Source of the DNA: Pseudochrobactrum kiredjianiae
Lineage (GTDB): Bacteria > Pseudomonadota > Alphaproteobacteria > Rhizobiales > Rhizobiaceae
Reading direction: 5' to 3'
Assembly: GCF_030362795.1 (NCBI RefSeq)
Contig: NZ_JAUCBM010000007.1
Span: forward strand, 62,001-126,000
Length of the DNA: 64,000 nt
The translations under genes and the position numbers were made by a program. Each line of letters begins with the position of its first letter. Positions within the stretch are counted from its first letter, which is position 1. Below the pieces are notes generated by a model that worked only from the letters and a program-made list of their open reading frames with translations, was not told where the DNA came from and searched no databases. This document shows, one piece after another, positions 1 through 64,000 of this stretch.

Positions 1-1
1 C

Positions 2-535
2 TATGGCTATCGCGATGCATGGTCAGTGGGCTTTGACGGACGTTATGTGCTGGGTGTATGGGTTGGCCGCGCTGATAATGGCGCTGTTCCGGGTTTGAGC
101 GGCTATGGTTCTGCCGCGCCGATCCTGTTTGAAGCTTTTTCCAAATCCGGCGTCGGGTTCACCCCGCTCAGCCCCGCGCCTGTCGGCACGATGCGGCTGC
201 GCCAGTCCGAGCTGCCCGTATCTCTACGCCGCTTCACGCCTTATCTCTCGCCGCTTGTCAGTGCATCCGTGCGGGAATCCGCACCGCAAATCCTGTTTCC
301 GCCGGAAGGTGCACGGGTTGAACTCTCCAACCAGTCTGACGGCAGCACCGCACCGCTGGCTTTGAAAATGCAGGGCGGCCGCGCTCCGTTCATCTGGCTA
401 GCCAATGGCAAACCACTGGATAAAGCTTCACGCAAGCGTTCTGGTCTCTGGCAACCGGATGGCGCAGGCTATTCCACACTAACCGTCATTGATGCCATTG
501 GCCGTGCCGCCAGTGTGCGCGTATTCATCGATTAA
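2..535 (+). CDS. pbpC: Penicillin-binding protein 1C, C-terminal part (partial gene)
   Basis: This is the 3' end of a gene whose start lies before the window; the frame is open from base 2. The visible start reads YGYRDAWSVGFDGRYVLGVWVGR, split here as YGYRDAWSVG and FDGRYVLGVWVGR, typical of the end of the transpeptidase domain of PBP1c, a bifunctional peptidoglycan glycosyltransferase/transpeptidase in the inner membrane. The last roughly 90 residues (from APQILFPPEGARVEL) match the beta-rich BiPBP C-terminal domain of that family. The catalytic domains are outside the window, so activity cannot be judged. Downstream are a short spacer and the metQ leader, with no clear terminator. Confidence 0.85.
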   Translation, partial: YGYRDAWSVGFDGRYVLGVWVGRADNGAVPGLSGYGSAAPILFEAFSKSGVGFTPLSPAPVGTMRLRQSELPVSLRRFTPYLSPLVSASVRESAPQILFPPEGARVELSNQSDGSTAPLALKMQGGRAPFIWLANGKPLDKASRKRSGLWQPDGAGYSTLTVIDAIGRAASVRVFID

Positions 536-809
536 AACTTAGCACTAAACATATTTCCGCATTTTACCCGGCCCGCAGCGCATCATGCATTGCGGGCGTT
601 TTTGTGCTGTCTTAACGGTGAAAGACGATTCCGCACCACTGCACCTTATTACGAAACGCACAATGCTAAATATAAACATATATTTATCTGCGATAGTTTT
701 ATTCGTAAATATCAATAATTAAGCAAAAATATTCTAAAAATATCTTTTTCGTAGTTTAAACTTCCTTGTTATCAGACGCCATTCTGTGAAGAATATGATC
801 ACACAATCC

Positions 810-878
810 GCCTGCCTCCGATTGAGAGCAAACAGGTGAGAGATTGGTGAGGCAAAACAGGCAAGCGAAAGATCGCTT
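810..878 (+). promoter_or_regulatory. Structured leader of metQ: two predicted hairpins
   Basis: Upstream of metQ a bipartite stem can be drawn: GCCTGCCTC at 810-818 pairs with GAGGC (849-853) and CAGGC (858-862), with an unpaired AAAA between the two halves. It is followed directly by a perfect 6-bp hairpin AAGCGA/TCGCTT (863-868 with 873-878, loop AAGA). The hairpins end 27 nt before the start codon, so they could act on translation or transcript stability. I do not recognise the SAM-II or another known methionine riboswitch consensus. Confidence 0.35.
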
Positions 879-905
879 CCTGACGATTTTATAAGGAAAA
901 CAGCA

Positions 906-1757
906 ATGTCGTTGTTAGATATCGCCCGCGTCAAAACTTTAATTTCGCGCCGCACCGGCATGAAAATGATGCTGCTTTCCGCTGTTGCCATGAGCGTTGC
1001 ATTTGCTGCACCTCTGTCAGTTCAGGCCGCAGATCAGTCGATCAAAGTCGGCATTATGGGCGGCGAAGATGAAGACATCTGGAAAGTTGTCGCTGAGCAG
1101 GCTGCAAAAGAAGGCCTCAAAATCGAAACCGTTATCTTCAATGATTACACCCAGCCAAATGAAGCGCTGGAACGTAAAGAAATTGACGCCAATGCGTTTC
1201 AGCATGAGCCTTATCTGAATGAGCAGATCAAACAACAGGGCTACAAAATTTCTGTTGCCGGTTATACTGCCCTTTTCCCGATCGGCATTTATTCCCGCAA
1301 AGTTGAAAAGCTGGAAGATCTGAAAGACGGCGCAATTGTCGGCGTACCGAATGACCCGACCAATGAAGGCCGCGCCCTGCGCGTTCTCGAAAGCAAAGGT
1401 CTGATTAAACTCAATCCGGATGCAGGCATTCTTGCAACCCCGATTGATATTGTTGAAAACCCTAAAAAGCTTGAAATCAAAGAACTGGATGCCGGTGTTG
1501 TCGGCCTTTCTATCGATGATCTCGATGCAGCTGTGGTTAACAACAACTGGGCTGCCAAATCCGGTCTGGATCCAGTGAAAGATGCAATCGGTTGGGAAGC
1601 TAAGGAAAACAATCCTTACCGCAACTTTATTGCAATCCGCACAGGCGACAAAGATGCAGCATGGGTCAAACCATTGATTGCAGCTTTCCAGAATGAACCT
1701 GTTAAAGCAGAGCTTGACCGCGCCTATAAAGGCACCGGTATCCCAGCCTGGGAATAA
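906..1757 (+). CDS. metQ: Methionine ABC transporter substrate-binding protein (MetQ/NlpA family)
   Basis: Periplasmic binding component of the methionine importer, working with MetN and MetI encoded next. 283 residues. The start ATG has AAGGA at 893-897 in front. Residues 1-41 look like a signal peptide with a basic n-region (ISRRTGMK), a hydrophobic core (LLSAVAMSVAFAA) and an AxA-type site SVQA|ADQ. There is no lipobox cysteine, so unlike E. coli MetQ it is probably a soluble periplasmic protein. Family hallmarks follow: IKVGIMGGEDEDIWK, NDYTQPNEALERKEIDANAFQHEPYL and VGVPNDPTNEGRAL. It is the first gene of the operon, and a strong hairpin separates it from metN, suggesting that more binding protein than transporter is made. 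Confidence 0.93.
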   Translation: MSLLDIARVKTLISRRTGMKMMLLSAVAMSVAFAAPLSVQAADQSIKVGIMGGEDEDIWKVVAEQAAKEGLKIETVIFNDYTQPNEALERKEIDANAFQHEPYLNEQIKQQGYKISVAGYTALFPIGIYSRKVEKLEDLKDGAIVGVPNDPTNEGRALRVLESKGLIKLNPDAGILATPIDIVENPKKLEIKELDAGVVGLSIDDLDAAVVNNNWAAKSGLDPVKDAIGWEAKENNPYRNFIAIRTGDKDAAWVKPLIAAFQNEPVKAELDRAYKGTGIPAWE

Positions 1758-1795
1758 GACCTGTCTTAACATTCAGGCTTAAACCGCGCATATTA

Positions 1796-1823
1796 ACGGT
1801 CCGGATTCATCCGGACCGTTTTG
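1796..1823 (+). terminator. Strong hairpin with T-run between metQ and metN
   Basis: A perfect 10-bp stem ACGGTCCGGA / TCCGGACCGT with a TTCA loop, followed by TTTT. It looks like a factor-independent terminator 38 bases after the metQ stop. Because metN and metI have no obvious separate promoter, it probably acts as a partial terminator that keeps transporter levels below those of the binding protein. Confidence 0.75.
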
Positions 1824-1891
1824 CACTCTGAGCATTGCCTTTTTTGCTCCGTTATTATTGCCTCAATTTAAAGAAAGAGCTCGAGGATAAA

Positions 1892-3016
1892 GTGAATACT
1901 TCAGCTCCAATAAAGAATATGCAGCAAAAGCTGTCTTCCGTATCCGGTCAGCCTCCCGTGACCGGTGATGAAGTTGTCAAACTTTCCAATATTAAACGCA
2001 TGTTCGGCGACACACCTGCCGTCAATGATATTTCCCTTTCAGTGAATCGCGGTGAAATTCTCGGCATTATCGGCCGCAGCGGTGCCGGAAAATCGACTTT
2101 GATCCGTTGCCTCAACGGGTTGGAGCAGCCGGACAATGGCTCGGTCATCATTGAAGGTCAGGAAATTACAGGACTTACTGAGCGCCAGTTGCAACCGGTA
2201 CGTCGCCGTATCGGCATGATTTTTCAGCACTTCAACCTGATGTCAGCCAAAACTGTTGCGCAAAATATTGCAATGCCGTTGAAGATTGCAGGTATTGCCA
2301 AACCCGAACGGCAAAAAATCGTTGCCGAGCTTCTGGAACTGGTCGGCCTCTCTGAACGTGCACAGCATTATCCGGCACAGCTTTCCGGTGGTCAGAAACA
2401 GCGCGTCGGTATTGCCCGTGCTTTGGCGGCTAAACCGAGCTTGCTCCTGTCCGATGAAGCAACATCTGCCCTTGATCCGGAAACTACCCAGTCCATTCTG
2501 GCACTGCTGAAAGACATCAACCAGAAACTCGGTCTGACCATTCTGCTGATTACCCATGAAATGGATGTAATCCGCAAAATTGCCGACCGTGTGATTGTGC
2601 TGGATCACGGACAGATCGCCGAACAAGGCCCTGTCTGGGAGGTTTTTGCCCGCCCGAAAACAGAAACCACTAAGAACCTGCTGAAAATGCTGACCCCTGC
2701 CTTGCCGGAAAGTATCGCTGCGCATCTGACACAGGATCAGCAAGCTGCGAGTGAAGCCATCATCCGCATCCGCATTTCCGGTGAAGCTGCCCGCAGACCG
2801 ATCATCAATGATATCGCCTCTGCCTCCGGCCTCAATGCCCGCCTTGTTCATGGCGGTATTGATACCATTCAGGGAGAGCCGGTCGGTACATTATTCCTCG
2901 GCCTCCCCGCACATAACCAGTCAGACCTGCAAAAGGCTGTTGGTTTTCTGAAGACAATTTGTGATGAAACGGAGGTTGCTGGATATGTCTCAGTTCCTGA
3001 CACCCGCAATGCTTGA
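1892..3016 (+). CDS. metN: Methionine ABC transporter ATP-binding protein MetN
   Basis: ATPase subunit of the D-/L-methionine importer on the inner face of the membrane. I chose the GTG at 1892, preceded by AGGA at 1884-1887, rather than the TTG at 1835; this gives 374 residues with about 28 extra N-terminal residues before the ABC domain. Visible motifs: Walker A GRSGAGKST (61-69), signature LSGGQKQR, Walker B LLLSDEATSALDP and the switch histidine in LLITHEMD. The C-terminal ~80 residues (from IRIRISGEAARRPIINDIA) correspond to the ACT-like NIL domain, which binds methionine and inhibits transport in characterised homologues. metI starts inside the 3' end of this gene (32-nt overlap), so the two are translationally coupled. 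Confidence 0.94.
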   Translation: MNTSAPIKNMQQKLSSVSGQPPVTGDEVVKLSNIKRMFGDTPAVNDISLSVNRGEILGIIGRSGAGKSTLIRCLNGLEQPDNGSVIIEGQEITGLTERQLQPVRRRIGMIFQHFNLMSAKTVAQNIAMPLKIAGIAKPERQKIVAELLELVGLSERAQHYPAQLSGGQKQRVGIARALAAKPSLLLSDEATSALDPETTQSILALLKDINQKLGLTILLITHEMDVIRKIADRVIVLDHGQIAEQGPVWEVFARPKTETTKNLLKMLTPALPESIAAHLTQDQQAASEAIIRIRISGEAARRPIINDIASASGLNARLVHGGIDTIQGEPVGTLFLGLPAHNQSDLQKAVGFLKTICDETEVAGYVSVPDTRNA

Positions 3017-3662
3017 TCTGCTTTGGCGCTCACTTGGCGAAACCCTGATCATGACCGGCTTCTCCAGCCTGTTCACTCTGATTTTCGGCCTGCCGCTCGG
3101 TCTGCTGCTGATCCTGACAGACCGTAACGGGCTGTTGCAAAATATTGCCGTGAACCGTGTTGTCGGTGCAGTGGTCAACGCCTTCCGCTCAGTACCCTTT
3201 ATCATCCTGCTGGTGGCACTGATCCCGTTCACACGCCTGATTATGGGTACGGCACTTGGCACTTGGGCATCCATTGTGCCGCTGTCGATTGCCGCGATCC
3301 CTTATTATGCCCGTATGGCGGAAGTATCGCTGCGTGAAGTCGATCACGGTCTGATCGAAGCTGCGCGTTCCATGGGTGCAAGCCGCTGGACGATTATCAA
3401 GGAAGTTTTGATACCGGAATCCATGCCGGGTCTGATTGCAGGCTTTACCGTGACAATCGTCACGCTGATTGGTGCTTCGGCTATGGCCGGTGCAATCGGT
3501 GCCGGTGGTCTGGGCGACCTTGCTATCCGTTATGGCTATCAGCGCTTTAACTATCCGATTATGGCGGCTGTTGTGGCTGTGCTGATTGTGATTGTCTGCC
3601 TGATCCAGTGGATCGGTGACCGCTTAGTACAAAAAGTCGATAAGCGTATCGTTAAGCGCTAA
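2985..3662 (+). CDS. metI: Methionine ABC transporter permease MetI
   Basis: Inner-membrane channel subunit of the methionine importer. The start ATG at 2985 has GGAGG at 2971-2975; upstream in-frame GTG/ATG codons at 2961/2964 lack this. 225 residues with about five hydrophobic segments, the usual size and topology of MetI. The EAA coupling motif is visible as EAARSMGASRWTIIKEVLIPES in the second half, which contacts the Q-loop of MetN. It overlaps metN by 32 nt and ends the operon just before a palindromic repeat and a strong terminator. Confidence 0.94.
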   Translation: MSQFLTPAMLDLLWRSLGETLIMTGFSSLFTLIFGLPLGLLLILTDRNGLLQNIAVNRVVGAVVNAFRSVPFIILLVALIPFTRLIMGTALGTWASIVPLSIAAIPYYARMAEVSLREVDHGLIEAARSMGASRWTIIKEVLIPESMPGLIAGFTVTIVTLIGASAMAGAIGAGGLGDLAIRYGYQRFNYPIMAAVVAVLIVIVCLIQWIGDRLVQKVDKRIVKR

Positions 3663-3709
3663 AGCATGTCTCCCAAAAGTGGACACCGGTTTTGGGATAA
3701 AGACATGCG
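3663..3709. repeat. Palindromic intergenic element, family A, copy 1
   Basis: A nested palindrome: outer stem GCATGTC/GACATGC and inner stem CCAAAA/TTTTGG around a GTGGACACCGG core. Related copies with the same CAAAAGTG...CACCGGTTTTG layout lie at 25755-25800, 36343-36388 and 37482-37525, always between genes. This resembles intergenic repeats widespread in Rhizobiales. Confidence 0.75.
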
Positions 3710-3716
3710 CAAAAAC

Positions 3717-3742
3717 AAAGGCCGGTGAAAACCGGCCTTTTT
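3717..3742 (+). terminator. Terminator of the metQNI operon
   Basis: Stem GGCCGGT / ACCGGCC with a GAAA loop, flanked by A-run and TTTTT; it can also serve the convergent VOC gene on the minus strand. Confidence 0.9.
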
Positions 3743-3756
3743 ACTATCTCACAGAA

Positions 3757-4167
3757 TTAGCTATGTTTCTCATGAACACCGACTTCAACAGTATTGCCGT
3801 CGGGATCAAATACCAGAGCCGCGAAATAGCCCATCTCCTGCGGCCCCTGATAGGATGGCGCGCCGCTGTCGCGTCCGCCGGATTTCAACGCCGCCTGATA
3901 AAAGATCTCGACCTGCTCACGGCTCTTGGCACTGAATTTCAGATGCAGATGCTCTCCGGGTTGCAGCGCCGGTTCCTCTGCAGCGCCACCCTTTGCAGCA
4001 ATCACCCGCAAAAACGGCAATGAACTACGGGCATTGCCGCTGACAAAAAACAGATTGTCAGCCGTCTGCAACACACGAAGCTCCAGTGCAGCCATGCTGC
4101 CGGAGTAAAATTGATAGGATGCCGGAATATTCCGGCTCTCAAAGCCGATATGGTCGAATAAAGACAT
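3757..4167 (-). CDS. VOC-superfamily (glyoxalase/bleomycin resistance-like) protein
   Basis: A single vicinal-oxygen-chelate protein of 136 residues if the ATG at 4167 is used; a TTG two codons upstream (4173) is also possible and neither has a good ribosome-binding site. The start MSLFDHIGFESRNIPASYQFY and the end FAALVFDPDGNTVEVGVHEK are the usual first and last strands of a VOC module, with possible metal ligands His6 near the N terminus and the Glu in VEVG. The substrate cannot be read from sequence. It is downstream of the TPR gene on the same strand but separated by a terminator, so it is probably transcribed alone. Confidence 0.8.
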   Translation of the reverse strand: MSLFDHIGFESRNIPASYQFYSGSMAALELRVLQTADNLFFVSGNARSSLPFLRVIAAKGGAAEEPALQPGEHLHLKFSAKSREQVEIFYQAALKSGGRDSGAPSYQGPQEMGYFAALVFDPDGNTVEVGVHEKHS

Positions 4168-4197
4168 AGCCAATAATATAGAGAGCTTCTGCCATAA

Positions 4198-4235
4198 GAA
4201 AAGAGCCGCCGGATATTCAATCCTGCGGCTCTTTA
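4198..4235 (-). terminator. Terminator downstream of the TPR lipoprotein gene
   Basis: A 9-bp stem (AAGAGCCGC / GCGGCTCTT, 4201-4209 with 4225-4233) with a 15-nt loop, followed on the minus strand by a TTTTCTT tract; sits between the TPR gene and the VOC gene. Confidence 0.8.
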
Positions 4236-4269
4236 ACTTGCTATGCTGAGCTAATATAAGTGCACACAG

Positions 4270-5127
4270 TTATCGTGTGCGGCTCAGACCATCTTTGGCC
4301 GGCTTATATTGCGGATCAAGCTGCACAGCACGGGCATAGGAGGCCGCTGCACGCTTTTTATCGCCACGATGCTCATAGACCAGCGCCTGATTGGCCCAGC
4401 TCTCAGCAACCTTGTCATCCAGCCCGATAGCCGTATTGAAATCATCAAAGGCGTTATCGTAATCGCCAAGTGCCGCATAGGAAATCCCGCGGCCATTATA
4501 AGGCTCTGGCGCATTCGACTGGAGGGAGGCAGCAGCCGAGAAATCCTCAATCGCCTGTTTGTGCTGGCCACGTGCCTGATAAATCAGACCGCGATTGTGA
4601 TAGGCACGGCCATCCGTCGTATCCAGCTGGATGGCGCGGTTGAAATCCAACATCGCCTCATCCAGACGCCCTGCCTGACGATACACATTACCACGACCGG
4701 TATAGGCCGCATCATATTGCGGATTGATCTGAATGGCGCGGCTGTAATCCTGTACGGCCGCTGCATCATTTTTCAGATAGCGCTGAATAAGCGCGCGATT
4801 GGCATAGGCCTGATAATAATTCGGGTCGAGCTGGATCGCTGTATCAAAATCCTTCATCGCCTCACGGTAGCGCCCTGCCTTACCATAGGCAGAGCCACGC
4901 ACATTATAGCTCTCAGGATTACGCGGATTGCTCTGAATAACCGTTGTCAGCGAACCGATATTCTCGCTGGAGCCCTGCGCCAGATCGACAGGTGTGAGAA
5001 TGGAATTGGAAGTGCTCTGACAGCCCGCAAGAGCCAAAACTGCGCAGGATGCTGCACCCAGCACCATATTGCGCCAAAACCGGCGCGGCTCTTGTCGCGT
5101 CAGATTTACACTCACCAAAGATGCCAT
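4270..5127 (-). CDS. TPR-repeat lipoprotein
   Basis: 285 residues beginning MASLVSVNLTRQEPRRFW, with a hydrophobic stretch and a lipobox LAGC (Cys36), so it should be exported and lipid-anchored. From about residue 65 to 275 it consists of at least six consecutive tetratricopeptide units of 34 residues; the recurring pattern is AYxNRGxxYxxxGxxxxAixDFxxAIxLDP. This resembles NlpI-type lipoproteins that scaffold envelope proteins such as peptidoglycan hydrolases, but the exact partner is not evident. A long open frame on the opposite strand (4309-5214) is a by-product of the repeat composition. It has its own terminator and no operon partner. Confidence 0.85.
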   Translation of the reverse strand: MASLVSVNLTRQEPRRFWRNMVLGAASCAVLALAGCQSTSNSILTPVDLAQGSSENIGSLTTVIQSNPRNPESYNVRGSAYGKAGRYREAMKDFDTAIQLDPNYYQAYANRALIQRYLKNDAAAVQDYSRAIQINPQYDAAYTGRGNVYRQAGRLDEAMLDFNRAIQLDTTDGRAYHNRGLIYQARGQHKQAIEDFSAAASLQSNAPEPYNGRGISYAALGDYDNAFDDFNTAIGLDDKVAESWANQALVYEHRGDKKRAAASYARAVQLDPQYKPAKDGLSRTR

Positions 5128-5390
5128 TCATGCACTCCTCAAAAGCAGCATACCAACGCTCTTATCAGAGGCGACACACCGCAGATTATATCCCAAGGCT
5201 TGCGCAGACGATGATCGCCTGTTGCCCGACAGCTTTACCCCGCCATACAGAAAAAAGGCGGAAGCGAATATTCACCCCACCTTAAAGCTGTTTTTCAGCG
5301 ATGCAAATATATTGGCATGGTCAAATTTTACAATAAAGCTACATATTTCACCAGTTCCCGTGAACAAGTGATCAGCATTGTCAAAAACAT

Positions 5391-5496
5391 TAGAGCGCCG
5401 TGTGCCAGACTTGGCACACAAAGGTCGCTCTAACACTTTAAAATTAGAGCATAATTTTACCTTAAACTGATCAAAGTTTAAGGAATTATGCTCTAA
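5391..5496. repeat. Bipartite palindromic element, family D, copy 1 (full length)
   Basis: Two hairpins in tandem. First: AGAGCG at 5392-5397 pairs with CGCTCT, enclosing an inner stem GTGTGCC/GGCACAC. Second: TTAGAGCATAATT pairs with AATTATGCTCTAA (ending 5496), enclosing CCTTAAACT/AGTTTAAGG. Bases 5391-5457 are identical to 25883-25949. Confidence 0.8.
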
Positions 5497-5590
5497 CACA
5501 AAGCAAAACGCACGATCTCACGATCATGCGCTGCTTCATCAGTATATCTGATCAGAAACCATGCAGCAAACAGCTACAGGTTCGCTCTGA

Positions 5591-5821
5591 TTAGCGGGCC
5601 GCTACGCGACCGCCGCCTACCAGACCTTCACGCTGTGCGCGCTTACGAGCCAGCTTGCGTGCGCGGCGAACGGCTTCAGCCTTTTCGCGGGCGCGCTTTT
5701 CAGATGGCTTTTCATAATGGCCGCGCATTTTCATTTCGCGGAAAATACCTTCACGCTGCATCTTTTTCTTAAGAGCGCGGAGAGCCTGATCAACATTATT
5801 ATCGCGTACGAGTACCTGCAC
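5591..5821 (-). CDS. rpsU: 30S ribosomal protein S21
   Basis: 76 residues starting [20 protein letters not shown], the conserved S21 N terminus; the C-terminal half is a very basic helix ([13 protein letters not shown]) as in alphaproteobacterial S21, with a short glycine/arginine tail. S21 binds the small subunit near the 3' end of 16S rRNA and aids initiation. The start codon is GTG (complement of 5819-5821), preceded by GGAACGGGA. The gene stands alone; a 556-base region separates it from the divergent sox operon. Confidence 0.95.
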
Positions 5822-6377
5822 GTGTAATCCCGTTCCGTTTCAGTTAGATTTTCAGTTTAGCCTGAAGGCATCGGTGAGCCTCAAAGACAACTCAGTCTGG
5901 CAGTTCCGCTAGGGAGCCGTCTGATGGCTGGAAATCTTAAGACTTCGCAACGGCCTTCCGATGCAAATTCGAGTGCCGTTTAACAGTCTCCGGCGTAATT
6001 GTCCACACGGAATCCGCAACGGCACCCCCGATCAGGCCTTATCAACCTCATTATTACAGTTTTAACGGTAAAAATCACGTTTTATTTGGGTATTTCGTTG
6101 AGTGAACAGGACTACTTTTCTTTCAGACCACCCAAAAATCTCCGGTCTTTTCACAGAGATTCTCTGCAATTGATATCGCGTAAAGAAGCACAAAACATAG
6201 TGAGTCCTTTCTCTGTTATGCTGCTTGGAAAGCAAACAGCGTTTTGAAGCTTTTCAGCAAATAAAAACCGCATGATACGCCACAACCCGTCGTAAAATGG
6301 CAAAGTTGGTGTCGGCATTTGGTCTATCTTGAAAACAACAGGCGGAAAAACCTTCCGCTCCCAAATAAGGGGACATT
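5822..6377. other. Long intergenic region between rpsU and soxB
   Basis: Divergent promoter region of 556 bases. It must hold the rpsU leader (5822 to about 6000) and the sox operon promoter. A short open frame at 5999-6247 starts with TTG, lacks a ribosome-binding site and has no recognisable protein; I do not call it. I could not identify a convincing -35/-10 pair, a riboswitch or a known small RNA here. Confidence 0.5.
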
Positions 6378-7631
6378 ATGCGTAAGTTTTCAGTATTTGC
6401 AGTTGCCCGTGAAGCACTGCGCGGCAATAAAGGCTGGGAGCCACAATGGGCTTCACCGGAACCGCGTGCCAGCTATGATGTGATTATTGTCGGCGGCGGC
6501 GGCCACGGTCTGGGTGCCGCCTATTATCTGGCCAAAGAACACGGCATCACCAATATTGCAGTACTGGAAAAGGGCTGGATCGGCGGCGGCAATACCGGCC
6601 GTAACACCACCATCATCCGTTCCAACTACCTGTATGAAGAGAGCATGAATATCTATGAGCATTCGCTCAAAATGTGGGAAGGTCTGTCGCAGGATCTCAA
6701 CTACAATGTGATGTTCTCGCCGCGCGGCGTATTGATGTTGTCGCATAATATCCATGACAAGCAATCCTTCAGCCGCCACATCAATGCCAACCGCCTTTAT
6801 GGCATCGACAATGAATGGCTGACACCGGAACAAGCCAAGGCCTATTGCCCGCCGCTGAATATTTCACAAAACTCCCGCTATCCGATCAATGGTGCGGCCT
6901 TGCAGCGTCGCGGCGGCGTTGCCCGTCACGATGCCGTTGCATGGGGTTATGCCCGTGCGGCTTCAGACCGTGGTGTTCATATTATCCAGAATTGTGAAGT
7001 GCTCGGCATTCGCCGCAATGCCGACGGCAGTGTCAGCGGTGTAGAAACCAATCGCGGCTTTATCGGCGCTAAGAAGATCGGCGTCTCGGCTTCCGGTCAC
7101 TCCTCTGTCATCATGAATATGGCTGATGTTCGCGTGCCACTGCAAAGCTCCCCATTGCAGGCACTGGTTTCTGAACCGATGAAACCGATTGTACCATGCG
7201 TCGTCATGTCTAATGCGGTTCATGCTTATATTTCTCAGTCGGATAAAGGCGAGTTCGTGATCGGCGCAGGCACAGATCAATATAACTCCTACTCCCAAAC
7301 CGGCGGGTTGCAGATCATTACTCATACGCTGGATGCAATCTGTGAGCTGTTCCCGATGTTCCGCCGTGTGAAGATGATGCGCCAATGGGGCGGTGTCACC
7401 GATAACACCATCGACCGCGCACCAATCCAGAGCAAAACCCCTGTGCAAAACCTGTTCATCAATGCAGGCTGGGGTACTGGCGGTTTCAAGGCAACACCGG
7501 GTTCTGCCCATCTGTTCGCCCATCTGATCGCCCGTGGTGAACCCCATGCATTGGCTGCCGGCTTCACGCTTGATCGTTTCCGCACCGGCCGCCTGATTGA
7601 CGAAGCAGCAGCAGCAGCCGTAGCCCACTAA
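6378..7631 (+). CDS. soxB: Sarcosine oxidase, beta subunit
   Basis: Catalytic flavoprotein subunit of heterotetrameric sarcosine oxidase, which demethylates sarcosine to glycine, producing H2O2 and passing the methyl carbon to tetrahydrofolate. 417 residues; ATG with AAGGGG upstream. The dinucleotide-binding motif VGGGGHGLGAAYYLA lies near residues 38-52, followed by a glycine-rich NTGRNTTIIRSNY. His184 in GGVARHDAVAWGYAR corresponds to the histidine that carries covalent FMN in characterised SoxB. The C-terminal GWGTGGFKATPGS is the usual FAD-contact loop. First gene of soxBDAG, 11 bases before soxD. Confidence 0.96.
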   Translation: MRKFSVFAVAREALRGNKGWEPQWASPEPRASYDVIIVGGGGHGLGAAYYLAKEHGITNIAVLEKGWIGGGNTGRNTTIIRSNYLYEESMNIYEHSLKMWEGLSQDLNYNVMFSPRGVLMLSHNIHDKQSFSRHINANRLYGIDNEWLTPEQAKAYCPPLNISQNSRYPINGAALQRRGGVARHDAVAWGYARAASDRGVHIIQNCEVLGIRRNADGSVSGVETNRGFIGAKKIGVSASGHSSVIMNMADVRVPLQSSPLQALVSEPMKPIVPCVVMSNAVHAYISQSDKGEFVIGAGTDQYNSYSQTGGLQIITHTLDAICELFPMFRRVKMMRQWGGVTDNTIDRAPIQSKTPVQNLFINAGWGTGGFKATPGSAHLFAHLIARGEPHALAAGFTLDRFRTGRLIDEAAAAAVAH

Positions 7632-7642
7632 GGATAATTATC

Positions 7643-7969
7643 ATGCTTTTGATCCATTGCCCTTATTGCGGCGAAGACCGCTCGGAACTGGAGTTCCGCA
7701 GCGCACACGATGCCCATATTGCCCGCCCGACCAATATAACCGAGCTTTCGGACGAAGAATTTGTTGAGTTTCTCTATTGGCGCGACAATCCCAAAGGCGT
7801 GATTTTTGAACGCTGGCGGCATATTCACGGCTGCGGCCGCTTCTTCAACGCAGCGCGTGATACGGTGAGCGACAGGTTCCTGCTCACCTACAAAGCCGGA
7901 GAGCCGAAACCGGATCTCAGCAAAATTACGCAGACAAACAGTGTTGCGGCCAAGGAGAGTGGCAAATGA
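7643..7969 (+). CDS. soxD: Sarcosine oxidase, delta subunit
   Basis: Small subunit of 108 residues. It begins MLLIHCPYCGEDRSELEF with a CxxC pair (Cys6, Cys9) and later has HIHGCGRFFNAARDT; the cysteines and histidine form the zinc site known in this family, and DRFLLTYKAGEPKPDL is a conserved end. ATG has AGGAT upstream. Its stop overlaps the soxA start as ATGA, so translation is coupled and subunits are probably made in equal amounts. Confidence 0.95.
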   Translation: MLLIHCPYCGEDRSELEFRSAHDAHIARPTNITELSDEEFVEFLYWRDNPKGVIFERWRHIHGCGRFFNAARDTVSDRFLLTYKAGEPKPDLSKITQTNSVAAKESGK

Positions 7970-10959
7970 GCGGCTCAAAACGCATTACCGGTAAAGGCCG
8001 TCTGACACCGGCGAAAACCGCCCGTTTCACCTTTGACGGCAAGTCTTATACAGCATTGGCAGGCGATACTGTCGCCTCGGCACTGCTTGCCCATGATATT
8101 CACCTGATCGGACGTTCGTTCAAATATCACCGTCCACGCGGCTTTCTGTCTGCAGGGCCGGAAGAGCCGAATGCGCTGCTGGATATTTCCCGCGACAAAG
8201 CCCATCGTCAGCCAAATGTGCGTGCCACCGTGCAGGAAGTCTTCGAAGGGATGCACTCAGAGTCGCAGAACCGCTGGCCGTCTTTGTCCTTCGACATCGG
8301 CGCAGTAAATGACCTGTTCTCGCCTTTCTTTGGTGCAGGCTTCTACTACAAGACTTTCATGTGGCCTAGAAAGGCTTGGGAGAAGGTCTACGAGCCGATC
8401 ATCCGTCGCGCTGCGGGTCTGGGCGTTACACCGACCGAGCCCGACCCTGACCGCTATGCAGGCCGCTATGAGCATTGTGATGTGCTGGTTGTCGGCGCAG
8501 GGGTTGCAGGTTTAAGCGCAGCACTTGCTGCGGCGCGTACCGGTGCCAAAGTTATCCTCTGCGACGAGCAGCCGGAAGTTGGCGGTGCCCTGCACCATGA
8601 AAACGGCACCAAGATTAACGGGCAAGACGGTTTTGCTTGGGCGCAGGCCACCGCGGCTGAACTTAACGCCATGCCAAATGTACGCGTTCTCACCCGCACC
8701 ACGGCTTTCGGCTATTATAACCATAATTTTGTAGCTCTGGCCGAGCGCGTCAGCGACCATGTTGCATTGCCGGAGAAGAACACCGCGCGTGAGCGTCTGT
8801 GGCAGGTACGTGCCAAACGCGTTATTCTCGCGAACGGCTCTATTGAGCGGCATATGGTGTTTGCCAATAATGACCGTCCGGGTGTGATGCTGGCTTCGGC
8901 TGCCCGCACCTATCTCAATCATTTCGGTGTGGCTGTCGGCGCGCATGTCGGTGTCTTCACCGCTCATGACAGTGCCTATGAAGCTGCCTTTGATCTAAAA
9001 AATGCAGGCGTTGATATTCCGGTGATTGTCGATGCCCGCGCCCATCCGGGTGAGGCTGTACTGGCGGAAGCCCGCCGGTTGAATATTCCGGTGCTGGTCA
9101 ATCATTGTGTTCTGACCGTTGGCGGCAAGCTGCGCGTGAAATCCATGACGGTTGGCACCAATGGCGCAAAATCAGGCCGCAAATATACCATTGATGCGCT
9201 GATCACCTCCTCCGGCTGGACACCATCGGTGCATTTGTTCTCGCAATCGCGCGGCAAGCTGCGCTTTGACGATGCCAAACAGCGTTTCCTGCCGGATGTC
9301 TACGCACAGCCGTCCGTCAGCGTCGGCACCTGCAACGGCACCGACGACCTGCAGGCCACCATTGATGAAGCCATTGCAGCCGGAACCTCTGCAGGTCTTG
9401 CGACCAGCGGAAAAGTAAGCGATGCAACCAGCATCAGCGGCACCACAGCCTATAGCTGGAGTGGCGGTATGGTTGGCGCCACAGCCGGTGCAGGCCCTGA
9501 CAGCAATGTAAAAGCCTTTATCGACTTCCAGCATGATGTCTGCGCCAAGGATATCCGCAATGCCGTGCGCGAAGGTATGCATTCGATTGAGCATATCAAG
9601 CGCTTCACCACCAACGGCATGGCGTCCGATCAGGGCAAAATGTCCAATATGCACGGGTTGGCGATTGCCTCGGAAGCACTGAACAAGCCAATTCCACAGG
9701 TTGGTCTCACTACCTTCCGCCAGCCTTATACGCCGGTCACTTTCGGCACTCTCATCAATTCGTCCCGCGATCATCTGTTTGATCCGGCACGCCAGACCGC
9801 ACTGCATCAGTTTGAAGTGAAAAACGGTGCAGTCTATGAGGATGTCGGCAACTGGAAGCGTGCGTGGTACTATCCGCAGGCCGGTGAAACCATGCATGAT
9901 GCAGTGTCCCGCGAGTGCAAAACCGTGCGTGAAGCGGCCGGTGTTTTCGATGCCTCGACCTTGGGTAAGATCGAAGTTGTCGGCCCTGATGCGGCTGAGT
10001 TTCTCAATCTGATGTACACAAACGCATGGGATACGCTGAAACCAGGTCGCTGCCGCTACGGTATCATGACCGGTGAAGACGGTTTTGTGATGGATGATGG
10101 TGTGGTCGGCCGCATGGCACATGACCGCTTCCACGTCACCACCACAACCGGCGGCGCACCGCGTGTGCTCAACCATATGGAAGATTATCTCCAGACCGAG
10201 TTCCCGCATCTCAATGTCTGGCTGACATCAACTACCGAGCAATGGGCAGTGATTGCCATTCAGGGGCCAAAAGCCCGTGAAATCATCGCGCCATTTGTTG
10301 AAGGCATTGATATTTCCAACGAAGCCTTCCCGCATATGAGCGTGGCTGAAGGTAAATTCTGCGGTGTACCGACCCGTCTGTTCCGCATGTCCTTTACCGG
10401 TGAACTGGGCTTTGAAATCAACGTCCCTGCCGATTACGGTCAATCCGTGCTGGAAAAAGTGTGGGAACGCGCCAAAACTATGGGCGCCTGCCTCTACGGC
10501 ACAGAAACCATGCACGTTTTGCGTGCCGAAAAAGGCTATATCATTATCGGTCAGGATACAGACGGCACTCAGACCCCGCATGATGCAGCGGTTGGCTGGG
10601 CTGTTTCCAAGAAGAAAACCGACTTTGTTGGTATTCGCGGTATGCGTCGCCCTGATCTGGTGGCCGATGGCCGTAAACAACTGGTCGGCTTGCTGACCAA
10701 AAACCCGAACACGGTGCTGGATGAAGGCGCACAGATCGTTGCCGATCCGAACCAGCCAAAGCCAATGAAAATGCTCGGTCACGTCACCTCTTCCTACTGG
10801 TCGTCCAATCTTGGACGTTCCATTGCAATGGCTGTGGTGCATGACGGATTTAATCTGCATGGCAAAACTCTGTTTGTGCCGATGAGCGACCGTGTGATCG
10901 AAGTTGAAGTAACCGGCCCCGTCTTTATTGACGAAAAGGGAGAGCGCCTGCATGTCTAA
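7966..10959 (+). CDS. soxA: Sarcosine oxidase, alpha subunit
   Basis: 997-residue multidomain subunit. Residues ~20-110 form a ferredoxin-like module (TFDGKSYTALAGDTVASALLAHD, here lacking the Fe-S cysteines), followed by a Rossmann domain with VVGAGVAGLSAALAAARTG near residue 170 that binds NAD+, and a C-terminal glycine-cleavage T-protein-like domain from about residue 600 (NLMYTNAWDTLKPGRCRYG, SFTGELGFEINVP, YIIIGQDTDGTQTPHDA) that binds tetrahydrofolate and accepts the one-carbon unit. Length and order match the family. ATGA overlap with soxD and an 8-base overlap with soxG. Confidence 0.96.
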   Translation: MSGSKRITGKGRLTPAKTARFTFDGKSYTALAGDTVASALLAHDIHLIGRSFKYHRPRGFLSAGPEEPNALLDISRDKAHRQPNVRATVQEVFEGMHSESQNRWPSLSFDIGAVNDLFSPFFGAGFYYKTFMWPRKAWEKVYEPIIRRAAGLGVTPTEPDPDRYAGRYEHCDVLVVGAGVAGLSAALAAARTGAKVILCDEQPEVGGALHHENGTKINGQDGFAWAQATAAELNAMPNVRVLTRTTAFGYYNHNFVALAERVSDHVALPEKNTARERLWQVRAKRVILANGSIERHMVFANNDRPGVMLASAARTYLNHFGVAVGAHVGVFTAHDSAYEAAFDLKNAGVDIPVIVDARAHPGEAVLAEARRLNIPVLVNHCVLTVGGKLRVKSMTVGTNGAKSGRKYTIDALITSSGWTPSVHLFSQSRGKLRFDDAKQRFLPDVYAQPSVSVGTCNGTDDLQATIDEAIAAGTSAGLATSGKVSDATSISGTTAYSWSGGMVGATAGAGPDSNVKAFIDFQHDVCAKDIRNAVREGMHSIEHIKRFTTNGMASDQGKMSNMHGLAIASEALNKPIPQVGLTTFRQPYTPVTFGTLINSSRDHLFDPARQTALHQFEVKNGAVYEDVGNWKRAWYYPQAGETMHDAVSRECKTVREAAGVFDASTLGKIEVVGPDAAEFLNLMYTNAWDTLKPGRCRYGIMTGEDGFVMDDGVVGRMAHDRFHVTTTTGGAPRVLNHMEDYLQTEFPHLNVWLTSTTEQWAVIAIQGPKAREIIAPFVEGIDISNEAFPHMSVAEGKFCGVPTRLFRMSFTGELGFEINVPADYGQSVLEKVWERAKTMGACLYGTETMHVLRAEKGYIIIGQDTDGTQTPHDAAVGWAVSKKKTDFVGIRGMRRPDLVADGRKQLVGLLTKNPNTVLDEGAQIVADPNQPKPMKMLGHVTSSYWSSNLGRSIAMAVVHDGFNLHGKTLFVPMSDRVIEVEVTGPVFIDEKGERLHV

Positions 10960-11509
10960 CTCAGAAGTAACCGCACAGCGCATCACAGTTCTGGGCAATC
11001 GCCGTGCCGGTAACGGTGCAGTACAGATCATTCCGGCAGAACCAGCGGAGCGCATTTCGCTCCGCGCTCGTGCCGCTGATATTGCTGCGCTGTCCAAGGC
11101 ACTTGGCGTCACCCTGCCACAAAAGCCGAAACACAGTGCCACAAAAGGCACGCGTTCAGCTCTATGGCTCGGGCCCGATGAATGGCTGGTGATTGATACC
11201 GGCGGGCAGTCACCCTTTACGGATTTGCAAGGTGTGGAAATTTTGCATGCTGCCACCGATGTGTCACACCGCAATATCGGCCTGATTATTTCCGGCGAAG
11301 GTGCAGAGGCAACCATCAATGCCGGTTGCCCGCAAGATTTATCGCTGACCGTCTTTCCGGTCGGTGCTGCATCGCGCACAGTCTTCGGCAAAGCTGAAAT
11401 TGTGCTGTGGCGCTTGTCAGTAACAGAATTCCGGCTGGAATGCTGGCGCTCTTTTGGCACCTATGTTTTCGGACTGCTGAGTGAAGGCGCACTGGACGCA
11501 GCCGTCTGA
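10952..11509 (+). CDS. soxG: Sarcosine oxidase, gamma subunit
   Basis: 185 residues from the ATG at 10952, which overlaps the last codons of soxA and has GGGAGAG upstream; a longer in-frame start at 10928 is less likely. Visible family features are LWLGPDEWLVID in the middle and the C-terminal EFRLECWRSFGTYVFGLLSEGA, related to the GcvT C-terminal fold. It stabilises the interface of the complex. Last gene of the operon; no glyA, purU or folD follows, although these often accompany sox genes. Confidence 0.93.
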   Translation: MSNSEVTAQRITVLGNRRAGNGAVQIIPAEPAERISLRARAADIAALSKALGVTLPQKPKHSATKGTRSALWLGPDEWLVIDTGGQSPFTDLQGVEILHAATDVSHRNIGLIISGEGAEATINAGCPQDLSLTVFPVGAASRTVFGKAEIVLWRLSVTEFRLECWRSFGTYVFGLLSEGALDAAV

Positions 11510-11550
11510 CGATACTTTCAACGTCCTGAAACTGTCATAATTCATCTTTA

Positions 11551-11584
11551 AGCACCGCGTCTTTCATAAGGCGCGGTGTTTTTA
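11551..11584 (+). terminator. Terminator of the sox operon
   Basis: Stem CACCGCG/CGCGGTG (11553-11559 with 11572-11578), 12-nt loop, then TTTTTA. Confidence 0.85.
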
Positions 11585-11702
11585 TTTGAGCAAAGATCAA
11601 TAGCTTTAATGTGATTGTTCATTTACAGCGGAGCGCTCTAAAGCATCTTCTGCACTGCACTGCGCCGCATTACCCTGATTTATTTTGACAAGCACCCTGT
11701 TC

Positions 11703-12869
11703 ATGACCATTCAAAAACGCCTCATTATCAATTTTACCGGTTATGAGGGTCTTCATCCCAAAGCTGTTCGTGTGCGCCATCGCAAAATTATGAGCGACTT
11801 CGACAAGCTGTGGGGTACAAAAACGGCCATATCGCCAATGATTGACGCCGCCCACGGCAGCGGCGCAATGCAGGTACGCGCCCAAGGTGAGAACTGGGAA
11901 ACGCAAAGTGAATTCTGCCAATTCGGCACCGCAGATATTTTTGACGATTATGCAGCACGTTCCCTGCCCCGCCGTTTATTTACCGGCAGTCGTGCCTTTC
12001 TGAACATTCTTTTCACCGGCACTTTATGGCGTTATGGCCGTACAAGCTGGCGTTTTGTGATGTTCTTCATGTGGCCGTTTCTGATGGTGCTGGCTATGCT
12101 GGCCTTAACACTCGGCATCACTGCCGCACCGGTACTGGTAGGCTTTTCAGCTTTGCACATGCTCTGGTCGCTGCCGCTGGCATTTGGCATTTGCTACGCA
12201 CTGATACGGGCACTGGATGAAAAACTCTTCATCTCCTACCTGCTTGATGACTGGTCAGCGGCCTATGACCGGATTTATGACAACAGTCCAAAACTACGGG
12301 AACGCAAACAAATCTTTGCACAAATGCTGGCAGAGAAATTACGTGGCAGTGATGCGGATGAAGTTATCATCATGGGGCACAGTCTCGGCACAGTACCGGC
12401 AATTGAAGCTTTAACCGAGGTCTGGCGCACCGAGCCGGAACTTCTGCGCAAACAGCCGGTCTCTTTGCTGGCTGCCGGTTCCTGCCTGCTGATGATTGCT
12501 CTCCACCCACGCGCGAAGACCCTGCGGGAAGATGTGCGCGTGCTGCTGAATGACAGTCCGCTCTTCTGGGCAGAGTTTCAAGCACTGACGGATATCATTC
12601 ATTTTTATAACTCAGAACCTGCCAAGGCACTGAAAATTCAGACGAATAATCCGCCGCTGATCAACCATATCCGTTTCAAACACATTCATTCCCCGGCCCG
12701 TTACAAACAGGCAAAGGGCAACTTTTTCAAAATGCATTTGCTGTTTATTTCCGGCAGCCAGAAGAAAAACGCCTATGATATCGGCATGTTTTTGCACGGG
12801 CCTTTTGCGCTTAAAGCCCTGCTGACCGAGTATCCTGATCGGCCTGCCCCGCTGGATACATTACACTAG
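11703..12869 (+). CDS. Membrane-anchored alpha/beta-hydrolase-like protein, function unknown
   Basis: 388 residues from the ATG at 11703 (a TTG at 11685 is an alternative). The N-terminal half is polar and begins MTIQKRLIINFTGYEGLHP. About residues 115-175 contain two strongly hydrophobic segments (FVMFFMWPFLMVLAMLALTLG and a second one after a short turn), so the protein is probably in the inner membrane. Further on, EVIIMGHSLGTVPAIEAL carries a serine-hydrolase nucleophile elbow G-H-S-L-G with Ser227. I cannot assign the acid and base residues with certainty (candidates: Asp in the LNDSPLFWAEFQ region, His in HGPFALKAL). No operon partner. Substrate unknown; a lipase or esterase acting at the membrane is plausible. 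Confidence 0.7.
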   Translation: MTIQKRLIINFTGYEGLHPKAVRVRHRKIMSDFDKLWGTKTAISPMIDAAHGSGAMQVRAQGENWETQSEFCQFGTADIFDDYAARSLPRRLFTGSRAFLNILFTGTLWRYGRTSWRFVMFFMWPFLMVLAMLALTLGITAAPVLVGFSALHMLWSLPLAFGICYALIRALDEKLFISYLLDDWSAAYDRIYDNSPKLRERKQIFAQMLAEKLRGSDADEVIIMGHSLGTVPAIEALTEVWRTEPELLRKQPVSLLAAGSCLLMIALHPRAKTLREDVRVLLNDSPLFWAEFQALTDIIHFYNSEPAKALKIQTNNPPLINHIRFKHIHSPARYKQAKGNFFKMHLLFISGSQKKNAYDIGMFLHGPFALKALLTEYPDRPAPLDTLH

Positions 12870-12976
12870 AGCGGTTTACGTTCATGTTGGATCGTAGTGC
12901 CCGCTCTAGATTCTTTAGTTTGTCGCATTATCCCGGACTGTCCAAGTTGATCCAACTTGACTGTGAAATGCTCTAA
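12868..12976. repeat. Intergenic repeat, family B, copy 1
   Basis: Begins at the stop codon of the preceding gene with AGAGCGGTTTACGTTCATG and ends TGTGAAATGCTCTAA. It contains a left palindrome (AGAGCG...CGCTCT) and a right palindrome AAGTTGATCCAACTT. Closely matches 57719-57827 and, less closely, 14363-14465. Confidence 0.8.
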
Positions 12977-13004
12977 AACGGCGCGGCCACGTTTTTGGTC
13001 AGCA

Positions 13005-13100
13005 CGCGGCGAAAATGGTGTTTTTCGAGAAGCGGAGCGCAGTGTACTTAAGTACATGAGTACCGGAAACGTAGAAAAACGCCATTTGCAGTCCGTTCTG
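13005..13100. repeat. Intergenic repeat, family C, copy 1
   Basis: Long-range stem GGTGTTTTTC (13017-13026) with GAAAAACGCC (13074-13083), 47-nt loop containing GTACTTAAGTAC and the shared string GAGTACCGGAAACG. The partner copy is at 41170-41270; stems differ in sequence but keep pairing. Confidence 0.75.
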
Positions 13101-13110
13101 GCCTGAAACT

Positions 13111-13584
13111 TTACTCAGCAGGTGGGACGACGGCAATAGTCAGCCACCGCGCAGTCAACGCCGGTTTGACCATCCCCTCCACTTCCAGTGTCACATCATA
13201 ATGATTGACCACACGACCGGAAGGGCGGATATCCGCATCAGCCAGTTTGAAACGGGCACGAACGCGGGTACCGGTTTTGACCGGCGACATGAAACGCACA
13301 CTGTCAAAACCGTAATTAATGCCCATGGTTGCGCCCTGCAACATCGGCAGCGCTTCAAAGGCCAAAGTCGAAAGCAATGAAATCGTCAGAAAACCATGAG
13401 CGATTGTGCCGCCAAACGGTGTTTCTGCTGCAGCACGCTCCGGATCGACATGAATAAACTGGTGATCATCCGTTGCATCCGCAAACTGGTTGATCATTTC
13501 CTGAGTTACCACCCGCCATTCAGAGCAACCGATTTCCGTGCCGATTGCTTCGCGCAGCTGATCCAGAGTGATCGCATCTTTCAT
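13111..13584 (-). CDS. MaoC-family dehydratase (NodN-like)
   Basis: 157 residues with a single hot-dog fold. The hydratase-2 motif is visible as FADATDDHQFIHVDPERA (residues 34-51) with Asp40 and His45 in the D-x4-H spacing of (R)-specific enoyl-CoA hydratases, followed by PFGGTIAHGFLTISLL. This arrangement is typical of MaoC proteins annotated as NodN. It probably hydrates a trans-2-enoyl-CoA, but the acyl chain is not readable. The start ATG overlaps no other gene; the HAD gene lies 32 bases upstream on the same strand and may be co-transcribed. Confidence 0.85.
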   Translation of the reverse strand: MKDAITLDQLREAIGTEIGCSEWRVVTQEMINQFADATDDHQFIHVDPERAAAETPFGGTIAHGFLTISLLSTLAFEALPMLQGATMGINYGFDSVRFMSPVKTGTRVRARFKLADADIRPSGRVVNHYDVTLEVEGMVKPALTARWLTIAVVPPAE

Positions 13585-13615
13585 TGCTATAGACCTTTAT
13601 GATGGATTCGCTTTT

Positions 13616-14299
13616 TCAGAGAAGGTTATTCTCTATGTCTTTCCAGCTGCTATAAACCGCTTTTGCACCTTTTTCCAAAAGCTTTTCCGTGTGTCCCGCA
13701 TAAGTATGTCCGCCACCGGTATAACCGATCGCTGTCATCCCTGCTGCAACCGCGCCTTCCACGCCGAAAGGTGAATCTTCAAACACCACGCAACGTGCCG
13801 GATCAGCACCGAATTTCTCTGCCGCATATAAGAACAGGTCCGGTGCCGGTTTACCGCGTTTGACCATTGTTGACGAATATAACGCTGGTATTTCACCTTT
13901 GGCGAACGCATTAATCAGACCGGTCTTTTCCAGACTAAAGGCAATACGCTGCGGTGAAGAGGATGAGGCTACGCAACGAGGCGCTTTCAGACGCTCCAAC
14001 ACACCGGCAATACCGTCACAAGGCTGCAAGGCTTCAGAAAACACACGATGCGTTTCCGGCCAGATGTCATCCTGCGCCGCATCCGGCAGATAATGGCCTG
14101 TCAGATCACCGATCAGACGAATAATATCCGCCTGCTTCATTCCCACACCTTTGGCTACCGTGCCGTCAGGAATTGGCATATGATGACGGGCATAAACATT
14201 ATGAAAAGCCAGTGCTGCCAACGGCTCACTGTCCACCAGAACACCGTCACAATCAAAGATCACGAGATCCCATTCAGGCTTTTTTACGCTATCCGGCAC
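13616..14299 (-). CDS. HAD-superfamily hydrolase, subfamily IA (phosphoglycolate phosphatase/beta-phosphoglucomutase-like)
   Basis: Cytoplasmic phosphatase-type protein. I use the GTG at 14299, preceded by CAGGAG eight bases upstream, giving 227 residues; a longer frame reaching 14380 would run into repeat family B. HAD motif I is VIFDCDGVLVDSEPLAA (nucleophile Asp16, acid/base Asp18), motif II is CVASSSS, motif III the lysine in KRGKPAPDLFL, motif IV VFEDSPFGVEGAVAAGM. The cap sits between motifs I and II (CbbY/Gph type). The substrate, a small phosphorylated metabolite, cannot be named. Confidence 0.88.
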   Translation of the reverse strand: MPDSVKKPEWDLVIFDCDGVLVDSEPLAALAFHNVYARHHMPIPDGTVAKGVGMKQADIIRLIGDLTGHYLPDAAQDDIWPETHRVFSEALQPCDGIAGVLERLKAPRCVASSSSPQRIAFSLEKTGLINAFAKGEIPALYSSTMVKRGKPAPDLFLYAAEKFGADPARCVVFEDSPFGVEGAVAAGMTAIGYTGGGHTYAGHTEKLLEKGAKAVYSSWKDIENNLL

Positions 14300-14362
14300 T
14301 CTAACTACTCCTGCTCTGTCATGCCGCACTGATGCAGCCTTTATCTTATTGATCTTTAATCT

Positions 14363-14465
14363 AGAGCGGTTTACGCCCATGTTAAACTACGCTGCTCGCT
14401 CTAGCTTCTTAGTGGTCGCATTATCACGGCCATCAAGTTGTTCCAACTTGACTGCGAAATGCTCT
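14363..14465. repeat. Intergenic repeat, family B, copy 2
   Basis: Same layout as 12868-12976: AGAGCGGTTTACG at the left, central TTAGTGGTCGCATTATC, right palindrome CAAGTTGTTCCAACTTG, end GCGAAATGCTCT. More diverged than the other two copies. Confidence 0.75.
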
Positions 14466-14532
14466 GGTCTTTAATACGTGTCATTATCAGGCGGGTCTTA
14501 CTCCCGCAAAACACAATCCGCGGAGAAAAATC

Positions 14533-15852
14533 ATGGCCACCAATGTCGCTCTCACCGGCTTAGCGCGTGATATGAAAGCCCGCGCTGATACCGGCAAACC
14601 TATCCGCATCGGCCTGATCGGCTGTGGCGAAATGGGAACCGACATCGTGACCCGTGTTGCCCATATGCCGGGAATTGAGATCGGCGCCATTTCAGAAAAC
14701 AATCCTGAACGCGCCCTCAAAGCCGCTGAAATTGCCTATGGCGAACAAGGCCATGCCCGTGAGGTTGGCACCGGCTCTGATCTGAGCCTTGCGCTCGAAG
14801 CCCATAAAATTGCTGTAACTAATAATGCAGACCTCATTCTCAATGACGACCGAATTGATGTTGTAATTGATGCGACCGGTATTCCGGCAGTCGGTGCGGA
14901 AATCGGTCTGCGTGCTATGGAGCACGGCAAGCACCTCGTAATGATGAATGTTGAAGCTGATGTGACAATCGGCGCTTATTTAAAAAGCGAAGCAGATCGT
15001 CTTGGCGTTGTCTATTCACTCGGCGCCGGTGACGAGCCTTCCGCCTGTATGGAGCTGATCGAGTTTGTTTCGGCTATGGGGCATCCTATTGTCGCAGCCG
15101 GTAAAGGCAAGAACAATCCACTCAATATTGATGCTATTCCCGATAATTACATTGAGGAAGCCACCCGTCGTAACATGAATGTGCGCCTGCTGGTGGAATT
15201 TGTGGACGGCTCCAAAACCATGGTGGAAATGGCAGCGATTGCCAATGCTACCGGCTTAGTGCCGGACAAAGCCGGTATGCATGGCCCTGCGGCCACACTG
15301 GATCAGCTCTCCTCAACGCTCATCCCTGAGAAAGACGGCGGCTTGCTGTCTCAGGTCGGCGTGGTCGATTACACAATCGGCAAAGGTGTGGCACCGGGTG
15401 TGTTTGTCGTCGCGGATATGTCGCATCCACGTATTTCCGAGCGCATGGAAGACCTGAAAATGGGCAAAGGCCCTTATTTCACCTTCCATCGCCCATATCA
15501 CCTGACCTCGCTGGAAGTCCCACTCACGTGCGCCCGCGCAGTGCTTTACGGCAAAGCCGATATGGTGCCGCTGAGCAAACCCACAGCTGAAGTTGCAGCG
15601 GTTGCCAAGAAAGATATGGCAGCGGGTGAAACACTCGATGCGATCGGTGAATATTGCTACCGCGCATGGATCATGACGGCCGGTGAAGCACGTAGCGCCA
15701 AAGCCATCCCATGCGGAATGCTGACCGGTGCAAAAGTGTTGAAGCCAATCAAAAAAGGCGAACTTATCACCTATGATAATGCAGCCTTGCCTGCCAATTC
15801 GCGCCTTGCAGAACTACGCGCCCGTCAGGATAAACTAGTGTACGGCCTGTAA
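14533..15852 (+). CDS. Homoserine dehydrogenase-like oxidoreductase with C-terminal SAF domain
   Basis: 439 residues; ATG at 14533 preceded by GGAG. The N-terminal Rossmann fold shows IRIGLIGCGEMGTDIV (G30-x-G32-x-x-G35) and the middle part DVVIDATGIPAVGAEIG and SLGAGDEPSACMELIEF. The last ~90 residues (KKDMAAGETLDAIGEY ... GAKVLKPIKKGELITYDN) resemble the SAF domain found in antifreeze proteins and sugar-acid enzymes. This is the COG4091 architecture, often linked to sugar-alcohol or sugar-acid catabolism; the substrate is not known from sequence. Monocistronic here, flanked by repeat B and a bidirectional terminator. Confidence 0.85.
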   Translation: MATNVALTGLARDMKARADTGKPIRIGLIGCGEMGTDIVTRVAHMPGIEIGAISENNPERALKAAEIAYGEQGHAREVGTGSDLSLALEAHKIAVTNNADLILNDDRIDVVIDATGIPAVGAEIGLRAMEHGKHLVMMNVEADVTIGAYLKSEADRLGVVYSLGAGDEPSACMELIEFVSAMGHPIVAAGKGKNNPLNIDAIPDNYIEEATRRNMNVRLLVEFVDGSKTMVEMAAIANATGLVPDKAGMHGPAATLDQLSSTLIPEKDGGLLSQVGVVDYTIGKGVAPGVFVVADMSHPRISERMEDLKMGKGPYFTFHRPYHLTSLEVPLTCARAVLYGKADMVPLSKPTAEVAAVAKKDMAAGETLDAIGEYCYRAWIMTAGEARSAKAIPCGMLTGAKVLKPIKKGELITYDNAALPANSRLAELRARQDKLVYGL

Positions 15853-15952
15853 GCCGGATACGAATTGAATCTCCTGATAAACAAAATTCCTCAAGCTGCT
15901 GACAGTATGGATTTTTGTTAAATGCGGCGTTAAACACTTCTAAAATCACATT

Positions 15953-15980
15953 AAAAAAGGCGGCTCGAAAGCCGCCTTTT
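15953..15980. terminator. Bidirectional terminator between the SAF dehydrogenase and pntB
   Basis: Stem GGCGGCT/AGCCGCC with CGAA loop, A-run on the left and T-run on the right, so it can end transcripts from both sides. Confidence 0.9.
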
Positions 15981-16004
15981 CTTTCATCCGTTCAAGAATA
16001 CGGT

Positions 16005-17405
16005 TTAATCCAGTGCCTTGACGATATTCTCGACCATCTTCTTTGCATCAGCAAACAGCATCATGGTGTTGTCACGGAAGAACAATTCATTCTCCACACC
16101 GGCATAACCGGAGCCCATGCCGCGCTTGATAAACAGCACCGTTCCGGCCTTATCCACATCAAGAATAGGCATACCGAAGATCGGTGATTGCGGATCGGTT
16201 TTTGCTGCCGGATTGGTCACGTCATTTGCGCCGATGACAAAAGCCACATCGGCCTGCGCAAATTCAGAGTTGATATCTTCCAGCTCGAACACTTCATCAT
16301 AAGGCACATTTGCTTCTGCCAGCAGCACGTTCATATGCCCCGGCATACGCCCTGCCACCGGATGAATGGCATATTTAACCTCAACGCCTTCAGCTTTGAG
16401 CTTATCAGCCATTTCACGCAGTGCATGCTGTGCCTGTGCCACCGCCATACCATAACCCGGTACGATAATAACCTTGGCAGCATTTTTCATGATGAAAGCC
16501 GCATCATCGGCAGAACCCTGCTTGACCGGACGCTGTTCGACTTCACCGCTGCCACCGGCAGACGATGTATCGCCACCGAAGCCACCAAGGATCACCGAAA
16601 TGAACGAGCGGTTCATACCCTTACACATAATGTAAGACAGGATCGCACCGGAAGACCCAACCAGCGCACCGGTGATGATCAGTGCCAGATTGCCCAGCGT
16701 AAAGCCGATCCCTGCCGCAGCCCAGCCTGAATAGGAGTTGAGCATCGACACAACCACCGGCATATCCGCGCCGCCGATCGGGATAATGATAAGCACACCG
16801 AACAGCAGTGACAGCACCACAATTGCCCAGAACACCAGATAGCTCTCGGTCATCGCCAGCGCAACGACCAGCACCACAATGCCGATAAACAGAGCCGCAT
16901 TGATCACATGGCGTGACGGCAGCATGATCGGCTTGCCCGACATACGTCCGTCCAGCTTGAGATACGCAATGATCGAGCCGGTAAATGTGATGGCGCCGAT
17001 GGCCACGCCGAGCGACATTTCCACCAGCGCCTGTGCATGGATCATGCCGACTTCACCAATGCCAAAAGAATGCGGCGAGTAGAGAGCTGCGGCAGCGACC
17101 ATGACAGCTGCAAGGCCAACCAGCGAGTGGAAAAACGCCACCAGCTGCGGCATGGCTGTCATCGCAATACGCTTGGCCACAACAGCACCGATACCGCCAC
17201 CGATCACCAGACCCAGCACAATCAGTGCCAAACCGTTGATAGACGGCTGCGCCAGTACCAGCGTGGTAACAATGGCAATGCCCATACCGAGCATGCCGTA
17301 AAAATTGCCCTGTCGGCTGGTTGTCGGATGCGAAAGCCCGCGCAATGCCAGAACAAATAACACGCCGGAAACGAGATAAAGAAAGGCTGCCAGATTAACA
17401 CTCAT
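16005..17405 (-). CDS. pntB: NAD(P) transhydrogenase subunit beta
   Basis: Membrane plus NADP(H)-binding subunit of the proton-translocating transhydrogenase, which makes NADPH from NADH using the proton gradient. 466 residues from the ATG at 17405, chosen because GAGGGG lies 7 bases in front; the in-frame GTG at 17420 overlaps the previous gene. The first ~270 residues contain about nine membrane segments; the C-terminal domain has IIVPGYGMAVAQAQHALREM (NADP-binding loop), AIHPVAGRMPGHMNVLLAEA and VIGANDVTNPAA. Ends at the shared terminator. Third gene of pntAA-pntAB-pntB. Confidence 0.96.
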   Translation of the reverse strand: MSVNLAAFLYLVSGVLFVLALRGLSHPTTSRQGNFYGMLGMGIAIVTTLVLAQPSINGLALIVLGLVIGGGIGAVVAKRIAMTAMPQLVAFFHSLVGLAAVMVAAAALYSPHSFGIGEVGMIHAQALVEMSLGVAIGAITFTGSIIAYLKLDGRMSGKPIMLPSRHVINAALFIGIVVLVVALAMTESYLVFWAIVVLSLLFGVLIIIPIGGADMPVVVSMLNSYSGWAAAGIGFTLGNLALIITGALVGSSGAILSYIMCKGMNRSFISVILGGFGGDTSSAGGSGEVEQRPVKQGSADDAAFIMKNAAKVIIVPGYGMAVAQAQHALREMADKLKAEGVEVKYAIHPVAGRMPGHMNVLLAEANVPYDEVFELEDINSEFAQADVAFVIGANDVTNPAAKTDPQSPIFGMPILDVDKAGTVLFIKRGMGSGYAGVENELFFRDNTMMLFADAKKMVENIVKALD

Positions 17406-17416
17406 ATCCATGCCCC

Positions 17417-17833
17417 TCACTTCTCTTTTTTCTTATACATGGCGAGCATGCGTTGCGTAACGAGAAAACCGCCGAAAATATTGACGCTGGCCAGCACCAG
17501 AGCAACAAAGCCAAAACCGGTTGCCCAGCCGGACAGGGAAAGCCCCACGGCCAGCAGTGCGCCAACAACGATCACCGAGGAAATTGCATTGGTCACGGCC
17601 ATCAACGGCGTATGCAAAGCAGGCGTTACCGACCAGACCACGTAATAGCCGACAAAGATCGACAGCACGAAGATCGCCAGCTGAAATACAAACGGATCAA
17701 TCACGCCGCCGCTGGCAATATGCACAGCATTGCTGATTGAGTCTGAACCGCCCAGCCCTTCCGCAGCAGCCCGCAGATTTTCAACGGCTTTATCGAGACC
17801 GCCCAGTGCCTCTTTCAAAGAATCCGCACTCAT
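17417..17833 (-). CDS. pntAB: NAD(P) transhydrogenase subunit alpha, membrane part (alpha-2)
   Basis: 138 residues corresponding to the membrane domain that in E. coli is fused to the C terminus of PntA; alphaproteobacteria encode it separately. After an alanine-rich N terminus come about four hydrophobic segments, with [29 protein letters not shown] and the conserved [19 protein letters not shown] end. Its ATG overlaps the stop of pntAA (ATGA) and pntB follows after 11 bases. Confidence 0.95.
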
Positions 17834-19155
17834 GCCTCATCTCCCTTATTTCCGGTCTCTGTTCCGGCTTTTTTGCGCACAGCGGTTTTAGCTGCCGGTT
17901 TTGCCGCATCTTTCGCCGCTGCCGGCTTCTTCGGCACAGCTTTTTTTACCGGCGCTTTCTTTGGCGCAGGCGTTGATGCGGCCCTTGCCTTGATGACCGG
18001 TTCAGCTTTTACCGCCACCACAGACACATTAGCGAAAGCCGGATGCACAATGGCGCCCTGATGGGTCAGTGCCGTTGCTTTTACGAGTTCATCATCAAGA
18101 TTGATCGCAACCTGTTTTGTCTCTTTGTCGATCAAGGTCTCAAGAAAAGCGAACAGGTTACGCGCATAAAGCTGCGATGCAGACGCTGCAATGCGACCGG
18201 CCATATTCATATGGCCGATAATTTTCACACCGTCTTTTGTCGTCACTTGTCCGCCAACGGCACCTTCCACATTGCCTCCGCGTTCAACCGCGAGATCAAC
18301 CAGCACAGAGCCCGGCTTCATACTGGCCACCATAGCCGCACTCACCAGACGTGGTGCCGCACGCCCTGGAATAAGCGCCGTAGTAATTACAATATCCTGT
18401 TTGGCAATATGATCGGCAACCAGCGCGGCTTGTTTTGCCTGATAGTCTTTTGACATTTCTTTGGCATAGCCACCGGCGGTTTCAGCCGCTTTAAACTCTT
18501 CATCCTCAACGGCAACAAACTTCGCACCAAGTGAAGCAACCTGCTCTTTAGCCGCAGGCCGCACATCAGTCGCCGTTACCACGGCACCGAGGCGTCGTGC
18601 AGTCGCAATTGCCTGAAGTCCGGCAACGCCTGCCCCCATAACAAAGACACGAGCAGCAGGTACGGTTCCCGCAGCGGTCATCATCATCGGCATGGCGCGG
18701 TCATATTCTGAGGCCGCATCAATCACCGCCTGATAACCGGCCAGATTAGCCTGCGACGACAATACATCCATCACCTGCGCACGGGTGATGCGCGGCATAA
18801 ATTCCATCGTAAAAGCCGTTAAGCCAGCTTGCGCAATAGCCGCAACGCTGTCCTCATGACCATAAGGATCGATCATCGCGATCAATACAGCGCCGGTCTT
18901 ATAGTTTTTTAGTTCGGTCTGTGAGGGACGGCGCAATTTAAGAATAATATCTGCGGTTTTAATATCGGTGGTTTTACCAATCTCGGCACCGGCCTCAGTA
19001 TAAGCCTGATCCGGTATCCGGGACTGCGTACCTGCCCCGCTTTCCACAATGATCTTAAATCCGTAACCGATCAGCTTTTTCACGGTTTCAGGCGTTGCCG
19101 CCACCCGTGTTTCAACCGGATCAGTTTCAACAGGAATGAATATTACCTGAGACAA
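17830..19155 (-). CDS. pntAA: NAD(P) transhydrogenase subunit alpha-1 (NAD-binding) with Lys/Ala-rich tail
   Basis: NAD(H)-binding peripheral subunit. I use TTG at 19155 (GAGGG five bases upstream), giving 441 residues starting [13 protein letters not shown]; typical homologues are about 380. Family motifs: [19 protein letters not shown], the RxxQ-loop region in the second quarter, [22 protein letters not shown] (nucleotide binding) and [15 protein letters not shown]. The unusual part is the last ~53 residues (after VIKARAAS), which are low-complexity with 13 lysines and many alanines and prolines, like a histone H1 tail. First of the three pnt genes and preceded by the oxidase subunit IV gene. 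Confidence 0.94.
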
Positions 19156-19341
19156 AACTGCCCTCACTTTCCTTATCCCCAATCATGCCAAAATCAGCTC
19201 GGGTTCCTCACCAAGCACAATTTTGAACGGGCGCAGTAAATCACGGAAAAATCAGGCTGCAAGTGCCATTATGCAAAAAATCTATAATGTGATCGAAAAT
19301 ACGCATTTATGTCAGATTTACTGACCAGAGAGACATAAAAA

Positions 19342-19366
19342 TTATACCGCCCTAAAGGCGGTATAA
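19342..19366 (-). terminator. Terminator of the subunit IV gene
   Basis: Perfect 10-bp stem TTATACCGCC/GGCGGTATAA with a 5-nt loop; on the minus strand it is followed by an ATTTTTAT tract. It separates the small gene at 19406 from pntAA. Confidence 0.85.
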
Positions 19367-19405
19367 CCAAACTCTGCATATCTCCGGCGCTCTGTAAGCA
19401 ACAGC

Positions 19406-19624
19406 TCACATGAGAAAAACAGCGGCAGCCATAATCAGCGCGAATAAAATAACACCTGCGAACCAGCCTGCGGCAAAAAATGCAAAAGCCATCGCAGCCA
19501 TCAATGCGACAAGCACAATGGTTCCCCACTTTACCAGAAAGGTAAAGCCATGATAGGTCCGCTCATGCTCCGGATAATCCATCTGCGCACCAAGCTCTGC
19601 GGGACAATGCTGAATTTCTGCCAT
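19406..19624 (-). CDS. aa3-type cytochrome c oxidase subunit IV
   Basis: 72 residues from the ATG at 19624, which has GGGGAGG upstream; a TTG six codons earlier is less likely. The soluble start contains ELGAQMDYPEHERTYHGF, the hallmark of the bacterial aa3-oxidase subunit IV family (QMDYxxHExTY), then one long hydrophobic region (TIVLVALMAAMAFAFF and a second stretch after G-W-F-A). The subunit wraps catalytic subunit I in the Paracoccus/Rhodobacter enzymes and is dispensable there. Location just before pntAA is common in Rhizobiales. Confidence 0.85.
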   Translation of the reverse strand: MAEIQHCPAELGAQMDYPEHERTYHGFTFLVKWGTIVLVALMAAMAFAFFAAGWFAGVILFALIMAAAVFLM

Positions 19625-19778
19625 ATCTTTCTTCCTCCCCAAAGATATCTTCCTTTACGGCCGTCTTCCGGTTCAGAAATCTTGTTAAATCAATTGACCA
19701 CAGTTTTCCCATGATAGGCAAGCCCAGTTCACAGGCAATGTTGCGACAATCTGCTGCAATGCTCCGCAATATACCTGA

Positions 19779-20525
19779 TCAGACACCCAATCCGGTATAT
19801 TTAGCCGTCGGGAAAATAGTCAGCGGCACATTACCAATACGCATATCGGCAAACATATTACGCCGTTCATGAAGCTGGGATTTAAAAAACGGAAACCGTA
19901 CCGCAACGGCATCACGGATCGAGCTGACAGCTGCGGCACCCAACCCCACCTGAATGCCATAGCCTTCATGATCGCGCGGATCGGCCAGCATTTGCGAGCC
20001 GAAAATACGCTTATAAAAAGCCATATGCTCCGGTTTCACGGCAGCCAAGCAAAAACTGGCATTGAAATATTCTGAGGCCATCGCCGCAATGCGCAAGGTC
20101 AGATAGGGAATCGCCGGAAACTCGGCAAGATAAGCAGGGTCTGCTGCAAAACGTGTCGGGTCAACAAAGCTCATATTATTATCGAGCATCGGCCCCAGAA
20201 TATCCGGAAACAATTTGGCGCTGGTGCCAATCCGGTGGTCTGCCGTGATATGATGCACACGCAAGGTGCTGACCAGAATATTGTCGACATAAACACCATA
20301 GACATAGGCCTGATGATCACGGTCAACATCATCAATAATGGTGCCGAGAAAATTATCGTCCATGACATTGCGTGTCATATAGGAACGATAACGCAACCGG
20401 CCGATCTCCTCGAGATCTTCCGCATGAATAACCCGCCGGTATTCCACTCGATCAAGAAACTCCAGCATATGCCGGGCAAAATTCGATATGGATGGTGCTT
20501 TCGCAACCGGTTGAGAGACTGCCAT
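19779..20525 (-). CDS. FeeM-like N-acyl amino acid synthase / GNAT-fold acyltransferase
   Basis: 248 residues. The core EYRRVIHAEDLEEIGRLRYRSYM, VSTLRVHHITADHRIGTSAKLFPDIL, FVDPTRFAADPAYLAEFPAIPYLTLR and the KPEHMAFYKRIFG segment resemble the FeeM N-acyl amino acid synthase family, structurally related to autoinducer synthases of the LuxI type. Such enzymes use acyl-ACP to acylate an amino acid or similar amine. The product here is unknown. It lies 377 bases downstream of the GGDEF-EAL gene on the same strand; a functional link is possible but unproven. Confidence 0.7.
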   Translation of the reverse strand: MAVSQPVAKAPSISNFARHMLEFLDRVEYRRVIHAEDLEEIGRLRYRSYMTRNVMDDNFLGTIIDDVDRDHQAYVYGVYVDNILVSTLRVHHITADHRIGTSAKLFPDILGPMLDNNMSFVDPTRFAADPAYLAEFPAIPYLTLRIAAMASEYFNASFCLAAVKPEHMAFYKRIFGSQMLADPRDHEGYGIQVGLGAAAVSSIRDAVAVRFPFFKSQLHERRNMFADMRIGNVPLTIFPTAKYTGLGV

Positions 20526-20902
20526 AAATTATCGTCCGCCACCAATAAACTAAAGCTATGGTGCAGCCATTCCCAATACATCTGTGCAGCAAAGCACAGT
20601 GCATATGCTATCAACTTTAAGAACCGGCCAATTCAAGCCAAACCTAAAATACAGCATATTTTCAAAGCACTAACCTGCCCTCACAGTTTACTGCTTTGGA
20701 AAATATCAAACGTCTGGAAACAGCAACATCCCTTTCGGGCCTCACCGCACATATTTGCCCGCTGACAGCAATTCGCAAATATGCTGGTAACCATTTCTCT
20801 TAATACGTGGAAAAAGCAAGTGCCCGATGAGGTGCAATCGATATTTTTTGCATTTGCGTGCAAAGAATTTGTATATACGGAGATATATCTTTCAAAATAA
20901 CT
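20526..20902. other. Intergenic region upstream of the FeeM-like gene
   Basis: 377 bases between the GGDEF-EAL stop and the FeeM-like start. It must contain the promoter of the latter. I see no convincing gene, repeat copy or terminator; small frames here lack ribosome-binding sites. Confidence 0.4.
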
Positions 20903-23227
20903 TTAAAAAGATGACAGGCCGTCTGTCTCAACACTGACCTTATAACCCTTCGGGATTATTGTCAGTGACTGCTCAAGCTGCTTATTAATTTCTGCGGCAC
21001 TCAGTGGGGCACCAAGCAAAAAGCCCTGCACCAGATCAGCGCCACCGGTGCCACGGATCAGTTTCAACTGTTCTTCAGTCTCAACACCTTCGATTGTGAC
21101 GCCGAAGCCCAGCTCATGAGATAGCTGTGTGACACCACGCAGCAACATGAAAGCCCGGCGATCAGTCACAATATCGCGCACAAAAGAACGGTCAACTTTA
21201 ACTTTAGTCAAAGGCAATGTGTTCAGGTAACTCAGACTGGAATAACCGGTACCGAAATCATCAAGCGCAATATTAATGCCCGAATTTTTCAGCTTTTGCA
21301 GCATCTCACAGGTTTTCACACGATCACTGATGATTGCGCTTTCCGTCACTTCCACTTCCAGCAGATAGGACGGCAACTGTGCTTTCTTTAAAGCATCGAC
21401 CACCATATCGACAATGCCGGTATTTTTCAGATCAATCGCCGACAGGTTGACCGAAACGCCGATTTTATGCCCCCAACTGGCGCAATCCTCACAAGCACGG
21501 CGCAACATGAATTGCGTCAGCTCTGTAATAATGCCCATTTCTTCAGCCAGAGGAATATAATCTGCGGGACCGATGGGTCCCAATTGCGGATGATGCCAAC
21601 GTGACAGCGCCTCAACCGCTACAATGCGCAAAGAGTTGAGGCTGACAATCGGCTGATAGACAACCGTCAAATTACCTGCTCTGACCGCTTCACGCAGATC
21701 ATTTTTCAGCTTTTGTCGGGAGCGATATTTGGTATCCATCGCCTCAACAAAAGCGACCCAACGATCATGCTCGCTGCTTTTGGCTTCATATAAAGCAAGA
21801 TCAGCATTCACATGCAGACCGCGTAAATCCAGATTTTTCGTAACATCAACAGCCACACCGGCACTGATATCCAGATAGATTTGCTGTGAAGCAAACTCAT
21901 AAACACCGCACAGGAAAGAAATAACCTCATCCATAACGGTATTGATATGTGCGCGGTTCTTAATACCCTGAATAAACAGCACAAATTCATCGCCGCCAAA
22001 ACGCGATGCCACAAAGCGCTGCGGATCAAGACCAGCCATCCGCTCGGCAAACTGACGTAACAATTCATCACCGGCATGATGACCATAGGTATCATTGACA
22101 TGCTTGAAATGGTTGAGATCAATAACCGCCAAAGCAACCAGATCATCCGGTTTATTGCCCGTCGTCAGCGAACGAACCAGCGTTTCAAAATAAAAGCGGT
22201 TCGGTAATCCTGTCAGGCCGTCATAGCGTGCCATATGCTGAATTTGCGCCTCAGCCTCAATGCGACCGGTCACATCGTCAAAAATCAGCACGGCTCCCTC
22301 TTCGCGGCGCTGATTACACATCACTTCGATATAACGCTCATCACCAAACTGAAAAACATCGCGCTGACGTCGCCCTTCCAGCAGGTCAGCAATGCGCATG
22401 CGCACATTATCCAGCTCTGCACGCGGGAACAGACCATGCTTGCTGCAATAGCGCAGCACAACTTCAAAAGAGCGGTTCAACAGGCTGATATTCTGCGAAA
22501 TATTCAGCATATCCCGCACTTGCTTATTAACCACGGCAATCGCAGCGCGGCCGTCCAGCATTACCAGCCCCTGAGGCATATTGTTCAATGCGGTGTCGAA
22601 ACGGCTGACAACGGTACTCAGACGGCGCTCATTCATCACAGCTGCAAACAGCGACTGACGCAGACCATTGGCCATCTGAATATTGCTGAGAAAATACGGC
22701 ACCAATAATGCGCCAATGATAATATGAAAAATACTATTGGTTAAAACAAAGCCCGCTAGAACGGGCATAAGAGCACAAACTGACATCATGACCACCGCAT
22801 TACGTGATGCGTAATTGCGACCGACAATGGAAACAACTGATGCCAGCAACACAGCCAGACTGGCCAGTTCGGCAAAAGAATCACTAATGATATAAGTGCT
22901 GTAAAAACACAAAAGCCCCAGCAAAAGGCAAATCGCACAGGCACCTATCAGATAGTGCAACTCCCAGCGATTGATTTTATCATGCGATAATTTGCTGAAA
23001 TCGGCTCTGTCGAAAACATACATATCCAGCATACGAATACTGGTGGTTAGTGCAAAAAAGCCCGCAAATCCGAGGAAAACAATATCATCGGTTTTTAAAT
23101 AAATAACCGCACAGGTCAGCAAATGTGCTGCTAACCCGAACCATAAAGTTTCCCGATTGCCGTATAGCGCTCTGACAAATGACAGGCGAACATCCACCGG
23201 AATATTGGTTTTAAATAACCACGTCAT
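20903..23227 (-). CDS. Membrane diguanylate cyclase/phosphodiesterase (PAS-GGDEF-EAL)
   Basis: 774 residues controlling the second messenger cyclic di-GMP. ATG with GGGGGAG upstream. Residues ~30-190 hold about six hydrophobic membrane segments, ~200-320 a PAS-like sensor (FDTALNNMPQGLVMLDGRAAIAVVN), then GGDEF with RFGGDEF intact at 411-415, so cyclase activity is possible. The residues where an inhibitory RxxD site would sit read PQRF, so product inhibition at that site is unlikely. The EAL domain has E539 in VEALSRW, VNLSA, DDFGTGYSSLSYLN, KVDRSF and EGVET, all needed for phosphodiesterase activity. Both halves therefore look active. The membrane part may sense an envelope or respiratory signal. 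Confidence 0.93.
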   Translation of the reverse strand: MTWLFKTNIPVDVRLSFVRALYGNRETLWFGLAAHLLTCAVIYLKTDDIVFLGFAGFFALTTSIRMLDMYVFDRADFSKLSHDKINRWELHYLIGACAICLLLGLLCFYSTYIISDSFAELASLAVLLASVVSIVGRNYASRNAVVMMSVCALMPVLAGFVLTNSIFHIIIGALLVPYFLSNIQMANGLRQSLFAAVMNERRLSTVVSRFDTALNNMPQGLVMLDGRAAIAVVNKQVRDMLNISQNISLLNRSFEVVLRYCSKHGLFPRAELDNVRMRIADLLEGRRQRDVFQFGDERYIEVMCNQRREEGAVLIFDDVTGRIEAEAQIQHMARYDGLTGLPNRFYFETLVRSLTTGNKPDDLVALAVIDLNHFKHVNDTYGHHAGDELLRQFAERMAGLDPQRFVASRFGGDEFVLFIQGIKNRAHINTVMDEVISFLCGVYEFASQQIYLDISAGVAVDVTKNLDLRGLHVNADLALYEAKSSEHDRWVAFVEAMDTKYRSRQKLKNDLREAVRAGNLTVVYQPIVSLNSLRIVAVEALSRWHHPQLGPIGPADYIPLAEEMGIITELTQFMLRRACEDCASWGHKIGVSVNLSAIDLKNTGIVDMVVDALKKAQLPSYLLEVEVTESAIISDRVKTCEMLQKLKNSGINIALDDFGTGYSSLSYLNTLPLTKVKVDRSFVRDIVTDRRAFMLLRGVTQLSHELGFGVTIEGVETEEQLKLIRGTGGADLVQGFLLGAPLSAAEINKQLEQSLTIIPKGYKVSVETDGLSSF

Positions 23228-23734
23228 TTGTTACAGCTCCCCCTTGCGGGGAAGTATGCCCAAAATACTTTAAAAATTAGTATCAATTTTTTCTACTTTT
23301 AAGTGTTTTCACATTAAAATCAACGCCATAGGTTGTTAATGCTGTGACAGGCTTAGTATGAATTATAACTATAAAAATATATTTAAAAATTCTGTTATAC
23401 GCAGCACCATGGCACCACAATGCAAATCAGCACAGTAGCAGTCGTTTTTTAGCCGGATTTCGCAGCTTTGCAAGCTGTGATTATCCTTGAATGAGTGCTC
23501 CTGACACGCATATCAGGTCTGTTGCAAAGATGCTTTCAAATAGCTTCGCTCACCAGAAAATCAGTTTCAAAACAGCCAACTTTGCAGTAGATAAATTCCA
23601 AGCCTGAAAGCTGATGATCCGGCCTGTCTATAAAGTCCGACCATAGTTTCAATCCGGCTCTTACAATTGTCACCATATTCTGTGCCAATGGCTGACCTGC
23701 CGCCACGCGCAACCATGACAAGGCCTGTTTTATT
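23228..23734. other. Divergent intergenic region (GGDEF-EAL / C26 hydrolase)
   Basis: 507 bases, AT-rich in 23270-23400. It carries the promoters of the two divergent genes. A small hairpin CAGCTT/AAGCTG is at 23463-23477. Minus-strand frames at 23536-23917 overlap the start of the hydrolase gene, resemble no family and are not called. Confidence 0.4.
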
Positions 23735-24493
23735 ATGCAGAAATCCCGTCCTTTGATTGCTGTCACATCCGATATTCGCGATATTGACGGTAATAACTGG
23801 CATGCCACGCCATCTGAATATATTACGGCGCTTGCAGAAGTTGCCGAAGTCACACCACTGCTCGTTCCCAACCTTCGTGAAAAAATTGATCATGACGCGC
23901 TTTTTGCTGCCGTCCATGGTCTGCTGATCACCGGTTCACGATCCAACGTGCATCCGCAACATTACGGACAGGAAGCCACCGAGCAACATGGCCCTTTTGA
24001 TCCGGATCGCGATGCAACCACGCTGCCGCTGATCCGCGCTGCACTGGAACGTGGTATTCCGGTTCTTGGTATCTGCCGTGGATTGCAGGAAATGAATGTG
24101 GCGCTCGGCGGCTCTCTGGCTAACGACATTCAGGAACTGGATGGTAAAAATGATCATCGCGCACCGGTTTCCACCATCCGTGATGAACGCTATGCTATTT
24201 GCCATCCGGTTGAAGTCACAGAGAATTCCTGCCTCGCCGCCATTCTGGAAAGTAGCACCATCAGCACCAATTCGGTACACCGGCAGGCTATTGATCGCCT
24301 CTCTGATAAGCTTTCTGCTGAGGCAATCGCTGAAGACGGCACAGTTGAAGCTGTAACTGTGAAAGGCGCGCAGGATTTTGCGCTGGCTGTTCAATGGCAT
24401 CCGGAATATTGGGTGCGCAGTGATGCCCCTTCGGCAAAAATCTTCCACGCTTTTGGCGATGCCGTGCGCAAACATGCAGGCATTACAAAATAA
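23735..24493 (+). CDS. Gamma-glutamyl-gamma-aminobutyrate hydrolase family protein (peptidase C26, PuuD-like)
   Basis: 252 residues with a class I glutamine-amidotransferase fold. The nucleophile elbow is VLGICRGLQEMNVALGGSL with Cys114, and the rest of the triad is QWHPEYW (His222, Glu224). LLITGSRSNVHPQHYG is the oxyanion-side glycine loop. Homologues cleave gamma-glutamyl amides such as gamma-glutamyl-GABA in putrescine breakdown or glutamyl intermediates of other amines. No polyamine genes are adjacent, so the substrate is open. The start ATG has no strong ribosome-binding site. Ends at a strong terminator. Confidence 0.88.
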   Translation: MQKSRPLIAVTSDIRDIDGNNWHATPSEYITALAEVAEVTPLLVPNLREKIDHDALFAAVHGLLITGSRSNVHPQHYGQEATEQHGPFDPDRDATTLPLIRAALERGIPVLGICRGLQEMNVALGGSLANDIQELDGKNDHRAPVSTIRDERYAICHPVEVTENSCLAAILESSTISTNSVHRQAIDRLSDKLSAEAIAEDGTVEAVTVKGAQDFALAVQWHPEYWVRSDAPSAKIFHAFGDAVRKHAGITK

Positions 24494-24517
24494 ACAATGC
24501 AATCAGCCTGATTAAAA

Positions 24518-24548
24518 GAGCCGCGGATTTATCGACCCGCGGCTTTTT
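24518..24548. terminator. Terminator between the C26 hydrolase and the LacI regulator
   Basis: Stem AGCCGCGG/CCGCGGCT with a 10-nt loop and TTTTTA; convergent genes on both sides may share it. Confidence 0.88.
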
Positions 24549-24570
24549 ATCATTCAACGACCAAGAGCAT

Positions 24571-25584
24571 TCAATTGGGCTTGCTAGTCGACTGGCGAAT
24601 ATGTAACTCAGGTTTGATCAGTGGCTGATCGCTGTGCATTTCAACACCGTTCAGCTGATCCAGCAGCGCACGCGCCGCCTGACGACCGACTTCACGCTGG
24701 CCGTTCCAGACCGTTGTCAGTGCAGGTGTGGCAATTGCCGCCTCTTCCAGATCGTCATAACCAGTCACAGAAATATCTTCACCCGGTACCAGACCGGCAC
24801 GGGCAATACCATTCATCAGGCCGATAGCAACCAGATCATTCCAGCACACAGCTGCCGTCGGCTTGTCTTTGAGAGACAGAAACTGCGGAGCGACTTCAAA
24901 ACCACCCTGTTTGGTTCGCGGCCCCGGAATACGCCATTCCGGCTTTACCGTCAGACCCGCTTTTTCCATTGCATTGACATAGCCCTGATAGCGGTCACGA
25001 CCGGTTGAGGTCTGATCTGTACCACCGATCATCGCAATGCGGGTATGCCCGAGGGAAATCAGATGGTTGGTCGCAAGGCTGATGCCATAGGCATCATCGC
25101 CGCGAAACACCGGCACATCTGCGCCTTCAACATTACGGGCAATCAGCACCACTGGGAGACCATTATTCTCAAGCAGTTCAATATCTTCAGCGGGTGTGCC
25201 AATGGCCGGTGACATAATCACACCATCTGCGCCAAGCTGCAAAAGTGTATCAACAAAAGTGCGCTGTTTTTCCAGCTGGTCATAATGGTTGCTGAGAATG
25301 AAAGTCTGGCGGGAACGGTCGAGTTCCGTTTCAATTGAGCGCAGAATTTCAGCAAAAAACGGGTTCATAATATCATGAACTACAACACCGATAATACCGG
25401 AGCGGGATGTGCGAAGAGAGGCAGCGCGGCGATTATAAATATAGCCGATCGTGCGGGCGTGTTCCTTAATACGGTCGCGGGTCTGATCCGCCACCAAAGG
25501 ACTGTCACGCAACGCCAGAGAAACCGTGGCCGTTGATACGCCAAGCGCATCAGCAATCGTTGAAAGTTTGATTTTCTGGGCCAA
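24571..25584 (-). CDS. LacI-family transcriptional regulator
   Basis: 337 residues. The N-terminal helix-turn-helix is KLSTIADALGVSTATVSLALRD (residues 6-27) with a hinge helix near RRAASLRT; the rest is a periplasmic-binding-protein-like sensor (GIIGVVVHDIMNPFFAEILRSIE, QLGADGVIMSP, GDDAYGISLATNHLISLGHTRIAMIGG, ISVTGYDDLE). Such proteins usually repress a sugar uptake or catabolism operon, but no transport genes lie near, so its target is probably elsewhere or it regulates itself. The upstream region is filled with repeats. Confidence 0.92.
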   Translation of the reverse strand: MAQKIKLSTIADALGVSTATVSLALRDSPLVADQTRDRIKEHARTIGYIYNRRAASLRTSRSGIIGVVVHDIMNPFFAEILRSIETELDRSRQTFILSNHYDQLEKQRTFVDTLLQLGADGVIMSPAIGTPAEDIELLENNGLPVVLIARNVEGADVPVFRGDDAYGISLATNHLISLGHTRIAMIGGTDQTSTGRDRYQGYVNAMEKAGLTVKPEWRIPGPRTKQGGFEVAPQFLSLKDKPTAAVCWNDLVAIGLMNGIARAGLVPGEDISVTGYDDLEEAAIATPALTTVWNGQREVGRQAARALLDQLNGVEMHSDQPLIKPELHIRQSTSKPN

Positions 25585-25754
25585 AAGCCGACCGCCCCTT
25601 ATTGAACAAACATATCCGCTGTCACGATAAACATCTGCAAATAATTCTGTCTATCCGCAATGTTCATCTCATCTCTGCATATCAAGCTCTAGATTATCCT
25701 TAAGCAAATAGCGAGCCGGTTTTTTGCATCTTGTCTGGCAAATTATACAATAAA

Positions 25755-25800
25755 GCATTTCCAGCAAAAGTGCGAAGCGGTTTTGCGTAAGGATAATGCG
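25755..25800. repeat. Palindromic intergenic element, family A, copy 2
   Basis: GCATTTCCAGCAAAAGTG ... GGTTTTGCGTAAGGATAATGC; same design as 3663-3709 and 37482-37525. Confidence 0.75.
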
Positions 25801-25812
25801 TTCAAATTAATA

Positions 25813-25857
25813 CTTTGAGCGGCTCAACCATACAATTTCAACTGAAGCCGCTCAAAG
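25813..25857. repeat. Perfect 12-bp inverted repeat
   Basis: CTTTGAGCGGCT (25813-25824) pairs with AGCCGCTCAAAG (25846-25857), 21-nt loop, followed by a CCTTTTTT tract; could work as a terminator on the plus strand though no plus-strand gene precedes it. Confidence 0.7.
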
Positions 25858-25882
25858 CCTTTTTTCTGCGTGAAAGTGGCTT

Positions 25883-25949
25883 TAGAGCGCCGTGTGCCAG
25901 ACTTGGCACACAAAGGTCGCTCTAACACTTTAAAATTAGAGCATAATTT
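25883..25949. repeat. Bipartite palindromic element, family D, copy 2 (truncated)
   Basis: 67 bases identical to 5391-5457. The first hairpin is complete; the second is cut after its left arm (TTAGAGCATAATT), where the sequence diverges 27 bases before the end of the MarR gene. Confidence 0.8.
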
Positions 25950-25975
25950 GCAGGCAATATTGATACTGAACAAAC

Positions 25976-26509
25976 TTAATCAAGTTCACTATCACCAAGT
26001 GCATCTTCATCAGTAGTCGGCTCGTCAATCGCAACTGTACGCAACGGGCGACCCGCAGAAACGGCATTGAGGTTATTTTCCATCCGCGCCAGCAACTTTA
26101 AAAGTACTTTACGCTCTTTCTTTTCAAAACCACGCAAACAGTCTTTCTCTGTTTTGCGTACCAGTTTCTCAATGATGCGGATAACATCATGCCCCTGCTC
26201 GGTCAGAAACACATGTGTCTGACGCTGATCGCTGACTGATGCCTGCTTGGTCACAAAACCTTGCGCCTGTAAACGGCTGATTGTCTTGGTCACGGTCGGC
26301 GGACGCACGCCTAAACGCTGCGCCAGAATTCCGGGCGGTAAACCATCTTCTTCGGCGAGTTTGAGCAACACGGCATCCTGCCCCGCATAAAGCCCGTGTT
26401 CCAGCAACCGTGTTGCAAGAACTGTCCGCATCATCCGCGCACTATGTTGTAACGGCTGAAGAATACCGGCTTTACCTGACTTACTCATCGTCTTCCCATC
26501 TGTGCGCAT
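25976..26509 (-). CDS. MarR-family transcriptional regulator
   Basis: 177 residues from the ATG at 26509; an ATG seven codons inside (26488) with GGGAAG in front is an alternative. The winged helix is visible as LAQRLGVRPPTVTKTISRLQAQGFVTKQASVSDQRQTHVFLTEQG, with the typical D-x-R in the wing. The C-terminal ~25 residues are acidic (DEPTTDEDALGDSELD), an extension not needed for DNA binding. It is divergent from the creatininase-family gene, with a near-perfect palindrome in the shared intergenic region, so it may regulate that gene and itself. Confidence 0.9.
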   Translation of the reverse strand: MRTDGKTMSKSGKAGILQPLQHSARMMRTVLATRLLEHGLYAGQDAVLLKLAEEDGLPPGILAQRLGVRPPTVTKTISRLQAQGFVTKQASVSDQRQTHVFLTEQGHDVIRIIEKLVRKTEKDCLRGFEKKERKVLLKLLARMENNLNAVSAGRPLRTVAIDEPTTDEDALGDSELD

Positions 26510-26593
26510 CGTCTCTGATATACAACCTAGTTGAAGGATTCATCACTGACAAGCAGCAGTCTGATTGGCCACTCAATGAGACAATCCTTTCAA

Positions 26594-26612
26594 ATGCGCC
26601 TCAAAGGCGTAT
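26594..26612. promoter_or_regulatory. Candidate MarR operator palindrome
   Basis: ATGCGCCT-CAA-AGGCGTAT, an inverted repeat matching at 7 of 8 positions per arm, between the divergent MarR and creatininase-family genes. The size (19 bp) suits a MarR dimer. Function inferred from position only. Confidence 0.4.
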
Positions 26613-26681
26613 TTAGAATAGCCGCAGGGGCTCGCACCCGTTATGCTATTGTCTGACCTGCACAATCAGAGGAGAAATATT

Positions 26682-27527
26682 TTGCCGGAGATCAACCAGC
26701 ACGCTAGTTCCGCCCTTTCTGAAATAACCACCCAGCCTGCAGCAATACTTGCAAGCGACCCTGTGCAGGAAACCGTTCCGGACAATCTCATCGCCGTCTT
26801 GCCTCTCGGTGCGCACGAGCAACATGGTCCGCATCTGCCTTTTGAAACAGATACGATTATTGCAGACGGTATTGCTGCGCGCCTTGCCAATAATCTGCCG
26901 GAGCATATTACCGCCCGCTTTCTGACCACCGAACCGGTCGGCTATTCCGTTGAGCATATGGATGTGGAAGGCAGCCGCACGCTGGCTTTTTCCGAAGCCG
27001 TGAACCGCTGGGTCGGTATTGGTGAAAATCTTTGTGCCGCCAATATTCGCAAGCTGGTTATTCTCAATGCCCATGGCGGCAACTCCCCGCTTGCCACCAT
27101 TGTCGCGACAGAATTGCGCGCACGTTTAGGTATGTTGGCGGTTGCCACCCATTGGACACGCTTCGGCATACCGGAAGAACTGATCAGCCTCGAACAAAAG
27201 CATCTGGATATTCATGCGGGCTATATTGAAACTTCGGTGATGCTGGCTTTGGCGCCGGAGCTTGTGCATATGGACAAGGCACAGAATTTCACCAATGTGC
27301 AGGGGCAACTTATTGAAGATTATCAATATCTGCGTGCCTATGGCCCCCATGCTTTCGGCTGGATGATGAGCGATTTGAACAAACAGGGTGCCGCCGGCAA
27401 TGCACTGCGTGCCAATGCACAAGACGGTGAAAAGATCATCGCCCATGCCGTCAAGGGTCTCACCGGCTTAATGGAAGATGTGCATCGCTTCGACATCTCG
27501 GCCTTTGGTGAAGCTCCGACACTTTGA
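26682..27527 (+). CDS. Creatininase-family protein
   Basis: 281 residues if translation starts at the TTG at 26682, which has GAGGAG seven bases upstream; an ATG at 26643 precedes that site. The metal-binding core is visible: LPLGAHEQHGPHLPFETD (Glu and His ligands, Asp in ETD), VILNAHGGNSPL and the C-terminal HAGYIETSVMLAL with a conserved Glu. The family includes creatinine amidohydrolase and MftE-like peptidases and amidases of formamidopyrimidines; the exact substrate cannot be told. It may be controlled by the divergent MarR protein. Confidence 0.85.
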   Translation: MPEINQHASSALSEITTQPAAILASDPVQETVPDNLIAVLPLGAHEQHGPHLPFETDTIIADGIAARLANNLPEHITARFLTTEPVGYSVEHMDVEGSRTLAFSEAVNRWVGIGENLCAANIRKLVILNAHGGNSPLATIVATELRARLGMLAVATHWTRFGIPEELISLEQKHLDIHAGYIETSVMLALAPELVHMDKAQNFTNVQGQLIEDYQYLRAYGPHAFGWMMSDLNKQGAAGNALRANAQDGEKIIAHAVKGLTGLMEDVHRFDISAFGEAPTL

Positions 27528-27698
27528 AATCTGTCGGCAAAGCTGCAGAAGTGATTGCTCTATATAGCTAGTCTGTTCTATAGAATTACGGTTTCGCAGT
27601 TCTTATATGCACAAAGATTTCAACACACAGTCCGGCTCGGATTGAACACCCGTTACCCGATCCGGTAAAAATTCTGACGATGAAGAGGCACTCACCCC

Positions 27699-28847
27699 AT
27701 GAGCAATAGCCCAGCAGCAGATCAGGTTGCGACCCAAGCAACTGAATTTCCTAAAATTCCGGTAACAGTTCTGACCGGTTATCTCGGCTCCGGTAAAACC
27801 ACCCTGCTCAACCGTATTCTCAGCGAAAACCACGGCAAACGCTATGCTGTGATTGTCAATGAATTCGGTGAAATCGGCATTGATAATGATCTCATCGTCG
27901 AGTCCGACGAAGAAATCTATGAAATGAACAATGGCTGCATCTGCTGCACCGTGCGCGGCGACCTGATCCGCGTGGTTGAAGGCCTGATGCGTCGTCCTGG
28001 TCGTTTTGATGCGATTATCGTCGAGACCACCGGTCTTGCTGATCCGGTGCCGGTTGCCCAGACATTCTTCATGGATGATGATGTGCGCGCCAAGACCCAG
28101 CTTGATGCTGTGGTTGCCCTCGTCGATGCCAAGCATCTGCCACTGCGCCTGAAAGACAGTCAGGAAGCTGAAGACCAGATCGCTTTTGCCGATGTGGTTC
28201 TGCTGAACAAAACTGATCTGGTGAATGCGCAGGAACTTACCCATGTGGAAGCCACCATCCGCGCCATCAACCCGCATGCCATTATTCACCGTACCCAGCG
28301 CGCAGAAATTGACCTGACCAAAGTGCTGGATCGCGGTGCTTTTGATCTGAAACGTGCGCTCGATAATGATCCGCATTTCCTCGACCATGATCATCCAGAT
28401 CATGTTTGCGGCCCTGACTGCGATCATGACCACGGGCACGACCACAAGCATGACCATGGACATCATCACGACCATGACCACCATCACCACGATCATACTT
28501 GCGGTCCTGACTGTAACCACGGACACGACCATGGGCATGCTTCAGCCATTCACGACGTTACCGTTATGTCTGTCTCTTTGCGCACCGGTGAACTGGATGC
28601 TGCAAAATTCTTCCCGTGGATTCAGAATGTAACGCAGGTGCAAGGCCCAGACATTCTGCGTCTTAAAGGCATTATTGCCTTTGCCGAGGATGATGACCGC
28701 TACGTGGTGCAAGGCGTGCATATGATTATCGAAGGCGATCACCAGCGTCCGTGGAAAGAGGGCGAAAAACGCGAAAGCCGTCTGGTCTTTATCGGCCGTA
28801 ATCTGAACGAGCAGGCACTGCGTTCCGGCTTCGAGAAATGTAAATAA
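27699..28847 (+). CDS. COG0523/CobW-family metal GTPase with His-rich insert
   Basis: 382 residues. G3E GTPase of the metallochaperone group: Walker [10 protein letters not shown] (27-35), CxCC metal site (Cys80, Cys82, Cys83 in [13 protein letters not shown]), [18 protein letters not shown], then after about residue 225 a histidine/aspartate-rich stretch holding two CGPDC motifs, and a C-terminal CobW_C domain ([19 protein letters not shown]). Such proteins deliver zinc or another divalent metal under starvation or to cobalt/nitrile-hydratase type enzymes. The next gene starts two bases after the stop. No cobalamin genes are nearby, so a zinc role is more likely than CobW proper. Confidence 0.88.
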
Positions 28848-28849
28848 TC

Positions 28850-29824
28850 ATGCCGACGATTGCCCCTATTGATCTGGGAAGCCACTGCCTGAAAGCTGGC
28901 TTCCTTAATGATAATGCCTATTTCGCGCTGGCTGATGGTACACTCCATTGGCTGGATGAAGCCCATAAAACAGTCACGATGCATGACGGCTTGTTGTGCA
29001 TTACACCAACGGCAGACAATAAAGCGCTGATTACCGGTGGTGAAGACGGTCGTATCTGCCAGACCGACGGTAAAGGCAATGTGGAAGAACTCGCCGTTCT
29101 GCCACGTAAATGGATTACTGCCGTGGCCAGTGGCCCGAATGGTGCAGTGGCCTATGCTTCCGGCCGCACTGCATGGGTGTGTGAAGCCAAGGGCAAGACC
29201 ACGGAATTCGCCCATGAACGCAGTGTCGAAGGTGTGGCTTTTGCTCCTAAAGGTTTGCGTCTTGCCGTTGCGCGCTATAATGGCGCGACATTGCATTGGG
29301 CAGGCACCGCTGGCAAACCGGTCGATCTGGAATGGAAAGGCGCGCATACCGGCGCAATCTTCTCGCCGGACGGGCGCTTTTTGATCACCTCAATGCAGGA
29401 AAATGCCCTGCATGGCTGGCGTTTGGAAGATAACCGTAACATGCGCATGACCGGCTATCCGGCCAAGGTTAAAGACTGGTCATGGAGCCCTAAAGGCAAA
29501 TGGCTGGCGACCTCCGGCGCTCCGGCCGCTATTATCTGGCCGTTTGCAGGCAAAGACGGTCCGATGGGCAAAGCCCCGTTGGAACTTGGCTTGCGCGGAG
29601 ACACAATGGTTACCTCCGTTGCTTGTCATCCGGTCGAAGATATTGTGGCTGTCGGTTACCAGGACGGCATGGTGCTGCTGTGCCGTTTTGCCGATCAGAA
29701 AGAAGTGCTACTGCGCCGTCCGGGCAAAGGTGCCATCTCCTCAATGGGCTGGGACAAAAGCGGCGAACGCCTTGCCTATGGCTCCGAGAGCGGCGACTGC
29801 GGTCTCATCAATATCAAATGGTAA
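28850..29824 (+). CDS. WD40-repeat protein co-transcribed with the COG0523 GTPase
   Basis: 324 residues forming about six to seven beta-propeller blades, for example TPTADNKALITGGEDGRICQ, FSPDGRFLITSMQENALHGW, WSPKGKWLATSGAPAAIIWP and WDKSGERLAYGSESGDCGLI. There is no signal peptide or membrane segment, so it is cytoplasmic. It starts two bases after the GTPase stop, so the two are translated together and may form a complex; a WD40 partner of COG0523 proteins is seen in several Rhizobiales. Biochemical function unknown. Confidence 0.82.
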   Translation: MPTIAPIDLGSHCLKAGFLNDNAYFALADGTLHWLDEAHKTVTMHDGLLCITPTADNKALITGGEDGRICQTDGKGNVEELAVLPRKWITAVASGPNGAVAYASGRTAWVCEAKGKTTEFAHERSVEGVAFAPKGLRLAVARYNGATLHWAGTAGKPVDLEWKGAHTGAIFSPDGRFLITSMQENALHGWRLEDNRNMRMTGYPAKVKDWSWSPKGKWLATSGAPAAIIWPFAGKDGPMGKAPLELGLRGDTMVTSVACHPVEDIVAVGYQDGMVLLCRFADQKEVLLRRPGKGAISSMGWDKSGERLAYGSESGDCGLINIKW

Positions 29825-29825
29825 T

Positions 29826-29855
29826 AAAAAAGGCGGTTTCAAAACCGCCTTTTGC
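29826..29855 (+). terminator. Terminator of the COG0523-WD40 operon
   Basis: AAGGCGGTTT / AAAACCGCCTT stem with TC loop, followed by TTTTG. Confidence 0.88.
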
Positions 29856-29859
29856 TTTT

Positions 29860-29961
29860 AGAGCGCGTTTCGATCTGATTGGATCAGATCGGCGCTTTAA
29901 TCATTTGTTTTGACACACATCTTTTCCGAAAACCGCTACACACTTTTCGGGATGTGCTCTA
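29860..29961. repeat. Intergenic repeat, family E
   Basis: Starts AGAGCGCGTTTCGATCTG, contains the palindrome CGATCTGAT-TGG-ATCAGATCG, then TTTGTTTTGACACAC and an inverted family-A-like part CCGAAAACCG...CTTTTCGG, ending GATGTGCTCT. Only one copy in the window. I recall near-identical elements as frequent in Brucella/Ochrobactrum genomes. Confidence 0.75.
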
Positions 29962-29963
29962 AA

Positions 29964-30959
29964 TTATTTAGACTGCTCCAATGCCTGCTCGCTTTGCGTG
30001 GCAGGTTCCTGCGCATCCGGCAGAGGTTTGGATTTATCGGCCTTATCTTTCACCTTCGGCGTCACAGCCTGTGACATAGCAGGCGTGCCATCAGGCCCCT
30101 GCCCCGAGAACCATGCAGTCACAAGTGACACATCGCGATCGCCGATCATATGTCCTGCCTTAACAACACGGGCATCAACCTTGGCACCGCTGCTGCGCAA
30201 CAAGTCCGACAAAGCCGGTGCAAAAGGCGCATACATTTTATCGTCGGCACCGGTTACCACGAGTACTTTAGCCTTATTCAAATTGGCGACCGGCGTGTGA
30301 TCCAGCACCGGCATTGAGCGCATCAGCACAGCCTTCTTCACCAAATCAGGATGGAGCATCATCGCTGCCGCCAACAAATTGGCACCATTGGAATAGCCGA
30401 CAAAAGTGGTGCGGCTCAGATCAATCTGATCATCTTCCGATAATTTCGTCAGAAACTGAACGAAAGCATCTGCTTCAGTACGCACGTCTTTCTGGTCGAA
30501 TTTCACCGGTGTAATACGTGCATACCAGCGTGTACGGCCTTCCTGCAAAACCCGTCCGCGAATACCGAGCAATGTGGCACGCGGCCAGACTTTTTGCGCA
30601 AAAGGCACAAGACTTGCTTCATCGCCACCCGAGCCATGCAACAATACAATCGTATCGCCACTGCCATTCTCCGGCTTGGTAAAGTGATAAACGAACTTCT
30701 GACTGCGGGAAATAACCTCTTTCACCGCCTTGTCCGCATCATTCGCTGTTTCAGTGACAGGTTTTTTCGGATTATGCATCATCACCCCTGCGCCCGGAGC
30801 GGGCGTCATTGTATCAGATTTCTTGATAAATGCCGCATTACCCGAAGCACTATCGACCTGCGGGTGCTCAACCTGCGCAAAAACAATTTGCGGCAGTCCT
30901 GAGACCAATAGTCCGGCCAAAACAGCAGGAGCGGAGAGTTTGAAGAATTTGTTTACCAT
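29964..30959 (-). CDS. Exported alpha/beta hydrolase (carboxylesterase/phospholipase-like)
   Basis: 331 residues from the ATG at 30959; a TTG at 30980 is possible. The N terminus is a signal peptide (MVNKFFKLSAPAVLAGLL ... IVFA|Q), so the protein is periplasmic. The hydrolase core begins around residue 95: IVLLHGSGGDEASLVPFA (oxyanion loop), TTFVGYSNGANLLAAAMM (nucleophile Ser), VLVVTGADDKMYAPFAPAL (Asp) and VVKAGHMIGDRD (His), a full triad of the YpfH/dienelactone-hydrolase type. The tail from about residue 290 is Lys/Pro/Gln-rich and probably disordered. It stands alone next to repeat E. Confidence 0.83.
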   Translation of the reverse strand: MVNKFFKLSAPAVLAGLLVSGLPQIVFAQVEHPQVDSASGNAAFIKKSDTMTPAPGAGVMMHNPKKPVTETANDADKAVKEVISRSQKFVYHFTKPENGSGDTIVLLHGSGGDEASLVPFAQKVWPRATLLGIRGRVLQEGRTRWYARITPVKFDQKDVRTEADAFVQFLTKLSEDDQIDLSRTTFVGYSNGANLLAAAMMLHPDLVKKAVLMRSMPVLDHTPVANLNKAKVLVVTGADDKMYAPFAPALSDLLRSSGAKVDARVVKAGHMIGDRDVSLVTAWFSGQGPDGTPAMSQAVTPKVKDKADKSKPLPDAQEPATQSEQALEQSK

Positions 30960-31194
30960 AAGAGAAATTTTGCCGGACAAATATTAAAATAATCTAACAA
31001 TACGATAAATTTGTGCGCTGAATGCCGTTGAGAGTATTTTCAATGACGCCATGCATCAGTCCTCTACACAAGCACATTGTTTAAAACGCAATCGCGGCGA
31101 AAACATGCCATACATAATTATTTTAACTTAATGCCGGATGATAAATAATTCTGTATAGCTTTCCTGCCCTCCTCCCAGCCAATAGCGAAACTGC

Positions 31195-32241
31195 ATGACA
31201 TATAAACCAGCTCTGATTTTTCTGACATTTCTGGCACAGGCTTTTTTTAGTCTGGTTCTCATCATCATCACGATCTGGGGAAGTCTTGCGCTTTATTACC
31301 AACTCTCGGAATCGCGCCTGATAACCTATGCGGCGATCGGCCTGTGGGTATTGATTGCACTGGCAGCACTCAGCACTCTCTGGTTTTCCGATCTGCAAAA
31401 CTATCGCAAGGCAGCATTTATCATTTTTGCCGTTGTCTTCGCCGTATTGCTGATCTGGTGGCACACAATCAAACCATTGTTGAACCGGGACTGGGCGCCG
31501 GAAGTCTCGCAAACCGTCACCGCTGAATATAATGGTGACATGGTGCGCCTCGATCATATCCGTGACTTTGACTGGCGCACGGAAAAAGATTTCACCACTA
31601 ACTGGAAAAGTGCTGATTACAACCTCAGCAAGATCAAAAGTGTTGATCTGTTTCTGTCCTACTGGTCGAGCCCTGCAATTGCACACACTTTAGTCAGCTT
31701 CGGCTTTGAGGATGGGCGACAGATCGTGTTCTCAGCGGAAATCCGCAAGAAGCGCGGTCAGGCATTCTCGGAAATCGGCGGCTTCTTCAAAGATTTCGAA
31801 CTGGCGATGATTGCAGCGGAAGAAAGCGACATTGTTTATCTGCGTACCAATATACGTGGTGAGCGGGTCTATCGCTATCATGTCGATATTGAACCCGAAC
31901 AGGCGCGCCAGCTTTTCAGACTTTATACCGACACAGGTAACCGCCTGAGCAAAGAGGCCGGTTTCTATAATACGCTGACCGCCAATTGCACAACGGTTGT
32001 ATTTGACATGGCTCGGATACTCGACCCGTCCATCGCGCTTGATTACCGCGTTTTGCTCTCAGGCTATCTGCCTGAATATATGTTTGAGAAACAGCTGATC
32101 GTCACAGCGGAAACGAATGTACAATCCATGCGTCTCAACGCCGATATCAGCGAACAGGCAAAGGGCAGCCGTGAAGGCTACTCACAACGTATCCGTATGG
32201 CTATGCCTCAGCCACAACCTCAGCCTCAGGCAGCAGAATAA
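31195..32241 (+). CDS. DUF4105-domain membrane protein
   Basis: 348 residues. Three hydrophobic segments fill residues 5-95, followed by the conserved region DHIRDFDWRTEKDFTTNWKSADYNLSKIKSVDLFLSYWS, HTLVSFGFEDGRQIVFSAEIR and YNTLTANCTTVVFDMAR, which define the DUF4105 family. The Asn-Cys-Thr-Thr and upstream His suggest a papain-like Cys-His arrangement, but enzymatic activity is unproven. It likely has its soluble part outside the membrane. The C terminus is a short Pro/Gln repeat. Monocistronic; a shared hairpin separates it from ridA. Confidence 0.82.
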   Translation: MTYKPALIFLTFLAQAFFSLVLIIITIWGSLALYYQLSESRLITYAAIGLWVLIALAALSTLWFSDLQNYRKAAFIIFAVVFAVLLIWWHTIKPLLNRDWAPEVSQTVTAEYNGDMVRLDHIRDFDWRTEKDFTTNWKSADYNLSKIKSVDLFLSYWSSPAIAHTLVSFGFEDGRQIVFSAEIRKKRGQAFSEIGGFFKDFELAMIAAEESDIVYLRTNIRGERVYRYHVDIEPEQARQLFRLYTDTGNRLSKEAGFYNTLTANCTTVVFDMARILDPSIALDYRVLLSGYLPEYMFEKQLIVTAETNVQSMRLNADISEQAKGSREGYSQRIRMAMPQPQPQPQAAE

Positions 32242-32245
32242 AAAA

Positions 32246-32277
32246 CCGGTGCCGCAGGCAACAACCTGCGGCACCGG
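32246..32277. terminator. Terminator between the DUF4105 gene and the RidA gene
   Basis: Perfect 13-bp stem CCGGTGCCGCAGG/CCTGCGGCACCGG with CAACAA loop. The A-run on its left becomes a U-run for the minus-strand RidA transcript. Confidence 0.88.
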
Positions 32278-32284
32278 AAACAAA

Positions 32285-32632
32285 TTAGTCGAGAGCAGCA
32301 GTAACGATGAACTCAACTTTGTAGCCCGGTGTTGCCAGATGGGCAGAACCGGTTGCGCGTGCCGGTGTGTTTGCAGGATCAACCCATGCTTCCCAAACGG
32401 CGTTCATTTCTGCGAAATCTTTCATGTCATCGAGCCAGATGATGGTCTGAAGGATCTTGGATTTGTCTGTACCGGCAACGGCCAGCAGACGATCAACTTC
32501 TGCCAGAGCAGTTTTGCACTGTTCGGTTACGCTGGCATTTTCTGTACCAACCTGACCGGCCAGATAAACAGTATTGCCATGCACAACCGCACCGCTCATG
32601 CGCTTGCCGGATTCTAAACGTTTAATGGACAT
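32285..32632 (-). CDS. RidA/YjgF-family protein
   Basis: 115 residues of the Rid superfamily, whose archetype removes reactive enamine/imine intermediates formed by PLP enzymes. Seen: GKRMSGAVVHGNTVYLAGQVG at the N terminus, KTALAEVDRLLAVAGTDKSKILQTIIWLDDM and PARATGSAHLATPGYKVEFIVTAAL, with the Arg of the ARATGSA motif placed where RidA has its substrate arginine. This looks like one of the Rid subfamilies other than canonical RidA (end motif KVEFIVTA instead of KVEIEAIA). Cytoplasmic, monocistronic. Confidence 0.88.
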   Translation of the reverse strand: MSIKRLESGKRMSGAVVHGNTVYLAGQVGTENASVTEQCKTALAEVDRLLAVAGTDKSKILQTIIWLDDMKDFAEMNAVWEAWVDPANTPARATGSAHLATPGYKVEFIVTAALD

Positions 32633-32785
32633 AGTCTTTTCCTCTCATTGTAAATTCGATACCGGCTTTATAATCAGCAAACGGCATAAAGACTATTTGC
32701 TGCGACGAAGAAAACGAAAAACAGCACATATTTTTTCATATTTCACAGTGCAAACTCCAAACCTGCCGAATATTGCGCGCCATTC

Positions 32786-32814
32786 TTGACTCAAAACCCG
32801 CCTGCATTTATAAG
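32786..32814 (+). promoter_or_regulatory. Sigma-70-type promoter for rpmH-rnpA
   Basis: -35 TTGACT (32786-32791) and -10 TATAAG (32809-32814) with 17-bp spacing, about 108 bases before rpmH. Confidence 0.65.
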
Positions 32815-32921
32815 CCGCCCCACGTTCAGGCATTATATGCAGGTCTTTAATAGACCGCGCCCGAACCAGCTCCTGTTAAAAAACAGACTTAAGAAGGGCC
32901 GCACACCGCGGTATTAAACAA

Positions 32922-33056
32922 ATGAAGCGCACATATCAGCCATCTAAACTCGTCCGCAAGCGTCGTCACGGTTTCCGTACACGCATGGCAACACCAGGCG
33001 GTCGTAAAGTTATTGCAGCCCGCCGTGCACGCGGTCGTGGCAAGCTTTCTGCATAA
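32922..33056 (+). CDS. rpmH: 50S ribosomal protein L34
   Basis: 44 residues, [18 protein letters not shown] ... [10 protein letters not shown], essentially the invariant L34 sequence. It has AAGAAGG upstream and a good promoter. rnpA follows immediately, the ancient rpmH-rnpA-yidC order. Confidence 0.98.
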
Positions 33057-33078
33057 TGCTGCCTCCGCGGGTGACGCG

Positions 33079-33462
33079 GTGACACAACAAGCAAAAAAGC
33101 AGACCAAAACACTCCGCCTTCGTAAGAGAGCGGAGTTTTTGGCTATGCGTAGCGGAGAAAAGCGTCGCGGCAAATATTTCCTGATGGAAGTTAAACAGCG
33201 CGATGAGGCGACCAGCAAACAGGCAAAAACCGGTGACAGCCCGCGTATTGGCTTCACGGTTACCAAGAAAAACGGCAATGCGGTTATCCGCAACCGGATT
33301 CGTCGCCGTCTTAAAGCTGCCGCCGCACTCACTGAAGCCGCAATGGCTCCGCAAACCGATTATGTCGTCGTTGCACGCAGGGAAACCTTAAATGCTCCCT
33401 TCAGCGCACTGACCAGAGAGCTTAGCAGGCGGTTTAAAGAGCTGCCTAACAAAAAGGCCTGA
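33079..33462 (+). CDS. rnpA: Ribonuclease P protein component
   Basis: 127 residues from the GTG at 33079, chosen because upstream in-frame codons overlap rpmH; a longer version from 33013 remains possible. Core features: [49 protein letters not shown] (the RNR basic motif that binds pre-tRNA leader and P RNA) and [12 protein letters not shown]. It assists the RNA subunit in 5' tRNA maturation. Between rpmH and yidC. Confidence 0.94.
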
Positions 33463-33646
33463 ATTATAGTGTCTGAGCGTTCGCTTTTCTGAACCGCTCG
33501 TATTATAAGGCAGGCACTTAACTCTGACAGGTATGGGGCATAATCTGCACAACGCTCTGTCAGCCAGCATATTATCCGTTGAGACAGTGCAGCCTTACGG
33601 ATGCAATTTCAATGAATAATGAACTGACAGGAACCAGGACCCGTCA

Positions 33647-35497
33647 ATGGAAAAAAATCGTAATTTCTTTCTCACCATTGGCCTGTCGATTCTGATTCTC
33701 ACTCTCTGGCAGGTATTCTATCTGGGGCCCAAGACTGAGGCTCAGAAAGAACAGGCACGGATTGAAGCTCAGAACAATCAGGCAGCCCAACCCACAACGG
33801 CTAATGGCGAGACATCCAATACCATTCCTCAGGGCAGCGCTCCTCAGGCTGGCATTCCGGGTCAGGCCGCCGAGGCTCCTGCCGCACAGCCTCTGACCCG
33901 TGACGTTGCTTTGACCCAGAGCAAGCGTATCAGCATTGATACACCGCGCGTCAGCGGCTCGATCAATACTGTCGGCGCCCGCCTTGATGATCTTTTCCTG
34001 AAAGATTATCGCGAGACCGTTGATCCGACCTCTCCTGAAATTGAACTGCTTGCGCCATCGGGCGTGAAAAAGGCCTATTTCGCTGAGCTCGGCTTCTCCG
34101 GCAATGATGCGATCGGCACTGTTCCGGGGCCTGCGACCGAATGGAATATTGAAGGCAATGACAAGCTCACCCCTTCAACACCGGTAACGCTGACCTATGC
34201 CAATGAAAAAGGCATCCAGTTCAAACGCGTGATCTCCGTTGACGAGAACTATATGTTCGCCGTTGAAGATACGATCACCAACCCGACTGAAGCGGCTGTT
34301 TCTCTCAGCTCCTACGGTCGCGTAACGCGCTTCGAAAAGCCTGAACATGCCAGCGGCACCTATGTGCTGCACGAAGGTCTGATCGGCGTCGTCGGTGATC
34401 AGGGCTTGCAGGAAATCTCCTATTCCAAGATCGAAGACGAGAAAAACAAGCCGCTTGCCAAAGCGACAGGCGGCTGGGTCGGTATTACTGACAAGTATTG
34501 GGCTGCGACACTGATTCCGCCGCAGAACGAAAGCTATGAAGCACGCTTCTCTTACTTTACCGATGGCACACCGCGTTATCAGGCTGATTTCCTCAGCGCG
34601 CCGATAACAATTGCTGCCGGTCAGAACGCCGTGGTCAAAAATCACGTTTTTGCCGGCGCCAAAGAAGTTGCCAAGATCAAAGAATACGAAGAAAAGCTCG
34701 GCATCAAGCAGTTCGAACTGCTGATCGACTGGGGCTGGTTCTACTTCATTACCAAGCCGATGTTCTACCTCATCGACTGGATCTATAAATTCTCCGGCAA
34801 TTTCGGTGTCGCCATTTTGGTCGTAACCATTCTGCTGAAGGGTTTGTTCTTCCCGCTGGCCAACAAATCGTACAAGTCGATGGCCCGCATGAAGATGATG
34901 CAGCCTGCAATGCTGGAAATCCGCGAAAAATATGCGGATGACAAAGTTAAGCAGCAGCAGGAAATGATGCAGCTCTACAAGCGCGAAAAGATCAATCCGC
35001 TGGCTGGTTGCTGGCCGGTACTGGTGCAGATTCCGGTGTTCTTCGCGCTCTATAAGGTTCTCTATGTCACCATCGAAATGCGCCATGCGCCGTTCTTTGG
35101 CTGGATTCATGACCTTGCTGCGCCAGATCCGACATCGCTGTTCAACCTGTTCGGCTTGCTGCCATGGGATGTTCCGTCGATCCTGATGGTTGGTGTATGG
35201 CCGCTGATCATGGGTATCACCATGTTCCTGCAGATGCGTATGAACCCGACACCGCCGGATCCGACACAGGCTGCAATCTTCACATGGATGCCGATTATCT
35301 TCACATTCATGCTGGCTGCATTCCCTGCAGGTCTGGTTATCTACTGGGCGTGGAACAACACATTGTCCATTCTCCAGCAGGGCATGATTATGAAGCGTCA
35401 GGGTGCCAAGATCGAACTTTTTGACAATCTGAAAGGTATGTTCAAAAAGAAAGAACCTGCGGCACCGGCCAAGAATGACAAGCCTGCCAAGAAATAA
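33647..35497 (+). CDS. yidC: Membrane protein insertase YidC
   Basis: 616 residues. N-terminal anchor FFLTIGLSILILTLWQVFYL, a Gln/Ala-rich linker, a large periplasmic beta domain (residues ~85-350), then the conserved insertase core with GWFYFITKPMFYLIDWIYKFSGNFGVAILVVTILLK, LANKSYKSMARMKMMQPAMLEIREKYADD and three further membrane helices, with the hydrophilic groove Arg expected in the first. The Lys-rich C terminus (PAKNDKPAKK) can contact ribosomes. Works alone or with SecYEG. Confidence 0.96.
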   Translation: MEKNRNFFLTIGLSILILTLWQVFYLGPKTEAQKEQARIEAQNNQAAQPTTANGETSNTIPQGSAPQAGIPGQAAEAPAAQPLTRDVALTQSKRISIDTPRVSGSINTVGARLDDLFLKDYRETVDPTSPEIELLAPSGVKKAYFAELGFSGNDAIGTVPGPATEWNIEGNDKLTPSTPVTLTYANEKGIQFKRVISVDENYMFAVEDTITNPTEAAVSLSSYGRVTRFEKPEHASGTYVLHEGLIGVVGDQGLQEISYSKIEDEKNKPLAKATGGWVGITDKYWAATLIPPQNESYEARFSYFTDGTPRYQADFLSAPITIAAGQNAVVKNHVFAGAKEVAKIKEYEEKLGIKQFELLIDWGWFYFITKPMFYLIDWIYKFSGNFGVAILVVTILLKGLFFPLANKSYKSMARMKMMQPAMLEIREKYADDKVKQQQEMMQLYKREKINPLAGCWPVLVQIPVFFALYKVLYVTIEMRHAPFFGWIHDLAAPDPTSLFNLFGLLPWDVPSILMVGVWPLIMGITMFLQMRMNPTPPDPTQAAIFTWMPIIFTFMLAAFPAGLVIYWAWNNTLSILQQGMIMKRQGAKIELFDNLKGMFKKKEPAAPAKNDKPAKK

Positions 35498-35506
35498 ATA
35501 ATAAGA

Positions 35507-35533
35507 AAAGCCCCCTCTTCGGGGGCTTTTTTA
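35507..35533 (+). terminator. Terminator after yidC
   Basis: AAAGCCCCC/GGGGGCTTT with TCTTC loop and T-run; engB therefore probably has some transcription of its own. Confidence 0.85.
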
Positions 35534-35638
35534 TATCTGGTGCGCATTGACGGTTGACAAAAGCCACTGAAAGCTCAATGCCATAAAGAACAGTGTTATC
35601 CCGTCATGACACCCAAGATAAGTTACAGGAAGAATTGA

Positions 35639-36331
35639 GTGACCGAAGCAGAACTGGCCGTCGCAAAAGAAGCAGAAAAATATGCAGCACTTGTTGCCGA
35701 GGGTAAGGCTCTCTTCAACAAGCGATGGATTTTTATCCGCGGTGTGCCTTCCATGAAATTTCTGCCGCCTGAAGGGCCTGCGGAAATCGCTTTTGCCGGT
35801 CGCTCCAATGTCGGGAAATCCTCCCTGATTAATGCGATTGTCGGACAGAATGGCTTGGCGCGTACATCCAACACCCCGGGTCGTACGCAAGAGCTCAACT
35901 ATTTTGTACCGGATGGCTATTCCGGTGAAAATGGCGACCTGCCGCCGCTGGCACTTGTCGATATGCCGGGCTACGGCTTTGCGGAAGCACCGAAATCCAT
36001 GGTTGATGCTTGGACACGGCTGGTCTTCGATTACCTGCGCGGCCGCACAACCCTGAAGCGCGTTTATGTGCTGATTGATGCCCGCCACGGCATTAAGAAA
36101 AATGATGCCGATGTGCTTGACCTCTTGGATAAAGCAGCGGTTTCATATCAGATCATTCTCACCAAGATCGATAAGATCAAGGAAGCAGGCGTTCCGCGCC
36201 TGATGGAAGAAACACATAAAGCGATTGCACGCCGTCCGGCTGCTTTCCCGAAAATCCTTGCGACCTCCTCAGAAAAGGCAATCGGCTTTGACGCCGTGCG
36301 TGCAGCAATTGCCCTGCGGATCAAGGAATAG
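35639..36331 (+). CDS. engB: Ribosome biogenesis GTPase EngB (YsxC/YihA)
   Basis: 230 residues from GTG at 35639 with AGGAAG upstream. GTPase motifs: G1 [10 protein letters not shown]2 around [15 protein letters not shown]3 [14 protein letters not shown]4 [13 protein letters not shown]5 [10 protein letters not shown]-terminal extension of about 40 residues ([19 protein letters not shown]) precedes the domain, common in alphaproteobacteria. Needed for late 50S assembly in other bacteria. Followed by repeat copies, then argB. Confidence 0.95.
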
Positions 36332-36342
36332 AGCCACTACAA

Positions 36343-36440
36343 CATGTCTCCCAAAAGCGAGCGACGCTTTTGGGCATAGGCGTGCGTAAACACAAAAAGA
36401 TAGAGCATTTCGACAAGTCAGTTTAAATACGAAATGCTCT
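36343..36440. repeat. Composite palindromic element (family A copy 3 plus an AGAGCATTTCG hairpin)
   Basis: Left: CATGTCTCCCAAAAGCGAG ... CGCTTTTGGGCATAGGCGTG. Right: AGAGCATTTCG (36402-36412) pairs perfectly with CGAAATGCTCT (36430-36440), 17-nt loop. Confidence 0.75.
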
Positions 36441-36489
36441 AACGTGGCCGCCCCATCTTTCACATAACCCTTCATGCCGTGGAGTGATC

Positions 36490-37377
36490 ATGACCGCGAC
36501 AAGCCCTGAAATCCAAGCACAACTTCTCTCAGCCGCGCTGCCATTTATGCAGCGCTATGAGAATAAAACTGTCGTGGTCAAATATGGCGGTCATGCCATG
36601 GGTGATGCGGCACTCGGCAAGGCTTTTGCCCGCGATATCGCCCTGCTCAAGCAGTCCGGCATCAATCCGATTGTGGTTCATGGCGGCGGCCCGCAGATTG
36701 CGGCAATGCTTGCCAAACTCGGCATTGAATCCCGCTTTGAAGGCGGCCTGCGTGTTACCGATGCCAAAACGGTTGAAGTGGTTGAGATGGTTCTCGCCGG
36801 TTCTATCAACAAAGAAATCGTGGCGATGATCAATGCCGAAGGCGAATGGGCAATCGGCCTGTGCGGCAAAGACGGCAACATGGTTTTTGCTGAAAAAGCC
36901 CACAAGACCTATCGCGATCCGGATTCCAATATCGAGCGCGTGCTTGATCTGGGCTTTGTCGGCGAGCCGGTTGAAGTTGACCGCACTCTGCTCGACCTTT
37001 TGGCACGCTCGGCTGTTATTCCGGTGATTGCGCCAGTTGCACCGGGTCGTGACGGCAATACCTATAATATCAATGCGGATACGTTTGCCGGTGCGATTGC
37101 CGGTGCATTGACCGCCACACGTCTGCTGTTCCTCACTGATGTGCCGGGCGTTTTGGATAAGAATAAAAACCTTATCAAAGAACTGTCTGTTGCAGATGCT
37201 CTGGCACTGATTGCAGACGGCACCATTTCCGGCGGCATGATTCCTAAAGTGGAAACCTGCATTGAGGCAATCCAACGTGGCGTGGAAGGCGTGGTTATCC
37301 TCAACGGTAAAACCCCGCATGCGGTTCTGCTGGAACTGTTTACAGAGCACGGTGCAGGCACGCTTATCGTGCCATGA
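36490..37377 (+). CDS. argB: Acetylglutamate kinase
   Basis: 295 residues from the ATG at 36490 (GGAG five bases upstream). Second step of arginine synthesis, phosphorylating N-acetylglutamate. Motifs: [12 protein letters not shown] with the catalytic Lys, [65 protein letters not shown] and [14 protein letters not shown]. The N-terminal helix seen in arginine-sensitive enzymes ([15 protein letters not shown]) is present, suggesting feedback inhibition by arginine. Its last codons form the first unit of a 28-base tandem repeat. Confidence 0.96.
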
Positions 37378-37441
37378 ACTTAGGGGCACATTGATAGTGC
37401 CATAATTTAAGAAGCACGCTTATCGTGCCGTAAACTAAAGA
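37358..37441 (+). repeat. Three tandem 28-nt repeats at the end of argB
   Basis: Units start at 37358, 37386 and 37414. Each begins GCAC...GTGCC (palindromic, for instance GCACGCTTATCGTGCC) followed by an AT-rich part with a stop-like TGA or TAA. The first includes the argB stop codon, so units 2 and 3 look like duplications of the gene end. Confidence 0.85.
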
Positions 37442-37450
37442 GCTTATAAA

Positions 37451-37476
37451 AAATCCCGCAGATTGCGGGGTTTTTT
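37451..37476 (+). terminator. Terminator after argB
   Basis: CCCGC/GCGGG stem with AGATT loop and TTTTTT. Confidence 0.85.
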
Positions 37477-37481
37477 ATAAA

Positions 37482-37525
37482 GCATTTCCAGCAAAAGTGG
37501 GCACCGGTTTTGCGATGGATAATGC
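37482..37525. repeat. Palindromic intergenic element, family A, copy 4
   Basis: GCATTTCCAGCAAAAGTGGG ... CACCGGTTTTGCGATGGATAATGC, close to 25755-25800. Confidence 0.75.
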
Positions 37526-37538
37526 GAAATATAAATGT

Positions 37539-38444
37539 TTATTGCCACAGCAACAAAAACAGAATGCCAGTGACGATCAATACACAACCGGCCACTTCCA
37601 TACGGTTGATGCGTTCTTTAAAAATAAACACTGCTGAGATGAAGGTAAAAATCAGTTCAATCTGCCCGAGCGCACGCACATAAGCCACCTGCTGCAACGC
37701 CATCGCTGTAAACCAGCCCATTGATCCCAGCACACTGGACAGGCCGACGAGCGATGATGAGCGCCATGATTTCAGCACCAGCACAATCTCACTCTTATCC
37801 TTAATCAGCATCCATACCAACATAAAAGCTGTCTGAAATGTTGTTACACAAGCGAGCGTCACAGCCGCCTGCATAATCGGGTTAGGGCCATCCAATGACA
37901 GTGCAGCAGAGCGATAAGCAACCGCCGAAATACCGAACACACCACCCGATGCAATACCGATCAGCGCCGTGCGGCTAACCAGCGCTTTAAACAAATTACC
38001 CCAGCTCAGCGGCATACGCGCGACTGAAATCAGCATGACACCCAATACACCGACAATAATCGCCAGTACGGCACCGGTTGTTAAGCGCTCGCCAAGCAGG
38101 ATGAGACCAAAAATTGCCGCCTGCACCGGCTCGGTTTTGGAATAAGCTGTGCCCACAGCAAAATTACGTAATGTGAACAAATAAACCAGCATGATGGTAG
38201 CAAATATCTGCGCCAGACCACCGACAACGCTCCAGAACATGAAAGTGCCATTGAGCTGCGGCAAAGCAAATTCTGCGAAAAAATGCAGCCCGAGCACATA
38301 AAGAATAGCTACAGGGAAACCATAGCCGAAGCGTACAAAACTGGCGCCTCTGGTACCGAGCTTGCCTTGCAGCTTCTTTTGCAGTGTTGTGCGCACATTC
38401 TGCATAAAGGCAGCGCCAATCGTAATCGGTATCCAGAGTTCCAT
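37539..38444 (-). CDS. DMT/EamA-family membrane transporter
   Basis: 301 residues from the ATG at 38444, giving MELWIPITIGAAFMQNVRTTLQKK; an in-frame start further upstream adds only polar residues. About ten hydrophobic segments in two repeated halves, as in drug/metabolite transporters, with TEPVQAAIFGLILLGERLTTGAVLAIIVGVLGVMLI and the end FTFISAVFIFKERINRMEVAGCVLIVTGIL as the paired EamA modules. The transported compound is unknown. Convergent with argB and divergent from the nucleotidase gene. Confidence 0.85.
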   Translation of the reverse strand: MELWIPITIGAAFMQNVRTTLQKKLQGKLGTRGASFVRFGYGFPVAILYVLGLHFFAEFALPQLNGTFMFWSVVGGLAQIFATIMLVYLFTLRNFAVGTAYSKTEPVQAAIFGLILLGERLTTGAVLAIIVGVLGVMLISVARMPLSWGNLFKALVSRTALIGIASGGVFGISAVAYRSAALSLDGPNPIMQAAVTLACVTTFQTAFMLVWMLIKDKSEIVLVLKSWRSSSLVGLSSVLGSMGWFTAMALQQVAYVRALGQIELIFTFISAVFIFKERINRMEVAGCVLIVTGILFLLLWQ

Positions 38445-38590
38445 GATAATGCTGCGCTTTTCTGTTTTACATAAATATATCAGCCCTGTTTGCCCTGCCC
38501 TGCCGTCAAATACAAGCCACACTCCTCAGCGCTTAAAGGTCACGATAAATAAAGGCTGCTCTTTGCCAAACTTCATGGCATAACATCCGC

Positions 38591-39289
38591 ATGACCAATT
38601 TACCTGAACCACACCACTTCGCCCATGTCACAGACTGGGTGTTTGATATGGATAACACCCTCTATCCGCATGATACCAATCTGTTTTCACAGGTGGATGT
38701 GCGGATGACATCCTATGTTTCGGAACTGCTGCAGCTGCCCCGTGATGAGGCGCGCAAGGTTCAGAAGCAGTTTTATCAGGACTATGGCACAACTCTCAAA
38801 GGATTGATGGAATGCCACAATATTGATCCTGACGATTTTCTCGCCAAAGTGCATGATATTGACTACACATGGCTTAAGCCCGATCCGCTGTTAGGCGAGG
38901 CCATTGCCCGCCTGCCCGGCCGCAAATTTATCTATACCAACGGCGACCGCAAACATGCGGAAAATGCGGCGGCACAGCTTGGCATTCTCGACCGTTTCGA
39001 TGATATTTTCGATATTGTTGCCGCACAACTGGTGCCGAAGCCGGAACGTGCGCCCTATGAGCTGTTCTACAAACAATGTGGTATCAATCCGCAAAAAGCA
39101 GCGATGTTTGAAGATCTGGCACGCAATCTGGTTGTGCCGAAAACCACCGGCATGCGCACGGTGCTGATTGTGCCGAATAATTTTGAACCGGACTTTAGCG
39201 AAATCTGGGAAAGCGATCCGGCCTTTACCGATCATGTGGATTTTGTCACCGACAATCTCACTGAATTCCTGACGGCTCTGCACCCGTAA
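38591..39289 (+). CDS. Pyrimidine 5'-nucleotidase (HAD superfamily)
   Basis: 232 residues. HAD motif I WVFDMDNTLYPHDTNLFSQVD, motif II KFIYTNGDRKHAENAAAQLGI, motif III KPERAPYELF and motif IV AMFEDLARNLVVPKTTGMRTVLI. This pattern (DxDNTLYP, SSM1-like) marks pyrimidine 5'-nucleotidases that dephosphorylate UMP/CMP and damaged nucleotides. Position upstream of dapD is conserved in Rhizobiales. The next gene starts one base after the stop. Confidence 0.88.
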   Translation: MTNLPEPHHFAHVTDWVFDMDNTLYPHDTNLFSQVDVRMTSYVSELLQLPRDEARKVQKQFYQDYGTTLKGLMECHNIDPDDFLAKVHDIDYTWLKPDPLLGEAIARLPGRKFIYTNGDRKHAENAAAQLGILDRFDDIFDIVAAQLVPKPERAPYELFYKQCGINPQKAAMFEDLARNLVVPKTTGMRTVLIVPNNFEPDFSEIWESDPAFTDHVDFVTDNLTEFLTALHP

Positions 39290-39290
39290 A

Positions 39291-40181
39291 ATGCATAAAT
39301 CAGTGAACGGAAAACGCCGTTTTACCTCACTCGAGGCGATGATTGATGCAGCCGCACACCGGCTGCTCGATCAGCTGCCCCGTCGCGGCTTGTCCGGTGC
39401 ACTGGTGGAGTTTCTGGTTTTCGGGCTGAAGCAGGCATGGGCATGTCTGTTCGGCGGCGTCATGCTCGGGTTGATCATCCTCAGCAAATTTCTTTGGGCA
39501 GAAGGCTCTGCCCTGCCGCACCTCATCACACGTTATGACTTCCTGTTCCTGTCAGCCGTTACCATTCAGCTGCTGATGCTGCTGTGCCGACTGGAAAGCT
39601 TACGCGAAGCTAAAGTCATTCTGATTTTCCATATTGTTTGCACCGCAATGGAAATCTTCAAAACCCATATGGGATCATGGATTTATCCGGAAGAAAATCT
39701 GTTCCGTATCGGCGGCGTGCCGCTGTTCTCCGGCTTTATGTATGCCGCAGTCGGCTCCTATATGGCACGGATCAACCGGATTTTTGACATCCGGCTGGCG
39801 AACTATCCGCCGCTGCCGCTCACTTTAGCGCTCGCTACAGGCATTTACATCAATTTCTTCAGTCATCATTATTTACCGGATATGCGCTGGCTACTTTTCG
39901 CAGTCACGGGGCTGATGTTCTGGCGTACCAGCATGCATTATCGCGTCTTCCGCTTTCGCCATCGTATGCCCCTGCTGCTGGCGTTCTTCCTGACCTCGCT
40001 GTTTATCTGGATTGCCGAAAATATCGGCACATGGTCACGCGTCTGGCTCTATCCGGGGCAGCATGACCAATGGGTGCCGGTCTCATTGTCCAAGCTCGGC
40101 GCATGGTATCTGCTGATGATTATCTCCGTGGTATTGGTCACCATCATTCATCCGCCGAAAAAGCCGGACGATCAGCCATAA
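39291..40181 (+). CDS. DUF817 integral membrane protein
   Basis: 296 residues with about seven or eight hydrophobic segments and conserved stretches TRYDFLFLSAVTIQLLMLLCRLES, FHIVCTAMEIFKTHMGSWIYPE, GVPLFSGFMYAAVGSYMARI and AENIGTWSRVWLYPGQ, which correspond to the DUF817 family. Starts one base after the nucleotidase gene, so translationally coupled. Function unknown; conserved Glu and His residues in the membrane part hint at an enzyme or transporter. Confidence 0.82.
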   Translation: MHKSVNGKRRFTSLEAMIDAAAHRLLDQLPRRGLSGALVEFLVFGLKQAWACLFGGVMLGLIILSKFLWAEGSALPHLITRYDFLFLSAVTIQLLMLLCRLESLREAKVILIFHIVCTAMEIFKTHMGSWIYPEENLFRIGGVPLFSGFMYAAVGSYMARINRIFDIRLANYPPLPLTLALATGIYINFFSHHYLPDMRWLLFAVTGLMFWRTSMHYRVFRFRHRMPLLLAFFLTSLFIWIAENIGTWSRVWLYPGQHDQWVPVSLSKLGAWYLLMIISVVLVTIIHPPKKPDDQP

Positions 40182-40186
40182 AAAAT

Positions 40187-40212
40187 GCCGGTACAGAGAC
40201 TGCACCGGCGTT
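40187..40212. terminator. Terminator between the DUF817 gene and the LOG-family gene
   Basis: GCCGGT/ACCGGC stem with an 11-nt loop, A-run on the left and GTTT on the right. Confidence 0.7.
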
Positions 40213-40236
40213 TAATCAATATGATCTGATTAAAAA

Positions 40237-41076
40237 TTAAAGCTGATAATGGTCTTTCACCACAGCCCAAGCTTCATCAGCCGTGTCCACATAATGGAAC
40301 AGCTCCAGATCTTCCGGTGAGATCGTCCCCTGCTCGGAGAGATAAGGAATATTGATCGCTTTCGTCCAGAACTCTTTGCCGAACAGTACCAGCGGCACAC
40401 GTTCCATACGACCGGTCTGCATCAAGGTCAGCGTCTCAAACAGCTCATCCATGGTACCAAAACCACCCGGAAAAACTGCAAAAGCCTTGGCACGGAACAG
40501 GAAGTGCATCTTGCGCAATGCGAAATAGTGGAAGTTGAAGCACAGTTCCGGCGTGACATAGGCATTCGGCGCCTGCTCATGCGGCAGCACAATATTCAGG
40601 CCAATAGACGGCGCACCAATATCGGCAGCACCGCGGTTGCCCGCTTCCATCACACCTGGTCCACCACCGGTCACAACGACGAATTCACGGTAATAGGTAG
40701 AGGCCGAATATTCCGAACAGCGACGGGCAAATTCACGCGCTTCTTCATAATAGACTGAATTGGCTTCGAGGTTCTTTTTCTGAACTTCGTTTTTCGCAGC
40801 CCATGCTTCACCACCCGGCTCAGGAATACGTGCACCGCCAAACAGCACTACGGTTGATTTAATGCCGCGTTCTTCCATAACCATTTCCGGCTTCAGCAAT
40901 TCAAGCTGCAAACGGATCGGGCGCAATTCACGCTTGGTCATAAATTCCGTATCACTGAATGCCAGCTTATAGGCAGGTGCACGGGTCTGCGGTGTATCCG
41001 GCACCGCCGCCACACGTTTAACAGTTTCACCGGAATTGCTGAAAGGTGTCCAGCCGTCTTTCTCAAGCGGATTCAT
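40237..41076 (-). CDS. LOG-family (TIGR00730) Rossmann-fold protein
   Basis: 279 residues. The nucleotide-binding motifs VVTGGGPGVMEAGNRGAADIG and FPGGFGTMDELFETLTLMQTG match the LOG/'lysine decarboxylase' family, whose best-known members are cytokinin riboside 5'-monophosphate phosphoribohydrolases or nucleosidases (PpnN-like). The N-terminal extension of ~70 residues before the domain is typical of the longer PpnN-like group. Not a lysine decarboxylase despite older annotations. Divergent from dapD. Confidence 0.87.
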   Translation of the reverse strand: MNPLEKDGWTPFSNSGETVKRVAAVPDTPQTRAPAYKLAFSDTEFMTKRELRPIRLQLELLKPEMVMEERGIKSTVVLFGGARIPEPGGEAWAAKNEVQKKNLEANSVYYEEAREFARRCSEYSASTYYREFVVVTGGGPGVMEAGNRGAADIGAPSIGLNIVLPHEQAPNAYVTPELCFNFHYFALRKMHFLFRAKAFAVFPGGFGTMDELFETLTLMQTGRMERVPLVLFGKEFWTKAINIPYLSEQGTISPEDLELFHYVDTADEAWAVVKDHYQL

Positions 41077-41169
41077 GCAGTATCATCCTGTTGTGGCAGC
41101 ACCATAAATCATCACAGCGAGCCACTGTTCGTGTTTTCTTAGAATATCTGAATCAAAAACCGTCAGGTC

Positions 41170-41270
41170 GCATCGAAAAGGGTGATTTCGAGAACCGGAA
41201 CGGAGCGTACTGAATGTACGTGAGTACCGGAAACGCAGAAATCGCTCTTTGCAGGTCGGCATGGCGACTT
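41170..41270. repeat. Intergenic repeat, family C, copy 2
   Basis: Stem GTGATTTC (41182-41189) with GAAATCGC (41238-41245), loop of 48 nt with GTACTGAATGTAC and GAGTACCGGAAACGCAG. See 13005-13100 for the partner. Confidence 0.75.
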
Positions 41271-41449
41271 TTGGATCAGATACTGAGGCATATAGTGCAA
41301 AAGCGGCATTGCCAAGATTGACCCTGCATTGAGCATAGCCTAATCATTTGCCGAAAATATTTCGTAATTTACATATTTCGTCGTTATTTTCGTCTTAACG
41401 CCGAATTAAAACTGAATTAACTGCGTTTTAACGCCTCAGGAGCAGTAAT

Positions 41450-42304
41450 ATGTCCCAACTTGATCTGTCAGCTCTCGAAAAAATTATCACAAAAGCTTTT
41501 GATGAGCGCGACACAGTGTCGGTATCAACCACCGGAGAAATCCGTGATGCCGTCGCACAATCCCTGTTGTTGCTTGATCAGGGCAAAGTACGCGTTGCTG
41601 AAAAACAAGCCGACGGCAACTGGACGGTCAATCAATGGCTGAAAAAAGCAGTGCTGCTTTCATTCCGTCTCAACCCGATGGAAATCATCAAAGGTGGCCC
41701 TGGTGAATCCGTCTGGTGGGACAAAGTGGCTTCCAAATTTGACGGCTGGTCTGCGAATGAATTTACGCAAGCCGGTTTCCGCGCTGTACCAAACTGCGTT
41801 GTTCGTCACTCCGCTTATATTGCGCCAAATGCCATTCTGATGCCGTCTTTTGTCAATCTTGGCGCTTATGTCGGTGAAGGTACTATGGTGGATACATGGG
41901 CAACTGTCGGCTCCTGCGCGCAGATCGGTAAGAATGTGCATCTATCCGGCGGTGTTGGCATCGGCGGCGTGCTTGAGCCATTACAGGCCGAGCCAACCAT
42001 CATCGAAGACAACTGCTTTATCGGCGCACGCTCTGAAGTTGTAGAAGGCTGCATCATCCGTGAAGGTTCCGTGCTGGGTATGGGCGTCTATATCGGTAAA
42101 TCCACCAAGATCGTCGATCGTGCGACCGGCGAAGTGTTCTATGGCGAGGTTCCACCTTACTCGGTGGTTGTTGCCGGTACGATGCCGGGTAAAAATGTCC
42201 CGGGCGAAAACTGGGGCCCAAGCCTGTATTGCGCAGTTATCGTCAAGCGCGTTGATGAAAAAACCCGTTCAAAAACCTCGATCAATGATCTGCTGCGCGA
42301 CTAA
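41450..42304 (+). CDS. dapD: 2,3,4,5-tetrahydropyridine-2,6-dicarboxylate N-succinyltransferase
   Basis: 284 residues, ATG with GGAG upstream. Lysine/diaminopimelate pathway enzyme transferring succinyl from succinyl-CoA. N-terminal helical domain (residues 1-100) and a left-handed beta helix with hexapeptide repeats ([38 protein letters not shown]). Conserved [34 protein letters not shown]. dapE continues the succinylase branch but lies 1.4 kb further, separated by the small-gene array. Confidence 0.97.
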
Positions 42305-42326
42305 AATTATTCATGACGACAAAAAG

Positions 42327-42357
42327 AAAAGCGACAGGCTTCAAGCCTGTCGCTTTT
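42327..42357. terminator. Terminator after dapD, shared with the small-gene array
   Basis: AGCGACAGGCT/AGCCTGTCGCT with TCA loop, A-run left, TTTTT right. Confidence 0.9.
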
Positions 42358-42379
42358 TATTTTCAGACACAAGTCGTTC

Positions 42380-42595
42380 TTAGCGACGTGTGCTTGCAGG
42401 TGAATGATCATCAAAACCATTGGCTGAGCCATCTGAATAAGTGGTAGGCTGTGTGCTTTTAAGGGTGAAGTTAGCAGCGACTGGTGTTGTATCATTGCCA
42501 TAAAGGTTATCCGGAGTACCCACATTTGGGTTTTCAGCCATAGCAACACCGGCAGTCATAGCAAGAGCGGCAATAGTCAAAGCAATCTTTTTCAT
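42380..42595 (-). CDS. Small exported protein, array copy 1
   Basis: 71 residues from the ATG at 42595 with AAGGAAGA upstream. MKKIALTIAALAMTAGVAMA is a signal peptide cut after AMA; the mature part ENPNVGTPDNLYGNDTTPVAANFTLK then STQPTTYSDGSANGFDDHS is about 51 residues, polar, Asn/Thr/Asp/Gly-rich and without cysteine. Possibly in the DUF680 group of small Rhizobiales proteins, but I am unsure. Farthest from the array's promoter and the most diverged copy (about 70% identical to copy 2). Confidence 0.7.
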   Translation of the reverse strand: MKKIALTIAALAMTAGVAMAENPNVGTPDNLYGNDTTPVAANFTLKSTQPTTYSDGSANGFDDHSPASTRR

Positions 42596-42717
42596 TTCAA
42601 TCTTCCTTTTTAGGTGCCGTTCATTCTGGTCAGGACGCTTGGGAGGTCTGTCTTGGTACACTTCAGAATGAGCGGCAAATCATCTTCATTAAATACTCAG
42701 TAAAATTACCGGCCTGA

Positions 42718-42933
42718 TTAGCGGTTGTAGCTGGATGGTGAATTGTCACCAAAACCATTGGCAGAACCGTCAGTATAGGTATTAGGCGCAGTGCTCTTCA
42801 CAGTGGATGTTGTAACCACTGGCGTCTGATCCTTGCCATAGAGATCAGCTGGCGTGCCCACATTTGGATTATCGGCAAGAGCCACACCGGCAGTCATGGT
42901 GAGAGCAGCAACAGTCAAAATAATCTTTTTCAT
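42718..42933 (-). CDS. Small exported protein, array copy 2
   Basis: 71 residues from the ATG at 42933 with AAGGAAGA upstream (a longer frame starting at 42999 includes spacer sequence). Signal peptide MKKIILTVAALTMTAGVALA, then DNPNVGTPADLYGKDQTPVV and the C terminus SANGFGDNSPSSYNR. Differs from copy 3 at four residues. No enzymatic motif; probably a secreted or periplasmic structural or stress protein. Confidence 0.7.
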   Translation of the reverse strand: MKKIILTVAALTMTAGVALADNPNVGTPADLYGKDQTPVVTTSTVKSTAPNTYTDGSANGFGDNSPSSYNR

Positions 42934-43055
42934 TTCAATCTTCCTTTTTAGGTGCCGTTCACTCTGGTCAGGACGCTTGGGAGGTCTGTCTTGGTACACT
43001 TCAGAATGAGCGGCAGATCATCTTCATATAATACGCAGTAAAATTATCGGCCTGA

Positions 43056-43271
43056 TTAGCGGTTGTAGCTGGATGGTGAATTGTCACCAAAACCATTGGC
43101 AGAACCGTCAGTATAAGTATTAGGCGCAGTGCTCTTCACAGTGGATGTTGTCACCACCGGTGTCTGGTCATTGCCATAGAGATTGTCCGGTGTGCCCACA
43201 TTTGGATTATCGGCAAGAGCTACACCGGCAGTCATGGTAAGAGCAGCAATAGTCAAAATAATCTTTTTCAT
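43056..43271 (-). CDS. Small exported protein, array copy 3 (first transcribed)
   Basis: 71 residues from the ATG at 43271, chosen because AAGGAA lies seven bases before it; an ATG two codons upstream is too close to that site. Signal peptide MKKIILTIAALTMTAGVALA and mature DNPNVGTPDNLYGNDQTPVV. Its upstream region differs from the spacers of the other copies and probably holds the promoter for the array, reading away from dapE. Confidence 0.7.
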   Translation of the reverse strand: MKKIILTIAALTMTAGVALADNPNVGTPDNLYGNDQTPVVTTSTVKSTAPNTYTDGSANGFGDNSPSSYNR

Positions 43272-43686
43272 TTTCATATTCCTTGTTCAACTTATGTGAA
43301 CGTGCTTGGGAGGAGCGCCGTTCCGATGAACATGAGATATGCCTGATTGTTTATGATTTCAACTCACGTAAATTTTACGAAAATTACAAATTTAGAACAC
43401 ATTTCCACAAATGTTTAAATCTTTAATCTAAATTGATAAACAATTACAGTAATTTAGCTGAAAAGATTTTACAATTTCTCAAAAAATCGTCCTTAATCGT
43501 TCGCAAATAGCAAACGATCTGTATCTCTTATAGTTCACAAAATGAAGACAATGACACTTTTCTCACGGAAATATTACCATTTGAAAGAGTCCGTTTATTG
43601 CGCGAAAAACACATTACCGTGAGAAGTTGAGAGCCAGAACGGAAATTCCGGATGCACCGGTAATCGGCATCTGCTAAGCCTTCATT
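43272..43686. other. AT-rich divergent region between the small-gene array and dapE
   Basis: 415 bases, very AT-rich between 43350 and 43580. It must contain the array promoter and the dapE promoter. No genes or repeat copies seen; no confident -35/-10 pair. Confidence 0.5.
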
Positions 43687-44874
43687 ATGATGACCACATT
43701 TGATCCCGCAGAAAATCTCGCCGCTCTGATCCGCTGCCCGTCTGTTACGCCGGCAGAAGGCGGAGCCCTTACCGCTCTTCAGTCAATGCTGGAGCCGCTC
43801 GGCTTCCATATAGACCGTCCTGTGTTTACCGCAGAGGGGACGCCGGATATAGAAAATCTCTATGCCCGCCTGACCGGAACCGGCCCTCACCTGATGTTTG
43901 CCGGCCATACAGATGTGGTGCCGACAGGTGATTTATCGCTCTGGAAACATCCACCTTTTGGCGCGGTCATCGATAATGGCGAGCTTTATGGCCGTGGCGC
44001 AGTGGATATGAAAGGCGGCATCGCCTGCTTTGTTGCGGCAACAGCGCGTTACTTGCAAAAGTTTCCTGACCGCAAACCTAATATTTCATTCCTGATTACC
44101 GGTGATGAAGAAGGTCCCGCTATTAACGGCACAGTCAAAGTGCTGGAATGGGCGAAAGCTAAGGGCGAAAAATGGGATGCCTCACTGGTTGGCGAGCCAA
44201 CTAATCCTGATCGTCTGGGTGAAGCAATCAAGATCGGCCGCCGCGGTTCAGTCACCGGTACGGTTATTGTTCATGGCACACAGGGTCATGTCGCCTATCC
44301 GCATAATGCCGATAATCCCGTGCGCGGTATTATGGCACTGCTGAACAGCCTGCTGATACCGGCTTATGATCAGGGCACTGAGAATTTTCAGGCAACCAAC
44401 CTCGAAATCACTTCGATTGACGTCGGCAATCCGGCCACTAATGTTATTCCGGCCAAAGCAACCGCTTCATTCAATATCCGCTTTAATGACACATGGACTG
44501 CAGACAGCCTGCAACAGGAAGTCTCGCGCCGTTTACAAGAAGCAGCGCTGAACAGCCCGTTCAGACAAGGCAAAGCTGAGCCGGTCAATTATGAATTGAT
44601 CTGGGGTGAAGATCCAAGCCATGTGTTTTTGACCCGCAATGACAAGCTGATTGATGCACTCAATGGCTCGATCAAAGCAGTGACAGGCAAACAGGCAGCG
44701 CTTTCGACTTCCGGCGGCACATCCGATGCCCGTTTCATCAAGGATTATTGCCCTGTTGTGGAGTTCGGCCTTGTTGGTCAGACTATGCATATGGCCAATG
44801 AGCGCACATCGCTGCGCGACCTTGAAAATCTCACTGCAATTTATGAAAAATTCCTTGAGGACTTTTTCGCCTGA
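43687..44874 (+). CDS. dapE: Succinyl-diaminopimelate desuccinylase
   Basis: 395 residues; the start is ATG at 43687 or 43690. Zn-dependent M20 peptidase-like enzyme removing succinate in the lysine/DAP pathway. Visible: [22 protein letters not shown] (His ligand and Asp), [14 protein letters not shown] (Asp bridging ligand), [13 protein letters not shown] (Glu general base plus Glu ligand), [13 protein letters not shown] and the late [13 protein letters not shown] with the last His ligand. A dimerisation domain occupies about residues 180-290. A hairpin follows the stop and a conserved membrane-protein gene comes next. Confidence 0.96.
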
Positions 44875-44885
44875 TTCATATGCCC

Positions 44886-44917
44886 TTCAGGTGCCGGTAA
44901 AAATACAGGCACCTGAA
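44886..44917 (+). terminator. Hairpin after dapE
   Basis: Perfect 10-bp stem TTCAGGTGCC/GGCACCTGAA with 12-nt loop but no T-run; weak terminator or mRNA end-stabilising structure. Confidence 0.5.
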
Positions 44918-44944
44918 CCTATCCGTCGTTAGCGCAGGGTGCCT

Positions 44945-45550
44945 ATGCCTAGTTTTGAAGAGATTCAGTATTATTTCTCCGCAGTCTGGCGCACGATGAC
45001 CGGTCATCCGGAAGCGCTGAATGATCTCAATACCGATGCTGATGGTTTCTGGCGGTCGTTTTATGCCATTCTGATTGCCATACCGCCGATGCTGATCGGC
45101 TGGGTTGAAATCGCTGCACGTCTTACAGAGAATACGGAAGACAGCGGGGAAACTGCGCTGCGTCTTATCAATACAGCCAAACTTGGTGCGGTTGATATGG
45201 TGGTGTGGCTGCTGCCCTTGGTGATTATCGGTTTCCTGAGCCGCAGCCTTGGGTTGGAACGCCGTTTCTCGACCTATGTCGTGGCAACCAACTGGGCCAC
45301 GGCTTTGTTCGCGTGGGTCTATGCCCCGCTGTCATTTCTTAATCTGCTGCTGCCGGATTTATCAGCGGTGTTTGCCGGTATCGGCTTTGGCCTTTTTCTA
45401 GTGACATTACTGCTCAGTTACAGACTCACCCGCGCGGCGCTGCAAAGACCGCATAGTTTTGCAGCACCCTTTTTTGTCTCAGTGATATTAGGCAGCATCA
45501 TGCTGACAATTATCTTGCAAAATCTGGCAGGGTTTATGCCTGCTTCATGA
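44945..45550 (+). CDS. Conserved membrane protein between dapE and truA, function unknown
   Basis: 201 residues from the ATG at 44945 (GCAGGG upstream). The start PSFEEIQYYFSAVWRTMTGHPEALNDLNTDADGFWRSF is followed by about five hydrophobic segments (FYAILIAIPPMLIGWVEIAA, VDMVVWLLPLVIIGFLS, ATALFAWVYAPLSFLNLLLP and two more). Its size and position between dapE and truA recur in Rhizobiales, but I know no function. Likely co-transcribed with dapE. Confidence 0.75.
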   Translation: MPSFEEIQYYFSAVWRTMTGHPEALNDLNTDADGFWRSFYAILIAIPPMLIGWVEIAARLTENTEDSGETALRLINTAKLGAVDMVVWLLPLVIIGFLSRSLGLERRFSTYVVATNWATALFAWVYAPLSFLNLLLPDLSAVFAGIGFGLFLVTLLLSYRLTRAALQRPHSFAAPFFVSVILGSIMLTIILQNLAGFMPAS

Positions 45551-45563
45551 GCCGCAGGCTTTT
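45538..45563 (+). terminator. Terminator of the dapE-side operon
   Basis: GCCTGC/GCAGGC (45538-45543 with 45554-45559), TTTT after; it includes the stop codon of the membrane-protein gene. Confidence 0.75.
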
Positions 45564-45566
45564 GCC

Positions 45567-46322
45567 TTATAAAATAAGCGAATAATCCGCACCGATCATA
45601 TAAAGCCCGTGGGCAGGCGCTACCACACCACAGGCTTTGCGATCACGCGCTTCCAGTGCAGCCAGCAAAGTACTCTGCTCCCAGCGTCCCCTGCCAACCT
45701 CATAAAGACTGCCAACCAATGACCGCACCTGATTATGCAGGAAAGAGCGGGCAGAAGCACGCACCTCAACCACTTCACCATGACGCTGTACATTCAAAAC
45801 ACCCAGCGTTTTCACAGGACTTTTGGATTGGCATTGCACCGAGCGGAATGTTGTAAAATCATGCGTACCAATGAGTAATTGCGCAGCTTCCTGCATGGCA
45901 TCGGCATCAAGCTTATGTGATACCCACCACGCACGTTTTGCATCAAGAGCTAATGGTGTACGGCGATTAACAATCCGGTAAATATAGTGCCGTCCTAAAG
46001 CGCTGAACCGCGCATCAAAATGATCCGGCACCTTTTCTACATTCAGCAAATAAATACTGTCGCCAGCCTGTGTCAGATAAGCATTCACAGCGTCACGAAT
46101 TTTGGATGCAGCCCAGTCTCTCGTCAAATCAACATGGGCTGTTTGTGCAAAAGCATGCACCCCTGCATCGGTACGTCCTGCGGTACCCAAAGCAGTGCTT
46201 TCACCGCAAAATTTGAAAATCGCAGCTTCAATCGCCGCCTGCACACTCGGCGCATTATCCTGCCTTTGCCATCCGGCATAAGGTGAACCATCATATTCAA
46301 CTGTCAGACGATAACGCGGCAC
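45567..46322 (-). CDS. truA: tRNA pseudouridine(38-40) synthase
   Basis: 251 residues; start GTG at 46322 lies directly behind the TGA of the GNAT gene, so translation is coupled. [21 protein letters not shown] and the catalytic-Asp motif [14 protein letters not shown] are canonical; also [14 protein letters not shown] and [18 protein letters not shown]. Modifies positions 38-40 of the tRNA anticodon arm. Last gene of the def-fmt-GNAT-truA cluster. Confidence 0.96.
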
Positions 46323-46850
46323 TCAATTGTCTCCGAATGCAGAAGCATAAATCAGTTGTCCTTGCACAGACTGGCAAGGATCATTATCGGTCAGGCACTT
46401 CGCTTGCAAATATTGCGCCGGATAAGCACTTTTAAACCCGGCAGCGCCTTCAACACTATAGCCAAAACTGCCGTAATAAGCAGGATCACCTAAAACAACG
46501 CTGAGTTTTTCACCCTGTTGCACGAGCAGCCTGTGGGCTTCCTTCATCAGCGCATGCCCCACGCCTGCCCGTTGATGATCCGGCAAAACTGCGAGCGGTG
46601 CGAGTGCAACCGCAGCCAGACGGCTATCCGCCTGTTCAATCCATAAGCGCGAAAACAGAATATGCCCGATGATTGCATCTTCCGCCTCAGCAACCAATTC
46701 CAGCACAACATCATTGTCTGCAACCAGTTGGCGCACCAAACGCACTTCATCATTCCCGTTGAAAGCAGCCGCGATCACGCCATCAATCTGAGAGCGATCC
46801 TGCTCTCTGACCGGACGGATATCAAACTGCTTGACGGGCGAATGGCTCAT
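46323..46850 (-). CDS. GNAT-family N-acetyltransferase
   Basis: 175 residues. The acetyl-CoA motif A is [32 protein letters not shown], followed by [22 protein letters not shown]; this arrangement is typical of the YhbS-like group. Substrate unknown. Its start overlaps the fmt stop as ATGA and its stop abuts the truA start, so it is tightly built into a translation operon; acetylation of a translation factor is conceivable but unsupported. Confidence 0.88.
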
Positions 46851-47797
46851 GGCAAAACCACACCGCGGCTCAGCTTAACGCCGTTGCAAAACTCAGCAGC
46901 GCTCACCAGTTTACCACCGGCCTTTTGCACCAGTGTCAGCGCAACCGCTCCGTCACCGCAAGCAATCACCAGCTGGCCGTCCAGCACTTCACCAGCTTGT
47001 GTTTCTCCGGCTTTGCCTGCACCATCAGCGATCACCGAGCGCAGCACTTTTACGCGCTCGAGCTGGCCATTGATTTCCATCTCGCACCAGGCGCCCGGAA
47101 ACGGGCTCAGGCCACGGATACGATCATGCACAGCCTGCGCCGGTTGCGACCAGTCGATCCGCGCTTCAGATTTTTCAATCTTGGAAGCATAGGTCACGCC
47201 ATCTTCAGATTGCGGGTTCAGCCTCAGACTGTCGCGCTCCAGTGCCGCCATGGCACGCACCATCAGATCGGCACCGGTAATGCTCAAACGATCATGTAAC
47301 TCGCCATAGGTCATATTCGGCGTGATGGTGATTTTCTCAACCATGGCGACAGGACCGGTATCCAGCCCCTCATCCATTTTCATAATCATCATGCCGCTCT
47401 CGGCATCGCCAGCCATAATCGCACGCTGAATTGGTGCAGCACCACGCCAGCGCGGTAATAGTGACGCATGACCATTATAGCAGCCCAGTGCAGGCGCATC
47501 GAGAATGGCCTTTGGCAACAACATGCCATAGGCAACAACCACTGCGACATCCGCATTAAGCTCACGGAAAATCTGCTGTTCTTCTTCGCCTTTCAGACTT
47601 TTTGGCGTGAAAACAGGAATGCCGAATTCTTCAGCCTTTTCATGAACCGGTGATTTGGTCAGCTCGAGACCACGGCGTCCGGCAGGGCGCGGTGGTTGGC
47701 TGTAGACGGCAACAATCTCATAGCCCTGCCCGATCAGCGCTGTCATCACCGGCACAGAAAATTCCGGTGTGCCCATGAACACAATACGTAACGACAT
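46847..47797 (-). CDS. fmt: Methionyl-tRNA formyltransferase
   Basis: 316 residues. Formylates initiator Met-tRNA using 10-formyl-THF. [18 protein letters not shown] at the start, the catalytic stretch [25 protein letters not shown] with Asn, His and later Asp, [11 protein letters not shown], and a C-terminal OB-like tRNA-binding domain. Follows def, the deformylase that later removes the formyl group. Confidence 0.96.
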
Positions 47798-47878
47798 AGA
47801 CTATCCTAACGAAAATACTGGCCTACGAGACACCGGCCTAAATAACTTCACTGACCTGAGTGAAACTCAAATCGTGCT

Positions 47879-48412
47879 TCAGATTTTTTTGGCCGCTGCC
47901 GGCTCATGGGTCTTGGCCAGTTTTTTGAATTTCTTGATCACCATATCCCGCTTCAGCTTGGAAATATGATCAATGAACAACACACCATCCAGATGATCAA
48001 TTTCATGCTGCAGACAAGTGGCCATCAGACCTTCAGCCTTGATTTCCTGCGGTTTGCCTTCAATATCCTGATAGGTCACACGCACAGTCGCAGGGCGTTC
48101 CACTTCCGCATAATAATCAGGGATCGACAAACAACCCTCTTCATAAGAACTCGGCTCATCTGAGCGCTCAACCACCACCGGATTGATAAAGACATGCGGC
48201 TCCGGCGCTTCACCCTCTTTAGCCAGATCAATCACAACCATGCGGATCGGCTCGGCCACTTGAATTGCAGCCAGCCCGATACCCGGCGCATCATACATCG
48301 TGGCAAACATATCAGCGGAGAATTTACGCAAATCCGCATCAAAGCGTTCAACCGGTTTTGAAACCTGACGTAAAACCGGATCAGGAAGAAAAATAATCGG
48401 CTTAATGGTCAT
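47879..48412 (-). CDS. def: Peptide deformylase
   Basis: 177 residues from the ATG at 48412 ([16 protein letters not shown]); an upstream in-frame ATG would add 21 unconserved residues. Metal protease with the three family motifs [18 protein letters not shown] and [17 protein letters not shown], that is Cys, two His and catalytic Glu. Removes N-formyl from nascent proteins. First gene of the minus-strand def-fmt-GNAT-truA group; Lys-rich C terminus. Confidence 0.96.
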
Positions 48413-48604
48413 AAGATTTATCCGCTGTTGCAATTGCCGGTGTCGCAATTCATTGAAAATATCGAACACCCGCAAGGCAGGCCTGATCTGAATGATGTCC
48501 GATCTAATCTCTCAGCACTCTGCCGTCAATAATTTACATGATCACATCAAAAATCTGTTCACGTTTTATTCTTATATTTACCGCGAATCATGTAATCTTT
48601 GCAA

Positions 48605-49831
48605 ATGGAAACATTTTCTGCCTCTGAAACACCGCCGTCCTTTATGGATGTACTCAGCACCATTCCTGCACAGACATTGCTGCTTGCGGCGAGTTTTGTG
48701 CTGCTCTTTATTGTCATGCTGGTCTGGCTCTCCGGCCGTAACAGCAGAGCGATGATCCATGCGCAGTTCCAGTCGGAAGAACGCGCGCGGGAAGCAGAAA
48801 TGCAGATGCACTCCATCCTGAAAAGTCAGGCAGAAATGCAGGGGCGCATTCAGACCATGGCCGAGCTCTTCGGCTCGCGGCAGGCAGAACTGAATAAATC
48901 GATCCGCGACCGGCTGGATGGTATGACCAGTCATCTTGGCCGCAGCATCAATGAACAAACCCGTTCAACCCATGAAAACCTAAGCAAGCTGCAAGAGCGA
49001 CTGGCGGTGATTGATACCGCGCAAAATAATATTCAATCCCTTGCCGGACAGGTCGTGCAGTTACAAGCCATTCTCGCCAACAAACAAACGCGCGGCGCTT
49101 TCGGCCAGTCACGGATGGAAGCGATTATTGCCGATGGTTTGCCAATGGGTGCCTATGAATTTCAGGCCACGCTATCCAACGGTATGCGGCCTGATTGTCT
49201 TGTACGGATGCCCAATGGCACAGCCTCGCTGGTGGTCGATGCCAAATTCCCGCTGGAAAGCTGGAATGCGCTGAAAGCCTCCGAAACACCGGAAGCCAAA
49301 CGCCATTACGAACAGCAGTTTCGTCGTGATATGGAAGTTCATATCCGTGATATTGCCGCCAAATATTTCATCAGCGGTGAAACACAGGATACGGCTTTTC
49401 TGTTTGTGCCGTCAGAATCAATCTTTGCGGAAATTCATGAGAATTTTGAGGTCATTATCCAGCGGGCACATCGCTCACGCGTGGTGATTGTCTCACCTTC
49501 CCTGCTGATGCTCTCCATTCAGGTGATTCAGTCTGTACTCAAAGATGCGCGGATGCGGGAGCAGGCACATCTTATTCAGGGCGAAGTCGTGCGGCTGATG
49601 GATGATGTTGCGCGCCTTGATGAACGGGTACGTAAATTACAAACCCACTTCTCGCAAGCGAGCCGCGACATTGATGATATTCTGATTTCGTCCTCTAAAG
49701 TCACCCGCCGTGGCGCAAAGATCGAAGCGCTGGAGCTAGGGGATAATACGGACAATCATGAGCAGAAAAAGACACCGGAACAGCCAGCGCTGCACCAGAA
49801 TGGCGTTTCACAACCTCCACGTTTTTTATAG
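48605..49831 (+). CDS. rmuC: DNA recombination protein RmuC
   Basis: 408 residues from the ATG at 48605. One N-terminal membrane segment (TLLLAASFVLLFIVMLVWLSG) followed by a long coiled coil (residues ~55-160, EERAREAEMQMHSILKSQAEM onward) and the RmuC domain with ADGLPMGAYEFQATLSNGMRPDCLV and LVVDAKFPLESWNALK, a nuclease-like fold. In E. coli it limits inversion at short repeats. Divergent from def, as in relatives. Confidence 0.93.
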   Translation: METFSASETPPSFMDVLSTIPAQTLLLAASFVLLFIVMLVWLSGRNSRAMIHAQFQSEERAREAEMQMHSILKSQAEMQGRIQTMAELFGSRQAELNKSIRDRLDGMTSHLGRSINEQTRSTHENLSKLQERLAVIDTAQNNIQSLAGQVVQLQAILANKQTRGAFGQSRMEAIIADGLPMGAYEFQATLSNGMRPDCLVRMPNGTASLVVDAKFPLESWNALKASETPEAKRHYEQQFRRDMEVHIRDIAAKYFISGETQDTAFLFVPSESIFAEIHENFEVIIQRAHRSRVVIVSPSLLMLSIQVIQSVLKDARMREQAHLIQGEVVRLMDDVARLDERVRKLQTHFSQASRDIDDILISSSKVTRRGAKIEALELGDNTDNHEQKKTPEQPALHQNGVSQPPRFL

Positions 49832-50179
49832 CGACCAGCTTTGCAGAATCTATTTTTTAAAGCGGCATTCTAAGCCTTTGCAATTGCCCGTTTAAAACCG
49901 GATAAGATACAGACAAAAGCTTATTTTACTCAATAAAATTAACTATTTAGTCTTTATTCGCTACAGAAATTAAATGCATAACAGGACATTCCAACCCGTC
50001 ATACACCAATTATCCGGCGCTCAGCCAAAACCACAATCGCAGAATCTAAAGCTCAAATCTTGCTCCCAAGTCCTTGCCCCGACAAATAAAAAACCGGCCA
50101 CACAAGGTAACCGGCTTTAATTTCACGATAAAAATCAGTCACTTATGTCTTTATATACAACATAAAGCCCAGAGTCTCA
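49832..50179. other. Intergenic region between rmuC and the Rdx-family gene
   Basis: 348 bases, AT-rich at 49860-50000. A weak CCGG-based hairpin near 50085-50118 may end rmuC or the convergent Rdx transcript. No gene seen. Confidence 0.4.
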
Positions 50180-50431
50180 TCAGCCCTTCACTGTCTCACG
50201 GATACGTGCGACCAACGCATCGGTTTCCGGAAAGCCGTTTTCGACTTTACGATCCCAAACAATCTGATCATTCAGGCGGATAATGTAGTTGCCGTCGCCA
50301 CCAGGGATAAGTGCAATCTCACCGACCTCATCACCGAATGCCTGCAATAATTCCTGTGCTGCCCAGGCAGCGCGAAGCATCCAGTTGCACTGGATGCAAT
50401 ATTCAATCGTAATACGTGGTTTAGTGGTCAT
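50180..50431 (-). CDS. Rdx-family (SelT/SelW/SelH-like) thioredoxin-fold protein
   Basis: 83 residues from ATG at 50431, MTTKPRITIEYCIQCNWMLRAAWAAQELL. The CxxC (Cys12, Cys15) sits at the end of the first strand as in bacterial selenoprotein W relatives, here with plain cysteine; GEIALIPGGDGNYIIRLND and WDRKVENGFPETDAL complete the fold. Probably a redox protein. It starts 74 bases after lepA, with a terminator in between. Confidence 0.85.
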   Translation of the reverse strand: MTTKPRITIEYCIQCNWMLRAAWAAQELLQAFGDEVGEIALIPGGDGNYIIRLNDQIVWDRKVENGFPETDALVARIRETVKG

Positions 50432-50460
50432 ATTGAAAATCCCATATCTGGTTAAAGCAA

Positions 50461-50478
50461 ACCCGCCAAAAGGCGGGT
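50461..50478 (-). terminator. Terminator downstream of lepA
   Basis: ACCCGCC/GGCGGGT with a 4-nt loop; the minus strand continues TTGCTTT. Lies between lepA and the Rdx gene. Confidence 0.75.
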
Positions 50479-50504
50479 CTGTAAAAACTGTTATTTTGAA
50501 GTGA

Positions 50505-52313
50505 TTATTCATCACCCATTTTAAGCGCCTGAATGAAAGCTTCCTGAGGAATTTCCACTTTACCGAACTGACGCATGCGCTTCTTACCTTCCTTCTGTTT
50601 ATCCAGAAGTTTGCGCTTACGCGAGATATCGCCGCCGTAACATTTCGCTGTCACGTCTTTACGCAGAGCCGAAATGGTCTCACGCGCCACGATACGTCCG
50701 CCGATTGCCGCCTGAATCGGAATCTTGAACATATGCTGCGGGATCAGTTCTTTCAGCTTCTCACACATCACACGACCGCGTTTTTCAGCAGCCGAGCGGT
50801 GTACCAGCATCGAAAGCGCGTCAACCGGCTCGTCATTGACGAGGATCGACATTTTCACCAGATCGCCTTCTTTATATTCCGACAGATTATAGTCGAAAGA
50901 AGCATAACCCTTAGAAATCGACTTCAGACGATCGTAGAAATCAAACACCACTTCGTTGAGTGGCAGTTCATAAGTCACCATCGCACGCGGGCCGACATAG
51001 GACAGATCCACCTGAATACCGCGACGCTCCTGACAGAGTTTCAGGATCGAACCCAGATATTCATCCGGCGTCAGAATTGTCGCCTTAATCCAAGGCTCTT
51101 CGATGGAAGTGATTTTCACCACATCCGGCATATCCGCCGGATTGTGCAGTTCTTTCACCGAACCGTCGAGCATATTCATGCGATAGACAACCGATGGTGC
51201 GGTTGCAATCAGATCAAGATTGAACTCGCGCTCAAGGCGTTCCTGAATGATTTCAAGATGCAACAGCCCCAAGAACCCGCAGCGGAAACCAAAGCCCAGC
51301 GCCGCCGATGTTTCCATCTCAAAGGAGAAGCTCGCATCATTGAGACGCAGCTTGCCCATAGCGCCACGCAGGTCTTCAAAATCAGCCGCATCCACAGGAA
51401 ACAGGCCGCAGAACACCACCGGCTGCGCCGGTTTAAAGCCTGTCAGCATATTGGCTGTCGGGCGCTTGTCCTCAGTGATCGTATCACCAACGCGGGTATC
51501 CGCAACTTCCTTAATCGAAGCGGTGATAAAACCAAGTTCACCCGGCCCCAAATCCTCAACGGATAGCATTTTTGGTGTAAAAACGCCGACGCGCTCTACC
51601 GGATATTTAGCACCCGTGCCCATCATACGGATGGTCTGGCCTTTTTTCAGCACGCCATCAATAATGCGCACCAGCACGATCACGCCGAGATAAGTGTCAT
51701 ACCAGCTATCCACCAGCATGGCTTTGAGCGGCGCATCGCGATCGCCCTCTTTCGGTGCCGGCAGACGATTAACAATCGCTTCCAGTACATCAGGAATACC
51801 GATGCCGCTTTTAGCGGAAATCATAACAGCATCCGATGCATCGATACCGATCACATCTTCAACCTGTTCTTTCACGCGGTCAGGATCAGCTGCAGGGAGA
51901 TCAATCTTATTCAGCACAACAACCAGATCGTGATTATTGTCGATCGCCTGATAAACATTGGCCAGTGTCTGCGCTTCCACGCCCTGTGAGGCATCAACCA
52001 CCAGCAGCGAGCCTTCACAGGCCGCAAGCGAGCGGGAAACTTCATAGGCAAAGTCAACGTGTCCCGGTGTGTCGATCAGGTTGAGAACATAGTCCTCACC
52101 ATTTTTCGCACGATAATTCAAACGCACGGTCTGCGCCTTGATCGTGATGCCGCGCTCGCGCTCGATTTCCATCGAGTCGAGCACCTGCTCTTTCATCTCA
52201 CGATTTTCAAGGCCACCGGTCTGCTGAATCAGACGGTCGGCAAGGGTCGACTTCCCATGATCAATATGGGCGACGATGGAAAAATTCCGGATATGGTCAA
52301 GTGGTGTGCTCAT
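50505..52313 (-). CDS. lepA: Elongation factor 4 (LepA)
   Basis: 602 residues. Ribosome-associated GTPase with [59 protein letters not shown] and [14 protein letters not shown], then EF-G-like domains and the LepA-specific C-terminal domain ([21 protein letters not shown]). Supports translation and 30S assembly under stress. Upstream is an unrelated, divergent gene. Confidence 0.97.
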
Positions 52314-52589
52314 GCGCGCGATTTAGCAGCAGAATTGCGCAAAGGCAAAGGGGTTTCGTGCAAATCGGGGCAAATCAGGGCTTAAAGTTCAATCTTTCGG
52401 GGTATGGAGCATTATGTCCCCTTTGCGAAGCAGCAAAAAACCAGTAAAGCGGTGCAAAAAGCTGGTAATGCGCTTAAAAGCTTTAAGCAACAGCATGAAA
52501 GAGTTTACGGTTCTGCGGGCATAACACTGATAAGCAGTAGCCTTAAGAGTCGTAGAATGCCGCAATAGGACCGGCGCAGGAGACAGGTC

Positions 52590-53579
52590 ATGGACACGCA
52601 AACGCTTAATCACCGTACATCCCCAAAGCTGGTTACAGTTTTCGGCGGCTCAGGCTTTGTCGGGCGTCATGTGGTTGATGCACTGGCACGTCGCGGCTTT
52701 CGCGTCCGCGTTGCTGTGCGTAAGCCGGAAGTTGCCTATTATATGCAGCCGCTCGGCAATATCGGTCAAATCCAGCTGGTACAGGCCAATATCCGTCATC
52801 GCTGGTCAATTGAACGTGCTGTCAAAGGTGCGGACTATGTGGTCAATCTGGTCGGCATCCTGTCTGAAAGCGGTAAACAGCGCTTCAACACTGTGCATGC
52901 AATTGGTGCAAAACACGTAGCCGAAGTGGTCGCAGCTGCCGGTCTGCCGCTGTTGCATATGTCTGCACTCGGTGCAGACCTGAAAAGCGCATCGGAATAT
53001 GCCCGCACCAAGGCCGAAGCTGAACGTCAAGTACTGAGCATTAAACCGGATGCAATTATTCTGCGTCCGAGTGTTGTTTTCGGCCCTGAAGATCAGTTCT
53101 TCAATAAATTCTCCAGCATGTCGCGTTTCTCGCCATTCATGCCTTTGATCGGCGGCGGCAAAACACAGTTCCAGCCGGTTTATGTCGGCGATGTGGCTGA
53201 AGTTATTGCCCGTGCAGTGGAAGGTAAATTGCAGTCCGGCAAGACCTACGAGCTGGGCGGTGCAGAAGTGCTGACACTGCGTCGTTGCATGGAACTGTCG
53301 CTAGAAGTGATTGGTCGCAAACGCATGTTTATCAATCTGCCTTGGTGGGTTGCGAGCCTGCAGGGCAAAATTCTCGGCCTGCTGCCAAATCCACCGCTGA
53401 CCAGCGACCATGTTAAACTGCTGAAAAGCAATAATGTGGTTTCACAAGAAGCCGCCGATGCTGATCTGACATTGGAAGGTCTGGGCATCAAACCTCAGGC
53501 TGTGGATGCGATCCTGCCGTCTTATCTCTGGCGCTACCGTGCGCTGGGTCAGTATGACAAAGCAAGTCTGGCACGCTAA
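52590..53579 (+). CDS. NDUFA9-like NAD(P)-binding protein (atypical SDR)
   Basis: 329 residues with GGAG before the ATG. Rossmann start LVTVFGGSGFVGRHVVDALARRGFRVRVAVRKPE, then VVNLVGILSESGKQRFNTVHAIGAKHVAE, SALGADLKSASEYARTKAEAERQVL and RPSVVFGPEDQFFNKFSSM. This matches the alphaproteobacterial homologue of complex I accessory subunit NDUFA9, which binds NADPH. No other complex I genes near. Adjacent to uppP in several Rhizobiales. Confidence 0.88.
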   Translation: MDTQTLNHRTSPKLVTVFGGSGFVGRHVVDALARRGFRVRVAVRKPEVAYYMQPLGNIGQIQLVQANIRHRWSIERAVKGADYVVNLVGILSESGKQRFNTVHAIGAKHVAEVVAAAGLPLLHMSALGADLKSASEYARTKAEAERQVLSIKPDAIILRPSVVFGPEDQFFNKFSSMSRFSPFMPLIGGGKTQFQPVYVGDVAEVIARAVEGKLQSGKTYELGGAEVLTLRRCMELSLEVIGRKRMFINLPWWVASLQGKILGLLPNPPLTSDHVKLLKSNNVVSQEAADADLTLEGLGIKPQAVDAILPSYLWRYRALGQYDKASLAR

Positions 53580-53604
53580 TCCAGACCTTATTACCCGAAT
53601 AAAA

Positions 53605-53629
53605 CAAAGGCCCCATTACGGGGCCTTTT
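53605..53629. terminator. Shared terminator between the NDUFA9-like gene and uppP
   Basis: AAAGGCCCC/GGGGCCTTT with ATTAC loop; bidirectional between convergent genes. Confidence 0.9.
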
Positions 53630-53658
53630 CTGTATCACGCTTATATTGTTTTGAAACC

Positions 53659-54465
53659 TCAGCCCCAAACCAGTAATGCAGCCAGTCCGGCAGAACCTAC
53701 AATCAGGCGCCACCAGGCGAATACCGCAAAACCGTGACGGGACACATAATCCAGCAGATAACGCACAACAATCACACCGGAAATAAAGGCCGCGGCAAAG
53801 CCGATACCGATCTGCGCCATGTCATTGGTTGAGAGCAATGCGTGGTTTTTATAAAGATCATAGGCAAAAGCACCGGCCATTGTCGGCATTGCCAGAAAGA
53901 ATGAAAACTCTGCCGCAGAGCGTTTATCCGAACCCATCAGCAAAGCGCCGACAATGGTGGAACCGGAACGCGATACACCCGGAATCATGGCCAGACACTG
54001 CACAGCACCAATCGCGAAACACATTTTCAGCGGATATTGCGTCACATCATTATAGCGCGGGCGCAGCGGCAGACGATCAACCCACAGCAAAATAAACCCG
54101 CCGGCAATCAGCATGATACACACCAGCATCGGCGTCTCAAACAAAACCTGTTTGATATAGCTATGTGCAAAAGCACCGATCACTGCCGCAGGCAAAAATG
54201 CCAGCAGAATGCCCCCCACAAAACGCCTTGCGCCTGCATCACGCGGCAAATCAGTGATCAATTTCCACAAACGCCCGAAATAAACACTTAAAATTGCGAG
54301 AATAGCGCCCAGCTGAATCAGCACTTCAAAAGTGCGTCCGGTGGATTCAAAGCCTAAAAAATGCCCCGCCAGCAAAAGATGGCCCGTAGACGAGACCGGC
54401 AGGAACTCTGTCAGACCTTCCAGAAGACCGAGAATCGCAGCCTCGAATATTGCCCATGCGTCCAT
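53659..54465 (-). CDS. uppP: Undecaprenyl-diphosphatase
   Basis: 268 residues, about eight hydrophobic segments. Recycles the lipid carrier for cell-wall synthesis by removing a phosphate from undecaprenyl diphosphate. Active-site motifs [21 protein letters not shown] (Glu-rich motif and the PVSSTGH box) and [15 protein letters not shown] are intact. Formerly BacA; overexpression gives bacitracin resistance. Distinct from the peptide transporter BacA of Rhizobiales. Confidence 0.96.
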
Positions 54466-54897
54466 AATGCCGAATACCTTTGTCTGCGTTATCTCAATAT
54501 TGCTGCCGGATCTGACAGGCTTTAAGTAGCTGTTTTATACAGAGAACCTGTCAGCAAGCTGAAAGTGAATAAAAACATTTGCCCTGCCTTAAATTTAGCC
54601 TGTTCAAATGTTTGTACTCAAAATGCATTTCATTTCTATGTAACGCACCCGTCCTAACTAATTATTTATAGGAAGCACCTATAATTACGTGAAATGCTTC
54701 GCAACTGTATTTTTCTTTCGCCTGCGGCTCCATCTACCAATCGCTTGCGGCTCAGGCTAAAACCCTGTGAATTGACCTTCATTGAGGTCTGCCTTCTTCA
54801 CAGATCAGCTGCAAGCTGACAGACCATTCAGGCTGCTTACCGGTTCTGCTCATGACGTGACCGGTAACAGCCACATCTGAAAGTACTATCGACCCAC
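54466..54897. other. Intergenic region with clustered hairpins upstream of the GST gene
   Basis: 432 bases. The left part is AT-rich. From about 54715 several inverted repeats follow one another: GACCT/AGGTC near 54776-54788, TCAGCT/AGCTGA (54805-54819), and a long one, GGCTGCTTACCGGT (54831-54844) with ACCGGTAACAGCC (54860-54872), 13 pairs with one bulge. Could be a small RNA or a structured leader. No coding frame found. Confidence 0.5.
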
Positions 54898-55590
54898 ATG
54901 CTCACGCTGTTTCACCATCCGATGTCCACAACCTCCCGTTATATCCGCCTTATTCTCAATGAATATGGCGTGGAAGCGGAAATGATTGAGGAACGTCCGT
55001 GGTCACGCAGAAAAGAGTTTCTGGCGCTCAATCCGGCGGGCACTCTGCCGGTCTTGCTGGCTGAAAATGACTGGCCGGTTGTCGGTGCTACTGTGATTGC
55101 AGAATATATGGACGAGACACGCGGCGCATTAAAACGCAACCGCCGCCTGCTGCCAGAAACTCCGATGGAGCGCGCCGAAGTGCGCCGTCTCGTTGACTGG
55201 TTTCTGATCAAATTTGAAAATGAAGTCACCCGCCACCTTGCCCGCGAGCGCGTATTCAAATTGCAGATGTCGCAGGAAATGGGCTCCTCAGCACCGGATT
55301 CCACCGCAATTCGCGCAGCCCGTGCTAATATCCGCCAGCATTTGCGTTATACTGACTGGCTTGCCGCCACACGCAACTGGCTGGCCGGTGATACGCCGAG
55401 CTATGCCGATATGGCAGCCGCCGCTGGCATCTCTGTTCTGGATTACTTAGGTGAAATTGAATGGGCAGAGCACCGTGCTACCCGTGAATGGTATGCACGC
55501 ATGAAATCCCGTCCTTCTTTCCGTCCGCTGCTCGCTGATCGCGTACGCGGCATTTTTCCGGCATCTCATTATGGCGACCTCGATTTCTGA
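54898..55590 (+). CDS. Glutathione S-transferase family protein
   Basis: 230 residues. N-terminal thioredoxin-like domain LTLFHHPMSTTSRYIRLILNEYGVEAEM with Ser/Thr near the glutathione site, NPAGTLPVLLAENDWPVVGATVIAEYMDE, and a helical C-terminal domain ending GDTPSYADMAAAAGISVLDYLGEIEW. Overlaps queG by 20 nt. Substrate unknown. Confidence 0.9.
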   Translation: MLTLFHHPMSTTSRYIRLILNEYGVEAEMIEERPWSRRKEFLALNPAGTLPVLLAENDWPVVGATVIAEYMDETRGALKRNRRLLPETPMERAEVRRLVDWFLIKFENEVTRHLARERVFKLQMSQEMGSSAPDSTAIRAARANIRQHLRYTDWLAATRNWLAGDTPSYADMAAAAGISVLDYLGEIEWAEHRATREWYARMKSRPSFRPLLADRVRGIFPASHYGDLDF

Positions 55591-56770
55591 TCACACACCA
55601 AAGAAACCGCTGCCCAAGAGTGATGAGCCGTCTGCTGTCCGTCTGAAACGCTTTTTAATGGAAGAAGCGGCAGCGGTCGGCTTTGATGTTGTGGCCATTA
55701 CCACACCGGATGCTATCCCTGAGGCACCACAGCGGTTGCGCTATTTTCTGGATCGCGGCCACCATGGCTCAATGGAATGGCTGGAGGAGACGGCTGATCG
55801 TCGTTCAAACCCAGCTGAGTTGTGGCATGAGGTGCGTTCCATCGTCATGCTGGCGATGAATTACGGCCCCGACCATGATCCGCGTGCCTTACAAGACAAA
55901 AAAGACTGCGGCGCAATTTCGGTCTATGCACAGAACCGCGACTATCACGATATTATCAAAGGCAAACTCAAACATATGGCCAGCCGCTTTGCTGCGCGTA
56001 CCGGCCATGAGGTGAAAGTCTTTGTAGATACGGCGCCGGTGATGGAAAAGCCGCTGGCCGTGTCTGCCGGTATGGGCTGGCAGGGCAAACACACCAATAT
56101 GGTCAGTCGTGACTATGGCTCATGGCTGTTTCTCGGTTCGATTTTCACGACCGCTGATCTGGAACCGGATCATACTGGCAAAGACAGCTGCGGCAAATGC
56201 CGTGCCTGCCTCGACGCCTGCCCGACCAACGCTTTTCCTGCGCCCTATCAGATTGATGCACGGCGCTGCATTTCTTATCTCACGATTGAGAATAAAGGGC
56301 CAATCCCGCACGAATTCCGCGCCATGATGGGCAACCGCATCTATGGGTGTGATGATTGCCTGTCCGCCTGCCCGTGGAACAAATTTGCCCAAGTGTCCCG
56401 CGAGGCTAAATTACAGGCGCGTGAAGAGTTGAAAGAACCACCGCTGGAACAGCTTTTGCAGCTGGATGATCCGGCGTTCCGCACACTCTTCAGCGGCTCA
56501 CCGGTCAAGCGTATCGGTCGCGACCGGTTTATCCGCAATGTTCTGATTGCAGCCGGTAATTCAGATAATCCCGCCTATCTCCCGATCATTGAGCAATTGC
56601 TGGATGATCCGGTGCCCGTCACCCGCGGTGCTGCCGTCTGGGCATTATCGCGCCTTGCATCGGAACCGGAATTTTCACGCCATAAAAACCAGTATCTTCC
56701 CCTTGAACAAGAGGCGGAAGTGATTGAAGAATGGCTGCATGCTTCAACGCAGAACGAGAAAGACCAATAA
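55571..56770 (+). CDS. queG: Epoxyqueuosine reductase
   Basis: 399 residues. Last step of queuosine synthesis in tRNA, using cobalamin and two [4Fe-4S] clusters. The cluster motifs are CGKCRACLDACPTNAF and GCDDCLSACPWNKF; SAGMGWQGKHTNMVSRDYGSWLFLG is the conserved cobalamin/substrate region, with the catalytic Asp probably in VDTAPVMEK. A HEAT-like helical C terminus (residues ~300-385) is normal for the long form. Starts inside the GST gene; its stop TAA overlaps the next ATG. Confidence 0.95.
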   Translation: MATSISDHTPKKPLPKSDEPSAVRLKRFLMEEAAAVGFDVVAITTPDAIPEAPQRLRYFLDRGHHGSMEWLEETADRRSNPAELWHEVRSIVMLAMNYGPDHDPRALQDKKDCGAISVYAQNRDYHDIIKGKLKHMASRFAARTGHEVKVFVDTAPVMEKPLAVSAGMGWQGKHTNMVSRDYGSWLFLGSIFTTADLEPDHTGKDSCGKCRACLDACPTNAFPAPYQIDARRCISYLTIENKGPIPHEFRAMMGNRIYGCDDCLSACPWNKFAQVSREAKLQAREELKEPPLEQLLQLDDPAFRTLFSGSPVKRIGRDRFIRNVLIAAGNSDNPAYLPIIEQLLDDPVPVTRGAAVWALSRLASEPEFSRHKNQYLPLEQEAEVIEEWLHASTQNEKDQ

Positions 56771-57681
56771 TGCATATTTTTCTGTTTGGTACCGGCTATT
56801 CCGCGCATTATTTTGTGGAGGCACTGCGACAAAATCCGGCAGCCAATATCCGCTCGGTCACCGGCACTATCCGCCGCCCGGAGCAAGCAGAAGCGCTGCG
56901 CGAAGCTGGTATCAATCCGGTCTTTTTTGATGCAGAACAGGGCTTGAATGCACAATTGCTCGATGAGTTAAATCAGGCAACGCATATCGTCTCCTCGGTT
57001 GCGCCGCTGACAGGCAGCGCTGAGGATACAGACCCGATTTTGCGCCTGATGCCGGAAGGCTTACTGCATTACGCGCCACAAGCACGCTTTATCAGCTATC
57101 TTTCAACCATCGGTGTTTACGGCGATTATCAGGGCGCATGGGTCGATGAAAATTCAGAACTAAAACCGCTTTCCGCGCGCTCTGCTGCCCGCGTAACCGC
57201 TGAAAAAGAATGGCTGACACAGGTTGAGAATACAGACATTGCCTGCGCGATTTTGCGTATTGCCGGTATTTACGGCCCGTCGTTTCAGGGGCAGGCACGC
57301 AACGCTCTGGCCAGCATCAAACAAGGTCGCGCCCATCGTCTGATCAAAAAAGACCATGTTTTCAACCGCATCCATGTTGAAGATATTGGCGGTGCATTGG
57401 CACATCTCAGCATTAACACTCTTGGCGGCATCTATAATCTTGCCGATGATGAACCGGCAGCGGCACATGAAATTATTTCCTATGCCGCGGACTTGCTGGG
57501 AGTTACGCCACCGCCAGCGATTAATTATGAAACAGCAGAATTGACCCCGATGGCACGCTCCTTCTATCAGGAGTGCAAACGCGCTTCCAACGCAGCGCTG
57601 AAAGCAACAGACTATACTCTGCGCTATCCGAACTATCGCACAGGCTTGCAAAAACTACATCAAAACGGTGAAGGTGTCTGA
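56770..57681 (+). CDS. NAD-dependent epimerase/SDR-family protein (YeeZ-like)
   Basis: 303 residues from the ATG at 56770, which overlaps the queG stop (TAATG). N terminus MHIFLFGTGYSAHYFVEALRQ gives a GxGxxA nucleotide motif; HIVSSVAPLTGSAEDTDPIL, RFISYLSTIGVYGDYQGAWVDE (Ser and Tyr of the SDR type) and RIAGIYGPSFQGQARNALAS follow. Extended SDR of the YeeZ type, substrate unknown. Third gene of a coupled GST-queG-SDR unit. Confidence 0.85.
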   Translation: MHIFLFGTGYSAHYFVEALRQNPAANIRSVTGTIRRPEQAEALREAGINPVFFDAEQGLNAQLLDELNQATHIVSSVAPLTGSAEDTDPILRLMPEGLLHYAPQARFISYLSTIGVYGDYQGAWVDENSELKPLSARSAARVTAEKEWLTQVENTDIACAILRIAGIYGPSFQGQARNALASIKQGRAHRLIKKDHVFNRIHVEDIGGALAHLSINTLGGIYNLADDEPAAAHEIISYAADLLGVTPPPAINYETAELTPMARSFYQECKRASNAALKATDYTLRYPNYRTGLQKLHQNGEGV

Positions 57682-57718
57682 ACACTGACCACCTGTGATA
57701 TTTTTACGCTTGCCAGCT

Positions 57719-57827
57719 AGAGCGGTTTACGTTCAGATTAGATCATGGCGCTCGCTCTAGTTTCTTTAGTTTGTCGCATTCTTACGGACTGTCCAAGTTG
57801 ATCCAACTTGACTGTAAAATGCTCTAA
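57719..57827. repeat. Intergenic repeat, family B, copy 3
   Basis: AGAGCGGTTTACGTTCAGAT at the left and AAGTTGATCCAACTTGACTG near the right; very close to 12868-12976. Confidence 0.8.
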
Positions 57828-57933
57828 AGCATGTCGCAGCTAAATGTATTCATTTAGCGTTCGCGAACATGCGATAATTAAAAGAATCTAGAGCGAGCGC
57901 AGTGGGTACGATTAAACGCAACACGCTCTAGAG
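57828..57933. repeat. Palindrome plus inverted half of family B
   Basis: GCATGTCGC...GCGAACATGC encloses the perfect hairpin GCTAAATG-TATT-CATTTAGC; then AATCTAGAGCGAGCGCAGTG ... CACGCTCTAGAGC, a reverse-complement half of family B. Together with 57719-57827 this makes a compound element in front of mepA. Confidence 0.65.
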
Positions 57934-57986
57934 CAACGCAGTTGATGCTATGCTTATATGAATTGAATAACCGGAAACCTGTTCTC

Positions 57987-59021
57987 ATGTCATTCCGTCC
58001 CCGCTCCTTCTCAGCGATGCTGTTGAGACTCACTCTGGCAGCAACTCTTTCAGCCAGCGCATTATTTTCGGCACAAGCTGATCAGCCTGCAAAACAGGCT
58101 TTCGGCTCGGTCAAACTACCCTCCGTTACAGCGCCGGAATCTTATGGCTTCTATTCCAAAGGCTGCATCAGCGGTGCGGTCGCATTGCCTGTTGACGGTC
58201 CGAACTGGCAGGTGATGCGCCTGTCCCGCAACCGCAATTGGGGACACCCGAACCTGATTGCTCTGCTGGATAAATTGTCCCGTGATGCCGCCAAGACCGG
58301 CTGGAACGGCCTGCTGGTCGGCGATATTTCACAGCCGCGTGGCGGCCCGATGCTGACCGGTCATGCGTCGCATCAGGTTGGACTTGATGCCGATATTTGG
58401 TTATCGCCAATGCCAAACCGCCGCTACACCAATCAGGAGCGTGAGGATGTGAGCGCGATTACGATGCTCAAACCAAATTCGCTTTATGTTGACCAGAATA
58501 AATGGACACCGTCACGTACCGCGCTGCTCAAACATGCCGCAAGCTATCCGGAAGTGGAGAGGCTTTTTGTCCATCCGGGGATTAAGAAACAACTGTGCGA
58601 AACCGTAACCGGTGATCGTCGCTGGCTGGCAAAAGTGCGCCCTTATTGGGGTCATCACTATCATTTCCATGTTCGCCTGCGTTGTCAGGCCGGATCACCG
58701 GACTGCAAACCACAGGAACCGACCGGCAAAGATGATGGTTGCGGCAAGCCACTGGACTGGTGGTTTACCGATGAGCCGTGGAAACCGGCAAAACCTGCCA
58801 AGCCTGGTGAAAAACCAAAGCCACCGAAAGTCATGATGGTTTCACAACTGCCGCAGGCCTGTGCAACTTTGCTCAATGCACCTGCTCCGTCCTCTGTGAA
58901 AGAAGTGACCTACGGTCTGGCGAATGGCGGAAAAGCTTCCGCACTCCAACCAGATCTGGCACCGGCTTTTGCTCCACCGACACCACCTGCATCTGTCCCG
59001 CTGCCTGCTGAAAAACCATAG
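57987..59021 (+). CDS. mepA: Penicillin-insensitive murein endopeptidase
   Basis: 344 residues from the ATG at 57987; an ATG at 57942 lies within repeat-derived sequence. Signal peptide MSFRPRSFSAMLLRLTLAAT ... SAQA|DQ. LAS/M74 metallopeptidase that cuts D-Ala-mDAP cross-links in the periplasm. Zinc motifs LTGHASHQVGLDADIW (His, Asp) and YWGHHYHFHVRLRC (His ligands), plus GCGKPLDWWF. The last ~80 residues are Pro/Lys/Ala-rich and low-complexity, longer than in E. coli MepA (274 residues). Confidence 0.93.
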   Translation: MSFRPRSFSAMLLRLTLAATLSASALFSAQADQPAKQAFGSVKLPSVTAPESYGFYSKGCISGAVALPVDGPNWQVMRLSRNRNWGHPNLIALLDKLSRDAAKTGWNGLLVGDISQPRGGPMLTGHASHQVGLDADIWLSPMPNRRYTNQEREDVSAITMLKPNSLYVDQNKWTPSRTALLKHAASYPEVERLFVHPGIKKQLCETVTGDRRWLAKVRPYWGHHYHFHVRLRCQAGSPDCKPQEPTGKDDGCGKPLDWWFTDEPWKPAKPAKPGEKPKPPKVMMVSQLPQACATLLNAPAPSSVKEVTYGLANGGKASALQPDLAPAFAPPTPPASVPLPAEKP

Positions 59022-59147
59022 TGCTTTGATTGGCGGAACTATGCGCTTTTCTTCCGCCAGTCCATCCGATATACAATTAAAACGATTTAGTGTGGTTTCA
59101 CACGGAACTGCATCAGAAAATAACCAGAGTGAGAAGCAGTATTAACA

Positions 59148-60161
59148 ATGCCAAATATCGATCCGAATTTTGTTTTTCCTGTCCTTATCGGTGATATCGG
59201 CGGCACCAATGCCCGCTTCGCCATTCTGGTGGATTCCTATGCAGAGCCAAAAGAATTTCCGGTTCTGCTGACGAAAGATTTTGAAACTCTGGAAGATGCC
59301 ATTCAGTCCGTTGTACTGGATCACACCTCTATCCAACCACGATCAGCCGTTATCGCCATTGCCGGTCCGGTAGAAGGTGATGAAATTCCGCTGACCAATT
59401 GTCATTGGGTGGTTAAACCCCGCCAGATGATGGAACGGTTCAATCTGCAGGACATTACCGTCCTCAATGATTTTGAAGCGCAGGCTCTCGCCGTTGTGTC
59501 GCTTGATGAGCAGCATCTGGAAAATATCGGCGGCGAAACCAGCCATCCGAATGGTAAGCGTGTCGTTTTGGGACCGGGCACCGGCCTTGGCGTTGCAGGT
59601 CTGATCCGCTCGCGCCAGACATGGGTGCCGGTTCCGGGTGAAGGCGGCCATGTGGATTTCGGCCCGCGCTCAGAGCGCGATCTGCAAATTTTCCCGTTCA
59701 TTGAAAAAATTGACGGCCGTGTTTCTGCTGAACAGCTTCTGTGCGGCCGTGGCTTGCAGCATATTTATCAGGCGATCTGTCAGGCAGACGGCATCAGCGC
59801 TACCCTGATTACGCCAGCCGAAATTACGGATGCCGCTTTGGATAAGAGCAATCCGCAAGCTACTGAGACATTAGAGCTTTTCGTGATTTATCTTGGTCGT
59901 CTGGCCGGTGATCTCGCTTTGATCTTCATGGCACAGGGCGGTGTTTATCTGTCCGGTGGCATCCCACAGCGTATTCTTTCCGCCCTTCGTACCGGTAGTT
60001 TCCGCGCAGCATTTGAAGATAAAGCGCCGCATCAGCTTATACTTAAATCCATACCTGTCTATGTGATTACGCATCCGCGCGCCGCTATTGCCGGTCTCTC
60101 AGCCTATGCCCGTACACCGTCCCGTTTTGATATTCATACGGACGGCCGCCGCTGGCGCTGA
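59148..60161 (+). CDS. glk: Glucokinase
   Basis: 337 residues. ATP site [57 protein letters not shown] (catalytic Asp), [13 protein letters not shown] and [16 protein letters not shown]. Phosphorylates glucose to glucose-6-phosphate for the Entner-Doudoroff/pentose routes used by these bacteria. Group with the exporter, dapB and gpmA on one strand; a 159-base gap before the next gene. Confidence 0.95.
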
Positions 60162-60320
60162 TCTGTTTATCTTATACGAAAAGTCTTAAATTGAATTGAC
60201 CATGCTTTCACACAAGGCATGGTCAAATGCTTTCTACAGCTTTATAGAAAAGCATGACTGACAGGAACAACAAGTCCTGATGGTCAATTCCGATAACCAG
60301 CAGCAGGATTATCCCTGACC

Positions 60321-62129
60321 GTGAGTTTATTTAAAAAGAAGAAAAAGATCGATCCGGCAGAAACCACACAGATGATCCGTCGTGTGCTTTCTGAAAATTT
60401 TTCCGATCACAAAATCTCTTATGCTAAAGCCATTGCTGGCTCTCTGATGATTTCAGGCGCAACCGTTTTTGTCGGTTATATTATGCGCGATGTCATCAAT
60501 GATATTTTTTACAAGCAACGCGCAGACCTTATTATCTATATTGCCGGTTCTATCCTGCTCGCTTTTATTATGCGCGGGCTCGGCAGCTATATTCAGGCGG
60601 TACAGCTCGCCAAAATCGGAAATAATCTGGCAGCCATTTATCAGAAGCGCGTCTTCGCGCATCTGATGAAACTGGGGCTGAATTTCTATAATGATCATCG
60701 TTCCGGTCATCTCGCCGCGCAAATCAACCAGAATATCGGCGGTATGCGTGACCTGATGAATATGACTATAACATCCGTCGCCCGCGATGCAGTGATGCTG
60801 ATCGGCTTGCTTGGTATTATGATTTATCAGGAGCCTTATCTGTCGCTCTACTCACTATTGATTGCGCCTCCGCTGGTTTTGACCGTAACCTATGTATCGC
60901 GCCGCATCCGCACTGTAACCCGCGAGGTCGTGCATCTGAACTCGCATTTGCTTGGCGCGATGCAGGAGACGACACAAGGTATTGCCATCGTCAAAGCCTT
61001 CACGATGGAAGATCAGCTGCGCGGTAAAATCAACGGACTGATCGAGCAGGCAGAAGCCCGCTCCAACAAAATCGCCAGCGTTTCAGAGCGTGTTACGCCG
61101 ATCTCAGAAATCCTCGCCGGTATCGCAATTGCCTCTGTGATTGCCTATGCCGGTTATCGCGCCATTGCTGAACAGCAACCGCCGGGCACCATGTTTGCTT
61201 TCATCACATCAATGATGCTGGCCTATGATCCTGCACGTCGTCTTGCACGTTTGCAGGTCAGTCTGGAACGTGCACTGGTCAATGCGCGGATGATTTATGA
61301 AATCCTCGATCTGAAGCCAGCGCAATCAGACCGCCCTGATGCCTGTGACTTGCAGGTTAAAGCAGGCACAGTACAATTTGCTGATGTGCATTTTGCCTAT
61401 CATCCGAAAGACAACCCTGAATATCAGCAGGTTCTCAAGGGGATCAGCTTTATTGCTAAAGCCGGTGAAACGACCGCGATTGTCGGGGCATCAGGCGCTG
61501 GCAAATCCACTCTGATTACCCTGCTGCAGCGCTTCTATGATGTTGATAGCGGACGCATTCTTATCGACGAACAGGATATTGCCGGCGTGACGGTCAATTC
61601 GCTGCGTCGCTCGATCGCCTATGTTTCGCAGCAGCCTTATTTGTTTGAAGGGACGATTGCCGATAATATACGCTATGGCCGTCCGGATGCTTCGCAGGAT
61701 GATATTGTTGAGGCTGCAAAACTGGCCAATGCGCATGAATTTATCATTCGTCAGCCACTCGGTTATGACAGTCCGGTAGGCGAAAACGGTGTCACGCTTT
61801 CAGGCGGTCAGCGTCAGCGTCTGTCTATTGCGCGCGCTATTGTGCGCAAAGCACCGATCCTGCTTCTGGATGAGGCAACATCAGCGCTCGACAATGATTC
61901 TGAGAAACGTGTGCAGCAGGCGCTGGAAACTATCATGAAGGATCACACAACGATCGTGATTGCTCATCGTCTTTCCACTGTGGTCAATGCAGATAAAATC
62001 ATTGTCATGGAAGCCGGTAATATTGTGGAAGAAGGCCGTCATACGGATCTCGTCACCATCGAGAACGGTGTCTATGCACGTTTTTACAAGCTGCAATCCG
62101 CCCCTCAAAATGAACCTCTGATCGGATAA
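60321..62129 (+). CDS. ABC exporter (MsbA-like half transporter)
   Basis: 602 residues, GTG start at 60321. N-terminal Lys-rich MSLFKKKKKIDPAE, then six membrane helices to about residue 320 and the ATPase domain with Walker A IVGASGAGKSTLI, signature TLSGGQRQRLSIARA and Walker B ILLLDEATSALDND, plus IAHRLSTVVNADKI. A homodimeric exporter of lipids or other compounds; MsbA-type lipid A flippase is a fair guess. dapB starts after the stop codon, likely coupled. Confidence 0.9.
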   Translation: MSLFKKKKKIDPAETTQMIRRVLSENFSDHKISYAKAIAGSLMISGATVFVGYIMRDVINDIFYKQRADLIIYIAGSILLAFIMRGLGSYIQAVQLAKIGNNLAAIYQKRVFAHLMKLGLNFYNDHRSGHLAAQINQNIGGMRDLMNMTITSVARDAVMLIGLLGIMIYQEPYLSLYSLLIAPPLVLTVTYVSRRIRTVTREVVHLNSHLLGAMQETTQGIAIVKAFTMEDQLRGKINGLIEQAEARSNKIASVSERVTPISEILAGIAIASVIAYAGYRAIAEQQPPGTMFAFITSMMLAYDPARRLARLQVSLERALVNARMIYEILDLKPAQSDRPDACDLQVKAGTVQFADVHFAYHPKDNPEYQQVLKGISFIAKAGETTAIVGASGAGKSTLITLLQRFYDVDSGRILIDEQDIAGVTVNSLRRSIAYVSQQPYLFEGTIADNIRYGRPDASQDDIVEAAKLANAHEFIIRQPLGYDSPVGENGVTLSGGQRQRLSIARAIVRKAPILLLDEATSALDNDSEKRVQQALETIMKDHTTIVIAHRLSTVVNADKIIVMEAGNIVEEGRHTDLVTIENGVYARFYKLQSAPQNEPLIG

Positions 62130-62132
62130 GTG

Positions 62133-62975
62133 ATGACTGCATCTGTTTCAACCTCCCAGAGCTCCCCGGCTCCGATGCGTCTTGTTGTAACCGGCGCCTC
62201 AGGCCGCATGGGTAAAGCACTCATTCGTGCGATCACAGACAATCCGGCAACAGTGCTATCCGGCGCGATCGTTCGTGAAGGCTCTGCGCTGATCGGGCAG
62301 GATGCAGGTGAAATGGCAGGCGCAGGCAAAAACGGCATCCTGATTTCAGCTGATCCGTTGCCGATTTTTGCGGAAGCCGAAGGTGTGCTGGATTTCACAA
62401 CACCCGCAACAACACTGGTCTATGCAGCCTTGGCTGCGCAGGCGCGTATTGTCCATGTCATCGGCACCACCGGGTGCTCTGAAGACGATGAGGAAAAAAT
62501 CCGCGCCGCTGCGCGTCATGCAACAATTATCAAGTCCGGCAATATGAGTCTGGGCGTTAATCTGCTCTCCGCTTTGGTGGAACAGGCGGCGCGCGCACTG
62601 CCGTCTTCAGCTTTCGACATCGAAATCCTTGAAATGCACCACAAGCATAAAGTGGATGCGCCTTCCGGCACAGCACTCTTGCTTGGTGAAGCCGCAGCGC
62701 AAGGGCGTGATATCAACCTCAGCGATCACAGTGTTCGTGTGCGCGATGGCCATACCGGCGCACGCGAAGACGGCACAATCGGTTTTGCAACTTTGCGCGG
62801 CGGTTCCGTCATCGGCGAACACTCAGTGATGTTTGCGGGCGCGTCCGAGCGCATCACCCTCACCCATCAGGCGCAGGAACGTTCTGTTTTTGCAGAAGGA
62901 GCCGTTGCAGCTAGCCTGTGGGGACGCGGCAAAAAGCCTGGCCTTTATTCAATGCGCGATGTACTCGGCCTTTAA
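62133..62975 (+). CDS. dapB: 4-hydroxy-tetrahydrodipicolinate reductase
   Basis: 280 residues from the ATG at 62133 (a GTG one codon earlier directly follows the exporter stop). NAD(P)H-binding [30 protein letters not shown], active-site [20 protein letters not shown] (His and Lys) and [17 protein letters not shown]. Second committed step of lysine/DAP synthesis, together with dapD and dapE in this window. Confidence 0.96.
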
Positions 62976-63068
62976 ACCCTCTCATAGATTTTGTTTTTGA
63001 ACTGAAACACGCATCTTACACATCTGTTTCATAGTCCTTCACGATGCGTTCTAACCGGAGATAATCTC

Positions 63069-63689
63069 ATGTCCCGTACCCTTGTTCTTGTCCGTCATGG
63101 TCAAAGCGAATGGAACCTCAAAAACCTGTTTACCGGCTGGCGCGATCCGTCGCTCACCGAACAAGGTCATGCGGAAGCCAAAGCGGCCGGTCAGCGCCTG
63201 AAAGACGCCGGTCTCAAATTCGACATCGCCTATACATCGAACCTTTCACGTGCGCAGATTACCTGCCAGCACATTCTCGATCAGCTCGACCAGCCGGACC
63301 TGCAGACCATCCGCAATGTCGCGCTGAATGAGCGCGACTATGGCGATCTCTCCGGCCTCAACAAAGATGATGCCCGCGCCAAATGGGGTGAAGAACAGGT
63401 TCACGTCTGGCGTCGTTCTTATGACGTGCCACCTCCGGGCGGCGAAAGCCTGCGCGATACCGGCGCACGCGTATGGCCATATTATCTGCACACGATTCAA
63501 CCGCATGTACTGCGCGGTGAAAAAGTTCTGGTTGCCGCACACGGCAACTCCCTGCGTGCATTGATTATGGCTCTTGAAGGCCTGACCAGCGATGAAATTA
63601 TTGCTCAGGAACTGAATACCGGCGTGCCGATTGTCTATGAACTGAACGCCGACAGCACCATTGCATCAAAAAAAGTTCTGACTGCATAA
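63069..63689 (+). CDS. gpmA: 2,3-bisphosphoglycerate-dependent phosphoglycerate mutase
   Basis: 206 residues; ATG with CCGGAG upstream. Catalytic histidine in [20 protein letters not shown] (His9), [20 protein letters not shown] (Glu) and [19 protein letters not shown] (second His). Shorter than the 250-residue E. coli enzyme because of a missing C-terminal section and a shortened loop, as is usual in alphaproteobacteria. Interconverts 3- and 2-phosphoglycerate. Confidence 0.95.
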
Positions 63690-63716
63690 TTTTAAGCACT
63701 CAACTGCAATAGATCA

Positions 63717-63746
63717 AAGCCGGATACATCGCTGTTTCCGGCTTTT
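63717..63746 (+). terminator. Terminator after gpmA
   Basis: AAGCCGGA/TCCGGCTT with a 12-nt loop and T-run. Confidence 0.88.
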
Positions 63747-63874
63747 TTCTTTGCTTAATGGGCAAAACAACACACGCGTAAGCTGTTGAAATAATTTTAT
63801 TTTCCATCCTGAGACGAAAAAACAAAAAAACTTCAAAAAAATACAAATTTTCTGCAATTTTCGATGAAATGCCG

Positions 63875-63903
63875 TTGACATGAATCACTCTGCCCTTTAA
63901 ACG
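63875..63903 (+). promoter_or_regulatory. Promoter of the tRNA-Leu gene
   Basis: TTGACA at 63875-63880 and, after 17 bases, TAAACG at 63898-63903; the -35 is consensus, the -10 weak. Begins 39 bases before the tRNA. Confidence 0.5.
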
Positions 63904-63913
63904 GTCACTCAAC

Positions 63914-64000
63914 GCCCAGATGGCGGAATTGGTAGACGCACCAGCTTCAGGTGCTGGCGCTCGCAAGGGCGTGGAGGTTCGAGTCCTCTTCTGGGCACCA
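63914..64000 (+). tRNA. tRNA-Leu (anticodon CAG)
   Basis: 87 bases with acceptor GCCCAGA/TCTGGGC, D-arm GGCGGAATTGGTAGACGC, anticodon stem CCAGC/GCTGG around TTCAGGT (CAG), a long variable arm CGCTCGCAAGGGCG and T-loop GGTTCGAGTCC. The CCA end is encoded and coincides with the window edge. Long variable arm fits class II leucine tRNA. Confidence 0.97.

Follow-up and report, generated by a model that had tools for sequence, protein, structure and literature searches.

The gene array between dapD and dapE

The window, that is, the whole stretch of 64,000 nucleotides analysed here, belongs to the 4.46-Mb assembly of Pseudochrobactrum kiredjianiae, labelled G000 below. It carries three small genes, named A, B and C in their order of transcription, which are separated by two spacers and flanked by dapD and dapE on the opposite strand. 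The features of the region are the following:

41450-42304, plus strand: dapD, flanking the array
42327-42357, minus strand: terminator-like stem-loop 3' of gene C and ahead of the dapD 3' end (1 found, shuffle mean 1.0)
42380-42595, minus strand: gene C, last copy, 71 aa; clusters with its last-copy counterparts in G005 and G001
42596-42717, minus strand: spacer B-C, 122 bp, 116/122 identical to spacer A-B
42616-42676, minus strand: predicted hairpin in spacer B-C, fold z -3.23, with CCUCCCAA at 42639-42646
42718-42933, minus strand: gene B, copy 2, 71 aa; probable recent duplicate of A (202/216 nt)
42934-43055, minus strand: spacer A-B, 122 bp, 116/122 identical to spacer B-C
42954-43014, minus strand: predicted hairpin in spacer A-B, fold z -2.43, with CCUCCCAA at 42977-42984
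43056-43271, minus strand: gene A, copy 1, the first to be transcribed, 71-aa ORF with a signal-peptide-like start, conserved in relatives (the ORF list gives an ATG start at 43277)
43298-43323, minus strand: small predicted stem GAACG/CGUUC around CUCCUCCCAAGC in the first leader, with CCUCCCAA at 43306-43313
43299-43324, minus strand: GGAAC-N17-CGTT, match to an EcfG-type motif, overlapping the first-leader stem
43335-43363, minus strand: GTTGAA-N16-CATATCT, RpoH-like promoter candidate with three mismatches
43687-44874, plus strand: dapE, flanking the array

The spacing from gene start to gene start is 338 bp in both cases and TRF reports a 338-bp array with a score of 1322, which shows that the array is not due to chance. 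The ORFs and TRF thus agree with a previous interpretation made from the letters alone (the sequence-only reading), which had described three 71-residue genes repeated at an exact 338-bp period on the strand opposite to dapD and dapE.

Each array protein has 71 residues and begins with MKKI...AxA in the manner of a signal peptide, suggesting that it is exported. Some 50 residues follow the signal peptide and finish with a conserved DGSA..F.D..P. Neither Pfam nor NCBIfam gave the array proteins a match above its cut-off, the weak lines beginning at the signal peptide, and no DUF1127 line was found in Pfam scans of the three window proteins and five relatives at E values up to 1. Two protein queries found no match in plasmid records. 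The AlphaFold model (mean pLDDT 52.3, pTM 0.15) has one helix at residues 4-20, and its low confidence throughout is compatible with, and no proof of, a disordered mature part.

The array is present in six of the seven genomes of the genus, that of the window included, and gave no match in G002, which is 61% complete. The same locus has three copies in G001 and G004 and two in G003 and G005, with periods of 337-344 bp. The G006 assembly breaks inside the array (L025/L026, at the ends of contigs C13 and C8) so that its copy number is not readable. Note that a record titled Bacillus subtilis (L029, JAHREI010000007.1) contains a Pseudochrobactrum-type array with 83% protein identity and is probably mislabelled. 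Elsewhere in the window, short tandem repeats CGACCATGACCACGGACACCACCA and GACCATGAACACCATCAC at 28421-28487 could encode a His/Asp-rich stretch.

Duplication history of the 338-bp unit

Tandem gene arrays can change by unequal crossing-over. Duplication of a gene together with its following spacer makes A like B and spacer A-B like spacer B-C, while C stays as different as before. The duplicated unit being gene plus spacer, the proper test pairs the A and B genes with the two spacers. Genes A and B differ at 14 of 216 positions and the spacers at 6 of 122 (Fisher p = 0.64). The 122 bp upstream of gene A, on the other hand, match the two spacers at merely 36/122 and 35/122 positions. The sequence-only reading was correct on the identity of the 122-bp spacers, about 95%, but these are two and not three; its figure of about 70% for the proteins holds for B and C (~69%, 50/72 codons, stop counted) and not for A and B (94%, 68/72 codons, stop counted).

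The same reading had proposed stronger selection or conversion on the spacers than on the genes, whose product would be diversifying. It finds its argument in the B/C comparison (157/216 identical positions in the genes against 116/122 in the spacers, p = 1e-7), and the contrast arises solely from setting the spacers against B/C, or A/C (161/216), instead of A/B (202/216). The other three-copy genomes behave as G000 does, spacer identity following that of genes 1 and 2 and not that of genes 2 and 3: the spacers, genes 1-2 and genes 2-3 are 95%, 94% and 73% identical in G000, 79%, 83% and 74% in G001, and 94%, 92% and 76% in G004. Between species the spacers are mostly more diverged than the genes (46-80% against 62-86% identity), with 93-94% and 93%, respectively, in the near pair G004/G006. 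The dN/dS ratios are 0.025/0.218 (0.11) for A-B and 0.203/1.117 (0.18) for B-C, values below 0.2 that reveal purifying selection on the array genes. Stronger selection on the spacer was rejected on three grounds, namely the A/B comparison, the arrays of G001 and G004 and the identities between species, and diversifying selection on the product because of both dN/dS ratios, leaving that proposal scarcely credible. Within the duplicated unit, the divergence of spacer and coding parts is equal.

The gene and spacer trees, which have support below 95 on several branches, pair copies 1 and 2 within G000 and within G001, and likewise the spacers of each of these two genomes. Copies 1 and 2 of G004 group together with the first copy of G003, and the G004 spacers are as near to those of G006 as to one another. 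Two groups consist of last copies, one from G000, G001 and G005 (97/96) and the other from G004 and G006 (100/99). Most likely, the 338-bp unit of gene and spacer grew by unequal crossing-over or conversion, with A, B and the two spacers as recent duplicates and C as the older last copy. That the similarity stems from duplication or conversion, the latter also put forward in the sequence-only reading, is borne out by identities and trees in G000 and its relatives. The array has in common with other tandem arrays shaped by unequal crossing-over that related species carry two or three copies per locus and that duplicates are nearest within genomes; it shows no difference from them, and this part of its history is ordinary. 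The case illustrates that, when copies in a tandem array of one genome are compared, the duplicated unit must set the frame in which their identity is read.

Spacer hairpins and their loop motif in other genera

All nine Pseudochrobactrum spacers are predicted to form a hairpin of 58-62 nt that starts 77-81 nt ahead of the next ATG and exposes CCUCCCA, the CCTCCCA of the DNA lying 50-51 nt ahead of that ATG. Their fold energy is below that of dinucleotide shuffles in 9/9 cases (z -2.43 to -4.13); two first-leader sequences, with z 0.32 and -0.60, do not stand out from their shuffles. In the spacer alignment A3, 83.7% of the cells of the stated structure are paired as compared to 25-42% when the structure is slid, and both sides have changed in 4 of 15 pairs. 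Of 500 shuffles, one attains the covariation score of A3; double-change pairs (159/500 shuffles) and pair types (417/500) occur in ordinary numbers, and RNAalifold gives the spacers a weak consensus (-6.2 kcal/mol). Support for the predicted hairpin is good from energy and moderate from covariation. The CUCCCA core is found 42-51 nt ahead of the ATG before each Pseudochrobactrum gene seen (CTCCCA in 15/15 regions), the first leaders included (6/6), and CUCCUCCC occurs in the first leaders of G000, G001 and G005 only.

A covariance model built on the spacer hairpin (R1) was applied to seven genomes and recovers its nine source spacers (E up to 1.6e-13); the next best match elsewhere in the seven has E 0.6 and none is in G022, with 150 of the 264-440 first-look candidates scored per genome. 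The model finds array spacers alone, so that the link between genera rests on the loop and its setting and not on stem homology.

The protein profile matches 17 of 199 genomes from the GTDB family, which represent 10 of 109 genera. Among these 17, five (G018, G034, G103, G156, G176) have partial hits alone, at or near the signal peptide. Ten of 14 loci from other genera are runs of two to five genes and four are a single gene. Leaders and spacers were compared in 48 regions of six genera (15 from Pseudochrobactrum and 33 from these 14 loci), a set that leaves out the five genomes with partial hits, further hits such as G080:C5, G171:C4 and G217:C1, and L028. CCTCCCA, tied with CTCCCAA, is the top 7-mer: it is present in 24 of the 48 regions and in four genera, as compared to a mean of 0.64 and a maximum of four in shuffles. 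The top 8-mer, CCTCCCAA, is present in 20/48 regions, also from four genera. When hexamers are ranked by number of genera, AAGGAA, a ribosome-site word, comes first (5 genera, 22 regions) ahead of CTCCCA (4 genera, 28 regions). By genus, CCTCCCA and its core CTCCCA are found, respectively, in 12/15 and 15/15 regions of g1, 4/11 and 5/11 of g17, 2/7 and 2/7 of g75, and 6/11 and 6/11 of g100; g103 (0/1) and g117 (0/3) lack even the core. The motif was picked after inspection and the regions of one genus are related to each other, so that the independent weight is that of four genera with unlike stems.

Examples of these stems are found in L113 (UCGGAAGGGC / GCCCUUCCGA around CUUCCUCCCAAAC) and L107 (GGCCGG / CCGGCC around AACCCUCCCAAGC), and L109 has two such predicted hairpins within a single spacer. 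The g100 motif is situated just 3' of a strong hairpin, outside the hairpin itself. CUCCCA has a mean predicted unpaired probability of 0.83 against 0.42 for the other C residues of the same stretches, the difference having the same sign at all 30 sites (p = 9e-10); 194 C-rich hexamers taken as control reach 0.44. A strict test places 12 of the 30 CUCCCA sites in an apical loop, and the windows around the sites have z < -2 in 13/30 and z < -1 in 23/30 cases. The sequence-only reading had envisaged a shared RNA element in the spacers. The predicted structure is present and its CCUCCCA loop recurs in other genera, in agreement with such an element, although it is the relatives that provide the evidence and not the identity within the genome.

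Both strands of the whole of G000 together contain 42 occurrences of CCTCCCAA (30 in the control), three of them in the array and three in its two RNAs of the ar14 family (see below); among the 30 sites listed as loci many are in or opposite long ORFs. Note that palindromic repeats (CTAGTGG...CCACTAG) are inserted between the two array genes of G022 (L027, ~4500-4770), where Rfam gives a weak BASRCI408 line under the gathering score.

Possible outputs of the array and related RNA systems

Genes A, B and C probably form a small operon of near-identical exported proteins, read as one transcript, and the first leader has two candidates for a putative stress promoter. The RpoH-like element at 43335-43363 was compared to the RpoH1 consensus CTTGAA-N16-CCTATAT given in PMC8844928. 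Matches with three mismatches number 15 in the window against 12.5 expected and the element is not significant alone; its position is conserved in 6/6 first leaders and, by eye, an element at similar spacing is seen in most g17 first leaders, L111 and L113. The EcfG-type motif, GGAAC-N16/17-CGTT (a motif of such type appears in PMC6599016), is found at 43299-43324 and in 6/6 first leaders, with 0.85 matches expected by chance in the window. It was set back as main reading of the promoter: the GGAAC..CGTT letters double as the first-leader stem, the CGTT is not kept in G022 and the motif shows no genome-wide enrichment (64 against 97 in the control). Separately, a NepR gene with a divergent ORF, which we take to be phyR, is found at L061 (G000:C6, near 47882-47986), where GGAAC-N16-CGTT precedes the putative phyR and also a small membrane-protein ORF behind it.

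The reading that accounts best for these observations, to which a probability slightly short of even is given, is that of an operon made up of genes for small exported proteins in alternation with cuckoo-like hairpins that act in trans. Its transcript would have two outputs, the proteins and the anti-Shine-Dalgarno hairpins. The CUCCCA element before each Pseudochrobactrum gene is predicted to be exposed and, in the spacers, to be part of a clear hairpin. The hairpins, whole or after processing, could target other mRNAs by pairing to their GGGAGG/GGAGG ribosome-binding sites. The g17 element is found in most spacers and in 0/5 first leaders, near the preceding stop (39-95 nt) and far from the next ATG (111-402 nt), and is doubled in one L109 spacer, which fits an RNA derived from a UTR. 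Against the two-output reading speak, together with the limits given above for the choice of the motif, hexamer ranking, apical loops, window z values, the g100 motif and covariation, the 24 of 48 regions without CCTCCCA, the Pseudochrobactrum first leaders that fold like shuffles, and the absence of an Rfam ar14 match at the array. Nor was avoidance of GGAG/GAGG at the array ribosome sites seen in a rough comparison based on first-ATG starts (11/49, against 11/52 in window ORFs and 14/72 in flanking ORFs).

The hairpins might instead be cis-acting leaders, each CCUCCC hairpin controlling just the gene behind it. Such a hairpin could offer a binding place to an RNA that carries GGGAG or to an RNA-binding protein, or could be a processing or stability element that sets the translation of each cistron. 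Action in cis is favoured by the distance to the ATG, which is nearly fixed in Pseudochrobactrum. The element is also found in first leaders of g1, L111 and L113, no gene preceding it in the latter two, and, in g100 spacers, about 25 nt ahead of the ATG. The g17 loci, with their long distance to the next gene, doubled element and first leaders devoid of it, are difficult to accommodate, and action in cis is considered possible and rather unlikely. It is improbable that the spacers are ordinary intergenic DNA with no RNA function, whose hairpins and C-rich words come from shared leader ancestry, transcription pausing or chance: half of the 48 regions without the motif and the moderate covariation would agree with this, but the excess of CCTCCCA over shuffles in four genera with unlike stems, the consistent exposure of the CUCCCA core and its persistence in spacers otherwise 46-80% identical between most species would not.

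The two-output reading can be extended, as a tentative proposal that is on balance doubtful, to a kind of locus present in a group of Hyphomicrobiales: tandem genes for exported proteins, each with a cuckoo-like hairpin, in which gain and loss of units by unequal crossing-over would tune the dose of a periplasmic protein and of a trans-acting RNA. If this is true, a change of copy number in the array would alter the dose of regulatory RNA, and close species do differ in having two or three copies.

The literature search found no description of such arrays; it did not extend to the 2015 cuckoo paper, so an earlier description is possible. A search for membership of the array in an Rfam family found nothing credible: ar14 (RF02344) has no line at the array region or the regions of its relatives, and ar15 (AbcR) is not among the Rfam lines listed for them. 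G000 has two ar14 RNAs of its own over the Rfam cut-off, L120 (C1:558903-559018) and L121 (C2:310951-311072); L120 carries the ar14 loops CCUCCUCCCAA and CCUCCUCCCAG, and the loops CUCCUCCUCCCAA, CUCCUCCUCCCAG and CUCCUCCCCC.

Hairpins of the cuckoo/ar14 RNAs (SmelA075/SmelA099, NfeR1; RF02344) combine a CCUCCUCCC loop with divergent stems (PMC3927594; PMC10746234). The array resembles them in keeping an anti-Shine-Dalgarno loop while the stems vary. Its CUCCCA is identical to the 3' portion of the loop of cuckoo, CCUCCUCCCA, and it has CCUCCCA/G in common with the CCUCCUCCCAA/G loops of the ar14 RNA of G000 itself. It differs in that its spacers have CCUCCCA instead of CCUCCUCCC, that its hairpins are single and placed inside a protein operon, and that the ar14 model does not match it. 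AbcR1/2 (ar15) share with the array an exposed CUCCCA, which is predicted in the array and, in the Brucella AbcR described in PMC5461406, is the M1 motif of the first hairpin that serves pairing to and regulation of target mRNAs. The AbcR are, in contrast, free-standing sRNAs, and between their hairpins they carry GUUCCC as a second motif. PMC10746234 and PMC5461406 make NfeR1 and AbcR precedents for loops of this type acting on ribosome sites.

The CIN1 locus of Rhodobacter sphaeroides (ccaF1, a DUF1127 gene, with CcsR1-4) is likewise composed of a small-protein gene and several C-rich UTR hairpin RNAs and is a precedent for hairpin RNAs cut from the UTR of such a gene; the published ones are stress-linked. 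The array differs by the signal peptide of its protein, by the lack of a DUF1127 match and by the alternation of gene and hairpin. Having no match to ar14 by model or full motif and no CIN1 protein, it is regarded as a variant. If its hairpins do pair with ribosome-binding sites, the cuckoo theme would reach a second protein family, beyond free sRNAs and DUF1127 loci.
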